From positions 615,828 through 679,827 of the forward strand of contig NC_135220.1 of assembly GCF_052324685.1 (NCBI RefSeq): 64,000 nt of DNA. Direction: 5' to 3'. The notes below the pieces were generated by a model that was not told the origin of the DNA, did not search any database, and saw only the letters and a list, made by a program, of their open reading frames with translations. Below are positions 1 through 64,000 of the stretch, piece after piece; position 1 is the stretch's first letter; every line of letters starts with the position of its first letter. This DNA comes from Brachyhypopomus gauderio (taxonomy: Eukaryota > Chordata > Actinopteri > Gymnotiformes > Hypopomidae). The translations under genes were made by a program, and so were the position numbers.

Positions 1-309
1 GGTTCCTTTTTGGACGCCTCAGTAGCCAGGTCCCCCCACTTCAGCAGACGACATCCAGACATTTACAACTGATGGTCTAAAGCCTGTGGTGGTGAAGGCA
101 TGTTGTCCCTTTTACTCGGATCAACGCTCCTACAATCTATGTTAACTGGAAGGTAGGAATCATGTTTTACAATAATCATTTTATGTGCTCTGTTCCATAA
201 ATCAGTGAAACAGTTGAATTAGGACTGGGCGATTAAACAATAACGATATGTATCGCGGTAGACACGTAATCGATATCAATAGAAAATGCGCTCGATAGAA
301 TGTTCTATA

Positions 310-1698
310 CAGTGGGGAAAATAAGTATTTAGTCAGTCACCAATTGTGCAAGTTCTCCCACTTAAAAAGATGAGAGAGGCCTGTAATTGACATCATAGGT
401 AGACCTCAACTATGAGAGACAAAATGTGAAAAAAAATTGAGAAAATCATTTTGTCTGACTTTTAAAGAATTTATTTGCAAATAATGGTGGAAAATAAGTA
501 TTTGGTCACCTACAACCAAGCAAGATTTCTGGCTGTCACAGACCTGTAACTTCTTTTTTAAAAGGCTCCTCTTTTCCACACTCATTACCTGTATTAATGG
601 CACCTATTTGAAGTCGTTAACATTATAAAAGACACCTGCCCACAACCTCAAACAGTCACACTCCAAACTCCACTAAGGTGAAGACGAAAGAGCTGTCGGA
701 GGACACCAGAAACCGAATTGTAGGCTGGGAAGACTGAATCTGCAATAGGCAAGCAGCTTGGTGTGAAGAAATCTACTGTGGGAGCAATAATCAGAAAATG
801 GAAGACCTACAAGACCTCTACTAATCTCCCTCGATCTGGGGCTCCACGCAAGATCTCAGCCCGTGGGGTCAAAATGATCACAAGAACGGTGAGGAAAAAT
901 CCCAGAACCACAAGGGGGATCTAGTGATTGACCTGCAGAAAGCTGGGACCAACGTTACAAAGGCTATCATCAGCAACACACTACGACGCCAGGGACTCAG
1001 ATCTTGCAGTGCCAGACGTGTCCCCCTGCTTAAGCCAGGCACATCTGAAGTTTGCTAGAGAGCATTTGGATGTTCCAGAAGAGTATTGGCAGAATGTCAT
1101 ATGGTCAGATGAAACCAAAGTAGAACTACTTGGTAAAAACACAACTTGTCGTGTTTGGAGGACAGTGAATGCTGAGTTGCATCCAAAGAACACCATACCA
1201 ACTGTGAAGCATGGGGGTGGCAACATCATGCTTTGGGGCTGTTTCTCTGCAAAGGGACCAGGACGACTGGTCCGTGTACATGAAAGAATGAATGGGGCCA
1301 TGTATTGTGAGATTTTGGGTGCAAACTTCCTTCCATCAGCAAGGGCAATGAAGATGAAACGTGAGATCTGCATGGAGGAATGGGCCAACATACCAGCAAC
1401 AATGTGTGCCAACCTTGTGAAGACTTACAGAAAACGTTTGACCTCTGTCATTGCCAACAGAGGATATACAACAAAGTATTGAGATGAACTTTTGTTATTG
1501 ACCAAATACTTATTTTCCACCATTATTTGCAAATAAATTCTTTAAAAGTCAGACAAAATGATTTTCTCAATTTTTTTTTCACATTTTGTCTCTCATAGTT
1601 GAGGTCTACCTTTGATGTCAATTACCGGCCTCTCTCATCTTTTTAAGTGGGAGAACTTGCACAATTGGTGACTGACTAAATTCTTATTTTCCCCACTG
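310..1698 (+). mobile_element. Tc1/mariner-like transposon nested inside the hAT element
   Basis: The element starts CAGTGGGGAAAATAAG and ends with the inverse complement; the terminal inverted repeats are about 200 bp long (roughly 310-505 and 1500-1698). It is flanked on both sides by TA (308-309 and 1699-1700), the target duplication of the Tc1/mariner superfamily. A decayed transposase gene lies between the repeats. It sits inside the 220-3306 hAT element, so it is the younger insertion. Confidence 0.9.
681..1482 (+). pseudogene. Tc1-like transposase relic
   Basis: Plus-strand fragments match Tc1-like transposases: an N-terminal helix-turn-helix part at about 690-900 and a DDE-domain part with the typical [11 protein letters not shown] and [13 protein letters not shown] stretches at about 1100-1250. 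The frame is broken in the N-terminal part. After about residue 140 of the open stretch the protein jumps to a C-terminal segment (EEWANIPA...), so the block that normally holds the later catalytic residues is deleted. It cannot encode an active enzyme. Confidence 0.85.
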
Positions 1699-1840
1699 TA
1701 TATATTTTTTTCATTGGCAAATGAACCAGAGCAAAGATTCCGCTTTAACACTAGAAGCGCCAAGCTTCATTAACATACCTATACCTAGAAGTGCAGAGAG
1801 TCGGTCATTTGACCGCTTTCACTACCTCCTTTTACAATCA

Positions 1841-2167
1841 GACCCTCCAGAATTTCGCGATGTTGCGATTTGCAACTTCAACGCAAATTCAAGCAAACCC
1901 CGTGAATTCAGGGCGGTGTTCAGAGCCGGAGTGGCTAATCGGGAGATTCCGGAGGATTCCCGATGGGCCGGCTCATGTCAATCTCTAGTTTGGGTCGATT
2001 TGGAGGGAAAAAATAATTTTGGGTCGGATTTGGACATGAATCTCCTGGGCAGAAAAAGTGGCCCACTCCGGTCTTGGCGGTGTTCAGACCCTCCAGAATT
2101 TTGCGATGTTGCGATTTGCAACTTCAACGCAAATTCAAGCAAACCCCGCGAATTCAGGGCGGTGTTG
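1841..2167 (+). repeat. Direct duplication of an about 80-bp segment inside the hAT element
   Basis: Nearly identical segments at about 1841-1922 and 2087-2167 share the words GACCCTCCAGAATTT and GCAAACCCCG and both continue into AATTCAGGGCGGTGTT. They differ at only a few bases and are spaced about 246 bp apart. Their origin is not recognised. Confidence 0.7.
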
Positions 2168-3388
2168 CAACTTCAGCCAATCACTGCAACTTTCCCGCAA
2201 ATTTGACCAATCACTGATGTCGTCTTGATGTGACGTCGACAAACTTCCGCATTACTTCCGTGTATACGTTCAAGAGGAGCAGACTGAAAGCAGCATGAGC
2301 GAGGCGAACGTTTCACACTTGCCGACGAAAATAACGGCAAAAGATCGGGGAAAGCAGTATCTCGGTACATTACATGAAAGTGGGGGTAAACAGTTTTTTG
2401 GTTTTCATTGTTTTATTGTTTCACAACGATGGGTACATACATTTCCAACACAATTTTTCAGTGCATACATGTATTTCCAACAAGTTTAACATTTCTAGCA
2501 CCAGCCCATCCACTCCAGGTGATTTTTCATAGTCTTTTAAGAGACGGAAAGTCCATTTCTGCCACCGAGCTGTTGCACTTCGAGGGATAATTTCAAGAAA
2601 GTGAGAGGGATCATTGTGCATTCTCTGTCCCAAGACCTGTGTTTCGGGGGGGGGGGGGCATACAAAAACTTGAGAGGGATCATTCCTGCCCAAACTATTT
2701 CATACCACATAGAGTAAGAGAAATAAAATCATTGCTTGAAGTGTTAAAACCAGGGGTAAAACACAGAATAAGAAGCATAATACCCATAGGGAGATCCAAA
2801 TAAATAAATTGTTACATGCTCTAGGGCAGCTTTAAAACCAGAGATGGTCAAGCAGCTGGTGTTCCTTGTGCAAAACCTTGATTGAAAATATACTTGTGTT
2901 GAATAGATTAGTTATGTTTAGATTAAGAATAACTCTAACTTTAACTTAAGCATCACCTGTTCATATTTCTATACTGGTTTTGTATTACCATTAATACTGT
3001 GTTGGCTATCAGGTTTGCTTTTTATCTTAGTAAAGTAAAGTCTACCTCAGTTTTGCTTTAATGTGTCCTATGTTTACAAAACACTGCACATAACTGAAAC
3101 ATGTTATTCACCAGAGGGTGATTCAGCATGTGAGCTTTTTTGCACGAAACTTGTTTAAATAATGTTGAAATAAAATGTTTAAATGTAGCATATTTTTCTC
3201 CTAGTCCTTATTTTAAATACGTTTAAAAAAATCAATAATTATCGATATCGACCGATATGAAATGCTTATATCGTGATACAGTTTTTAGCCATATCGCCCA
3301 GCCTTAAGTTGAATACTTAATAGTTTGTCTTGTCACTTTTGTGAATCCTCATTTGTCAGTTTGCTTTGTTTAATGTTTGTTCTTGAAG

Positions 3389-3702
3389 AAGTCAAACAAA
3401 AGGCACCCTGCTGGTCTGGTATCTGATGTCCAGAAGTGGAGCAAGGCTTCTGGTCATCTTCAGGAATGTAAATCCATGATTCAGAATTCTGAGAGGATAT
3501 ACCACAGAGTTATATCCAGTATTCTAAAAGCATTTAATTAGCATGAGTTTTTCTGTAGTTCTAATGAATCTTATATTTTACAGCTTTAAACATTGAAACC
3601 AATGCTTCTACATCCTCAAGAAACAAATTCTGCAAACGTTTGTCCCGGATGTGCTCAGCAATTTACAAAGCCCTGTCAAAGCCTTTCAAATGCATTGGAT
3701 AG
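3389..3702 (+). CDS. Possible last two exons of an unrecognised plus-strand gene
   Basis: I do not recognise this gene. Two open segments behave like exons. 3389-3467 follows a T-rich AG and ends T|GTAAAT, phase 0 to 1. 3584-3702 follows TTATATTTTACAG, is in the matching phase, and ends in TAG at 3700. Joined, they encode about 65 residues with a lysine/arginine-rich, cysteine-containing tail (KFCKRLSRMCSAIYKALSK and so on). A canonical AATAAA lies 34 bases past the stop. The upstream part would lie beyond the hAT element, which would then be in an intron; an open stretch ending AAG|GTAGGA at 152 could be the previous exon. Matching phase and the poly(A) signal are the only support, and chance remains possible. 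Confidence 0.35.
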
Positions 3703-3735
3703 AGCATCCTGAGCACTGTTTCATCAATACTGACC

Positions 3736-3741
3736 AATAAA
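3736..3741 (+). terminator. AATAAA poly(A) signal after the putative terminal exon
   Basis: A canonical AATAAA 34 bases downstream of the TAG at 3700-3702, followed by GT/T-rich sequence near 3765. It supports a plus-strand transcript ending here. Confidence 0.4.
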
Positions 3742-3744
3742 GTC

Positions 3745-4630
3745 TTTCTGCAGCCCAGTCCTTTGTGTTTATTTATTGACCACCTAAGGGTTTTTTTTTT
3801 ACAGGTCTTGGTTTGGGAGCTAAGCACTTTGAAGCATGTGGACATGCCCATATGCCCACCATTCATCCGCTTCCCCTGGTCTCTCAGTATCTGATGCTGT
3901 GGTTTAGTGACTTTTTTTGCAAGATGCCAGCACACACATGTTTGTGGAACATACCATGGTGACTCTCTCAGGTTGCTAAGCAAAAGACCTCTGGAAAACT
4001 CTTTTACGGGCATGACCAGCTACAGCAAGTGGGGGTATGGCGGTCTTCTGTGTGGCACACCCCTTGGTAAAGGTCACCTGAGTCACCTGTTGAATGCTTA
4101 ACCAGAGTTTATAGTTTATAGTCTTTGACGGTGCTCAGCTGACAGAGAGAATGACGTAAAGAGAGTCTGTGAAGCAAAACGCTTGTATATGGAATGTTAG
4201 AGTGTGTCAGCAGGGGGAAAAAAAGAACAAGAAAGAACATTTGTTCTTTCGTCAAGAAAGAACAAATGTGGAATGGTTCTGAAAAGTGTAGAGGAAATAT
4301 GTCATTTTCTCATTCTGCAAACTCCACATGGTCAGTTAGATCCTAGATGCATTCAGATATTGCCTTCCTCATCCACTAGAGCGGCTGGCCAGATGGCACA
4401 TTTAGGAAGAGACAGAATGACTGCTGTCATTCCCAGACCCATTATAAACAAGACTCATCTGGAATAATCAGCAGAAAGTAGCACCTTTGTCATGCATGAA
4501 CGCTGTATGTTGGGTTGGAAAAGTGGAGCTGCGGAAGAATATTTTATCCTTGTGTGTCATTTGAGCCATTATGTTCCGGAGAAAGAATGAACAAAGTAAT
4601 ATACACAAAATTAAGCCTTTTGAAATGTAC
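3745..4630. other. Intergenic stretch with nothing recognised
   Basis: Between the putative terminal exon and the uts2 3' end I see no supported coding exon, RNA gene or repeat array. Short open frames here have no family resemblance and no splice context. Confidence 0.5.
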
Positions 4631-4631
4631 G

Positions 4632-4637
4632 TTTATT
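4632..4637 (-). terminator. uts2: Candidate uts2 poly(A) signal (AATAAA on the minus strand)
   Basis: TTTATT on the plus strand reads AATAAA on the minus strand, about 270 bases beyond the uts2 stop codon. It is the first such hexamer downstream of the stop that I could see. Confidence 0.45.
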
Positions 4638-4906
4638 TGTGGTCAACACATGTTCATGTAGCCTCCCCAATCCGTTGTCCGCAATCAGGCAGTCTTTTGA
4701 AATGGGTGTCAGTGTGCATACATAATAAACTCCCCCATTATGATTAGCTCATCTGGGTTTTTCTCCCCCATGCACTGATGTTTGGGAGAGTGTATCGGGT
4801 CTTTGCAGACATGTGCTGTGTGTTTGCGCATATGTACAGATGTTATAGGAGTTGAATGAGAAAGTGCGCCATGTCTCAGTCCTGCAGGTCATGTCATGTA
4901 CCAGTA

Positions 4907-6158
4907 TTAAACACAGTACTTCCAGAAGCAGTCTGCTCCACTGGCCCTCCGTCTGTATGGTCTCCTGATGCCGAGCAGATAACTGAGAGAGCTGAAGTGG
5001 CCCGGCTTCTCTAGCAAAACCTGGAGGAGATGCATCCATATTTACAAACCTTATCACTGAAAGAGCTGTAATGCAGAATCCTCTGCCAAGTATATGCATC
5101 AATGTCAATGCATCTCACCTCCTTTAGAGTCTCTCTGGGCAATGGCCCTGTCACCTTGAGACCTTATAAAAGAGAAGTTATAGTTCATGTCTGACAGGAC
5201 ACTGAAAACAAAGAACCTGAAAAATGTTTATAAATCAAAGAACACTAAATATAGTATAATGTATACAGTATACATTAGGAAACAACACTGTATACTGTAT
5301 CATGTTGCAGTAGTCACTGTATTAGCAGGATCACTTTTACTACAAACACCTTGTAGGTGTAGAGGTACAGCTGTACAGCCCAGCTGTGGTCGTGGTTTGT
5401 GTTAGCTATTCTCTAACGCTTTGTTAGTGTTAAGGTTTGTTGCAAATGGGAGCTGTCCAATCAACAGTGGTCCTGTTGTTTGGGCAGCACTCACAGCCCT
5501 TCTTCGATCATGTCCCTGGTAATGCAGCACCGAAAATGGTCTTCCACCCAAATAAAATCTGGACACTAATGAGCCTGTGGTCAGAAAAACAATCAATGGC
5601 TGGTGATCATAGCAACAGGGGACATAAGGAAGGTGCTAAACGTGATCTGTGAGTATAAGTACAAACGAGGTGTCTGTAATAAAATGGTTAGTTGGTGCAG
5701 TTGATTCTGAGACAAGTTAAGGTAAGGAGAGCAGTCCTACCCTGTCTGAAGAACAGCGGGGAGTAACCCAGGCCTCCTGGCCTCTGGAGGAGACTGTTAA
5801 CGTCCGACACGGAGAGCTCGTCTGGACCCCCAATGCCAGCTTCCTCTGCAGAGTCTACAACAGCAACACATGACGCCAGTGATGTTTCATCCTGATCAGT
5901 ACTGCTTCTCGTCTGGTGTCGTGGATCATCCACCACCATCCACCACACATACCCGTGTTGCTCTCAAGGGCTTAGAGTAATGCAGCCCTGAAGTTGCCCT
6001 TACAGAAAACTTGTGCACGGGCAGTACCGTGGTACACAAAGCTTTCACTTACCAGGCCCAGAGAAAAGCATGTCCACCGAGTCTGGCACTGGATGGGCCT
6101 GCAGTGAAATGATGGAGAGAAGGAGGAGAGCCCAGGGCAGGAGGAGGTTGCAGATCAT
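4907..6158 (-). CDS. uts2: Urotensin II precursor (prepro-urotensin II)
   Basis: Encodes the secreted precursor of the cyclic vasoactive peptide urotensin II, ligand of the Gq-coupled UTS2R receptors. Coding exons on the minus strand are 6158-6053, 5854-5741, 5162-5119 and 5020-4907; all introns are GT-AG, phases (1,1,0) agree, and the total is 378 nt (125 aa). Residues 1 to about 21 form a signal peptide (MICNLLL, then a leucine-rich core). The middle, with MLFSGPG, LSVSDVNSLLQR and LGYSPLFF, matches cyprinid prepro-urotensin II as I remember it. The precursor ends RRR followed by ASGADCFWKYCV and stop. The CFWKYC ring is the invariant urotensin core, and the 12-residue length fits urotensin II rather than the 8-residue urotensin-related peptide. 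The last exon is easily missed because another frame across it is also open. Which teleost uts2 copy this is cannot be told. Confidence 0.95.
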
Positions 6159-6236
6159 CTCGAGCTCTGTGATGGTGCCTGACCGAGCTCCTGGTGTGAG
6201 ACTGGTGTGAGACTGGTGAGAGAACGGAGGTGACGG

Positions 6237-6243
6237 TTATATA
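6237..6243 (-). promoter_or_regulatory. uts2: uts2 TATA box
   Basis: The minus strand reads GCGTATATAACC about 80 bases upstream of the uts2 start codon, which puts the transcription start near 6207. A TGACG half-site (CRE-like) overlaps the downstream side at 6231-6235. Strong TATA boxes are usual for peptide hormone genes. Confidence 0.65.
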
Positions 6244-7089
6244 CGCCCTCCTCCGAAAGCCCTGAGATGAATGAATCACAGCAGCCGTGCATCGCTGCCG
6301 TTTTATTAAGCTGTTTGCATTTAGAATCAGACTCCAGTCAGTCAGAAAGTGTATATGAACAGGGCAGTAAAATAAGGATAGATACTGTGTCCCGAGATCA
6401 GGCCTGGCATGGTAGTTTACCACCACTACAGTTGATTGACTTTTGTTTACTAGCCATTAAATGAAGGGCACAGGTGTCCATATGTGTCCATAATCAAGCC
6501 TCAAGAAAAATCTCTGGACATATTTCCTGTTCATCCAGGGATTCAGTCTGTAACCACTTTTCTAACAGCTTGTAACTGAATACTTTGACAAAATGTGCAT
6601 TTATGAAAATTTCATCATGCAGTTCATTTCACTGGGATGATTATGGTTACATTATTTGCTGGGAAGTTATTTGTAACAAAAAATATATGGTCCAAATAAT
6701 TAATCTTTGCTATTTAATATAAATTCCCAACATAGTTGCTTGCCTTTTATGAATTCTGTTACTATGGACTTCATTTTTCGCTATTTGTTTGTAAACTATT
6801 TGTTTATACGCACAATACAATGAGCTAGAAGAAGATGAAATGACTGAATAATAGGAATTTTGGACTTGCCACGTAACTGTCTGACGGATTTATTACGTCA
6901 CATTTATACCTTGGCTTCCAAACTGTTTCACAATAAAGATTGTGTAATTTGTCTATCGTTGTCTGAGGAAAGGAAATTAAAATGCAAATGTAACATTTTC
7001 AAGGGATGATGAATGAAGAGTCAGAATGAGATGCGCAGAAGCTGAAATAAAACGTTACTTTCCGCTCAGCCTCGCTTCCTTTGCACTTA

Positions 7090-7400
7090 GGGGCAGTCAT
7101 GGCCTGGCGGTTAGGGAACTGGACTTGTGACCGGAGGGTCGTGGGTTCGATTCCCAGACAGGCCATGACTGAGGTGTCCTTGAGCAAGGCACCTAACCCC
7201 AACTGCTCCCCGGGCGCCGGGCTAGGGCTGCCCACCGCTCTGGGCACGTGTGATCCACAGCCCCCTAGTAATCACTAGTGTGTGTGTGTGTTCTGACTGC
7301 ACAGATGGGTTAAAAGCGGAGGACAAATTTCGATTGGGGTGTAAAAAAATCACAATTGACAAAATATGGCACATTTCATTTCATTCATTTCATTTCACAT
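7090..7400 (+). mobile_element. tRNA-derived SINE
   Basis: The head resembles a tRNA gene with an A box (TGGCCTGGCGGTTAGGG, from about 7100) and a perfect B box GGTTCGATTCC at 7144-7154. A conserved body follows (CTTGAGCAAGGCACCTAACCC, GGGTTAAAAGCGGAGGACAA) and a CATTTCATTT-rich 3' tail. A second diverged copy is in the opposite orientation at 44862-45143. The tRNA-like head has extra material around it and is not a functional tRNA gene. Confidence 0.85.
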
Positions 7401-7601
7401 TAAAACAACTCTGTGGAAATCAAGAGTTTTTTTCCGATTTTCACTAGTGTGAACGTGCTTAACACAAATAATTTGTAGAATTAGTATTATAGTTATTATA
7501 GGTATAGTATTGTTATCATTATTGGTATATCTACACACTTCTAGCTTACATCAATGGAATTACAATGACCATTTACCGCAGAAAATTGTCTGTCACCTCT
7601 A

Positions 7602-7719
7602 TTGTATGGAAGGTTTTCTGTCTCAATATTAAAATGAAAATGTAATACGCATGTGCATTTACATGTTTCACTCATGTATGCATTTCATTTTAATATTGAG
7701 ACAGAAAAACTTCCATACT
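7602..7719. repeat. Long inverted repeat (MITE-like hairpin)
   Basis: Arms of about 36 bp at 7602-7638 and 7683-7719 are near-perfect inverse complements (core TCAATATTAAAATGAAA against TTTCATTTTAATATTGA) around a loop of about 44 bp. Weaker complementarity continues outward to about 7585 and 7745. This is typical of a small palindromic transposon relic. No clear target duplication was found. Confidence 0.7.
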
Positions 7720-7757
7720 ATTGAACGTGGTGAAAGATCTGTCTATTTTCAATCACA

Positions 7758-7771
7758 CCAGTAGGTGGCAG
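7758..7771 (+). promoter_or_regulatory. Candidate CTCF binding site
   Basis: CCAGTAGGTGGCAG fits every position of the vertebrate CTCF core consensus CCASYAGRKGGCRS. It lies in the divergent uts2-ccdc50 intergenic region. A consensus match only. Confidence 0.45.
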
Positions 7772-8439
7772 AACACGATGTAACAAAAACATTTTGGAAC
7801 CAATAACTTTTTCACACTTATGAGGTAACAATTATTTTTTGGCAGTTTGTCTATAGGCCTGCACGCTATTACAGTTTATATATATAAAATCTATGTTTAT
7901 TTACCTATTTAAGTTGTTTATTGTTTATAATTATTAATGTATTCCTTGTTTGTTTGTTTATTTATTTTTATATCAAGGGATTTAACTAATGACACTGCAG
8001 TCCACATTTATTGACGCTATAATCATATGGAAACGTTGGATATAAATATGACAACTCCATGAAAGAGTTATAATCTAATAGTGTCAGACATCGTATTTCG
8101 TCTGCAGGAAGATTGTAATTTACATTTGTTTTTAAGAATAACTGCATTATTTGTTTACATATCTTTACCGTTAATAGATGCATGTCTGTTCAATCTAACC
8201 TAATTAGAGACCGAGGTAGACAAAATGATGGCTGATGGCTCTTCACGTGAACCGTGACCGTGTTGACGAAAGAAGAAGTTTGTCCGTGCTGGCTTACCAT
8301 CCCTTTGGCAGCTTTGTTTCATTGACAAAAATAGGAAAGAATGTCCACCTAACTGGATATGTGAGGCGCTGGTTGTTGGTGTTTTGTCTTTGCACCCATC
8401 ATTAAACATCGCTAACAAACTTGAATGTGTACTTCAAAA

Positions 8440-8523
8440 GTTCGAGTAGCGTTCCAGTTCAACAAACAGGAGTATTAATCCCGCAGTTCGGTAGTACTTT
8501 ACACACTACAGTGGCCAGTTCAG
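8440..8523 (+). other. ccdc50: Probable 5' non-coding exon of ccdc50 (start approximate)
   Basis: The segment ends in a strong splice donor, CAG|GTAAGA at 8521/8524. The next coding exon is preceded by an acceptor at 9104-9105, giving a second untranslated piece, 9106-9159, just before the ATG at 9160. The transcription start is unknown, so the left boundary is a guess. Confidence 0.45.
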
Positions 8524-9159
8524 GTAAGATACTCGTACTTGTTGTCACGTACGTTTGTGTGAATAAGCCACTTGTGTTGAGTACTTAGGACGGACCGAGT
8601 GATTGTGCAAAGGAAAAATAAGGAAATTCCACCAAAAAGACCTGGTGGTTTTGTGTGTGCGTGTGTTTTTTAACTGGGGAATGCGGAATTCACCTTTGCA
8701 TGGACATTTGCTTCAGCGTTGGTCGCCTGTGTCGCGGGTCTGTTGGACGAGTTTTTGACTCCCGCTCACATTTAGCTTTAAAGTTTTGACTTCACACACG
8801 TTTGTAGAATTAAAAAAGCTGGTGCTTTTCGTTTTTCTTTGGCATCATTAACGTTACAGTTTCGAACTAAGTTCTCTGTTCAGTAACTCAGTTCGATATT
8901 GTCAAAAGTATCGAATCAATGTAATGTTAAGTAGTTAAAATAAACCCATTGTCTATTTTTTTTTCATTCTAAACGCCAATCAGTTATAAATCAGTCAATA
9001 TATGAAAACTGCTTCATTAATTGAGTTGTATCAATAGACTTATTTTTATAAGCCAAATCCTAATGTGAGTTAAAACTAAACTGATTTTGCTCATTTACCA
9101 TGCAGATTCATTCTCCGAACCGGGCCAGAGATTTTGCTTTGCTGTGGCCATGAGGAGTC

Positions 9160-11998
9160 ATGGCGGACGTGGAGGTTGATCAGACAAACCTTCCTAGGGT
9201 TCAGGAGGGTAAGTTTACCCCATGGCTGTTTTATGATTCTCTCCCTCTTTATGTGAATGATAAAAGACACAAGCAGACACTCTTTGATCCTCTTGGAGTA
9301 TACCTCTTAAGTCACCCATATGCATTAGATTCAGACTTTATATTTACTTGCCAGTGCCCTGCTCTCCAGGACTACTTGTGCACTGTAGCGTGTGTGAGTG
9401 TTAAGAGTGATAAGTGTGAGTGATAAGAGTGTGCTGTCTGATGAACATTCCAGATGCCTTCTCCCTGACATGCCACCTCAAACTTCGGGAATTGAGTCTT
9501 TCTTTAAAGCTTTGCAGAGCCTGGGTTTAAAATGCCCTTGTCTACTTGCCAGTGAGCAAGCTCTCATACAGAAAGAAATAAAAGATGTTTTCGCTTTCCG
9601 CTACCCCTTTCTTAGACAATGGGTCAGGGTTAGGGTTGGGTTAGGGTCGGGATGTGGAGTTTCCATTTTTAGGGTTAAACGATCACAAGCCAGGCAACAC
9701 TGCCCTCATTGCCCCTGCTGCAGTCTGTCACTGTTAATTGATGTTCACACTAGTACGTTGACACGCTGAATTTACACATCCATGAGGTTTTTTTTTAGAC
9801 TATGTCAGCACTGTAGTGGTTCGCCTTGATTATTATCCTTTCTCGAAGCATATAGTAAAGCTACTTTGATTGTTTCTTTGGTCTTTCACTGCTTATTTAT
9901 CTTTGATTTCCTGAAGCCGGGCCTTGCTGTTTTCTCATCCCTGGCTGACCCCCACCCCCTCTTGCTCTCCCTCTTCTCTCTCCTCCCCTTTCTTCCACAC
10001 AGTTAGCTTATTGTACTATGACTTCATCTTTTGGCTTTATTGGTTGGTGTTCCTATTTTGGCTCCTCAGATGTAGACTGACATTTGGGGGGTGGTGGGGG
10101 AATTTGAGTCTCCTGAGGAAAAGCAGGCCTCTTGCTTCTGCCCTCTGACACCTGCTCCCCACACACCCCACTGCCCACACACACCCCACACACCCCACTG
10201 CCCCTGCTGTAGACTCCCGTATGCTGAGACGCCTCTGGCCAGACAGATACTTGTATGTGCAGACAAGACCGTTCTTCATATTATACTGGACATAGGTGGA
10301 GGAAGAGAGGGTGAGGATGGGGTGGGTGGAGTAGGGTGTGTAGCAGGGATTTGGCTTAAAATGGGAGCTGTGCGACTTTTTCCTTTTTCCGCTCAGCCAG
10401 CAACATGGTCCTGTTGTGCAGTTTAAATGTCTCGATGATGAGATGAATTGAGCTGCCGTCAACAGCTCACAGTGTGTCACTCTTTGGGTGTGGGAGAACA
10501 ATGTGGTGTTTTTTTTTATTTTTTTAGTCAATACAGAACAGTAAAGCAATGAAATAATTTTGCATGTTTTATGACTATGTCCTGTGGTTATGAATTCAGC
10601 TATTCCAGGAACTCTTTTAAACCAGTTCAACAACCAATGGAATTTTTAAGCTTAAACAAATTCAGACATGGTTTTGCTGCTTAAATGCTCCCTGTCTGAT
10701 TAAGAGCAAAGAGTCTAGTTATTAAAGCAATTTGGAAATGGGAAACTCACTTGAAGTATTGGTTTCTTTTTAGTGGTTACAGTTTAATTCCGCCTATGTT
10801 TTTGGTTTTACTCGATCGGTGTAATGCGTGTGTCATTGTGGGCTGGGCCTCTGCAAAAACGAGTTTGTCAGCTTGTGAGCCCCACCCTCTCCCAGTCCCT
10901 ACGGTGCGTCATTTAGACCTGTAAGCAACACTTCATCCATGCTAGCCTTGCAAACCACACAGCTGAATTGCATCTAATCCCATCAGTGTTTTCCATTAGG
11001 TGGATGGTACTGTTAACAGGATCACTAACAGCACAGAGAGTCGAAAAGATAAACCGGACCCCTCTTAGTTGACTCAGTTTGCTGACAAACCACTTCTTGT
11101 AGCTGGCAGTCATGTGTGAGTAACCGCGCACAGCTGTAATCTGAGAATTTAGCTGGTTAAGCGATGGAGATTTCTGTACGAACATGTACCGTTTCTATGT
11201 TTCCAGCTGCAGGCGTGCTGTATCGTCCCTGTTTGCAGGATGAGATGATGCGGCATGCCAAACCTCACTTGGCATGTTCCCTCTGCCCAGTCATGTAGCT
11301 CCGCCCACCAACACTGCCTCTCTGGGCTATGTCTCACACTATCTCAGTCATATCAGTTATGTGTAATCTGTCTGCAGTCATCTGTCTGCAAGAAGTTCAA
11401 TAGTTCTTGCCATGTTTGAGAAAATATTGTCCCGTGATAAAGTATTATTATTGTTAAAGTTTTTCTTACAGTGTAGCTACAACTATATTCCATACATATG
11501 GCATATGCTTCCAGGTGCCGTCCACAAAGGGGTTGATCTATGAGTGGCAGCAGACGTCTAGCATTTTGTATCTTGTTCTTTTCTGGATGAAAGCTTCTAA
11601 CTTTGTTTTGGACCCAGTATTCCACATGAACGTTATTAATGACACATTATTTATGTATTGCTGACATTATACTTTACATTATGACATTGTACAGCAATCT
11701 ACATTAACTTTATGACCCCCCCCCCCCCCCAAAAAAAAAATGTATTTGCCATGCGATATCCTTGATTATATCCTTTCATCTTCAAATATGAAAGGTGATA
11801 TTGGATGGTTTGGTTCCTAGAATGGATGACATGGGTGTGACTTCAGTGCATGATTAAGGTGAGTCTGTACAACACTCATCAGTATTATATGGCCCGTATG
11901 TAACCCAGTTCTCTGCATCACTCACTGCTTTTCTTCTACCACGTGGCCATTGGCAGACGCTCTGGAAACATTTCTGCCTTTACTGTCAGTGCGGGCAG

Positions 11999-12067
<69 letters not shown>

Positions 12068-15000
12068 TACGCTGATGGAAAGAGTGGTGGAGGTTGTAAG
12101 CTAATATGGCCTATTGTCTTTTTTTAGCAGGACGAATAAGGCCCACACAGTCTTACTGGACTGATCTTTCTCTCTGTTCTTCAGGGCGAGCGAATTGGTC
12201 ACTTTTTGGCTGTAGTGGCTAAATATAAAGAGCTTATAGGGTCAGTCCAACTAGAGTAAATGTTTGAGACTCTGGCTGTGGTGGAGACAGTGTGACTCGA
12301 AGAGTGCTGTGTCTACGTCAGGAGAAGCAAAACACTGCAAGGGTTCCCAGATATATAAACACGTATCTAGAATTATCAGTCGCCATGGTGCAGACTGTAA
12401 GTAAATGGAGAGAGACTTTTTCATTATTTATTTATTTTGCCGTTTTATTTCAGCATAGTGGACTTAATCTGAATTGATTTATACTTGCATTGAGTGAACC
12501 CATATAGGAATCACAGTAATTATTATACATGACGCACATTTAAACAGTGACCTGCTCTATTGTTTCTTGGGCAGTTGTGCTCTGCGAGGATGTTTCAGGA
12601 TGTGACTATAGGTGTGCCGAATGTGTACAACTATGTAAAGAGAAGAATACAATGGCATGAGTTCAGCTGGGTTAGCAATCCACTGGGAACAGAAAGGTCC
12701 AGGGACGTGGCTAAACTATATATTTACAAAAGGATGTAATCTTGATATAGAAGGAAAGTCTAAAGAACAAATGAAATAAGCTTTAACCTGTACCAAATTG
12801 ATCAACACAAAAGACCCCCAAACAATCAAGAACTGGATTAGAAGTCCCAGAGCATCACAAAAGGAGTTAGCAACATAGATAATTACGGCACAACTCCACA
12901 CTAACATCATAGTCTCCGTCCGTTCCAAATCCAGTGTGGGGGGTGGGTGGGGGAATCGCCCCAGGACTGGTTTGCACTGTGGAAGGCTGAGAGGGAACCG
13001 CAGTGCTGGAGCAGGGATGGAGACTCTTCATTGCAGTCTCAATTACAGGGTGTGTGTTCCTCCCTCCACTATCTCCCCAGCACCGCCATGTGTTAAATCA
13101 GCCCCATGCTTCTCCCTGCCTGGATTTAGAAGGGTAGACAGACACAGCCGCGCAGTGGGTTAAACACGTCTGTATCTGAGGATGCTTCTTCTCGAGCACC
13201 CTGTCCATATCTTTTATGTTAAAACGTGTGTTTCAGGAGCGCGGACGTAATTTCAAATCGAGTCAAATCAAGGTTTATTTGTCACATACATGGTCATACA
13301 CAGTACGACAGGCAGTGAAATGCTTTGGTGACTACTCCACCTTAAATTAAACTATGATAAATGGACAAAATATAGAATATAGAAATATTTAAAAAACCAA
13401 AATAATAATAATAATACAGTTAAAAAGAGCCATTTAAGTGAAATGACTTAAAGTGACAAGTGATATAGTGATATAAATAGTTTGTGCATTTTATGCAATT
13501 GCATTAAAAACCATTTTTTACCATTAAACCCCCCCCCCCCCCACTTTTTCAAAAGCCGGTTTTGGTCCCCTGCAGTTTTTACGGTTAAAAACAAATATTT
13601 AAATAGCGACAAATCAAGCGCTAGGACCATGCAGAAAACGTCCGCTCCGAGTTCTTGCGCTGAAACCCCCCCCCCCGGCACCCCAATGCCGTTTTGTGCT
13701 TCTATGCAGAACTACACTTCTGTGTCACGGGACGTAAATAATCAGTCGTGAAGATGTAATGCCACTATGGAGTTGATGTTCTTGTGCAGTTCCTGGGTTC
13801 CTCTGTCTAGGTCTTTGCAGCTTTGCTTAACTGCTCTTGTTCAGAGTGTGTGCCGCATGGTTGTACTTACTGCTGTTAAGACTGGGTTTACAGAGGGTGT
13901 CTTTGCAGTTTAGTTTTTGATGCCTCATGTTTAAGTGCATGTTGAAACCATGTTTTATGTTTTATAGCCGACCTGCAGGTCTGTTCACTGTGCATGTGTC
14001 ATGTAGTCTGGAGGATATGTCATGTAAATATGGAGGATAGGTTCCTTTTTGAGTCTTGGTCCTCCCAAGGTTTCTTCCTATTCCCCACCATCTAGGGAGT
14101 TTTTCCTTGCCACTGTCGCCTCTGGCTTGCTCATTAGGGATTTGGACCCATAGTATTGTTAAAACTTGTAAATCCTGTAAAGCTGCTTTGTGACAACATT
14201 GTGGAAAACGCTATACAAATATATTTCATTTGATTTGATTTAGTCTAAAGTGATTTTTTTTTTTGGGGGGTTTGGCTAAGCTTGTACTGCAGGAGGTGTC
14301 TTGTCTGGGAGTGTTGAAATGCTTTTGTGCAGATGAACATATCTACATGTGATCATCTTAATTGTTTTTCAGATGTCCAAGCATTCAGCACACAGATTGT
14401 TCTCTCTCACTTGTGGCAGAGAACTGTCAATTTTTCTCCCCTTCCTCTTTACACGGTGGACAACACGCGTACTCCAAATCCATGAACAAATTCAAACGTT
14501 TAAGTGTTTATTTGAATTTAGTTTGTTTAAGGCTGTGTTAATCTTGCTTGTTAAAATTGTTTAGTCTTTTTGGCTTAGCTTAGTAAAACGGTTTTAAACA
14601 TTTATTTGTCTCCAGCAAAGGTGAATGAAACTGTCAAACAGGTGTCCAATGTTAGCCTGACAGAACGCTGCTGCTCACAGATTTTCAGTCTGTCTCAAAT
14701 TAGCCTCCCGACTCATGGAGGCATGTGTCATAGCCAGCAGCGGTGATGCGCTCAGTCCGAGGCCCCTCGAGTGTGTGGGGGTCACACGGCAGCTGCCCAA
14801 ATGGACGGTCTCTGCGGCCACATCCGTCTCCTCCTCTGTTCATCCCTTAACTTCTCACGCCATGTGGTGGTGTTCTGAGTCTCTGGGGCGTGCCCGCGGG
14901 CTCCCCGGGCCGCTGCCGTCGTAATGAGTTATGTGTTTGTGTTCCTGCAGTGTGCCAGTGCTTTGCGGTGCTGGAGGACGGTGCACTAGCGCATAATTTA

Positions 15001-16098
15001 CAGGAGCAGGAAAGTAAGCCCCTCCCCCTTTACACTGCACGCTCACAAACTCCACTTGCAGCGCTTTAAAGACACAAACATTGGCCGTTATTGTCCTCAC
15101 AAGCTAGCTGGCCATAATTTTGTATTTCTTTTGCTGTTCCCACCACACAGTGTAATGCTCACTCTACACATAATTATTGCTAAAATGATTCTGTGAAAAT
15201 TCATTGGAAGTCCTTTGAAGATAATTGCTCACAGCCTGAATGAGTTTGCGTCTTGCAATGAAACTGCAACTTTGAGAAACTGTAAATTCACTGGGCTCTG
15301 GTGGCACAGAAGCTCGGTTCTTGTATCCAAAAGCATCTCAAAGTTGATTTAAGCAGTCTCTTTTTTTTCTTGTAAACTTCCTGTCCTTTAATTTCCTGTG
15401 GTCTTGCAGTGATAATGTGCTATTTAAGTTCACTTGTGTCCAGGCATTGTCTGAGATTCTACCCATAGGCTGCAATATGCATTCAATCATTTAATGCTGA
15501 CATGAAGGTCAATTCCTACTGTTTTTATTCTCCTTAAGTAATTGACATTCTGTTCAGAAAGTGTTCCAGTGTACATGGAATAGCTTTACGTTTTATACAA
15601 ATCTGTATTAAAAAAAATTAATAATAATTAAAAAAAAACTTGTATAATGCAATATTAGGATTTTTTGCATTATACAAATGAACCTTTCTGACTAGGAAAC
15701 TGAATGAATTTTCTTCCATTTTAGCCATTTTCTTCACCTGTAATACTGCAAAATATAATTCCTGTACAAAAATAATTAGCTTGGTTTTAAATTTACTGGT
15801 TTGACTTTTTTTACTGGTTTATATGTTTATGTATGTTATTGTATGTTATGTGTTAACTTGCATGTTCTAATGATTCAAAATGGTAAAAGTAATTTTTTTA
15901 ATATGCATAACCCGTAGTGTGATTGGTAACGTCTCCCACTCCGTGCTCTCTCAGTCGAACAGTTCTACAGCTCAAATGTGGAGAGAAACCAGCTGGTTCA
16001 GAATGACCTACGTGTAGCCAAACAGCTCCAAGATGAAGAACAGCAAAGAGCTTCTGTACTCCATCGCCAGACCACTCAGCAACTGTGAGGACCCCCCC

Positions 16099-16139
<41 letters not shown>

Positions 16140-17026
16140 CCCGCAGAAAGGATGGGCTGTCCCAGGCCATCTCACCACCCTCTCATATATCAAAGACATT
16201 CTGTATAGGTTTCAAGAAGCGGTCAAGGGCTTAGTTTAAGCTTTCTTGTGTGAAATTAGTCAGTGGTCATAAATAGAAATGTACCCTTTTAACACCAAAC
16301 ATCAACTGTGTGTACGTACTCTTATCAATTGGTATTCACATCAGACCAGCAAACAAAACACTGTACTGGAAATGTATTTAGCTAATGGACGCTGTTGGGT
16401 GCTTATTCTTCAATTTCAGTTTGTAAAAGAAAATGTTTCATTCCTTTTCAGAATTATAACTGAAACTTTTAAGATATAAAAGAAAGTTTGTTCTTGTACT
16501 AATATGCATTTTTCTAGAATTTATCTGTGAATTCAAAGAAATTCACTGTCTGTAAATGTAGCGTTCCCAAAAATGTGATCTAAAATATAGTTATAAAAGG
16601 TTCATGGTTCAGCAAATTTTCCCCTTGAGTTTTTGAATCTTGGGTTGAGTTTTTTTTTTTTTTTTTTTTTTTTTTTCCCCATTGTTTCTTCATCTCAGGG
16701 AAGTGCTGGACTCTGAGTATGCCCGCAGGATACAGGAGGATCTCCAGCGACGTGCAGAAGAAGCTCGCAGGAGGGAAGAAGAAGATGAGGTGCAGTAGCG
16801 CGTCCTTTCCTGCATGTGCACGCTTCGTGTTTTCCAGCAAGACCTTTGCCCACTTCTTCATTTACACGTGAAGTCTGGAGGCCACGTGGATCCTCCCAGC
16901 AGGAATCTGATTCGTGCAGCCAGCCAGAAACCTGTGTGACTCGGAGTGATAGTGCTGACAAAGGTCATGTGAGACAAGGAGAACTTCCTCCAACAGTAAA
17001 GCACACAGTACCTGCAGCAGATCGGA

Positions 17027-17059
<33 letters not shown>

Positions 17060-17066
17060 CAAGCGG

Positions 17067-17104
<38 letters not shown>

Positions 17105-17111
17105 CAAGCAG

Positions 17112-17155
<44 letters not shown>

Positions 17156-18657
17156 CAAGCGGGGGTGTGTGTGTGTGTGTGGGCAAGCGGGGGTGTGTGT
17201 GTGTGTGTGTGTGTGTGAGGGCAAGCGGGGGGTGTGTGTGTGTGAGGGCGGGCGTGCGTGTGAGGGCGGGCGTGCGTGTGAGGGCGTGCGTGCGTGTGAG
17301 GGCGTGCGTGCGTGTGAGGGCGTGCGTGCGTGTGAGGGCGTGCGTGCGTGCGTGTGAGGGCGGGCGGGCGGGCGTGCGTGTGAGGGCGGGCGTGCGTGTG
17401 AGGGCGGGCGGGCGTGTGATGTGTTTGTGTGTGAGCGCGGGTGGGCGGGTGTGTGAGCGCGGGTGTGTGTGTGTGTGTGAGCGCGGGCGAGTGTGTGGAC
17501 GCAATAAACCTGTGTAATGTTTCGCACTGTTATCATATTAATGTGTAATATTAATATATTTATTGTGGGGATATTACTGCCACCTGCTGGCCTTGAGGAG
17601 AGGGAGGATATATAGGCCTCTCATAAATGTGGTGATGTGTTCCTTTGAGTATATAGGTGTATACAGCAATATATACAGCTAATGCACCTTTTCTTATTTT
17701 ACTGCCTTTGTGTTTTTAGTCAGGTCATCTTTCCACACCCTTTTCTCTTGTAGACCATCGCAGCTGATATTTGTTTTGTCAGCTAATAATCGCCTCTTTC
17801 AGATGATTGTCAACGTTTCTGTGAGCAAAGAAACCTTCGTCTCAGGTCCTCTGACGGCAGTGAAGGTCTGTGGTTGTTGTCATGGAGATTTTGGGTGTAG
17901 GTCATTTGGCGACTGTGTTGGGAGGCAGAGCCGCAGGTTCGGTTGGCGTGGTTACCAAACATTTAGCTGGCACGGCACGCGGTTGCTTTCTCCCTCCGGA
18001 GAGGTTTCAGAGATTTTGTGGTTGTAAAATTTTGAAAGAGGAATTGAGGATTTTGTTCATTCGAAACTTTCTCGCTTTGAACCATTTTCTAATTGTGTAG
18101 TTTTACGAAGACCCCGTTTTGAAAAGTACACACTTACGTATTCATGGCAATTTTATGGCACTGTTTGCGTGTACCAAAGATGCTGAATACTGCTGATACT
18201 TCTACTTATGGCTGCTAGAGTTCTGCTACATGAATTATAGATATTTACACCTCCACTGGCTTTTCCTAATGAGAGCTCTACTGCCACCTGGCTGTGCCTC
18301 TAAACACTGCACCCCCACACTGCTCTTCTGCCTGCTGGCCTCCTTCAGCGGAGAACATTGCTGTTTCAGCATATAATGATCGCCCTGCCTGGTTAGTTAT
18401 TTAAATCATTAAACCTCTGTGGTGGTAACCTGGATTCTAGTGTTCCTATGAGCTATGAGTCAAACCCCTTGAGTCTGGGTAAAGACTGCTGGGTGTTGAT
18501 GCAGAGATCGTCGTCTCCATTTGTGTGCTATCCACTGTAAGCATATTCCTACTGGGCACTTTTGGTAGACATAGTGTTGGACACATTGAGGTCCAGGAAA
18601 GGAATGCCTTGATTGCATGGTATATTGTTTTTGCTTTTGTGTTTTAATTAGTGGCTG

Positions 18658-18715
<58 letters not shown>

Positions 18716-21700
18716 TTACACACTCTCTCTCTCACTCTCTTACACACTCTCTCTCTTACACACACTCTCTCTCTCTCTCTCTCTTTTTCTTTCTTTCTTT
18801 CTTTCTTTCTTTCTTTTTCTGCCCTCTTCAGTGTTTGATTGTCTCTGCTAAACAAGTCTGGTCCAGGCTCTCTGAAGTGAGGCGGGCCTAGTTCACACAG
18901 CACAACGGAGGTGCCACTTACGCCTGCATGTTTGTGTCTCGCTCTCCTGGGCCTGGTAATGCTGTCTTTGCAGCAGGGCTTCAGTGTAGTTCTTAACGTT
19001 TCGAAACTCTTTCTCACAAGTAAAAGTAATGCTTGTTTTCTTGATCTCTTTTTAATTTTTACATTTTTGCTTTATATTTCACCTTTCAAATGGCACCGGG
19101 TGGACCAACCACTAATTGCGTAGGGAAGGACATCTTCCAGACAGTATTCTTTATGGATACAGTAAATGTGTGCCTGGCCACTTTTAGTTCCTTCTAGTTT
19201 ACGAGGCCTTTGCAGAATGCTGAGCTGCTTCTTTCACGTCCCACACTGCCATCTTGTGGAAATATAACATGCTTTCACTCTGTTTCCTGAACGATACACT
19301 ATTGAGCACATTTGTTGTGTTTTGAGGCCACATTTTAATTTGAAAGGCAATAAAAATGTGTTCCGAAGGGAGTCTTTTAAATTTGATGAAAGAGAGGAAG
19401 TCTGTCCGTGACCCATTCAGTACACGTCTATTTTGTACACTGAGAATGCCAAACCAGCTCGAGGCAATGCTGCATGTTCCTCACAGAAGCGGGATGTATG
19501 AGCGGCAGTATGACCCCAAAAGCCCTCAGTCTGTCAAGAAGCAACGGCACGACCCCAAATGTCTTCACTGCAAAGCTCTTTCATTTGAGTTCCCAGAAAG
19601 CGACAGAGCAAAAGTGCTTCTAAAAGTGCTTATTTTAGGCCATTTTTGGGTGAGAAATATTACTGTAAGAGTCTAATGGAAACTCTGAGGGGAAAGTCCT
19701 ACCCATTCAGTTCAGTCTTTCACCTCCCCCATACGATGTCCATTGTGGTGGTGGTGGTGCGTTCGGCTGCTCGAGTGTCTCTGAGGCATCAAGCGAGGTG
19801 GGCCTGAAGCGCAGACCTAGAAGAGACCTCGACCCTCTTGTTCTGCACTGTGGAAATTCCACCGCTGACGTCCGCTGCTGCTCACGGTCGAGCGTGGGAG
19901 GCCTACAGACGTAGTGAGTGGGCGTGTGCGAGTAGTGTTTGTGTTTTCTACAGTAGCAAAACCACAGAACTGCTGTTGGTGCGTTTTTTTTTCTTTCTTC
20001 CTTCAGCGTCTCTAGAAAGGCGTGAAGGTCACGGCCTGACGTTTCTGCGCGGGGTGGGCAGGTGTCGTGGGCTGATCTTTGCCTCGTGCTGCTGCTTGTC
20101 CACGTTCACCTGTTTGGTTCTCCATATCAGATTATGAAGAGTCCTGCTGAAAAACCAAACGGCTCAATAAAGACAACCATGGAACAATAAAACCTTGCTT
20201 AATAAAAAACAGTGGAGAGCAATGGCTTTTTTAATATTTTGTTTAAATAATTACAACAATTGTAATACACACTAATCAGGGTGGGGTTTATTCTGTCCTT
20301 ATTTACATCTTTTTTTTTTCTTTCAGGAAGTAGCTAAACAAATTCAGGAAGAGGAAGAACTTCGAGTGAGGCGCCTATATGAGTCTCACTCCACAGATAG
20401 TCGAGGTACCTATTGTCTTTTTTTATTCCCTCCTTCTGCAATAAAACGCTGACTGTTTTGCCTTTGATGGTCTCGCCGCTTGGCGGAAGATGGTCACAAA
20501 TGTCTGAGTCAGAAGTGCTTATGTGATGGGACAGTGTGTGCTGTCTTTCATGATGGGCCAAGAAGACTTTGATGTGGCCATGGAGAGTTACCGTGTTTGG
20601 TCTGATGTCAAGATATGCGGTGCGTGGGTGTGTTTGTGTGTGCGTGTGGCCTAAATCTACGCAGTTTTCCGGTTTCTCAAGATTGTGGCAGATCCCAGTC
20701 CCATTCAGAAGTGAAATAACGTATAAAATAAAGTCAGACGTGCGTGAAGTTGTGCAATCCCAAATCCTGTGATGATCTGGTCACCTGCCCTTCAACAACT
20801 GCAGTGATTCATTAATCACATGTTGGTTTTTGTTTCTTTCAGTTGTCTGCTTATAATGTTGTCATCAAACTTTCATTTACTGAGGCCTTTGATGGAATAT
20901 TGATTCGCAAAGATCTGTTGAATGTATTCGTTAAAACGCTAAAAGGTTTAAATGGTAGTCACTATTTTAGAGCCTGTGGGGTAATTTTTTTTTCTTCATA
21001 TTTTAAGTACTAAACACAGCTCTACACTAAAAATTGTTCACATGCGTAGTAAATAATAGATCTCGCTCTCTCGATTACTTTGAGCAAAGTGGTTCGGTAT
21101 ATCATAATGGATGATAAGTTTGTTGGGTGGTCTCAGATGTCCACGGCATAACAATATTTGTCTTCTTTAATTTGCACTGTAGTAAACTGAACTGGACCTT
21201 ACTTAGAACTATTCAGAAGTCAGTGAAAAGTGCTTATGTTTAGCTTCTGCAACCATCTTTGACCACCGTGATGCACGTTTACTCTTCATTTTCATTTGTT
21301 AGCTCGGCTCGGATAATGCTGAAATTTTATAGCAGGAGGTGGTCTTGTATCACGTTTTTTTGTTTTTTGAGATTCATAAGGTTTGTTGATCCTGAAAGGC
21401 ATTTCTGCATGCTATTATACGTTTTTGTTTGTTTGTTTTTTTATATATGTGTTGATATGCTAATTCTATTAAATTGCTAAATGCTAAGTTGCCATCCTTG
21501 CCAATATTAACTGTGTTTGTTTGTTTTGCCTGGCACAGCCAATTGTACTCACTCAGTCACTAACCTGCCCCTACACCTACCCCCCCGCCTTCTGTTTGCA
21601 TGTTTTGCTTGGCAAAAGAGAACACCAGTGCCCCACCAAACCCCCCTCAGCCTGCACCCTCTCTTATTAGCGAGGAGGAGGAGGAGGAGGAAGAGTGGTC

Positions 21701-24700
21701 CGACCAGGATTCCTTCCCCTCCCCCACCACCTCAGACTATGAGGAGGACCGCTACGAAGGCAGGAGGCAGGTTTATGAGGACTACAGGGACCCTGGCGGA
21801 CGGGGGCCTCTACCACGCCTTCCTCGTGAGCTGACCCCCCGGAGCGTCGTCCATCGGGACCGCGGAAGCTCGGCGAGCTTCAGCGGCAGGGCGGGGCCTT
21901 CCACGGGGGGGTGGGGCGACGTCGTTAAGCTCATTAAGAACGACATGAGCGAGCAGGGCTACCTTAGTCACACCTCGGAGGAAGATCTCTTCGAGCCTGT
22001 CTACAGGCTGGAGAGGATTCTCAGAGGACCGCAGCAGCAGAACGGCGGGCAGGGGAAGAGGCTTCACCGGCATCACAGCGCGCACGAGGGCCACGGCAGA
22101 ACGCAGCACGGTGCGCAGGCCTGCAGGGCCGAGAGCTTCAGGGCCTCGGAGGATGGGGAGAGCAGGAGAGTGAGGCACTGCAGCAGGAGCTGTAGGGACT
22201 CCAGGCCGGGAGACGCCAGGAGACGCGTCCGCTTCCAGGACGACGGGAGGCGTCCTGGCGATAACGGCGCGAGCCGGCGGGACCCTGAGGCAAACCATGC
22301 TGGAAGCCAGGAGCGAGAGGTGTGGAGTCGTACTGTGAGTTCTTACCCGGTATCGGGTGAACTTTGTCGCAATCGGACATACCGCGCTGTCGCCGACGGT
22401 GTCCCCTACCAGCTGGAACGGGCGAGGCGTGTCTATCAAGACGAGAACGGGAGAGAGTCTGTCCGTGTGGCCAACAGGACTCGGTGCCACGGAGAGGCCC
22501 ATCAGGCTAACCGAGTCGGGCCCTTTGCAAACTCCCCCCGGCAGGAGTCGAGGCTCAAACAGGGGGAGGAGGAGGGGCCTAGTGGGCCCAGAGGGCGGGG
22601 CAGGTGGGAAGAAGGGGCCGGCAAGGCTCGTGGAGAGACGATGCGCCGAGTTCACTCCCTCAGAGAGGAGGGGAGGTGGGAACCGAGGGCGGAGGGCAGA
22701 CGTCACCGCAGCGCTCTCGCTGGGAGGCGCACCTCACGCGAGCCTTGGCAAGGTCACTGGGAAGAAACGTCGACTACCGAAGATGAGGAAGACGAGGAGG
22801 TGGAGAGGAGGAGGAGGAGGAGGAGGAGGAAGGTGGAGAAGCGTGTACGGGTTCTCCCTCAGCGCAGCCTCAGCTTGTGGTACAGTGGGCGCCCTCCTGG
22901 AGCAGGTAACAAAGTCCTCCTCCCCCCCCTCCGCCGAACTGTGGTGTGACTACAGTCTAGAGCATTCTCACTCCGTTCCTCTCAATCATCTCCAATCAAC
23001 CAGCTCCGTCCCGACCTTTTGCTCACGCTCCCCCACCCCGACGATTTTGTGGGTGGTCCTTGACTACCTTCCTTCTTTCATTGACGGCATTATGAGTAAT
23101 AACCGCCTATGCCTGGTGACCTTATCTTCTTATCTTTTTCTGCTCTAGCTGTGCAGTGACTGCCTTTTCTTCACAGGTCTGTGGTCCTCTGTGATTGTGA
23201 CTCTTATTTTGGTGATTTAAAATATTTCATTTCTATCTTTGATTCAGAAGATCTCCTCTCATTTGTTTATGGTAGTAATTGACACTTTGGTATGAGAGGT
23301 ATGACCCCATGCCAAACCCCTGACCCCCAGCCGCCGTTAACTGGAACCACAGCAGGTGGTGTTGTGCCGGTGATGTCCACAGGTCCCGGGACACGCCCTG
23401 TCCTCCTCCCAGCCAGGCTGTCCTTGACGCTGGTGTCTCCCACAGGGTATGGGCTGCAGAGAACCAGAGCCACACTGGACTTGGGTGAGCTGGAGCAGGT
23501 TCTGCTGGATGAGGAACTGGCCCACAGGCTACAAGCAGAAGAGGAGCAATCCATCAGAAGGGTGAGGGCCTTCCACCAGAATCCAGTCACACCAGAAACC
23601 GAGATTTCCCCGGCAAGCAACGTCTCGTGCTAATCCTTCACACCCTGTGACCTACAGACCTGCAATTGGTATAGTGTAGTGGGCAACAGTGCCATCTGTC
23701 CTGTGTTGACTCCTAAAGCTACATTCACCTGCCCCTGCAAAGTGGCTCTTTGTGCCAGATGCATAAAATGTAAATGTAACAATTGTTCCCCTTGATTTGC
23801 CGTTGTTCTCAGCGTCCTCCATCAGCCGCTCCTTCCCAGAGTCATTACCCAGAAGGAGACTTCACGGTTGCACAGGTGGCTCAGGATGAGGTAGGAGAAG
23901 GTGGAGTTTTCCCGGGTCTGCTGCTGACCGTCCGCACGCTGTGGCCTTGCTCACCGTTGTAGCGTCTTCGTTTCAGGAACTTGCACACTACATGCAGAAG
24001 CAAGAGATACGGGCCAAACGACGGTCCGGGGACCTGGACGACCGCGGCGATGGTGGTTGGGAAGACGGGGACGTGACCGATCCGTACGAGGAGGGAGCCG
24101 ACTTTGACAGACAGGTACCGCTGCCCTACTGTGCCCAGTCATGCGTGCAGACAGCCGCGGTGATGCCACGCCTTCCAGAGGAATCCACACCACTCGTACA
24201 AGTCATCCACACGCCTCTTAGAATTACTCATTCTGAGGAAAGGCTTTGGGTCATGATTTAAGGCATTAAAAAGAGGAAACGCATTTGTATCCCAAAGATC
24301 CTGTTTCCTTTCAAGCGTGACGAACTGTGTGGCGTGTCTAAAACTTCAATGTGCTGAGGCATTTTGCTAAACCAGTCGTCGGGGAAACGTTAAATAACAT
24401 GTGGGAGGGCTTAGTGACGGTGACTAAGCCACCAGACTGGATCTTTTCAGTCTTTTAACTGCTGCAAAAATCAAACTGTCCACTTTATTTTAAGTTAACC
24501 TTTTAAGTTCAACTTTTTCACACCAATGATACATACAGGTCTACTTCCTGTTCCCCACATATTTAAGAAATAAAACGGCTAATGTTTCCTCCAAGTGTAG
24601 CTGAAGCTGTTTTTATTTATTTATTTATTAATCATTAGCATTACCAAAAATAGTAATACTGCTATGCTGCTCTCAATGCGGCTACATCCCAAAGCGCATG

Positions 24701-25241
24701 TTTATTTTCAGATGTTTATATTCCGTGGTATTTGACTCTACGCTTGTATGCCAAACGCAGAGAGACCGGCTGGGTTCGGAGGGACTTCTGTCTCCACGAG
24801 AGGCGTGCTCCCCACAGTTCCCGCCTCCTAGCCCCACCGCCATGGCAACGTAAGTCCCCATAGTCCCATCACTTCTAAACCACTTTGCCTGCTGAAGTGG
24901 CTCCTCAAACTTGCAATGTTGTCCCAGGCATCAGCAGCAGTTCAGGAATGTTGCAGAAGATCTGGACCCAACCTTCCAAAGGAAGGAGAATGCCCAGACA
25001 GGACGGAGTGTTCCCGGTACAGCGCTTATTGCATTCGGTCCCCTGGACTGTATGAAATACCTCCTGCTTCTGTCCAGTCTGGTGGTGAACAAGATATTCT
25101 GTGTTTGCAGGCCCCTGCCCACTACAGACCCCTCCTGCGTTTGTAGCACCCACAAAGAGGCACAGTGACAAGCCGGCATGTGTGAAGCCCAGAGAGAAAA
25201 AGGAGGCAGCAAAACTGAAGGAGAGCTGTAAGCAGCAGTGA
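9160..25241 (+). CDS. ccdc50: Coiled-coil domain-containing protein 50 (Ymer), long form
   Basis: CCDC50/Ymer is a cytosolic, tyrosine-phosphorylated, ubiquitin-binding adaptor of EGFR and NF-kB signalling. Twelve coding exons: 9160-9208, 14951-15013, 15955-16084, 16699-16789, 20327-20405, 21619-22905, 23446-23561, 23813-23890, 23977-24114, 24761-24849, 24928-25016, 25111-25241. All splice sites are GT-AG, phases agree, and the CDS is 2340 nt (779 aa). The N terminus ([16 protein letters not shown], then [17 protein letters not shown]) matches human CCDC50 closely, followed by the [18 protein letters not shown] coiled coil. Ubiquitin-binding (MIU-like) helices are [16 protein letters not shown] and [15 protein letters not shown]. 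Exon 6 (429 codons) is Arg/Glu/Ser-rich and corresponds in position to the alternative exon 6 of the human long isoform; its length is a multiple of three with phase 1 on both sides, so skipping keeps frame. Confidence 0.93.
9618..9662 (+). repeat. Short telomere-like TTAGGG stretch
   Basis: An imperfect GGGTTAGGG run of about 40 bases in ccdc50 intron 1 (GTCAGGGTTAGGGTTGGG followed by TTAGGGTCGGG). It is too short and degenerate to be a functional telomere. Confidence 0.5.
12001..12066 (+). repeat. (GT)33 microsatellite
   Basis: A perfect GT dinucleotide run in ccdc50 intron 1. Confidence 0.98.
13256..14250 (+). repeat. Dispersed teleost repeat(s), unclassified
   Basis: The left part (about 13256-13345, with GTTTATTTGTCACATACATG) and the right part (about 14040-14235, with CTAGGGAGTTTTTCCTTGCC and GTAAAGCTGCTTTGTGACAA) both resemble sequences scattered through fish genomes. 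The right part has a second copy on the opposite strand at 61345-61560, which shows that it is dispersed. Whether left and right belong to one element is not clear; C-rich runs lie between them. Confidence 0.6.
16101..16137 (+). repeat. (CA)n microsatellite next to the ccdc50 exon 3 donor
   Basis: A CA run of 37 bases preceded by a run of nine C, starting 16 bases after the exon 3 splice donor at 16085. Confidence 0.97.
17029..17480 (+). repeat. Compound GT microsatellite and G-rich minisatellite
   Basis: Blocks of (GT)n separated by GGCAAGCGGGG-type spacers (17031-17240) pass into an array of GAGGGCGTGCGTGT-type units and GGGCGGGCGGGCG tracts (17241-17480). It is in ccdc50 intron 4. Open frames on both strands here are only the repeat being read and are not genes. 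Confidence 0.97.
18662..18820 (+). repeat. (CT)n / (CTTT)n polypyrimidine tract
   Basis: A CT dinucleotide run interrupted by TTACACACT units, ending in CTTT tetranucleotides; ccdc50 intron 4. Confidence 0.97.
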
Positions 25242-25446
25242 TGTTGACCCCATCGGTGTCCTCGCACGCCTGATAACACAGAACACAGCAATGCAAATAC
25301 ACGCATCCGCCACCACCAGCAGATATGAACATTCCAGTGCTGTAATGGGTCAAGACATTACTTCCACTTTCTCTGGTAGGTACAGGGTCTGTTTATTTCC
25401 AAGGTAATGCAGTCAGCACCACAAGCAAGTTCCAGTAGTAGTGTGT

Positions 25447-25452
25447 CAATAA
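25447..25452 (+). terminator. ccdc50: Candidate ccdc50 poly(A) signal
   Basis: AATAAA 206 bases past the ccdc50 stop, followed within about 50 bases by a T-rich tract. An ATTAAA near 25964 is an alternative. Confidence 0.55.
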
Positions 25453-25499
25453 AGATCTTTAAATGTAATCTTCAGGAGAAATGGCATCTTCCAGTGTAC

Positions 25500-27970
25500 T
25501 TTTTTTCTTTTTCTTTTTTTCTTTTTTTTTTTTTTTTTGTTTCGTGTCAATTGTACCTGTTCCACGTTGTGCCACTGGTGCTTGGGGAGGTTGTGCAGTG
25601 CTGATGGGATTGTTACAACTTCTTCCTCTTGGGAAGAAATCAAGTTTTGAGAAATGAAAACTGACCCACATCTGTCACATGTGGGTGTTTAACAAAGTTG
25701 CATTCTCTCAAATTCCCAGTGTAATTAAAAAGGAATTTTCTTGGACCAGTTTTCTGGTGAGTTTCTTCATGTACCTTTTGTGCATAGTTTAAGCAGCTTT
25801 TTCCATTTCCACATTCATTCGGTCCTCTTTGCAGGAATTATTTTTGTATATACTATAGAGTAACATTTACATATTTGACTTCTTGTACATTCTCTTTTTT
25901 CATGTTTGACACAAACAGAAGAAAGCCTGCAAACTGTGCTGTCATTTGTGCTAAAATAGAGCATTAAAATATTTCTTGTGTCTCACCAACTGCAGAACAA
26001 TCTGAATTCTGTGAATCTGAGTTCTTTTTGAAGTAGTTCTTAGTTCTCTGACCAGTTCCAGAGAACCTGACCTGGTTTAGATCTTTGCATCTGTCACCTA
26101 GAGTGTCTGGTTGAATTGTGCTGCTATGTCAAGCTGTTGTATGTAATGTACACCTAAAAGTAAAAAAAAAGTTTTGCTTTAAAGTAGGAATGACCGCTAT
26201 GCTTATATGGTTAGAGTTCATGCACATAAAGCATTTTTCTTCTGCCTTTCCACAATCATGGTGTCAATAGCTATTAGCACTTTCTGGTTTACTGCATTGT
26301 AATATGGTCTCTAGTACAGGAAAGCTGTGGGCTTCTTTCTGGTCCTCTTCATATGGTCATTTTCTAAAGAAAATGCCCGACCTTCAGGCAATACCTAGAT
26401 CCTCATCCGTCTTCTAAATAATGTGGCACTTTTTCTTACTCCCTCTCAGAAACCTTGATTCTGTTCATCACAGAGAGTAAGCGTGAGTTGTCAAATTTTC
26501 TTCCTGTTTTTTTTTTTTTTTTTTTTGGGGGGGGGGGGGGGGGGCGTTAAGAAAATCTGATGCTTTTTTTTTTTTTATACAAAACTTTATTTGACTAAGA
26601 ACAAATATTGCACACTTACATTATATAAATTATAAGATGCTTATAAAATCATAGCCTATGGTATAAAAAATAATATGTATGCATATGGTTACTGCAACAA
26701 CAACCAGATTTAAGTGTTTGGTTGAATCAAACATAAGGTGAATCACAGTGACTCTACAGTCATTGTAAATCTATGTATTTCAGACATTATTCAGACATTA
26801 TTATGGTTTTCTTTCTAAACCAAACCCCATGAGGCAGAGGATGAAGTGTTATCATTTGATGGCATATGACTCACAGCTGGCCTTTAAAATGTGACGGAGT
26901 TCTGTGACTCCCTCTGTAAACTCCCTCTGAGTCATCGGAAAGACAGAAAATTACAAAACTGCTTGGTTTCACGTTGCGTGGCAGAAGCTTGGTAGTAATC
27001 AGATTGTAGCGCTGGTCAAGCCTGACTATCTCGCATGCAGTACAGTCTACCATATCTGGCTTAAGTGTCCCTTTGTTTCCACGTTTCCCTGTGGAAATCC
27101 CTTTTGGGGAAACCCTATAAATCATGGACGTTACCATTTCCCTGTCTCGTTACAGGAATTGTAAACTTCCTTTTATGCAAAACTCAAATGCTGCATACAA
27201 TACTTTTATCCTGCAGGTCGTTTGTGCCATAGGAGTGTTCACACACAGGAGTGTTGGCTTGTGTCCAAGAGTCATGTTTGTAGCAAATGTTGCGCATTTT
27301 CAGGTATCACATTTCAGAAGTGCGTGTACAGTCATGCAGGAATAAAGGTTAATACAATATTTTTGCAAACGAAGAGACTCCCAACTTTTACGTTGTACAA
27401 AAGAGCTTCAAATTCTCATCCCATGATCAAGTTCAAGTCAGACATTGTCAGACAGTGAGACAGTTAAAGCAGGAAGTCAGGGGGGGTGGGGGGGAAGCCC
27501 ACCAGGGTATTTCAAAAAGAGGCTGTGACCTGTAAGTGTGACTCTGTAGACCGTCTCTGACTCCCACTTTGATGCAAAGTGTTGATGGCGTTTTGCTCTC
27601 CTACATTGTGAAGCAGCCTCTCTGTTTCGGGAGCTTCTTTGTGGCCAAACATTTTTTGTTGTGTGCTTTCATGTACATCACGTTCACTGTACGTCTCCCC
27701 TTTAAACCCAGTTTGTGATGTTCAGATGTTTCATGTAAACGATACAAGAACTGTGGCAAAAAGTCACTTTCCGGCAGCCCGAGTAAAACTACATTTTCAT
27801 CCTGTCGTCAACTTAAAGGTTTTTAGGCCATGATGCTGAAGGACCCGTCGTCCAAAGGTCCTTGCGTTCTCAAGTGCCACAGACATTATGTCTCACGGAG
27901 ACAGCTTCCAGCACGAGAAGTAAGTGGCCCATGAGCTCAACGTGAAGCAGGACTGGAGAAGGTAGCCAGC
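25500..27970. other. Tail-to-tail region between ccdc50 and tnfrsf9
   Basis: No coding exon is supported. The region contains T-rich and G-rich homopolymer runs (25500-25540 and 26510-26546) and presumably the 3' UTRs of the two convergent genes. A minus-strand AATAAA at 26587-26592 could end tnfrsf9 transcripts. Confidence 0.5.
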
Positions 27971-27974
27971 GATG

Positions 27975-30274
27975 TCATACTATGAGCTTGGACTCTGAGT
28001 CCTGCGTGCTGATTGACTCCGAACTACCTCCCTGTTCCTGCTCTGGCTGGTGGTAGCTGCACGATTCGTCGGGTTCCACAATCATGATGGTGAGTTCCTC
28101 TGAGAACAGAACAGAGGAACAAAAAGAATCACTCAAGACCATTGCCAGTCAGGGCAGGATGCTGGCGGGACACGAGTAGATGCGTGCGGGGTAATAGCGG
28201 TAAGACAAAGTACAGGCTGTGTTTGTACAGCTGCACAGTAGTAGACAAAGCCCTACCTTGTGGAAGGGTCTCTGTGGTTGGTTTCTCTTTCTCTCCCTTT
28301 ATTTTTCTTCTTATATACATGAGAGACAGGGATAAAGTAAACACACCAACAAACGCACCAATCCCTCCTATAAACAGTAGCCACGTCATTTCATCTGCAA
28401 AAAGACAAAGGTTTTAGTTTTAGTTTTGTTCTGGGGTTTTTTCTTCTTCTTCTTCTTTTATATTCATCAGTTAGACACTTGACATGTGTAACAGTGCTGT
28501 GATGACTCGATAAAGATGGTTTGATTTTACACCACCATAATCCGATTAACTCTCACCTTCAGGCTGTTTCTTCACCTTGTCCTCACTTATGTTAATTTCT
28601 GGAACACACAATAAAGAGAACACTGTGGACTGGGCTGTGCATCTTCACTCGTACACACTGAGACCATCACTGCTACACGGTATCCTGGATCACTGGTTTG
28701 ACGTACGTGTATGCGAGGAAAGCGACTCCATAGTAGGGGCCTGTATCCTGCTGCACTTAACGTCACTGAACGCGTCGCCTTTGTCCACAAGGACGTGTCC
28801 TTCGGGACAGCTGAAGACAGGAGAGGACATGGAAGACGATAACCAGTCAGCCAAGCTAAATCACGGACGCACAACTCGGGTTTGAAGTGTCATACAATAC
28901 GTGGTAATGCAGGGCTACCTCTTACTCCAAGGTTTACAGGCACTGTGGGTCTTGTCGTTGAATGTTCCATATGGGCATTTTCTGCAAGCACCTATGTGGA
29001 ATAACATTGATGTGTTTCTTTTAAAAGATTTCCTGAACAAGGTGAATAGCAGGACGTTTAAAGGCATTATAGTGTGACAACATTGTGGAAATTCCCTCCA
29101 TAGGTGTATCATTTGGGGACAGAGCTTACGTTTGGGTGTTGGTTCACTGCCCTTTCCACACTCTTCCACACAGAAGGTGCACTGGTCATCCCCACAGCGG
29201 AAGTTAGCCTTGCACCCACACTTTGTGTCTGTGGTAGCAGTGCAGGCCTGCACTTCAAACTGAATGCCTGTAGGAGGCGCCACAAACAGCGTTACAGTAA
29301 GCACATTGGGGTTTTTTTTCTTCTTTCCTTCCTGTACTCACTGTGGAAGATATTATCAGCATGTGGTAATTGTAGGCTCGAGAATTTAAAGGGGTGTTAG
29401 TGATAAGAGCTTCTTATGAACTGTCATATTCAAGCACACAGAAGCGTCTCGGCATGCTGAGAAGTGTAAATTGATGGGCTTACCCCAGCACTGTCTGCAC
29501 CTGGAGCAGTATTGTCTCGTGAGGTGGGTTATGTAAGTTCCATTACTACATGGGGTACAGAGCGTCTTGGGATCTCCTCCACAGGGTTTCACCATGCGGT
29601 TCCCTATAACCACAAGCTCATTTTTGGTGTCCTTATACACAAGTTGTGCATGCACCTACTGTCACGTAGAGGGCTGCCGTGAACTCTTTAAAACACTCCT
29701 GCTGTTGCCATCAGGACATTTAAAAAAAAAAAAAATTGTCATCACCTTTTACTGCATAGCTAATATGACGCACAGTGACACATCGCTGCTGTCAGCATTG
29801 TGAAATGTCATGGTGAAGTTGTGATCTTTGTAAAGACCTATTTGACTTTCTATCAAAAATCATTTTAGAAAGAACTGTGCACAAAAAAAGTTTAAAACAC
29901 TTTAGAGATTCCCATGACTTTTGGGGATTGGATTCTCCCTCACTTGGTCATGGAATTATCATGGAACCATAAAAACTTCAGATTTCTCTTTTCCACTGAA
30001 TTCCAAGTATTCAACAAACACACTACTTAGCCACAGATATAGTAAACAGCTCCTAATATGCTTAAATAAGGACCAGAGTGTTTTCTTAATCCAAGCAATT
30101 TTAAAGACCTTGGTGAACATTTGGATGCAACGTACCAGGTTTGCATTTTAGACAGCAGACAGCATCACTTCCAGACAGCTCCCAGTCATCACAGCCTTCT
30201 GATAATCCTTCAGTGGAATACAGTAGACTCAGGACGGTCATGATGTGAGTCACACTCAGGAGAATCAATTGCAT
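27975..30274 (-). CDS. tnfrsf9: TNF receptor superfamily member 9 (4-1BB / CD137)
   Basis: Type I membrane costimulatory receptor of activated lymphocytes that signals through TRAF adaptors. Exons on the minus strand: 30274-30136, 29603-29484, 29267-29130, 28991-28919, 28810-28707, 28598-28557, 28394-28257, 28099-27975. Phases agree; 879 nt, 292 aa. A signal peptide (MQLILLSVTHIMTVLSLLYS) precedes cysteine-rich domains. The segment KCGCKANFRCGDDQCTFCVE, then CPYGTFNDKTHSACKPW, aligns well with the human 4-1BB segment CDCTPGFHCLGAGCSMCE, then GTFNDQKRGICRPW, which separates it from TNFRSF4 and TNFRSF18. The transmembrane helix is about residues 210-233 (WLLFIGGIGAFVGVF...), followed by basic RRKIKGEKEK. 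The tail carries PEQE (residues 270-273), a TRAF-binding PxQE motif in the same region as the acidic TRAF motifs of human 4-1BB. It has no death domain. The exon 4 donor could also be GTAAGA six bases upstream; AG|GTAGCC was chosen because it keeps the frame. Confidence 0.92.
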
Positions 30275-30366
30275 GTCTGCTTAAAAGAAAAAGAATACAT
30301 GCCTAATACCTGATTGATCCCATAGTAAAATAAGTAGAGTAATTATGTGTCTAAATATTCCTGTAC

Positions 30367-30380
30367 TGTGTGTGTGTGTG

Positions 30381-30422
<42 letters not shown>

Positions 30423-30433
30423 CACACACACAC
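30367..30433. repeat. GT-AT-AC compound palindromic microsatellite
   Basis: A (TG)n block passes into (TA)n and then (CA)n, making a self-complementary run that can fold into a hairpin, just upstream of tnfrsf9 exon 1. Confidence 0.95.
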
Positions 30434-30571
30434 TATTATATAATGAGAGAGAGAGTAAGATAGTTATTAGATTTTTTTTTCAGTTTATTTTATAGTGAAT
30501 TGGCTTACAGTAACAATTGCAGATCCTAACTTAGTCTCATTAAATGTGAAATGACAAAAACGTTGCCTTAC

Positions 30572-30630
30572 TTGTGCTGTGAGCAGGTGGGGGTCTTCAC
30601 TGAAGATGGAACCGCAGCTCAGTAGTGACA
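30572..30630 (-). other. tnfrsf9: Possible 5' non-coding exon of tnfrsf9
   Basis: On the minus strand this segment ends GCACAA|GTAAGG (donor at 30571-30570), about 300 bases upstream of the start codon. The upstream boundary is not defined. Confidence 0.35.
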
Positions 30631-30631
30631 C

Positions 30632-30701
30632 TGAGTCAGTGCTGTGGAGGAGCACTCTTAAACCCCAAGGGGAGGAGCTTCAGCCTGGGGCTGTTGAGTC
30701 A
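30632..30701 (-). promoter_or_regulatory. tnfrsf9: Two AP-1 consensus sites upstream of tnfrsf9
   Basis: Perfect TGAGTCA heptamers at 30632-30638 and 30695-30701 lie just upstream of, or at, the putative first exon, with a TTTAAGAG TATA-like word between them on the minus strand. 4-1BB is an activation-induced gene, and AP-1 control would fit. Sequence match only. Confidence 0.4.
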
Positions 30702-30720
30702 CATTAATAGACTAAACAAG

Positions 30721-30721
<1 letters not shown>

Positions 30722-30811
<90 letters not shown>
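30722..30811 (+). repeat. (GT)45 microsatellite
   Basis: One of the longest perfect dinucleotide runs in the window, upstream of tnfrsf9. Confidence 0.98.
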
Positions 30812-30812
<1 letters not shown>

Positions 30813-30819
30813 AGGCAGA

Positions 30820-33335
30820 TCCAGGGTCATGCTCTGCTCATGGGATCCTTGCACTTATATCCTTAATGTTAAGAAAGTAATTTTACTGCTGTTTCTCCAA
30901 CACTATGTTACTATGTTACTATGGGCACTGGAATGACTTCTGTAGTCCAAGCAAGTGATTTGCACTTTTTTCATTTTCGATCACCTGCTGTACATCAGAG
31001 ATTTGCTGTGAGTTCTGGATTGTAGCCTAACCACTGAAACACTTAACCACTAATCATGTGTACTGTACCCTTAGTGGGCCGCTTTGGGTGAAGTATAATG
31101 TCATCACTCTCACTTCTTATTATCTCCGATCTCAAGCAAAGCATTACATTTCCAACTGTATTCATACTAGGAACAATGACATGTAATCTGCATCTATCCA
31201 GTAGCCATACCAATAAATTGAAGCAACAGATTCTCACTGTCGGTGTCAAAGAGGTATGCAGTCGGCTGCTTTAATTCATGCATAAAGCAAAGTCATGTCA
31301 AGTTTGCATGAGATCAAATGTATTTGACAGTGTATGCAGGACGTAAGGTGTCCTGAGGATTTGAAAACAGGATTTGAAAACAGTGATTTGTGTTTATTTT
31401 AACTTCATCTAAAGGAACAATGACATATTTTAGGAATTACAGTTTAAAAAAAAACAACCAAACCCAGACACTCAAAGCAATGAACATGCATGGTCCCAGT
31501 GGTCCCAGTAGGAGAGACACTTTGCACTGGTGTAAAACTCTCTTTGCCTCAGGGTTAGTGTGGTCCATGAGTTTCTATCAGAACCATAAATGGGAAATGG
31601 CTACTGTAATCTAGTACACTCCAGAACGATCTAAACTAATGGAAGAAGGATGATGAAATCTGTTAAGCTATGGGGAGTATGACAAGGTTGAAAAAAGGCT
31701 TCCATGTGTTATGTATTCATTTCTGTGCCTGTTTGCAGTGATCACATTTAAAAACCCATATGAGAAGTTGGAACAGAATATGACCGATAATAACCTCTTT
31801 CTCTATTCTGAAATGGTATGTTAATATCAAAAAACTTCAAGTTCCCTGCAAAACCAAACAGCAAAAATTTTCACTGGAGATACCCTTAAAAATAGTCAAG
31901 GTGCTATAAAGCTTTCATGTAAAATGAAACCAAAACATAGCATTAGCATGTCTGAATGCTAGAGGCTTCTGGATTGTTCCGGAACATTTGCTCTGATTTA
32001 TCTGATTTTTTTTGGCGTTCTCGTGAGTTTCCAAATGCATGCCATGCTCATGAGTTTCCAAATGTTTGTACAAATGCCTTGAATGCATATACCCTCTCAT
32101 TAAAGTGAAAGGTTGCAAGCCATTATCTCAAAACTTCCAAATACTTCCAAAGAATTGTACAATTCTGGGTTTTGTTACATGCTGTGTATGCGTATCATGC
32201 TGTCTCATGTTTGGTCATCCTTCGTGGTGTTATAAGCCACATTGGTAATCACCAGAGTTTCCATTTAGCTGGCTGATCAAGTGTGAGTGAATCACCACAC
32301 TACAACTGATATCCTGTTCTGATATCAAAACCAGGAACTATCATGTAAATGTAAAAGATGCACAGATGCTCTGCGAGTCAAATGTGTGTGGACTCGTCTG
32401 TTGGTTTCTTGTGCTGCATCTTTCTGTGAAGAACGCCACCAACATCGATCTGAAAAGGGGACGTTGAACCCCAGCCAAGACGAGCACCTCATCTGACTGG
32501 CATTCTTCTTTTAAAAGATTGCTCCTTAGTTTCCTTACAAAATTCTATTATGTAAACTACATATGCTGCGATTCTATTTATTTATTTTATTACCGTGTGT
32601 CATGCGAGAACAGATATAGTTCCCATGGTCTCTTAGCCAGTGTTTGCTTAGCACACACTCCCACAAATGCAGCCCACAATGACGTTCTGACTAGTTGCGG
32701 TGACATCATTACCGCCCCACCCCCCAACGCACCTCATGTCATTGATCAGGTTTCACACGCCCACTCATTGGCCAGGTTTCTTATCAGTCACAAACTCTAC
32801 AAAGAGCTGCACTTTTAGTGGCTTTTTAATATTTAATATTTGCATCTGACTTGGTCAAACTGAAACTACACACTCCCTGAAATAACAAAATGTAGGTCAT
32901 TGTCATACTTCTGTTTTTTATCGTCTGAAGTCTTATTCTGAGACGAAGAAAGGCAGGAAAGCTTTGGTTCAGGTTTAAGTGTTTGGCTTGTGATAGTTCA
33001 CTTCCTTCACAGGGTGTGTGTGGCATATGCTACAACAAGCTCTATCAAACACATTTCCAGAGAGTAATACTATAAAGATGTTACTCAGAAAGCGAAATGT
33101 CAAACAAAAATAAGAATGTGACTTGGATACTTGCACTGTAGTTGTTCAGTGGTCATTACGTGAACTGTAAACGCTAGACAAGCGTGTTGTGTGACGTAAC
33201 AGCATAGCTCCCTTCAACACATGGTTCATCTTCCTTTTATATACACTGGACCTGTTTTAATGTTATGCACAAACCCTTTAATCACTTAATACTGACCACG
33301 TTTCTCACACAAATGCACATTGCAATCAATCTCAA
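30820..33335. other. tnfrsf9-dvl1 intergenic region with no recognised gene
   Basis: AT-rich DNA with no exon-like segment or repeat array that I can support on either strand. Confidence 0.5.
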
Positions 33336-33340
33336 ATATC

Positions 33341-33346
33341 TTTATT
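33341..33346 (-). terminator. dvl1: Candidate dvl1 poly(A) signal (distal)
   Basis: TTTATT reads AATAAA on the minus strand, 1.4 kb past the dvl1 stop. A nearer AATAAA is at 33917-33922. The stretch between these and 34757 is presumably the 3' UTR and includes a (GT)/(AC) run near 33950-33994. Confidence 0.4.
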
Positions 33347-34756
33347 CATATATTTTTTCAATTATATAATATATATATATATGTATACTTATATTTTCAT
33401 ATTTATTTATGTATTTCCATATGTACAATTTGCTATTCCACTTTCTTTGAAGAAATAATGCAAATATGCTTCCATTACAAACAGTGTTTATACTAAAGAG
33501 CCTGATGGGTACAATTCAAAAGTGCTTCAAAAACTGAAAGAATACTGAGATTCTTCATCACTGGGCCTGGACCAAATGTGTCAGGAAACAAACATGTACA
33601 ACACGATGCACATTTTACTGCATCACCAAAAAAAAAAAGACCTCATCACGACAAACAGGAAAAGCTTTTCTCCACATCAGAAATCAATCTTTCATTTCAA
33701 AGTACATCAGCTGCATGTCTCTCAGAAGGCCTTTGGTTATTCATATTCCATTAATTTAATCTCTTTATAATTTGCACTCTAGCCATTCAATGCGATGGAG
33801 TCCACTGCCATGTGAATATTAATGTGAAAGAAAAAGACAAAAAGCAATTTACATCAGGTCTCATTGGCACCTGTCATATTGGCACCTGTTACAGCTTTAA
33901 CAAGCTCCAGAGACCTTTTATTGCACATTTGCACTACTGTATATGTATGTATGTGTGTGTGTGTATATATGTATACACACACACACACACACAAAGGTTT
34001 TGTCTCAAGGAGAAAAACACCTATACTTAGTTTGAGTCTTCTGGCAGGGCTGTGGTCATCCATAGTCAATTTAAAACTGTGGATTCTGCAAACTAGACAG
34101 TGGTCAGACTAGAAGTATATGGCACAACTAACCATCTCTGGGATATGGACAGTGACCGTTTAAGCACATGAATGTAAATAAGAATGAATCCAGTTCAGCT
34201 CAGCCGAGTTCCTTCCAGAGAACATAAATGTCCAATTACATTGAGAAGGAACCTGGATGTATCGCCATGCTCGTTGCTCATTGACACTGCTTACATCCAC
34301 CGCTTGGAGATTACATATTCAAAAACCCGCTTGGCATGGAAACCACATTCGGTGGTTTTACACCCATGGATTAGTCACACGTCTGTCTGTCATTTGTCAA
34401 GAGTCTGGCGTTCAGCTCCATGACATGTCTCAGATATTAAGTGCTCACCCTCAACAGGGGTGTCTTGCTGCTTTAGCGGAAAAAACAAAGAGGCTTGTTT
34501 CATGTTCTGGTATTCACGCCGGACTGCCGGAGTCCGGCCGTCACTCCGATGTCACGTAATGATTGTACGCCATGTCCATAACGTTTTTTGCTGTGACAGC
34601 AGCGTTGTGGATTTGTTGGGTCGAGTGCAAGTTCTGATAACGACAGCGGGTGTCGACTGTCAACGTGTACATTCTTAACGCCGTGGTAGTGGAGAGAGTT
34701 TAAAGGGTGAAGGGTGTTGGGGTCTTGTGCTCTGTGTGTTAAAAGGCACTATCCTG

Positions 34757-35994
34757 TCACATAATATCAACAAAGAATTCACAAGGATTGCCCATAGCAT
34801 GCTGAAAACTCTGACGACTAGCTGTGAGCTCAGGGGGTATGTTCCCCAACTCGCGCACGGGGGGCCCTCCGGGCGGACTGCTGCTGCTCACTGGAACCTT
34901 AGGGGCCAAACGGGCCAGGCAGTATGGTGGGGGTAGGCCTGGGGGACCGTAGGAGGAGGCGTGGCTCCTCTCGCTGTGGGCACAGGACACATGAATGGGC
35001 TGGGCAAAGGGGGCGTGGCTATATGAGAAAGAGGCGTGGCTGTGCTGGGACAGGCCGCGGCTCCTGTGAGACTGGGCGTGGCTGTGGACCGAGCAGGACC
35101 GGCCGAGGCTGCGATGGCTCGGATGGCTCAGCTGACTGGCTGCTCTTTGGGCCTGAAGCCCCGCCCAAGCGCCCAGCTCTGATTCGCTGGCCCCGCAGCA
35201 CATGGGCTTGTGGTCCTTCTCACGAGGGGAGAACTTTGGTCCCTTCCCGGCACTGGGGTTGGAGCCACTACTTCTGCTGCCTGAAGAGAAGAAAGAGGTC
35301 GATTTTAAACAATGTTTTTAAGTGATGTAATCATAAGCCTGAAACAGCAGCACAGACATTGTTATAATGTCTCTTTCAAGTTTAGGGATTGAAAAGAAGG
35401 TAATGAAGACAAAGTGAAGGTCTACAAAGAATTCAGTGTGCTCGTTTCTGATAGCAGTAGTTTTGACCCAAGCCTGTCGGCACAGCCAGACACGAACGGG
35501 CCGGCGCCACGTTTATATACGCCAGTCCACTGCCTACTAAACCACTCTCATTCACGAACGGTGACGCCTACATTCAAACGAGCATTCTGCAGACCACAGC
35601 AGACGCGTCTGCTCCACAGACATGCACACCACGAGAGCGCAGGGAACACGTAGCACAACGGCACGGACACACGAATAGCACCACCGATCACAAGGGCCGG
35701 GTGGTCACTCGTGCGTGACCCGACACAGGAACCCACCGGGGGAATGGATGGACTGGGGAGGAGAGAGAGGAGGACGGGGGGGATGAGGGTGGGGTGGTAG
35801 GCTTACCCGATCCCCCAGTCGTGGGAGCAATCCTCCATCAGTCTACCACAGCCCAGCAGGAAAAGAACAACAAGAGTTAAAAACACAGCACTGACAACCA
35901 GCCAGCCTGCAAGGTTTGAGCCCACAGAGCCCAGAACTGGCACGCACCCTACAGATCCAAGGACAGAGTTCCGGCACACCAAATGATCAAACAC

Positions 35995-36062
<68 letters not shown>

Positions 36063-36942
36063 TCCCCAACATACAAGTGTGACAGACAGACAGACAGACA
36101 GACAGATAGACAGATAGACAGATAGATAGATAGATAGATACTTTATTTATCCCAGAGGGAAATTCCTGAACAACAGGTTGTTTTTTTTTTTCATGTTCAC
36201 TATTTGTTAACGAGGCAGTAGGTGATTGTTAACATTCTCTACACCATCGTCATCCTCCTTGGTCACAAGGGCGCGTTTTACAAAGGCGACGAAGTGTTGA
36301 AATGTTGAGTGAAAATGCAGGATCAGCCGGTGTTGCCAAAACAGGCCGGACCGCGCGAGGACTTTCCCAGCACACCCACCACGGTGGAGGCCCGGAACTC
36401 AACGATTACCAAGAAAGCAGATGACCTGCCATTAAAATGCGCTTCCTCCTTTACCTACATTTACCTACATCCTCCTTCACCTTTGGATTTCTCTAGCCCC
36501 AGCCTTGCGTATGTAAACTTCACCCAGAAGTTCAATTGGGTGGATGAATGTAATACACATTTACTGGATTAGGGCAGATTACAAGTGCTTTGTTCTAATT
36601 TAGCGCCTACTGTATGTTGGGCTGCTTTGCTTACAAATAATTTTGAAATGTAGCAATTTAGAAAGTGTAGCAAGGTTGCTTTAGACTGCAGTGTTCCTAC
36701 CTACTGCAAAACAATAAAACTACCTGGAAAATCTCTTCAAATACTGCAGCAAAGACACAGCTTATCTCCTCAGTGATATGAAGCATATCCTGCTGATAAC
36801 AGTATGAAAGCAAAAGTAACCAGAGAACATCCGTGGGACGGGGGTCTCCCTGTTCCACTACAGTCACACTGTGTTTGTGGTAAGAGTTCCCAAATGCTTG
36901 CATGTCTCCTCCCCTTTCTTTTTCACTTTCTGTTTCCCTAAT

Positions 36943-36982
<40 letters not shown>

Positions 36983-38234
36983 ACACGTTCTCACCTTCAC
37001 TCTGCTGGCTGCCCGTGCTGCCGCTGTGGAAGCTGTGACAGGGGTCTGAGTACCCCGGGGGGAAGGTAGGGGTCTGGTTGGGGTAGCCCGGGCAGGGGTA
37101 CGGCCAGGGGTTGGTGCCTGGTGGCGGGAGAGGGGCCAGCGTGTCCAGCTCAGAGCCACCACTGGATCCCTCGTTCAGATTTAGAGATGCCATGTCTGGG
37201 AATGAAAGAACAACACGTTACTGTCTGAAGCTCTGTAAATATCGACAGGGTCCTTGTCAATGTTTGGCTGTATTTTTCTTCTAGCTTACCATCATACGCC
37301 TTTATTCAAATTATGTAAATAATACCACGAGGCAGAGGAATACTAGACAAGGGACGAACTTTGACACAGGTCTCCAAAAGTGTAGTAGCACTGCTCAGAG
37401 AAGGTGATCTTATTGACGGTATGTCTCAGGTAGCCATGCTTCAACAAGCTGCTGGCGTATTTCCTGGCATCACGCCGGTCCTTGAAGCCCTCCACGTGTG
37501 AGTACAGCCAGTCCACAACGTCAGCACCTAACAAGCACACACACCATCCTTAACACAAGAAAATAGCCCCCCACAGTGCAGAACGTTCACATGGAAACTA
37601 CCTAGTCTTTTAGCAAACTGCTCCCTCTAGTGGCTCAACTGTTAAATGCATGCAGAGGGTCTTTTCATTTTCCTCCACATGCAGCCATAACACTCACCAA
37701 TAACAGCGTTTGCTATGGTGATCTTAAGCCACATCCGGTCCCGTATCTCCAGCCCAGATTCAGGCAGCTGCATCACCTTCACTATGGTGGCCATGTCCGT
37801 CTTACCCGCTGAGAGGGGTAAGTCATCAAACTCTGAGAAAACAAAAGTTAGGTCATTACAAAAAAAAAAGATAAAAGCCTTAAAGCCTGAATTGCTAAAG
37901 CTTGAACAGCTGAAAACACGTTACTGTAATCAGGATATTCTCACGACGCGTTTGTGGGAAGCGACTGGAGAGAGAATGAGCCGTTTAACAAACCGTAGTG
38001 TGGATACGTCCCCGTCACCACCGTGGTGTGGGAGATCCAGGTAGCAGGGTCGATGGGTCTCACAGGTTCTGCTGAGGAACAGGCAAGAACACAACAGCCA
38101 CTCCAGCACTGTCTGCAACGTCAACGTCTTTGTGCGAACTCAACGTTAAGGTATAACGTCAATGGTCAAGGTATAACGTTCAGTTAAATTGCACCAAAAC
38201 AGCTACTTAAAGGGGGAGGCGAGTGACGCGTGAC

Positions 38235-38296
<62 letters not shown>

Positions 38297-41200
38297 CGGT
38301 GGCACCTCTGGGGATGGTGAAATAACTGCGAGGAGACGGATCCCAGCACTTGGCCACTGTGAGACTAATGGGTCTGTAGAGACACAGAGCAACAGACAGC
38401 AGCATTAACAAAGAGTCAGGCATACAGTACCAGTCGGCTGCGGTATGCGGTGTCTCTACTCACCCGGGCTTGGAGACAATCTCTCTTAGAATCCTGACGG
38501 CGTCATCATTGCTCATGTTCTCGAAGTTCACGTCGTTTACCTGCAGAAGCAACGCCTGAGCATCATTACTGCCGTAATTGTTGTTTCAACATGTGTAAAA
38601 CCACTACAACACAATCTGCATGCATGATCAGCAGGAAGCAGTCAGCATTCTTGTGGTGGCCCGAAATGTGGTTAATTTTGAACTCGCTTATCGAGTCAAT
38701 GTCCAAGTCACTTCTGGAAGGAACGCAGAAGACACCGTACACGCGCAGCTCAGATATGATTCACACGGTCCACATGTTCCACGATGATCCCTCACATGAT
38801 GCTGACAAAATACTGTAGTGTAAAGGTGAAACTACTGACTGCATGAGGGCCACAAGCCTACGGCAACAAAAGATCAAAAGGTCGTGTGGGAGGAAGGAAG
38901 AGAGGGAGCAGAACTGGGCCTCAGGGAGGGAACCTACACGAGTGACGTACACAGCTCTAAAGAACCACGACCCTGATGGGACCTTTTTCAGTTCAACTAT
39001 ACCAGTGATGTCGTTTTGAAAGTGACACTGGACCTTACCGACTCTCACCACATCCTCCACCACTAAAATGATAATCTGACAAGATTAACCAAAAATTGTT
39101 TACAAATTGTTTACAGTGACAACAAAGGGGTAAAATCAGGATATCTTGATATATTTTTGTCTCATAAAAGTGAAACTATGCCATGCTGCATGTTGTAACT
39201 CATCTGTCCTCAAAAAATCAATCTCACTGCAGCTCCTGTCCTGTAACTGTCACGTTGAGGACTCCGGCCCCTCCCTTTTGGGCGTGTGTTTACGTCGTCT
39301 ACGTCTGTGTATCTCCGTGGGTGCGGATATGTCTTGTGATCATCCGTCTCACCTGTGGCTCGTCTCGTAATCACGTGGGACTTATGTGGTTTGTCTACTT
39401 AATGTGCGTGCACACAGTGTCTTGTGCTCGTCGTTGTCTGAGTCATACACGTGTGTGGTTGTTACCGTGTTCTGTGAGCGCTGTCTGCGCTATTTGTACC
39501 ATTAAACGTCACGCTCATTCAAAGTCAAGAAGGATTTCTGTCTCGTTCTTCACTACGCCCCGATCCTGACAGTAACACGTCTCCTATATGTGTAACAGTG
39601 TCTTCTGTCCCTGTAACACGTCTCATACACCTGTAACAACATGTCTCCAATCCCTGTAACACGTCTCCTATACGTGTAACGGTATGTATTATGTCCCTGT
39701 AACACGTCTCCTATACGTGTAACAGTATGTCTTCTGTCCCTGTAACACGTCTCATACACCTGTAACAGCATGTATTATGTCCCTGTAACACGTCTCATAT
39801 ACCTGTAACAGCATGTATTATGTCCCTGTAACACGTCTCCTATACCTGTAACAGCATGTATTATGTCCCTGTAACACGTCTCCTATACCTGTAACAGCAT
39901 GTATTATGTCCCTGTAACACGTCTCCTATACCTGTAACAGCATGTATTATGTCCCTGTAACACGTTTCATATACCTGTAACAGCATGTATTATGTCCCTG
40001 TAACACGTCTCATATACCTGTAACAGCATGTATTATGTCCCTGTAATACGTCTCATATACCTGTAACAGCATGTATTATGTCCCTGTAACACGTCTCATA
40101 TACCTGTAACAGCATGTATTATGTCCCTGTAACACGTCTCATATACCTGTAACAGCATGTATTATGTCCCTGTAACACGTCTCATATACCTGTAACAGCA
40201 TGTATTATGTCCCTGTAACACGTCTCCTATACGTGTAACAGTATGTCTTCTGTCCCTGTAACACGTCTCATACACCTGTAACAGCATGTATTATGTCCCT
40301 GTAACACGTCTCATATACCTGTAACAGCATGTATTATGTCCCTGTAACACGTCTCCTATACCTGTAACAGCATGTATTATGTCCCTGTAACACGTCTCCT
40401 ATACCTGTAACAGCATGTATTATGTCCCTGTAACACGTCTCCTATACCTGTAACAGCATGTATTATGTCCCTGTAACACGTTTCATATACCTGTAACAGC
40501 ATGTATTATGTCCCTGTAACACGTCTCATATACCTGTAACAGCATGTATTATGTCCCTGTAATACGTCTCATATACCTGTAACAGCATGTATTATGTCCC
40601 TGTAACACGTCTCATATACCTGTAACAGCATGTATTATGTCCCTGTAACACGTCTCATATACCTGTAACAGCATGTATTATGTCCCTGTAACACGTCTCC
40701 TATACCTGTAACAACATGTATTATGTCCCTGTAACACGTCTCATATACCTGTAACAGCATGTATTATGTCCCTGTAACATGTCTCATATACCTGTAACAG
40801 CATGTCTCCAGGCTCAATTCGGCCATCGGCGGCCACCGCACCACCTTTCATGATGGAGCCGATGTAGATGCCCCCATCACCCCGGTCGTTGCTCTGCCCC
40901 ACAATGCTGATGCCCAGGAAGTTGTACTTCTCTGTGAGAGAGAGGGACAGGAAAACCCCGCGAGGTTAACTCCAACCACCGCGCCCAGAGTACGCTGGAA
41001 AACACCTTACCGGAGCTGTTTCTGAGGAGACACAGGGGCGCTCACCCATGTTGAGTGTGACGGTGATGATATTGAGGCTCATCGTGGAATCCGTTATGCT
41101 GCTGAAGGAGGATGACTGCCGAGATGGTTCAGAAAAACAAAACGCACCCCTTTAACTCGACGCTCACGCTCACAACACCCTGGCTGTGCCTGCTGCGTCA

Positions 41201-41843
41201 ATGGTGAAACCCACCCGGTCTATCTTGACCAATTTGTGTCTCCGTCGCCGGCGCTTATGTCTCCGCATGAGCTGAGAGGAGGAGCTCTGCCCCGTGGAGC
41301 TACTGAGTCTGTAGGAGCAGAGGGAGACCAGGTGAGATCAAGAAAACATGCCCACTCATTCTGCTCCTCCAGACCTTCTGTTCCTCCAGAGTTCCTTCTA
41401 AAGCATCTGCTTGCTGTAGGTTTAATAGCCCTTGTGATCATTTCTAGTTAGCCTGTTTTGACCTGATGACCTGGTACATTTTGGATCGTACTTTTTTGTT
41501 GTTCCAGTCTAAACAATTTAAGTTAAATGAAGTGATTAATTAATGATGCATTCAATCGAGCCTCTGTTTTCAGGCATTTTTTCCTACTTTGTCATTTCTA
41601 ATGCTTTGTTTGTATAAATTGTGTTTAGATCATATGTGTGTGGGTTCTGAGCAGGGCTTTACCTGTTCCCATCATCCTCCTCGCTGTCGATGAAGGAGCT
41701 TGACTCCAGCTCGCTGCTCATGACAGAGGCGCTGTCGTAACCCCTGGCCAAGTCCCAGGTAGCTCGCTCGGCCTTAGAGTGGCCATTCACCCGGGGGACT
41801 GAGAGGTGTTCACACAGGGCAGAGAGCACTCATGAGACCAGGC

Positions 41844-41888
<45 letters not shown>

Positions 41889-42099
41889 ACACACTCACAC
41901 ACACGCACGCACACACACACACACACACTCACACTCCCACACACTCACACACAGGCACACACACACACACGAGCACACACACACACACACACACACACAC
42001 GCAGGCACACACACACACGCACACACACACACACAAACACACGCAGGCACACACACACACGCACACACTCTCACACACACACGCACACCCGCACGCACG

Positions 42100-42134
<35 letters not shown>

Positions 42135-45100
42135 GCACACACACACTCACACACACACACAGGCACACACACACACACACACACGCAGGCACACACACAC
42201 ACACATGATTAAGGACTGACATCTTTTAAAGGTGCACACCCTAAAATTACACATTGTTTGCAAATCTTTTTTTTTTAAACACTCACCTAAATTTATATTA
42301 AACCTTTTAAGACCTGATTATGAAAATTATTGTACCAAAACTGTTCCAAATGCAACGTTCCCTCATGTAACACTAGGGGGCACATGAGTCAGTGAGCTAC
42401 ACGTCTCCTGCTGAGTGCTGGAGGCATACGTACAGAGACACGATCGCGGCTGTGACTCTGGGTAACACCGCACCCGCTGGAAGATTCGACACAGGCGAGC
42501 AGGACACTTCAACCGGCCAAAACACTCCAACGCCATGGGTGTGGCTAATATTCTGCTAGCACATGCCTGCGCACGCCCCCGTGTTTACACAATCGCACGC
42601 AGGAAAGAGCGTCAGGGTGCGCGCTCAATGGGTCGGGACCAGAGATCTACGGATCCGGGACCACGGTGTTGCAGGATCTAATCGCTCACGCACATTTTAA
42701 AGGGTCACATTCCACCGTTCGTGTGCCAGTCGTACAAAGAAACACATTCCGTCCCCCTCTGTGCGTGCGGGCTGTCAAGCTCCTGTGGGAAGAGGCGAAA
42801 GGCGTGCAGACTCTGAAGTGATATGCATGTTTTCAGGGTAAAAGAACTTCTGGAACGTTCTTTCACTCTCCCTGGTCTTGCTCCTCCCCAGCAGCCGCGC
42901 TTAACCCCGCACAGAGCGGCAGAGCTGCCGGGCAGCTCCACTTCGTAGCGCTGCTGGGGAAACGGAAAGACAGATGTGGGCAAAGCAGATGTAATCATCT
43001 CCATCACAGCCCAGCGCCTGGGGACGGATGCCCTGTAGCACGGCTGCCTGGATCTGATCCCTGAGCGAATGGCCTCTGCGTGGCTCGTCGTGCTGACATA
43101 CTCAGATGTTTTGTTAATTCGTTTATTTAGTTAATTTATTTAACTTTAATTCATCTTTGAATATAAGGCCTCGCAATATGGATAATGCAAAAAGCAGGAA
43201 TTATAGGAATAAGTCTAATACCATATAACATGTATATTGTGCTGTGGGCATCCTGACATTTTTGACACAATATAAGCTGCTTCTTATATCTTAGACATGA
43301 TATGAATGAAAAATAATTTGACTTGATTTAGTCAGATTCACATTACAACAAATAGAGTTAAATAAGTGACTGTGCAGATGCAATATATTCATTAATGATG
43401 CTGCATAAAGTTTCAGATAACAAAGAGCAGGTATCTGTTCTTTAAAAATGAAATTTCACATTTTAAGTAAAACCACAGCATAAAAACTTCATTCAACAGT
43501 AGCACTATTCGCCCGTTGCACTAACTAGTTCTGTTGCGAATTAGATTCAACTCTAAATGGTTGATAAGGCAGGCAAAGCTCTACACACAGGACCTCTTAC
43601 CTCTACAGCTGCAGCTACGCGCCTCTGGCGAAATCTAAAGCCCAGAGAAAACGACACCCTGCTGCGCCGAATCCAGTGTGCAACATTCAGCGAAACCACG
43701 CTCGGTCAGCGCGTGCCGTCTGCAGCAGAAGCGTGACAAAAGAGCACGTGGGAGGGCGCGCGCCTCCGGAGCGGAGGGGTCGTGGCGCGAGGACATTCGG
43801 TATGACCCCCCTCGCCTCAGGTGTTCTGGACTAGAGGGTCTCAACCTTTTAAAGCCCGAACGACACCACCGAACCGAACGACACCACCTGACCTTTTACA
43901 CGACCTGGGGGTGGGCGTCTGGTGTCAGTTGTCAGTCAACTAGCCACATATATTAAATATATATCTGATTTTAAAAATCCCATCAAATTACTTTTGTGTT
44001 TTAATTGCAATAATTAAATACTACATTCAAAGGTGGCATTTACAAAACAAAGATTCTTTTCAGAAGTGAAGTTCAACTATTACGCTACTGCTAATTCATG
44101 CCGCAGATGGTCAACTGTGGTCCCTACTAACCGACCCGAGATCAGGTGTTGTGCTGAACTCCGACTACACGGCAGAATCCTACTTCTCTCGTTTGCCCGC
44201 ACATAAAGACACTACAGATGATAAGATTTCAGCGTTTTCTTCAGATTTAAGTTTTAATGATCGATAACAATAACATAGTTGCTATACCGAAGTTCACTTC
44301 TGACCACGTTACTTCGTAATATTCTTTTGTTCCTTTTTTGTTATTTTGTTCATTACTGACAACCTTACAACCTAATTGTCTAATTTGTCCAGTTAGGACA
44401 AAACTAGAGTGTTCAATGAACTGTTATAATACTCACAGTACTCACAGGACTGAAATGTCTGGTTAACGTCTTTTTTATTTTGGTGACTTATCTGGATGTG
44501 TAGGGTATTCCACATGAAGCACGTGTCTCTACGTTCAACAAGGGTTATTTTAATAAGGGCAGTATCATTTTTGTGACGCCAACACAATGCTTCACCTACC
44601 GTTAAGTCCTGAACTACAAAGGCAGTACAATAAATTAACGTCTTTTCAGTTCCAATCTCATCTAGACGACTATCACATCACAGACACGCTGCTTCAAAAT
44701 GATTTACAACAGCCTCACCGTGAAAGTCAGTTACAACATTATCAAGACAATTTGCAATCAATACCCTGTCCGCTCACATCAGCACTGACCAGCCCTGCGT
44801 CAATCGTATCCACTCTTCACACACCAAGCATATGTGCGCATATACACACAAATGTAAATGTGCCATATTTTGTTAATTGTGATTTTTCACCGCAATCAAA
44901 ATTTGTCCTCCGCTTTTTACCCATCTCTGCAGTTAGAACACACACACACACTAGTGATTACTAGGGGGCTGTGGTGCACACGTGCCCAGAGCGGTGGGAA
45001 GCCCTAGCCCGGTGCCCGGGGAGCAGTTGGGGTTAGGTGCCTTGCTCAAGGGCACCTCAGTCATGGCCTCAGGTCTGGGAATCGAACCCACGACCCTCCG

Positions 45101-46393
45101 GTCACAAGACCAGTTCCCTACCACCACCAGACCACGACTGCCCAGAAGGAGATGTATGCCTGGATGCATTTATCTCCTAAGCAAATTATCTGTAAGGAAC
45201 TTGATCACAGACAGTGGATCATCTTCTAGAAACCTCCCTTATGTTCATGTCTCAAGTTATTTGAACTACAAAATGCCATTTTTGTCAGGGCTGGCTCGGA
45301 TGCCGTGCCATCTACCGCCACTAGGGGCGCCCGAGCAAGGGATGGCTCGGATGCCGTGCCATCTACCTCCACAAGGGGCACCCGAGCCAGCCCTAGACTT
45401 CAGCAACGCAATCAGCAATGATCTGTCTCACCTGTTGCCATGGCTTCTTAAGGAAGCCCGTGGAGACGGATCATTGCTGATTCGTTGTGGTTATGTCGTT
45501 GCGTTCTCAGCCTCTCCCTGTTTACTCTGTTGCTGCGTTTGCCTCTGTAGGTGTCCCGTCACCTATCTCTCCTGTCTGTTTTCTCTGTCTTTTTTCGAGT
45601 TTCTATCTCCTGCGTCGCTCAATGACCTCCCTCAAGTTTTCCTCAACCTGTTTATCTTCCTATCCCGTTGCTGTTTGTGTGGGAAGGGTTTATTGTTTGA
45701 GCAGTTTTTTATTGCTAGCAGCCAGCTACTTCCCCTGGCGCCCTTGGTTTCCTTTATTTCTTTCTAAGCGTTGAGAAGTCCGCGTTTATTTAGGCACTCC
45801 TTTTAGTTCTGTTTTGTGGCACTTGGTTCCACCTCTCCCTTGCTCTCTCTAACGCGGTGTGTTGTTCCTTACCCACCAGCGTTACATTTTAACTCTGTAT
45901 AGACACAACGAGTCCTGGCATGCAGCCGATGAACAACATGTGCTTTCAAAAGCTTAAAGAACGGGAAGAAAGAAATAGCTACAAACAGAGGGACAGTAGT
46001 TCACCACTCAGACTATTTCCTTAAATAGCACGCGCAGGGATCTGGCCTGACACACATCTCATGTGTTCTACATTCATTTGCCCGGGAGAATATGATTAAT
46101 ACACGCAGATACAAATGCAGTGCTGGGTAGCTGCTTCTCCACGGCACAATGTTCACGGCTTCTGTGTGAGACTGCTTTAAGTTGCTCTACATCAAAGAGA
46201 CAGGCAAAGAGCTCAAATCTGAGTGGACCCCAGACCAGCATGCAAGATTCAGAGCGCAAAACTTCTGCGGATGATTTATAACACGGAATTCCTCCGGTAA
46301 ATGCACAACAGGAATGCTCACGATGACTCAGATATCTATATTTTCTTTTTATTTTTGGCAGTCATATGCGTCAGCACATACATATATACAAAC

Positions 46394-46444
<51 letters not shown>

Positions 46445-48594
46445 CTCCGCCAATCGCCCCAGCCTGAAACGATATTTGCCGGTGCTTACAAAGCCCCACT
46501 AATAATCCCCACTAATGAAGCCCTCGCTAATGAGATTCTCCCAAAGCTGGAGGAACAGAGGAAGTGGAACAGTTGCGGGGTACTGCGGGGTATGCAGGCG
46601 GGATAAGCAGGTCACGGGAGCTCTTTAATGAGGGAAGCGGCACGCTGAGCTCTGATTGGAGGGGAGAGTGAGTTCAGGTGTGAAGCCAACACTAGCAGCT
46701 GCTGGCTACAATAGCAAGAAAATAATTCATGTCCACTTTGCAGGGATTGGAGAAATAGTTGGGGCTTCGTCTTTTTCCTAAACGGTTTTGCTATCAAAAC
46801 AAACATGCCTGCAATCCTTTCACATGAGGGGACTCGGGACATTGAAAGAAAGCTTCCCTTGCTGTTGACGAATACGGTTTCAAGCCTCCCTGTGACCTCT
46901 CTTTAGACTGACCTCAGCGTGTGTACGGTCAAGAAAAGAATCATTCCTCAAATTACTGGACGGCAAAACAAATATGAATCGCCAGGAAATAACCACTGAA
47001 TCGTAACTTGATCTGGCATGAAAAGCATCAACACAGGCATTTGCTGCTCTGTCATGGTTAAGCACTACCAAATATAGCCAGTAGGGGGGGGTTAAAAACA
47101 GAATGCAGTTTCAGACGCTAAACCCAATTAGGTAATAGAAGAAGAGGATGCACTTTTTGGATGTGAAGCAAATTAAATCACATTTCCATCTGCTGATTTA
47201 ACTAGTAATCCTCTGACCTGCCATTTCTGTACAAGAACCTTTTCAAAGCATGGCTGTCTGTCGCGGGCCCTGCCGTAAGGAGGCGCGGTGGATGATATGT
47301 GCTGTGTGGAGTACTGTGTGCGGATGGACTCACGCTTGCTGTCCCGTGTCCTGCGGGCCCTCTCACGCTCCCTGCGCTGGCTCAGGAGAGACTCCGTTCC
47401 CGTCTCTGTGTCCAGTCCATCCCGGCTGCTCACTGCGTTGGCACTACAAAAATGAACCCAACATATACACAAAGGACAGAGAGCGCACACAAAGATTTCT
47501 AGGGGTGGGAATCGTTTACTATCTCACGATTCGATTCGATTCCGATTTTGGGGGCCACAATTCAATTCAAAAATCGATTTTCGATTCAAAACGATTTTCG
47601 ATTCAAAAAACGATTTGATTTATAAAAATTTCTGCTTCAGTCTATAAAATCTGCATGATCTACTACAGTCTGCTTTGCAAGGCAGAACGACAAATACAGA
47701 AAATTAAGTGTCTTTCACATTTAATTAACAAAAATTAAGTGTCTTTCACATTTAATTAACAAAAATTAAGTGCTTTGGTAAAATAAAATGGTTTTTGTTG
47801 TTACCAAAATTCTTGAGCTTCATTTTGCATTTTTTCATTTTGCGGATGCAGTTCCCCCAGCCGTGGCTAGGGGCACCAGAGTCAGTCTCAGACTAAACCG
47901 ACATAACCGTACGTTCTCAGCCAGTCTCTGCTTTCTCTGTGATTGCTTATCGTTTAATGGTGTCTCGCCACCTCTCTCTGTTATGCTTTCTCTTTACTTA
48001 TTCGAGTATCTCATGCGTCGCTTTCTGACCCATCTCAAGTTTTCCCAATCCTGTATTTCTTCCTATCCGTTTTGCCTTTATTTTTGGGAAGGGTTTTATT
48101 TTGCTGCAGCGTTTTTTGCCAGTTACTTCTGCTGGTGTCCTTGGTTTCGTTTTCGCGTTGCATCTGTTATTTTGTTTCTTCCTCCCGTCTCACTACGGTT
48201 GAGTTATTTTTCATACGTTGTATTTTCCGCATTGGTTTTTTGTTTCTATTTACTCCGTGCCCTCACGGTTTTGCTTTCTATTCTCTTGCGCGTCGAGTCT
48301 TCCGCGCTGTTTTGTTTGTTTGTTCTGGGTCGCTGTGCGCGTTTCCCTCTAGCTAATACATGTGACGTGTGTCAAACGTCTTGATCTTGCGAGCCGGCAC
48401 TTGGGTCCATCCTTCTCTATATTATTTCTCACCCTTCTCTATATTAACGTGCTCACCGCATTCCCCGGCATTCGGTAAAAACTTGTGGCCTGGCTTTGTG
48501 GGGAGAGCCTGAGCCTGAAATGCCTGAGGGACATGGAGAGTGGGTCCAGGGCTCTGCCTCAGGCCCTGTAGCACTGCACTGCACTGAGGGTGTG

Positions 48595-48647
<53 letters not shown>

Positions 48648-51600
48648 AATGTGCCGTGGGGTTGGTTATTCTTTTAAGAGTGGGTGGAATGTTTTTGCTT
48701 AGAGCTAGACACAAACCTAAGGCAGTGAACTCCTGTGTGTGTCTACAAACCCACAGAGGGATCATTGCAAACTGTAATGAAGTCCCAGATACTGCAGAAA
48801 GTCAGGGAGTCAGACATAGCTGAATCTTAATCTTAACTATGGTTCTATTAGAATTTATGAATGTTTTAAAAAGATGGCTGAATGTCAGTAGCTGGCTTAT
48901 GTGTCATATATTTGATTACAAAAGAGAAGAATGAATGTGAAGGTTGCTGTTCCTATAATCCTTCAGAATCTACTCATAATGATAAGCTACTCCACCAGAG
49001 AGGTGTGTTCATGACGAGCCCACAACAGAGAGGTGTGTTCATGACGAGCCCACAACAGAGAGGTGTGTTCATGACGAGCCCACAACAGAGAGGTGTGTTC
49101 ATGACGAGCCCACAACCGAGAGGTGTGTTCATGACGAGCCCACAACCGAGAGGTGTGTTCATGACGACCCCACAACCGAGAGGTGTGTTCATGACGACCC
49201 CACAACCGAGAGGTGTGTTCATGACGACCCCACAACCGAGAGGTGTGTTCATGACGAGCCCACAACCGAGAGGTGTGTTCATGACGAGCCCACAACCGAG
49301 AGGTGTGTTCATGACGAGCCCACAACCGAGAGGTGTGTTCATGGCTCCCTCTAGAGGACGGAAGTTGCCATTTCTCAAGCTTCGTATTGGCTATGGCTGC
49401 ATTGTTCTTTCGAGTATTCTGACGTAAAGAGCACAACATTCAATAACCACTAATTACAGGAGAAAACATTACCTACACAAACTACACTAAATGCACACAT
49501 TTATATACAAATACATTAGCACTTATTCTACACTTTAATGTTATATTCATATTATACTGAATTAAAACAGTCCTTGGGCTAGTTACAGACAAATAGCGAT
49601 TTTTCATCTGATTTTTAAATGAGCAGAATGAGAAACAAAGGCTTTCACACATTAGCCTGACACATAATCCTGCCTGCTTTTTTCATAGGGTGTACACACA
49701 GCATTCATGCTATTGTGCTTCTGAAGCTTCTGAGCCCTATAAAAGGCAGGGGGCAGCAGGCACGCAGGTAGGGGGGAACGGGTAACTCCCATGGGGTAGA
49801 TGAGAGCAGCTGCAGCCCCCTGCCGAGCCCTCGGGGTGAAGATGGGTGCTTTTAACGTCTGCTAATCCGGCTTAGCCGCGCAAGGACGGCCGAACGCCCA
49901 TTCTCCTCATCCCCGGTTAAATTTATTCGACATCACCAAGGAACAGTCCTCGCCACAAAGAGAGTGGGCCAGAGATAACGTCTGGTTATTTACTGATGCT
50001 TACAGTGCGGCTTTTGTGATGGAAATTTAGGGAGATTTACTGTGGGAGAGACACACAACTGGGAATCCATGGAGTTAATCTCCAGGAAAATTGGCTTGCC
50101 TGAGAGAAAAAGGAACACGGGGAAAAATGAGATCGGAGGCCAGGCCTTCCCAGACCACGCCACTAGATGGCAGTAAATACCACAGACAACCGCTGGAGGT
50201 AGACGAAAGTTAAAGCCCTGAGCAGCCCACAGAGGGCAAAATCGAGCCGTAATGTTCCGCCCAGATTCAAGAGACGAGGAAGAAGCAGACTGTACACACT
50301 CGACAGTGTGCACACCGTCCGACTTCTGACGTTTCCGAGCATAAAGGGACTGCTTGATGAATGTGTTTGTGAGACAAATCAAAGGTTTATGCAGAAACAA
50401 ACTAGCTTCTGGTTTATCAAATGAATTAGTTTCAGGTAACACCTAGCTATCAGTTTCCTTCTGCACAACTACTAGAGAATGGCATGACAACTTTCTCTGT
50501 CTCAGCACAGTAGGACACCTTTGCAGTTTAAATCAGTCTCAAGTCATTTATATTACAAAAACCGCACACCTCACCTCTGTTCTGCGCAGTCACACAGATC
50601 AGTGGGCCGGTGTGTCACAGTTTACAAACACACACACACACACACACACACAGATGAGCAGGTAGGTGTGTCACATTTTCTGCTTTTAGGCAGATAAGCA
50701 AATGTTGTATGCTGGCAGACACACACACACGGTCTACAGTGTGACTCTTTTTGGTGAGCCTCAAAGATGAGACCTGTGGTGTGTGTATATGACTCCCGGT
50801 CGGGCTATAACCAGATCTTCTGTCCAGCTGGACAGCAGACATCTGCTCCTGCAGTCACTGATGTTCAGAGAGAACAGAGCTTCTCTGCCCGTCCTATCTG
50901 TGTGGATGGATCCTGGCTGATGCAGCTTCTTACAACAACATAGTCTTGGGTTCGATGTCAGGTCATTTGTGAATCACTACTCCTAGTTACTGCTTACCAG
51001 AGACATCACATCTAGAAAGGATTGGTTCTTGACATTTTTCATCTTGAAAGCTTTATATCAGTGTGAAGTATATATCTTGGTCTCAAAGACCATGATGTAA
51101 GCCATGATGGATGTGGTTTTAATAAGAGTTCTAAAATGTATTAACATGTACACACTGCCAGTGTGTGAACAGCATAAATGGTGTGTTTATGTCATGTAAC
51201 ACCATGTAACACAGCAGGTTATCACCATAAAGTGATTATGGATGCCATGTGTAATACGTATACAGCTGAACGGGGTTTTATGAGTGTGCTTCAGTCAGAG
51301 GACCCGGTGGAGAACACTCACTGGAAGGAGGGTGGCCTGGAGTCTCCGATGCCCCCAGTTCGCTCCAGTGGGGGGGGCAGCTCAGGGTGGCTCTCCGTGC
51401 AGTGAGATCCGCTGTCGGAGTGTGTGCTTTCAGTCAGCACCAACTACAGCCAAAGACACACACACACACACACACACACACAGAGACAAAGACCTCAGGA
51501 AGAGCCTCTCCACAGTGGCTGTGCATACATAAGTGATGCAGGAAGAGACCAGAACAGGGTGCATTTAGTGAGCTGGGAGAGAGTGCACAGCACACGCGCT

Positions 51601-52293
51601 TGCACACAATGGCCTACACTCAAAAGCACTCTTAAGTGCCTTCGTGAGCTCCATAATGACGGTTAAATGGGCAAAAGCCTCAGGCTGCTGTCACATAACC
51701 CGGTCCCCGCCGCAGCCACTGAACATGACCGCAGTCAAAGAGGAAGGAGAAGGTGAGAAATATCAACACCAATAATCTGGTCTGCCTTTAACACTCATTA
51801 CTTCACATCTGCCCGTCCCATCGTTCCTGTTATCTGATCTTCCACGTGTCCTTGAACTGTGTTGTGAAATGTCTGCAGGCTTTGCTAGTGTTTTGCGGCA
51901 CTGTAGGCAGTGAGCGCGCTGCATTCTCGTGTATTGCAGTGAGGCAGAGGGTAACGCAGGCAGAGGGTGACGCAGGCAGAGGGTGACGCAGGCAGAGGGT
52001 GACGCAGGCAGAGTGTCACGCAGGCAGAGGGTAACGCAGGCAGAGGGTGACGCAGGCAGAGGGTGACGCAGGCAGAGTGTTATGCATGCAGAGTGTCACG
52101 CAGGCAGAGTGTTATGCAGGCAGAGTGTCACGCAGGCCAGCATGTTCGTGCGAAGCTTTCAAGCCTCTGCCTTGCAGCACTGTTGCCAATGTGCGTGTGT
52201 GTGTGTGTGTGCACGTGGGCCTGAGGGGTTAACGCTGTAATGTTATACTATGCTTCATGGAACGTCATGCATTTGTCACAAGGGAGGGTTCTG

Positions 52294-52324
<31 letters not shown>

Positions 52325-54741
52325 GGGGGGGGGGGGGGGTTCAAGATGGCACCCGTCTCACTTACCCAGGATACCACTCTGCCATTGAAGCAGGGCAGCT
52401 TGGCGTTGTCATCGGAGATCTCCTCTTTGACCACACTGCACAGAGGATGCACACAGCACAGTTAGGGACTCTGTGTGAGCCATGAGTCTGAGCATGTCTG
52501 AGTCTGAGCCTGTCTGAGTCTGAGCCTGTCTGAGTCTGAGCCTGTCTGAGTCTGAGCATGTCTGAGTCTGAGTCTGAGCATGTCTGAGTCTCAGCTCCAG
52601 GCCGCATCTATTTTCAAAAGCTGAGCCACACTGGAAGCATGTCACGCTCCAACAGTGGAATTTTCCACTTCACTCCCAGCCACTAGCGGTCCACAATGAG
52701 AAAGCCGAATGGCCCTGTTGACCGAAACCACTGGAAACTCCTCCAACTGACAGGCTGGCTTCATTTGTACCTAACGCACATCACTTCAGCTGCTGGGAGT
52801 TCAGTTGTCCGGGCTGCACATCCTGCACCACAGAGAGTAAAGGAGGAACAGAAGCGCTTACATCTCTCGCAATGTTTATGAGAGTCTGGACGTGTGTGTG
52901 GAAGAAGTGTGTATGTGTGTGTGTGTCTTTGTGTCTGTTTTTGTGTGTGTGCGTGTGTTTGCTAGAGAGATAGAGAGGTGCAGTGAGGGTGTTAGAGCAC
53001 AGGAGGGGTTATTAATAGAGTGATCTAGTGTGCTAGCATGGGGCCGCCAGTGTTCCTCCCAGGCTGTAAATTCCCCACAGAAATACCATGCAGTTACCCT
53101 TTAACCCTCTAAGACATGGTTCAGCAATCACACACCTGCTAGCCCCCAATCACCCTGTACAACTCAAATATACACATTCACACACACACATGCACACAAA
53201 AACTGAGTTATTAAATACATCAGCATATGCAAAGCACAATGAGCACCGGGTAAGAAGGTAACACTTTTGTGTGCGTTGCCAAGCCTTGAGAAATCCCTCC
53301 AGCTTGCTGATATTAGAACTGTGTCCTTTGAGATTCTCCAGCACATCCAGGTTCCCATGACCCAGGGTGCTGTGCTGCTGGGAGATTGAAGGCCAGGGTG
53401 CCTGTACATGGCGATGGCATTGGCGATGACGATGGCGCTTTTGTTGAGATTACATTTTTTAAACGCTGGGGTCTATGGCTTGCTTCAGAGCTCCAGGCTT
53501 TGCAGAGGAAGCCAGACTGGAGCTGCTGTCATGGGTAGGAAGTGCTTGTCTCCTCCCAAGAGATCCTCCATAATACGCGTGCACTTGCTGGGAAGTTTGT
53601 GATGGTGACCTTAAGGAAGTGTGGTCTGTGCAAACATGCACAGGAGAACAGGAGGGGAAACGCCTCTGGACAGGAGTGAAGCACACGTTAGGTTGTTTGT
53701 GAAAAAGACCCTGGTTAAAAAAAGAGCCTTAATGAAATATAAAGCAAGAAATCATTCAAGTGCCAGAACGATATGTGTTCAGCAGTAATGAACATCCAAG
53801 GGGCGGCACCATAATGAGATGTGTAAATGTGTAATATAACTGAACACGTACCCCCTGACCCCCTGACCCTCTGACCTCAATTGAAACCTATAGCGGGGTG
53901 TGAAGCAAGGTGTTCCTGGTGGTCGATGACAAGACTGACATTGTTGATGAGTGTGCTTCTACACTCTACTCCAGGGACTTCCTGTCTACTCCAGGGACTT
54001 CCTGTGATGCGGAAACCTTCCAACCAGGAGCCTGAATTAATCCAGATGCTGGCCAGCCAGCGCGAGATCCAGCGACCAGTCAAAACAAGTGGCCATACTG
54101 ATCCAGCCGGAGGGAGCGTTGGCTAAACGATGCCTCTGGAGAGCATTTGTGTAGCTCTCTTGGCCTGCATAGTGCCGAAAAACCATCTCATCACTCCATC
54201 TCACTCTCTCCGTCTGATTCACTCCATCTCACTCATGTCATCTCATTCACTGCATCTCACTTGCTCTAACTTACTCGCGTCTTACTTGTACCATATACTG
54301 TGTATTTGTAAGTGTTAGCATTTTTGGGTTCTTGAAAAGTAGCACCATAAATTATTTATTGTTTATTATTATTATTTATGCAGGCTGAAGGCTGAATCCT
54401 CTCTGGCCAAATGTCCCCAGAAGCTCCCTGCTCAGACCCTAATAGACCCTATATTACATAGTGAAATAAGGTGGCTTAAAAACACAAACCTCTGCCATCG
54501 TTGATCTGCTAACTGGAATATAAGGTGCTCTCTGATTTCCCTTTAGCTGCCAATCAGTCAAAGATGAAGCTTAATTCCAGTATTTATTAATACTTCCTAG
54601 TAAACATTGTTTAGAACACTAGATCCCACGAGGCCAAGTTACGTAAACACACACACACACACACTCACACACACACACACTCACACACACACACACTCAC
54701 ACACACACACACACACACTCACACACACACACACTCACACA

Positions 54742-54777
<36 letters not shown>

Positions 54778-57355
54778 CTGAGTGTCTGACACTCCTTCCT
54801 CTCTTCCTAGCTCCAGGTTTAGCAGGGGATTAACAGATCTCAGTCAGTGAAGCTTCAAGTCGGGATCTGTGTCAGCGCTGAAATGATTAGTGTTCATTCA
54901 CACTGGGGTACCAGGCTAGTAAAAGCAAGGGTGCAAATAGAACTTAAACACACAGAAACAACAGGTGCATTCTGGAGGCTGGGTCAGAGTACACTATGAG
55001 GGACCTACCCAGAGTGAAAGATCTCAAACATGATCAACTCTGAAAGGTACAGGGAACTGCAGTAGGACCGTTATACATCCATAACAATGTAATATTAAAC
55101 TACCACAAATTACCAGGTATTAATGTTCTGACACATACTTGTTGCTAAGTATATTACACAGTAATAAAGTATATAATGACGCTGTAACTGTGATGTAAAG
55201 ATTCATCTCTTTGTGTCTTTATTAATATCTTACACTATTGAAATGACAATAACTGCAACATGGCCACCTTATGAAAATGTGACTCAATTTACATAATTTA
55301 TCTCTGTCCCATTTGGCTTGATTTACGTCTGTCCACCCCAATCTGAAACTAGCAAACCATCAAATCCAGATTCCTGGCCTGAACTGTTCTTTGAAGGACA
55401 AACAGGGTATTTGTTTATGCAGTGGTCGTCTTGTTCTCAGAGCCCAACGGTGCAGACAGGACAGGGAAGTGCAGCTACCCCACACACTGTAACTCAGACA
55501 CACACCGTTCCCATGGCTCTCTCCACACCGCACGGGGCTGGGGGCATGTGCCGGACAAGCGTGTGTCACGCCTCTGGGCTTTACAAGGGCCTGATGATGA
55601 ATGGCTAAGATCACAGATGCACACAGAAAACTGCAAAGCATGGACTTTGGGGGGGACAGGAATATAAAGTGGACCTAATATGCTAGCACATGCCCTGCCA
55701 CATAAATAAAGACATCTCCATTACTGTCCCAAGCAGACGTGAACCCACTGGCTGACACTCCCACAGCTCCACTACTCACACATCTTTCTTGTTGCAGAGG
55801 AAAAATAAATCACAGCTCTGCTTTCCAAAAGAGAAACTAAAACAAAACCTTGTACAATTCAGCTACCATTCAGAAATCTTGGACATCACCTGCTTTGCAA
55901 TTTTATAAGTTTTGGGAGAACTGGTGATATATAAATTCATTTGCAACTTTTCCTGTGGAAATAATACCTTACATTCACATAAACTCCTATGGTAATATGA
56001 ATTATGTCATCTGATGTCATCTGAGCTGAAAGCATGCGTCAGAGAAAACAGCAATTCATGGTAGTGCTTTGTGCATAAAACACATTTTCCTCCATACACT
56101 TAGACTACCGTGCAATTTAGCAGAAATTCAATAAGGTCTCTGTATTGGATGATCAAAAAGAAATCATACTAGCTAACTAAAAACCTTTGAATACATGCAT
56201 TTAATTGTGAGGAGGCCTGCCCAGAACTATACATGTCAGATAGCCTTTATAGCTATTCGGTAACCTGAGGCTATAAATACTTTCCCCGATAGCCTACAGG
56301 TTGAAAGGAAAATAACAAATTTGAAAGAGACACTCATGATTAAGAGTTTCTAGAAACTCCCGATAAATGTAGACACAGCCCCATTATCTAGACTAGACAC
56401 GCTTAGTCGACACAAAACGATTAATATTCTGAACAACTCCTACCAAATATTTAAAATGTATGGTTGCTTAAGATATTTATATGTGTATAACTGGGACTGT
56501 TCGTGTCATTTTGCGTTCACACATAATTTGCTCGAGCTTAAATCCGGCCTTGACATTAACGGACTCCAACCGACATAGCTGTATAATTTAAGCTATGAAA
56601 TATAAGGTGGACAACAAGGGACCACCGATATGGAGGATAATTTATTTATAGAAGAAAAACTCAAAACAAAGAAGAGTACGGTCAGTTTGAGTCATGTTAC
56701 ACACTTAAATATCTGTAATATTAAACTAGCTTATTAACATGTCTCTCCAACATAACCTGAAGGGTTTTTAAAAGACTCGAGTTATTTCAAACTTTAAACA
56801 GTCTGAAAAGAGCACTTGTGAAGTAGACTTTGGGAATATGAAACAGCAAATGAGAAAATGAGCAGTGCTGTAGTAGCAGGCGGTGCAGGTGGAGCAGGCG
56901 GTGCAGGCGGCGCAGGTGGCGCAGGCGGTGCAGGTGGAGCAGGCGGGCTGTGGAGGCTTTAGAGCAGGTGTCAACAAGCGAGCCCGGTGAACACACAAGC
57001 CCCATCACACCTCCACCACACACGGCTCCTGAGCCCGGTGAACAGCCCCACGACACCCACACGGGTCCTGGCGCACTGACCGAGCCCGGGTGCCCCAGCT
57101 GGGGCGTCACTGGGTGGGAGTGTGTGGGCTCAACTACACGGTGTGTGTAAGACACTGTGTGCGCAGATGCGTTGCAGACACTTACCCAAAATCCTGATCC
57201 ATGGACTTAAAGAAGAATTTGTAGCTGTTGACAGGACGATTGCTGAGCACATTTTTGAAATCCGCCAGAGTGACTTTGTCGGGAGAAACCGTCAGTTTCA
57301 CTAAATAAGGAGTCTCCTCCTCATCGATATGATAGATTATTTTAGTCTCCGCCAT
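34757..57355 (-). CDS. dvl1: Segment polarity protein Dishevelled homolog DVL-1
   Basis: Cytoplasmic scaffold that relays Frizzled signals in canonical and planar-polarity Wnt pathways. Fifteen coding exons (minus): 57355-57186, 52435-52366, 51443-51322, 47443-47334, 41798-41663, 41308-41215, 41115-41046, 40931-40792, 38540-38464, 38373-38306, 38068-37994, 37832-37698, 37527-37360, 37195-36995, 35280-34757. Phases agree throughout; 2160 nt, 719 aa. Domains: DIX about 1-84 ([20 protein letters not shown] at the start), a basic [10 protein letters not shown] stretch about 215-230, PDZ about 247-335 ([20 protein letters not shown]), DEP about 405-480 ([20 protein letters not shown]), and the conserved C terminus [12 protein letters not shown]. 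The MAETKIIYH start and [10 protein letters not shown] end mark DVL1, not DVL3. Copy a or b is not decided. Exon 13 uses the weak donor GTTCGT; intron 8 begins in a minisatellite. Confidence 0.96.
35997..36060 (+). repeat. (AC)n microsatellite
   Basis: A perfect AC run of about 62 bases in dvl1 intron 14. Confidence 0.98.
36080..36172 (+). repeat. GACA/GATA tetranucleotide repeat plus dispersed-repeat tail
   Basis: GACA units change to GATA units and then run into ACTTTATTTATCCCAGAGGG, a sequence often seen next to GATA runs in fish genomes and probably a retrotransposon end. It is in dvl1 intron 14. Confidence 0.85.
36946..36980 (+). repeat. (AC)n microsatellite next to the dvl1 exon 14 donor
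   Basis: On the transcribed (minus) strand this is a GT run that starts about 14 bases after the exon 14 splice donor at 36994. Confidence 0.97.
38236..38294 (+). repeat. (GT)n microsatellite next to the dvl1 exon 10 donor
   Basis: On the minus strand this is a CA run starting about 11 bases after the weak exon 10 donor GTGCCA at 38305. Confidence 0.97.
39248..39571 (+). mobile_element. Solo LTR, 324 bp
   Basis: Begins TGTCACGTTGAGG and ends GATCCTGACA (TG...CA with TGTCA/TGACA inverted ends). It is flanked by a perfect 5-bp direct repeat, GTAAC, at 39243-39247 and 39572-39576. There is no internal retroelement sequence, so it is a solo LTR left by recombination. A 5-bp duplication suits a Gypsy/Copia-type LTR retrotransposon. 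An ATTAAA hexamer lies near its 3' part. It sits in dvl1 intron 8, at the distal edge of the 43-bp minisatellite. Confidence 0.75.
39572..40803 (-). repeat. 43-bp minisatellite (about 29 copies) grown from the dvl1 exon 8 splice donor
   Basis: The plus-strand unit contains TGTCCCTGTAACACGTCT and CCTGTAACAGCATGTATTAT; landmarks recur every 43 bases from about 39590 to 40794. Read on the minus strand, each unit holds ATGCTGTTACAG followed by GTATATGAG or a close variant. This is exactly the end of dvl1 exon 8 and the start of intron 8 (junction 40792/40791). Each unit is itself a diverged dimer of halves of about 21 and 22 bp, both starting CCTGTAACA. The left-most three or four units are the most diverged. 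Confidence 0.95.
41849..42204 (+). repeat. Long interrupted (AC)n array
   Basis: About 355 bases of AC repeat with GC, TC and CGCAGG interruptions, starting about 50 bases upstream (in the minus-strand sense) of the dvl1 exon 5 acceptor. Confidence 0.97.
42371..42383 (+). promoter_or_regulatory. Candidate CTCF core (weaker)
   Basis: CACTAGGGGGCAC matches 13 of 14 positions of the CTCF core consensus (the first base is A). It is in dvl1 intron 4. Confidence 0.25.
44862..45143 (-). mobile_element. tRNA-derived SINE, second copy
   Basis: The inverse complement of the 7090-7400 SINE. The B box reads GGAATCGAACC on the plus strand near 45078-45088, and the tail with the (CA) stretch is at the left. 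It has diverged from the first copy at several positions. Confidence 0.85.
45283..45886 (+). mobile_element. Candidate solo LTR, 604 bp
   Basis: Begins TGTCAGGGCTGGCTCGG and ends CCAGCGTTACA. TTTT on both sides may be a 4-bp target duplication, although it is low-complexity. The first 110 bases hold a tandem duplication of a segment with GGATGCCGTGCCATCTAC, and that block is bounded by inverted GGGCTGGCTCGG/CCGAGCCAGCCC. The T-rich body matches a diverged copy at about 47850-48360, supporting a dispersed element. Confidence 0.5.
46397..46441 (+). repeat. (AC)n microsatellite
   Basis: A perfect AC run in dvl1 intron 4. Confidence 0.97.
47497..47830 (+). mobile_element. Fragment of a hAT-like transposon end
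   Basis: Begins AGGGGTGGGAATCGTTTACT followed by repeated ATTCGATTCGATT and AAAACGATTTTCGATT words, the look of a common fish hAT terminus. It includes a 31-bp tandem duplication (47701-47770, unit with AAGTGTCTTTCACATTTAAT). The other end was not found; it may be cut by the LTR-like sequence that follows. Confidence 0.45.
47850..48360 (+). mobile_element. LTR-like sequence related to 45283-45886
   Basis: Shares a collinear series of words with the upstream LTR candidate: CGTTCTCAGCC, TATCTC.TGCGTCGCT, CTCAAGTTTTCC, TTCTTCCTATCC and GGGAAGGGTTT. The boundaries and any target duplication are not clear. Open frames in it are T-rich low complexity and not proteins. Confidence 0.45.
48599..48647 (+). 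repeat. (GT)n microsatellite
   Basis: A perfect GT run in dvl1 intron 3. Confidence 0.97.
48991..49347 (+). repeat. 30-bp minisatellite, about 12 copies
   Basis: The unit contains GAGAGGTGTGTTCATGACGA and recurs every 30 bases with very few changes (CAACAGAG to CAACCGAG, GACGAGCC to GACGACCC). Because the unit is a multiple of three and lacks stops in several frames, long artificial open frames appear on both strands. It is in dvl1 intron 3. Confidence 0.97.
49736..49960 (+). promoter_or_regulatory. Promoter-like GC-rich block with a TATA box inside dvl1 intron 3
   Basis: CCTATAAAAGGCAGGGGGCA at 49737 is a textbook TATA box, followed by GC-rich DNA with homeodomain-like TAATCCGGCTTAG near 49863. 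It faces opposite to dvl1. No open frame downstream is convincing, so function is a guess. Confidence 0.3.
50160..50173 (+). promoter_or_regulatory. Candidate CTCF binding site
   Basis: CCACTAGATGGCAG fits all positions of the CTCF core consensus CCASYAGRKGGCRS. It is in dvl1 intron 3. Confidence 0.45.
51456..51482 (+). repeat. (AC)n microsatellite beside the dvl1 exon 3 acceptor
   Basis: On the minus strand this is a GT run ending about 13 bases before the exon 3 AG at 51445-51444, in the position of the polypyrimidine tract. Confidence 0.96.
51943..52137 (+). repeat. 16-bp minisatellite, about 12 copies
   Basis: Tandem GCAGAGGGTGACGCAG units with G/A and GTCACG/GTTATG variants, in dvl1 intron 2. 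Confidence 0.95.
52279..52340 (+). repeat. (GT)n followed by a run of about 20 G
   Basis: A GT run (about 52280-52318) then a G homopolymer broken by one C near its start. On the minus strand the C and CA runs begin about 25 bases after the dvl1 exon 2 donor at 52365. Confidence 0.97.
52481..52592 (+). repeat. 16-bp minisatellite (TCTGAGCCTGTCTGAG)
   Basis: About seven imperfect tandem copies just upstream (minus-strand sense) of the dvl1 exon 2 acceptor. Confidence 0.93.
54647..54775 (+). repeat. (AC)n array with CTCACA interruptions
   Basis: An AC repeat with regular T interruptions in dvl1 intron 1. Confidence 0.97.
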
Positions 57356-57469
57356 GAGTATAATTATAATATGGGTGAGACGATCATAGACAGACGAAAC
57401 ACCAGATACACTGTAACTAATACAACAACAAGACGCTGTATGGTCACACTGCTTACTGTCCGTCTCACG

Positions 57470-57720
57470 TAGGAAAACAAACAGCCTGGCCTTTGTCCAC
57501 ACGTACACTTCCAGACATGGTCGAGCCTGGCGCGTCTATCACGCCGTCGGTGTGTCTCCCGACACCGCAGCTCGGTCGCCAGTGAAACAGGAAGGGACGC
57601 TTCACGTCCCCGCCACACCGACTTTACGGGCTTCTCTCCGTACGTATTTCCCGAAGGTGTGTGCTGCCCTCTAGCGGCGGTCGTGTAGAACACTCTCAAA
57701 TTCGGCGTCGTTAAGATTTT
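57470..57720 (-). promoter_or_regulatory. dvl1: CpG-rich dvl1 promoter / 5' UTR region
   Basis: CpG dinucleotides are clearly denser here (CTCACGTAGG, GGCGCGTCTATCACGCCGTC, CTCTAGCGGCGGTCGTG) than in the surrounding AT-rich DNA, just upstream of the dvl1 ATG. This fits a CpG-island promoter. A 111-codon minus-strand open frame here (57699-57364) is taken as untranslated leader. Confidence 0.5.
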
Positions 57721-57729
57721 GAAAGCAAG

Positions 57730-58890
57730 ACTACGTACGTATTTCTAGCAGAGATTTGAAAAACAAGGGAAGCATTAAATTTGATAAGACTGTTTATTCT
57801 TATCTGCCAGTAAATAACAAGTTATATATTAATTACTATTTGCTGTTAAAGTTATATTAGTTATTAGATTTTTTTTGAAGAAAAAGTTTAATTGGAAGTT
57901 TACAAATCTTAGGAAGCAAGATGTTTGTCATAAGACAGATGGTAAAAACATTTATGCTATTGTTTGCAAGACATCGATGTTTTTAACATCTTAGGAAAAA
58001 TACAGATCAATTAGTAATGAACAATTACTTATATAGTTGTTTAAACATTTATACCAATTGTGTAATTAAAAAGTCTGAATTATTTAAACAAAACATGTAA
58101 TATGACGCATGCGTAGACAAACGTAATGCTAACAGTAAAAGTTAATAAAAGCTAAATTTTGTTTATTGTTACGGTTTTTAGAACGTTACCGATTATTACA
58201 ACCGCTATACAACTGTAGTAAGCATAAAATATGTCTATAATATAATAACCAATAACCACCTCTCAACTATAAAGTGGGATTACAACTTTATAATAGAGAG
58301 GTGCGATTTTGCATCTTACATTGATGTTCTATTGTACCCACACTGTAAATGTGTAAAGAGGTTGGCGAATTCTTAGTACTCTGCAAAAAATACTTATTTA
58401 TGTCAATATCCCTGTTTCAACGGCAGGGGGCAGCCTTTATCTTGTTAAGAATGTTATAAAGATGTCATTTACGTTATCCACACTTTCGGGGTTTTTTTGT
58501 TAAGAAACTGCGCAACATGTAATTATGTCTTAAAGAATATAGACAGTTCAAAAAGAAGGAATAGACCAGAGGTCTTGAACTTTCTGGAACTTAACTTCCC
58601 ATGTCTGGTGCAGGTTTATGCAATCCCTGGTGGCTAATTGAAGAGTTAATGTAACTGGATGGCTCCTGTTGCCACAGTCAGATTACTGCTAAGTAAAGTG
58701 AGGTCGGGCTAAACGTACGTAAACTACTACCAGTGGTGTAATACTGACCTGTTCAATTTCATAATTTTGTTTGGTTATTATTCCTTTATATCAGTATCCA
58801 GTTGACTTGTTCCATCGAACATTCCCACATCTCAAATTGCTTCTATTCACTTTTTTTGTCTTTTTGCCTAAATTGTCCAAGTCTCAGATC
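57730..58890. other. Upstream flank of dvl1, nothing recognised
   Basis: AT-rich DNA with no supported gene, RNA or repeat array. Confidence 0.5.
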
Positions 58891-58900
58891 CATATTAGAA

Positions 58901-59255
58901 CTATGGCTGTGTTCGAAATAGACTACTACATACTGGATACTGCATACTGGACTCAGTATATACTGGATACTGCATACTGGTCCTCGTAGTACTATGCAGT
59001 ACAGTTTCCAGTATGCGACAAAAGCAAAGCACACTACGGGGTCACGTGAACGTAGCGTTGCATGATGGGATGCAGTACACCACGAAGATAGCTCTGTTCG
59101 CGTACTGGAATATTTTGCGGAAGTAGTAGGTCATCCGGGTATGTTTCGCGTACTGGAAATTTTCATTTTGGTCACATACTGCATACGACATACTGATTTG
59201 GGGCTCGATCAGTACGCCAGTAGTATGTAGTAGACTATTTCGAACACAGCCATAG
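58901..59255. mobile_element. MITE with terminal inverted repeats
   Basis: Starts CTATGGCTGTGTTCGAAATA and ends with its inverse complement (TTTCGAACACAGCCATAG); the inverted match runs about 34 bases with one mismatch. The 355-bp interior has CATACTGGATACTGCATACT repeats and no open frame. A short non-autonomous DNA transposon; target duplication not resolved. Confidence 0.8.
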
Positions 59256-59370
59256 ACTAGACCAGTGCTCTTATGATTCTCTTCCTCCGGTCCACATGTG
59301 GCTGTGTGGCATCATTTTGGTTGAGCAGTATGAGGACTATGGGATTATTGAGACCAAGAAGCATTTTGAT

Positions 59371-59530
59371 GTTGGGGTAGTTCTGGTTAAAGGTTAGCTG
59401 TTGGGGTAGTTCTGGTTAAAGGTTAGCTGTTGGGATAGTTCTGGTTAAAGGTTAGCTGTTGGGGTAGTTCTGGTTAAAGGTTAGCTGTTGGGGTAGTTCT
59501 GGTTAAAGGTTAGCTGTTGGGATAGTTGTT
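59371..59530 (+). repeat. 29-bp minisatellite, 5.5 copies
   Basis: The unit contains GTTGGGGTAGTTCTGGTTAA; copies start at 59371, 59400, 59429, 59458, 59487 and a partial copy at 59516. Confidence 0.95.
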
Positions 59531-59534
59531 GTTG

Positions 59535-61340
59535 AGGGGTATTTTGCTGTGGGAGAAGTTGTTCAGGGCAATTTGGTTGATTAGCTAGATGTTGAGGGGT
59601 TGTCAGGGGTAATTGGCTATGGGGTCGTTGAGGTGATGGGCTGTTTAACTGTCTGTGCAGTTCTGGTAGAGAATGAGGTAGAACAGGGTATGTGAGCGTG
59701 TGTAGTGACATCATGGAATCCTACATTTACAAACATTCCCCCATTCTTTCCCTTTGCCAGGGTGTCACACACAAACAGCCGGAGGTTTGATCTTTCCCAA
59801 AAGCACAAGCACAGTATTTAGCATGTCAAAAACCGTGGACCATGAAAATCGTCGAAATTTGCAAATAGACTAATAAAAAGAACTACAAGAACAGAATGTT
59901 GCATGTCTCACATCTTGGAAAATTAAAATTTCATTTGAACAAATATTTCACTGTATATGTCTATTTATGTAATTTTTTTAATTGCTTATTTCAAGGTGCC
60001 AATATTCCATGAACACGTTATAAACACACTTAGATAGTAGTGCAGCCAAAACAATTAAATTTTTTATTTAAGAAAGACACACAATAGTGTGATTATTACA
60101 TATGTATAAGGTACATTAAAGACACAATGAATTTAAAATGTAGTTTATTTGAATAGGTTAGTCCATTTTGTACAAAAAGCAGTATGATCATTCAAACATA
60201 TAAAACCAGCTTTTCAAATTGTGCTGTGGCATTAAATTTCAAGGCCTACAAAGGTCTTAATAGTCATCACATTACATCACCTTCATGATCCTTTATGTTA
60301 AAAAATATCAGTGTTTTATGAGATCATGTCATAATGTAAAATAAATGACAAAATGAAATAAATGCAAAACCACACACACACACACACACACACACACTAC
60401 AAGCTACCAGACTTTGTCCAGTTTATGTAGTGTATATGTTTCTATATTTAATAATAAAATACTTGAGAGCAAAAATAGGTATTAATGACTAAAGAAAGGG
60501 TAAGCCTGTTACAGGTTAGCGCCAAGCAATTCTCAGTGTGACTAGTTTGTGTGACAGATAAATGACACGGTACTGCAAAGGATTAAAGCGACTAAAGTTA
60601 GCCAAAACACCAAAAGGCCTGGTAAAATATCACTCAAAATGCATAGAAGATTTTGTACAGATATATAGATGATATTTGATAAGTTCATATCATTTATATA
60701 AGTACATAATTGTTGTTCAGTTCAGTTGTTCAAGTTCAGAACACTGCAACCAGATACATATTTATGCTGATGTCCTGAGGTTTTTCCACCAGAGTTTTGG
60801 TTTCAGTAAAAGCATTCAGTCAAATCCATAAATCTCTACTAGAAAGTCCAGCTCTTGTTAGCAGGGCCTCAACTGGTAAAACTGCTATCTAACAGTGTTT
60901 TCATAAAAATCAAACAATTGTACACAAATAGGCAATTTAACAAACCCAAATTTCAGTACACAGCGCAGCAGTGACAGAAAACAAATGTGACTACTGACCA
61001 TCAAAGATTATTACACTCGTTTGATTTATTTACCACGTCCAGAAAATGTTTTGCATGGGCCAGCATATTTCAATACATTAAAAAAATCATTTAAAAAGTC
61101 ATAGTGCTAATAAAAAAACTTCTGACAGCCATTTATGTTCATTTCTGAATGTGCAGTAAAGACTGCATGTGGACGTCTGCAGTCTTTCCCGTAGTCCCGT
61201 AGTGCCCTGGACCAGCCAGCAGCGTCCCCCCCCTCACTTACACGCCAGTTTCTCCATTTCTGACATCAGACGTGACCCAGAACGAGATGCGGGTGGGGTC
61301 ATGAAAGAGAAAGAGAAACAGATTCACACTCCCATAACAT
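59535..61340. other. Intergenic, nothing recognised
   Basis: Apart from a short (CA)n at 60371-60398 I see no gene or mobile element. Confidence 0.5.
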
Positions 61341-61344
61341 GGAG

Positions 61345-61560
61345 TCAAAGTAAAAGTCAAATATATTTACATTATATAGCAGTCTTTACAATACATGTTG
61401 TCTCAAAGCAGCTTTACAAGTGCATGGGTCCAGATCCCTAATGAGCAAGCCAGGGGGCGACTGTGGCAAGGAAAAACTCCCTAGGCGGGGCTAAGAAGAA
61501 ACCTTGGGAGAACTTAGACCACATTAAATCCAGGACTTCAAACCAACATAACCACCTCGG
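61345..61560 (-). repeat. Dispersed teleost repeat, second copy
   Basis: The inverse complement of the right part of the 13256-14250 repeat: CAAAGCAGCTTTACAAGTGC, GGCAAGGAAAAACTCCCTAG and AAACCTTGGGAGAAC. Confidence 0.75.
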
Positions 61561-61849
61561 TTGAGATCAACCACTTTTGGGTCAGGATAGTTGTTCATCT
61601 CAGCCCTCTGTTTCGTTATGTTGTTTCTGTAGTCTGAAAGACCAACAAGAGAGAAACACACATCGATTTGCATACATTAATATGTACAATCAAAATGGAA
61701 ATCATCACACTCCAAATTCTAAGACATTAATAGTTACATTCATATAGCGGCAGACAGAACTCAGCTTTTACAGTCAAAGCACACACACAATGAGGAGAAG
61801 CTATAGCCAATGTGTATTGATATTTATATTGGAAACCAGCACATACATA

Positions 61850-62853
61850 CACTATACTGCCAAAAGTATTCGCTCATCCATCCAAATTATTGGAATCAGG
61901 TGTTTCAATCACTTCCATGGTCAGTGTAAAATTAAGCACCTAGGCCGGCGGACTCTTTTTACAAACATTTGTGAATGAATGGGTCGCTCTCTGGAGCTCA
62001 GTGAATTCCAGCGTGCAACTGTGATAGGATGCCACCTGTGCAACAAATCCAGTTGTGAAAGTTCCTCACTCCCCAATTCCACAGTCGACTGTCAGCTGTA
62101 TTATAAGAAAATGGAAGTGTTTAGGAACGACAGCAGCTCAGCCAATAAGTGGCCACGTAAACTGACGGAGCGGGGTCAGCGGGGTCAGCGGATGCTGAAG
62201 CACATAGTGTGAAGAGGTCACCAACATTCTGCAGAGTCAATCACTACAGACATCCAAACTTCATTTGGCCTTCAGAATAGCTCAAGAACAGTGGATGTGT
62301 GTTATCTGGAGTGATGAATCACGCTTCTCCATCTGGCAATCTGATGGACGAGTCTGGGTTTGGCGGTCGCCAGGAGAACGGTGCTTGTCTGACTGCATTG
62401 TGACAAGTGTAAAGTTTGGTGGAGGGAGATTATGCTGTGGGGTTGATTTTCAGGAGCTGGGCTTGGCCCCTTAGTTCAAGTGAAAGGAACTCTGAATACT
62501 TCGGCATACCAAGACATTTTGGACAATTCTATGCTCCCAACTTTGTGGTAACAGTTTGGAGCTGGCCCCTTCCTCTTCCAACATGACTGTGCACCAGTGC
62601 ACAAAGCAAGGTCCATAAAGACATGGATGGCAGAGTCTGGTGTGGATTAACCTGACTGGTCTGCACAGAGTCCTGACCTCAACCCCATAGAACACCTTTG
62701 GGATGAATTAGAGCGGAGACGGAGAGCCAGACCTTCTCGTCCGACATCAGTATGTGACCTCACAAATGCGCTTCTGGAAGAATCTCATATTCTTCCAGAC
62801 TCAGCTCATATGTGAGTGAAGGAAGGTGAGCGAAAACTTTTGGCAATATAGTG
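61850..62853 (+). mobile_element. Tc1-like transposon, about 1.0 kb, decayed
   Basis: Ends are inverse complements: CACTATACTGCCAAAAGTAT at the left and TTTTGGCAATATAGTG at the right. Transposase fragments lie inside (WCVIWSDESRFSIWQSDGRVW-like DDE segment about 62290-62370; a region with SPDLNPIEHLWDELER-type coding near 62670-62720), but stops and frame changes break it into pieces from 61979 on. The left flank ends in TA; the right TA is mutated. Confidence 0.85.
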
Positions 62854-62880
62854 AACATACATATACATCTACATCTATAT

Positions 62881-63812
62881 ACACTCACCAGCCACTTTAT
62901 TAGGTACACCTGTCCAACTGCTCATTAACACAAATGTTGAATCAGCCAATCACATGGCAGCAACTCAATGAATTTAGGCATGTAGACATGGCCAAGGTGA
63001 TCTGCAGTTGAAACCAAGTATCAGAATGGGGAAGGAAGGTGATCTAAGTGACTTTGAACATGGTATGGTATGGAGTCTTTCAGAAACTGCTGATCTACTG
63101 GGATATTCACACACAACCATCTCTAGGGTTTACAGAGAATGGTCAGAAAAAGAGAAAATATCCAGTGAGCGGCAGTTCTGTGGGAGCAAATGCCTTGTTG
63201 ATGTCAGAGGTCAGAGGAAAATGGCCAAACTGTTTTGAGCTGATAGAACGCCAACAGTAACTCAGTAACTCAAATAACCAGTCATTACAACCAAGGTAAG
63301 CAGAAGAGCTTCTCTGAATGACAACACGTCGACCCTTAAGGTGGATGGGCTACAGCAGCAGAAGACCACACCGGGTGACACTTCTGTCAGCTACAAACAG
63401 GAAACTAAGGCTACAATTCACACAGGCTCACCAAAACTGGACAACAGAAGATTGGAAAAATGTTGCCTGGTCTGAGGAGTCTCGATTTCCGCTGAGACAT
63501 TCGGATGGTAGGGTCAGAATTTGGCGTCAACAACATGAAAGCATGGATCCATCCTGCTTTGTATCAACGGTTCAAGCTGGTGATGGTGCAATGGTGTGGG
63601 GGATATTTTCCTGGCACACTTTGGGCCCATTAGTACCAATTGAGCATCGTATTGTTGCTGACCATGTCCATGCCTTTATGACCACAGTGTACCCATCTTC
63701 TGATGGCAACTTCCAGCAGGATAACGCACCATGTCATAAATGGTGCAAATCATCTCGCAAATCATCTCAGACTGGTTTCTTGAACACGACAATGAGTTCA
63801 CTGTACTTGAAT
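62881..63812 (+). mobile_element. Second Tc1-like transposon family, 3' truncated
   Basis: Begins ACACTCACCAGCCACTTTAT, a common fish Tc1-like terminus. Transposase pieces follow: a helix-turn-helix part at 63026-63238 (LSDFEHGMVWSLSETADLLG) and a DDE part at about 63430-63730 (NVAWSEESRFPLRHSDGRVR, QQDNAPCHK). The frame is broken between the two. The sequence stops matching at about 63812, where another element begins. Confidence 0.85.
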
Positions 63813-64000
63813 TAGGGTTGTCCCGATCCGATATTTGGATCGGATCGGCCGCCGATATTAGCAAAAAATGCGTATCGGTATCGGATCGGCAGACACGAGA
63901 AAATGCCGATCCAGACTCCCGATCCAGTTTTTTTAAGTCCCATCCCGGTTTTCCTGCGCACCCATTTAGATAATCCATTCCAGTTTTTACTAGCAAAATC
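63813..64000. mobile_element. Start of another DNA transposon, cut by the window end
   Basis: Begins TAGGGTTGTCCCGATCCGAT with palindromic GGATCGGATCGG and CCGATATTAGC words, typical of a dispersed fish DNA element. It interrupts the Tc1-like element to its left. The right end is outside the window. Confidence 0.55.

Follow-up and report, generated by a model that had tools for sequence, protein, structure and literature searches.

A 43-bp minisatellite repeating the exon 8 donor junction of dvl1 in Brachyhypopomus gauderio, with further junction-seeded arrays in the same genome

Within the window, by which we mean the whole 64,000-nt stretch of Brachyhypopomus gauderio DNA analysed here, a tandem array of 43-bp units begins at the 3' end of a coding exon and repeats the splice donor of that exon many times over. 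This raises the questions of where such an array came from and which of its donors the gene would use. The gene can be identified as dvl1, since its DEP peptide finds Dishevelled-1 as best match (6e-50, versus 4e-43 for DVL-2), and with human DVL1 as the query its exons line up in order between 57355 and 34760 on the minus strand. The peptide encoded by exons 8 and 9 matches Dvl PDZ domains. The features that matter for the argument, in window coordinates and with a slash at the splice position, are the following:

40792..40931, minus strand: dvl1 exon 8, 140 nt, PDZ coding, placed by its PDZ match and by three dvl paralogues.
40790..40791, minus strand: true GT donor of intron 8, CAG/GTATAT, at a CAG/GT position common to the three paralogues.
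38541..40791, minus strand: intron 8, 2251 bp; the array makes up its first ~1.2 kb.
38464..38540, minus strand: exon 9, joined to exon 8 in phase 0; its end before GTGAGT was set by eye.
39572..40805, minus strand: 43-bp minisatellite derived from the junction, 29 units with the last one partial, delimited with TRF and by unit-by-unit stepping.
40763..40805, minus strand: unit 1 of the array, made up of half A, ACATGCTGTTACAG/GTATATGAG, and half B, ACATGTTACAG/GGACATAAT.

Exon 9 starts with GTAAAC (window 38540), so that the acceptor of intron 8 is AG/GT; read as a donor, this site outscores the true donor of intron 8. Elsewhere in dvl1, a highly uniform 30-bp array of 11.5 copies (99% matches, window 48998-49343) lies between exons 3 and 4, and a 16/22-bp array (window 52483-52591) lies some 50 nt upstream of where exon 2 begins (52434, as placed by protein match). 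Frames that by eye resemble fragments of Tc1/mariner transposases are found at window 61979-63815.

TRF reports a period of 43, 28.7 copies and 94% matches across 39572-40805, and stepping through the array gives 29 units, in agreement with the roughly 29 copies of the preliminary description. On the minus strand unit 1 starts at 40805, 14 bases inside exon 8, and the last 14 bases of the exon are the first 14 of unit 1. Exon and array therefore overlap and no gap separates them, as that description had held, and the donor lies where it had been placed, at 40792/40791. The claim that every unit contains the last 12 bases of the exon was too strong in its 'every', with ATGCTGTTACAG present in 23 of the 29 units, the exon's own copy counted. 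As to the figure of about 28 decoy donors, a bare GT occupies the donor place in 28 of the 29 units, the true donor included, but only 24 decoys have CAG/GT; this motif occurs in 25 units with the true donor included, CACGT stands in its place in three, and the GT is lost in one. The nine-base donor sequence CAGGTATAT is identical to the true one in 15 of the 29 units, the true one among them, which leaves 14 identical decoys. The 14-base suffix of the exon recurs exactly 22 times in intron 8, and none of the words of the same length from further up the exon (last 120 exon bases tested) occurs in the array. The exact consensus unit has 10 occurrences in the genome, all of them at the dvl1 locus. 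Array length is given throughout as assembled, in one assembly.

The unit itself appears to be composite. Its second half (...GAGACRTGTTACAGGGACAT) also aligns with the exon end, and its donor is dead. This second alignment scores 27; 98 control windows in the upstream part of the exon reach at most 21, and 12 of 20000 shuffles score as well. Because both halves align with the exon end, two copies of the junction seem to be joined in each unit as a dimer, and in one of them the GT seems to have been changed to GG. The second half of unit 1 keeps an exon-like ACATG, and at the distal end of the array unit 28 gives a 36-base match to the exon end plus the intron start, with three differences, within the following stretch:

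39561..39687, minus strand: units 27-29, the most diverged and probably the oldest; TTGGAG before unit 28 matches TGGAG of the exon.

The direction of copying is indicated by three dvl paralogues in the same genome (L010-L012), in which 118-120 of the 140 exon bases are identical and the CAG/GT is shared, the donors themselves being GTGCCT, GTGAGG and GTGAGT. In the 1500 intron bases taken from each paralogue there is no CAGGTATAT and no such array, the best match to the unit is just 21-22 of 43 bases, and TRF reports only a 23-bp repeat of 2.7 copies and a CA repeat, both in one of the three. As the exon end is common to the paralogues and the array is absent there, the array derives from the exon and not the reverse. 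Together with the finding that the repeats carry the exact 3' suffix of the exon, this comparison strongly supports growth by amplification of the exon-intron junction, which is what the preliminary description had proposed. First, some 20 bases spanning the donor of exon 8 would have been duplicated inside the intron, and two diverged copies, one of them with a dead donor, would then have formed the 43-bp dimer. This dimer may have been amplified by unequal exchange or slippage, the latest large step probably being a duplication of 12 units (516 bp).

The consequences of using a donor other than the first can be read off directly, from the following feature and from the length of the unit:

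40741..40743, minus strand: TGA met in frame on reading exon 8 into the array, 48 nt past the exon.

Splicing at donor 2 lengthens the exon by 43 bases, which is not a multiple of three, and the resulting frameshift runs into a stop, while transcripts spliced at donors 3-28 include the TGA at 40743-40741. A premature stop follows from each of the 27 alternative GT donors. Both the frameshift with the next donor and the in-frame TGA met on reading into the array had been anticipated, and both are borne out here.

The true donor is weak, with a score of 1.84 against a position weight matrix; such scores serve only to rank sites. Four GT sites in the part of intron 8 outside the array outscore it, the best reaching 6.89 at +1439, so decoys of the true donor's strength are common. 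The 1.23 kb of the array hold 15 sites that score no lower than the true donor, versus 2.59 per kb in the rest of the window (both strands), which makes the array about five times denser than background. Since the true donor is weak and identical to 14 of the decoys, local sequence cannot explain the choice of donor.

Predicted RNA folding distinguishes donor 1 from most of the decoys. Its unpaired probability is 0.163 versus a decoy median of 0.0040 with window 150 and span 100, and 0.095 versus 0.0011 with 240 and 160; with window 80 and span 40 the advantage is smaller (0.059 versus 0.024) and decoy 3, in unit 3, lies above donor 1. When the sequence upstream was shuffled, donor 1 exceeded the decoy median in 60 of 60 trials and reached its real accessibility in just 7 of 60. 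When the unit flanks were shuffled, it exceeded the median in 16 of 60, and in 4 of 60 the decoys were as inaccessible as in the real array. These results suggest that the accessibility effect is due to the units' own pairing. The fold of the first four units is of ordinary stability compared with shuffles (-36.5 versus -34.2, sd 3.8).

A second consideration is exon definition. In those passages of PMC9225289 that deal with competing donors, near-equal donors under exon definition lead to preference for the upstream one, more strongly so in the class with a short upstream and a long downstream intron, and minigenes with two identical strong donors use the upstream one exclusively. Taken over all events, the same passages put the preference for the downstream donor at about 60%, and they describe skipping of larger exons in which both donors are very weak. 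Intron 7, upstream of exon 8, is short at 114 nt and intron 8 is long at 2251 bp, and by these lengths the pair should fall into the short-upstream, long-downstream class, in which the donor nearest across exon 8 would be favoured. Donor 1 should then win by exon definition, perhaps with help from RNA folding. Transcripts would be spliced from donor 1, and pairing between the array units would conceal most decoys. The array would be removed with the intron and leave the protein unchanged, which would make it essentially neutral, with occasional slips leading to premature stops. The preliminary description had offered two alternatives, that the first donor wins or that length variants of the array tune dvl1 output, and the first of these appears to be the better. 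We regard the explanation as a whole, in which a junction-derived array leaves with the intron, donor 1 is used and the protein is unchanged, as quite likely.

In the second alternative, leaky decoys would send frameshifted or stop-containing mRNA to decay and the length of the array would set the leak. The material for such a leak is present, in the form of 24 CAG/GT decoys, 14 of them with the true nine bases, and of premature stops behind all 27 alternative GT donors, and two downstream repeat units of human IFI6 are reported to serve as donors in the relevant part of PMC4526556. The junction-derived arrays of the lancelet, known as mirages, are nevertheless reported to splice normally in the corresponding passages of PMC3087553 and PMC3902484, and exon definition as treated in the passages of PMC9225289 favours the upstream donor. 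With these points weighed, tuning of dvl1 output seems unlikely, and we retain the reading in which the first donor is used.

The assembled length of the array calls for separate consideration because of a long internal identity:

40200..40699, minus strand: 500-nt stretch, first copy, with a perfect repeat 12 units further on.
39684..40183, minus strand: the same stretch, second copy, equal to the first shifted by 516.

This 500-nt run recurs exactly at a lag of 516 bp, or 12 units, and reflects either a very recent block duplication or an expansion made by the assembly. Recent block duplications are generally normal in minisatellites, the array sits in a contig of 25 Mb, and a false expansion would affect neither the exon junction nor the diverged distal units. 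The perfect identity itself speaks for an artefact, as does an aberrantly assembled mirage in a draft genome, described in a passage of PMC3087553. On balance we doubt that part of the array is a false expansion.

It is also conceivable that intron 8 is removed stepwise, the AG/GT of the units serving as dual-specific or recursive sites. The presence of CAG/GT in 25 of the 29 units agrees with this. A polypyrimidine tract is expected before the AG/GT of a recursive splicing ratchet point, and that at unit 2, the one unit measured, is poor, with a pyrimidine content of 0.53 compared with 0.88 at the exon 8 acceptor and 0.65 at that of exon 9. At 43 nt, moreover, a unit would make a short vertebrate intron. 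Genes with tandem repeats are enriched in dual-specific AGGT sites, and UBC constitutes a tandem array of such sites that are shown to be used (PMC10809524, in its passages on these genes). The dvl1 array resembles UBC in its tandem AGGT sites (25 of 29 units), each a potential donor or acceptor, but UBC consists of 228-nt coding units that are in frame and used, whereas the dvl1 units are intronic, out of frame and poor as acceptors. Stepwise removal is thus highly improbable. A chance likeness of some unrelated intronic repeat to the exon end, for which only the shortness of the 14-base exact match speaks, is rejected as having next to no probability, since the suffix recurs 22 times with the junction in register and a 36-base match is found at units 27/28.

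An array that amplifies an exon-intron junction and is spliced out is of a known kind, and the dvl1 array is not unique. The minisatellite of human IFI6 has an in-frame unit of 12 bp. To go by the title of Turri 1995 and by the part of PMC4526556 that concerns it, it gives multiple donors. Repeat units beside an exon serve or could serve as donors in both genes, and the dvl1 array likewise starts at its exon's donor. They differ in frame, which the 12-bp unit keeps and the 43-bp unit of dvl1 does not, all its other GT donors leading to a stop.

Amphioxus mirages are presented, in the passages of PMC3087553 that define them, as minisatellite-like duplications of exon-intron boundaries with AG/GT signals and length instability, whose splicing is apparently regular. 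They are known from Adh3, the globins BflGb6 and BflGb9 and troponin C, with similar imperfect repeats in PGBD5 (passages of PMC3087553 and PMC3902484), and the Adh and troponin C mirages generate no aberrant mRNAs according to the part of PMC3902484 that concerns them. Like the dvl1 array, mirages are tandem duplications across an exon-intron boundary with AG/GT signals in many units, and their units are homogenised while their edges differ; in dvl1 the unit spans the boundary, as seen in the 14-base overlap and the 22 exact suffixes, and CAG/GT is found in 25 of 29 units. The dvl1 array differs in belonging to a fish gene, in lying on the 5' splice site side, and in its approximately 29 dimeric units of 43 bp, compared with mirage units of 10-72 bp in Adh3 and 150-160 bp in the globins. 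Internal tandem repeats at exon-intron boundaries have also been found in human segmental duplications (PMC2812944, in its passages on such repeats). These too are minisatellites that can alter splicing, but they belong to recent primate paralogues, with a mean of 30 bp x 4, whereas the dvl1 array is longer, belongs to a developmental gene and shows no sign of a new intron. By comparison with the amphioxus mirages and the human IFI6 array, the dvl1 array is most likely a spliced-out minisatellite of this known kind.

We then asked of the 797-Mb genome where three consensus donors CAGGTRAGT occur at spacings of 10-40 or 41-70 bases. The matches listed include at least 26 arrays, 16 with the shorter spacing (contigs C1, C2 to 26.8 Mb) and 10 with the longer one (C1-C4), and represent a sample. 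Open frames that end at the first donor were searched against Pfam, some of them also against PDB. Six of these 26 arrays start at the donor of a coding exon and repeat the end of that exon; unit lengths and copy numbers for L060-L069 rest on the first part of the arrays:

L044: LDLR class A exon, 45 bp x 13 (PF00057, 9.2e-13); 17-base suffix x7.
L048: Bicaudal-D (BicD) exon (PF09730, 4.2e-18, and a PDB match); 18-base suffix x11.
L057: ubiquitin-like (UBL7-like) exon, 30 bp x 3.2 (PF00240, 1.5e-5, just under the cut-off; PDB 1x1m 'SB132', which we take to be UBL7, 9.8e-12); copies imperfect, with an exact suffix of just 4 bases and the likeness judged by eye.
L065: RNA polymerase III RPC1-like exon, 36 bp (PDB 1.8e-11, no Pfam match); 11-base suffix x2.
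L066: Krueppel-like factor (KLF-like) exon, 17 bp (PDB 2.5e-21); 10-base suffix x3, of low complexity.
L059: EGF-like exon, a weak case, 12 bp x 31 (PF23106, E 0.0076, below the cut-off; PDB 0.67); 9-base suffix x12.

Two further arrays lie at or near the donor of a coding exon and do not repeat the exon end. At L049 an exon whose PDB match is IP3 receptor type 1 is followed by 16 intron bases and then by the array, whose units, judged by eye, do not copy the exon end; the array of L058 (plus strand, exon end at index 2957) runs right from the donor of an M1 peptidase exon and contains no copies of the exon end or of CAG/GT. A plus-strand frame at window 44958-45767 has a start much like that of the frame just upstream of the L058 array, and looks like a dispersed repeat. 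At L069 the open frame before the array has no match in the Pfam and PDB searches made. For the other 18 of the 26 arrays no exon junction was found, four having no open frame of at least 20 residues and the remaining frames being searched in part. Since Pfam missed both the IP3 receptor exon of L049 and the RPC1-like exon, such Pfam negatives carry little weight. Moreover, the GTATAT donor of dvl1 itself escapes the search pattern, so that the true number of cases is likely larger.

As a control, the reversed motif was searched in the same way and gave 965+1871 matches versus 476+672 for the donor motif at spacings of 10-40, and 385+1321 versus 368+468 at 41-70; among the matches listed, most of those to the reversed motif fall in one huge array. 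An excess of donor arrays read from match counts would therefore be misleading, the reversed motif being the commoner, and we claim no such excess, only that several arrays grew from real junctions. Counted as distinct arrays on C1 among the matches listed, there are at least 10 for the donor motif versus at least 4 for the reversed motif, a small comparison. At four edges judged by eye, out of five reversed-motif arrays (four on C1, one on C2), there is no exon junction. A further control with far-edge, opposite-strand peptides (10 peptides from 10 of the first 16 arrays) produced a single match, Peptidase_M1, at L058. Judging by sequence, junction-seeded minisatellites thus recur in this fish, and the dvl1 array is one of several.

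In our literature searches, conducted mostly outside subscription papers, we found no earlier report from a fish, the position of the sea bream growth-hormone intron minisatellites aside. These minisatellites are cited in a passage of PMC3045353. The passages on the point in PMC3151243, PMC3045353 and PMC2688266, which cover intron gain, sea bream intronic minisatellites and the abundant minisatellites of Nothobranchius, contain no junction-derived array. In the literature examined, the amplification process has so far been described for amphioxus and some human loci. The novelty here lies less in dvl1 itself than in the recurrence of such arrays across a fish genome.

A gene of the Wnt pathway thus carries 24 CAG/GT decoys, 14 of them identical to its donor over nine bases, and is presumably still spliced correctly. 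In the dvl1 array the effects of position and context can be told apart from that of donor sequence, a question for which artificial minigenes are usually used. The six additional arrays among the 26 sampled suggest that in a fish minisatellites arise repeatedly from exon-intron junctions, which bears on the gain of introns and exons and on the automatic annotation of repeats beside exons. We consider it fairly probable that donor-side junctions in this vertebrate genome give rise to minisatellites time and again, through a general mutational process that repeatedly amplifies the ends of coding exons together with their donors in conserved genes, and that splicing tolerates up to dozens of donor copies. 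If this is true, junction arrays would be natural experiments in competition among multiple donors, and may be raw material for new exons and introns.
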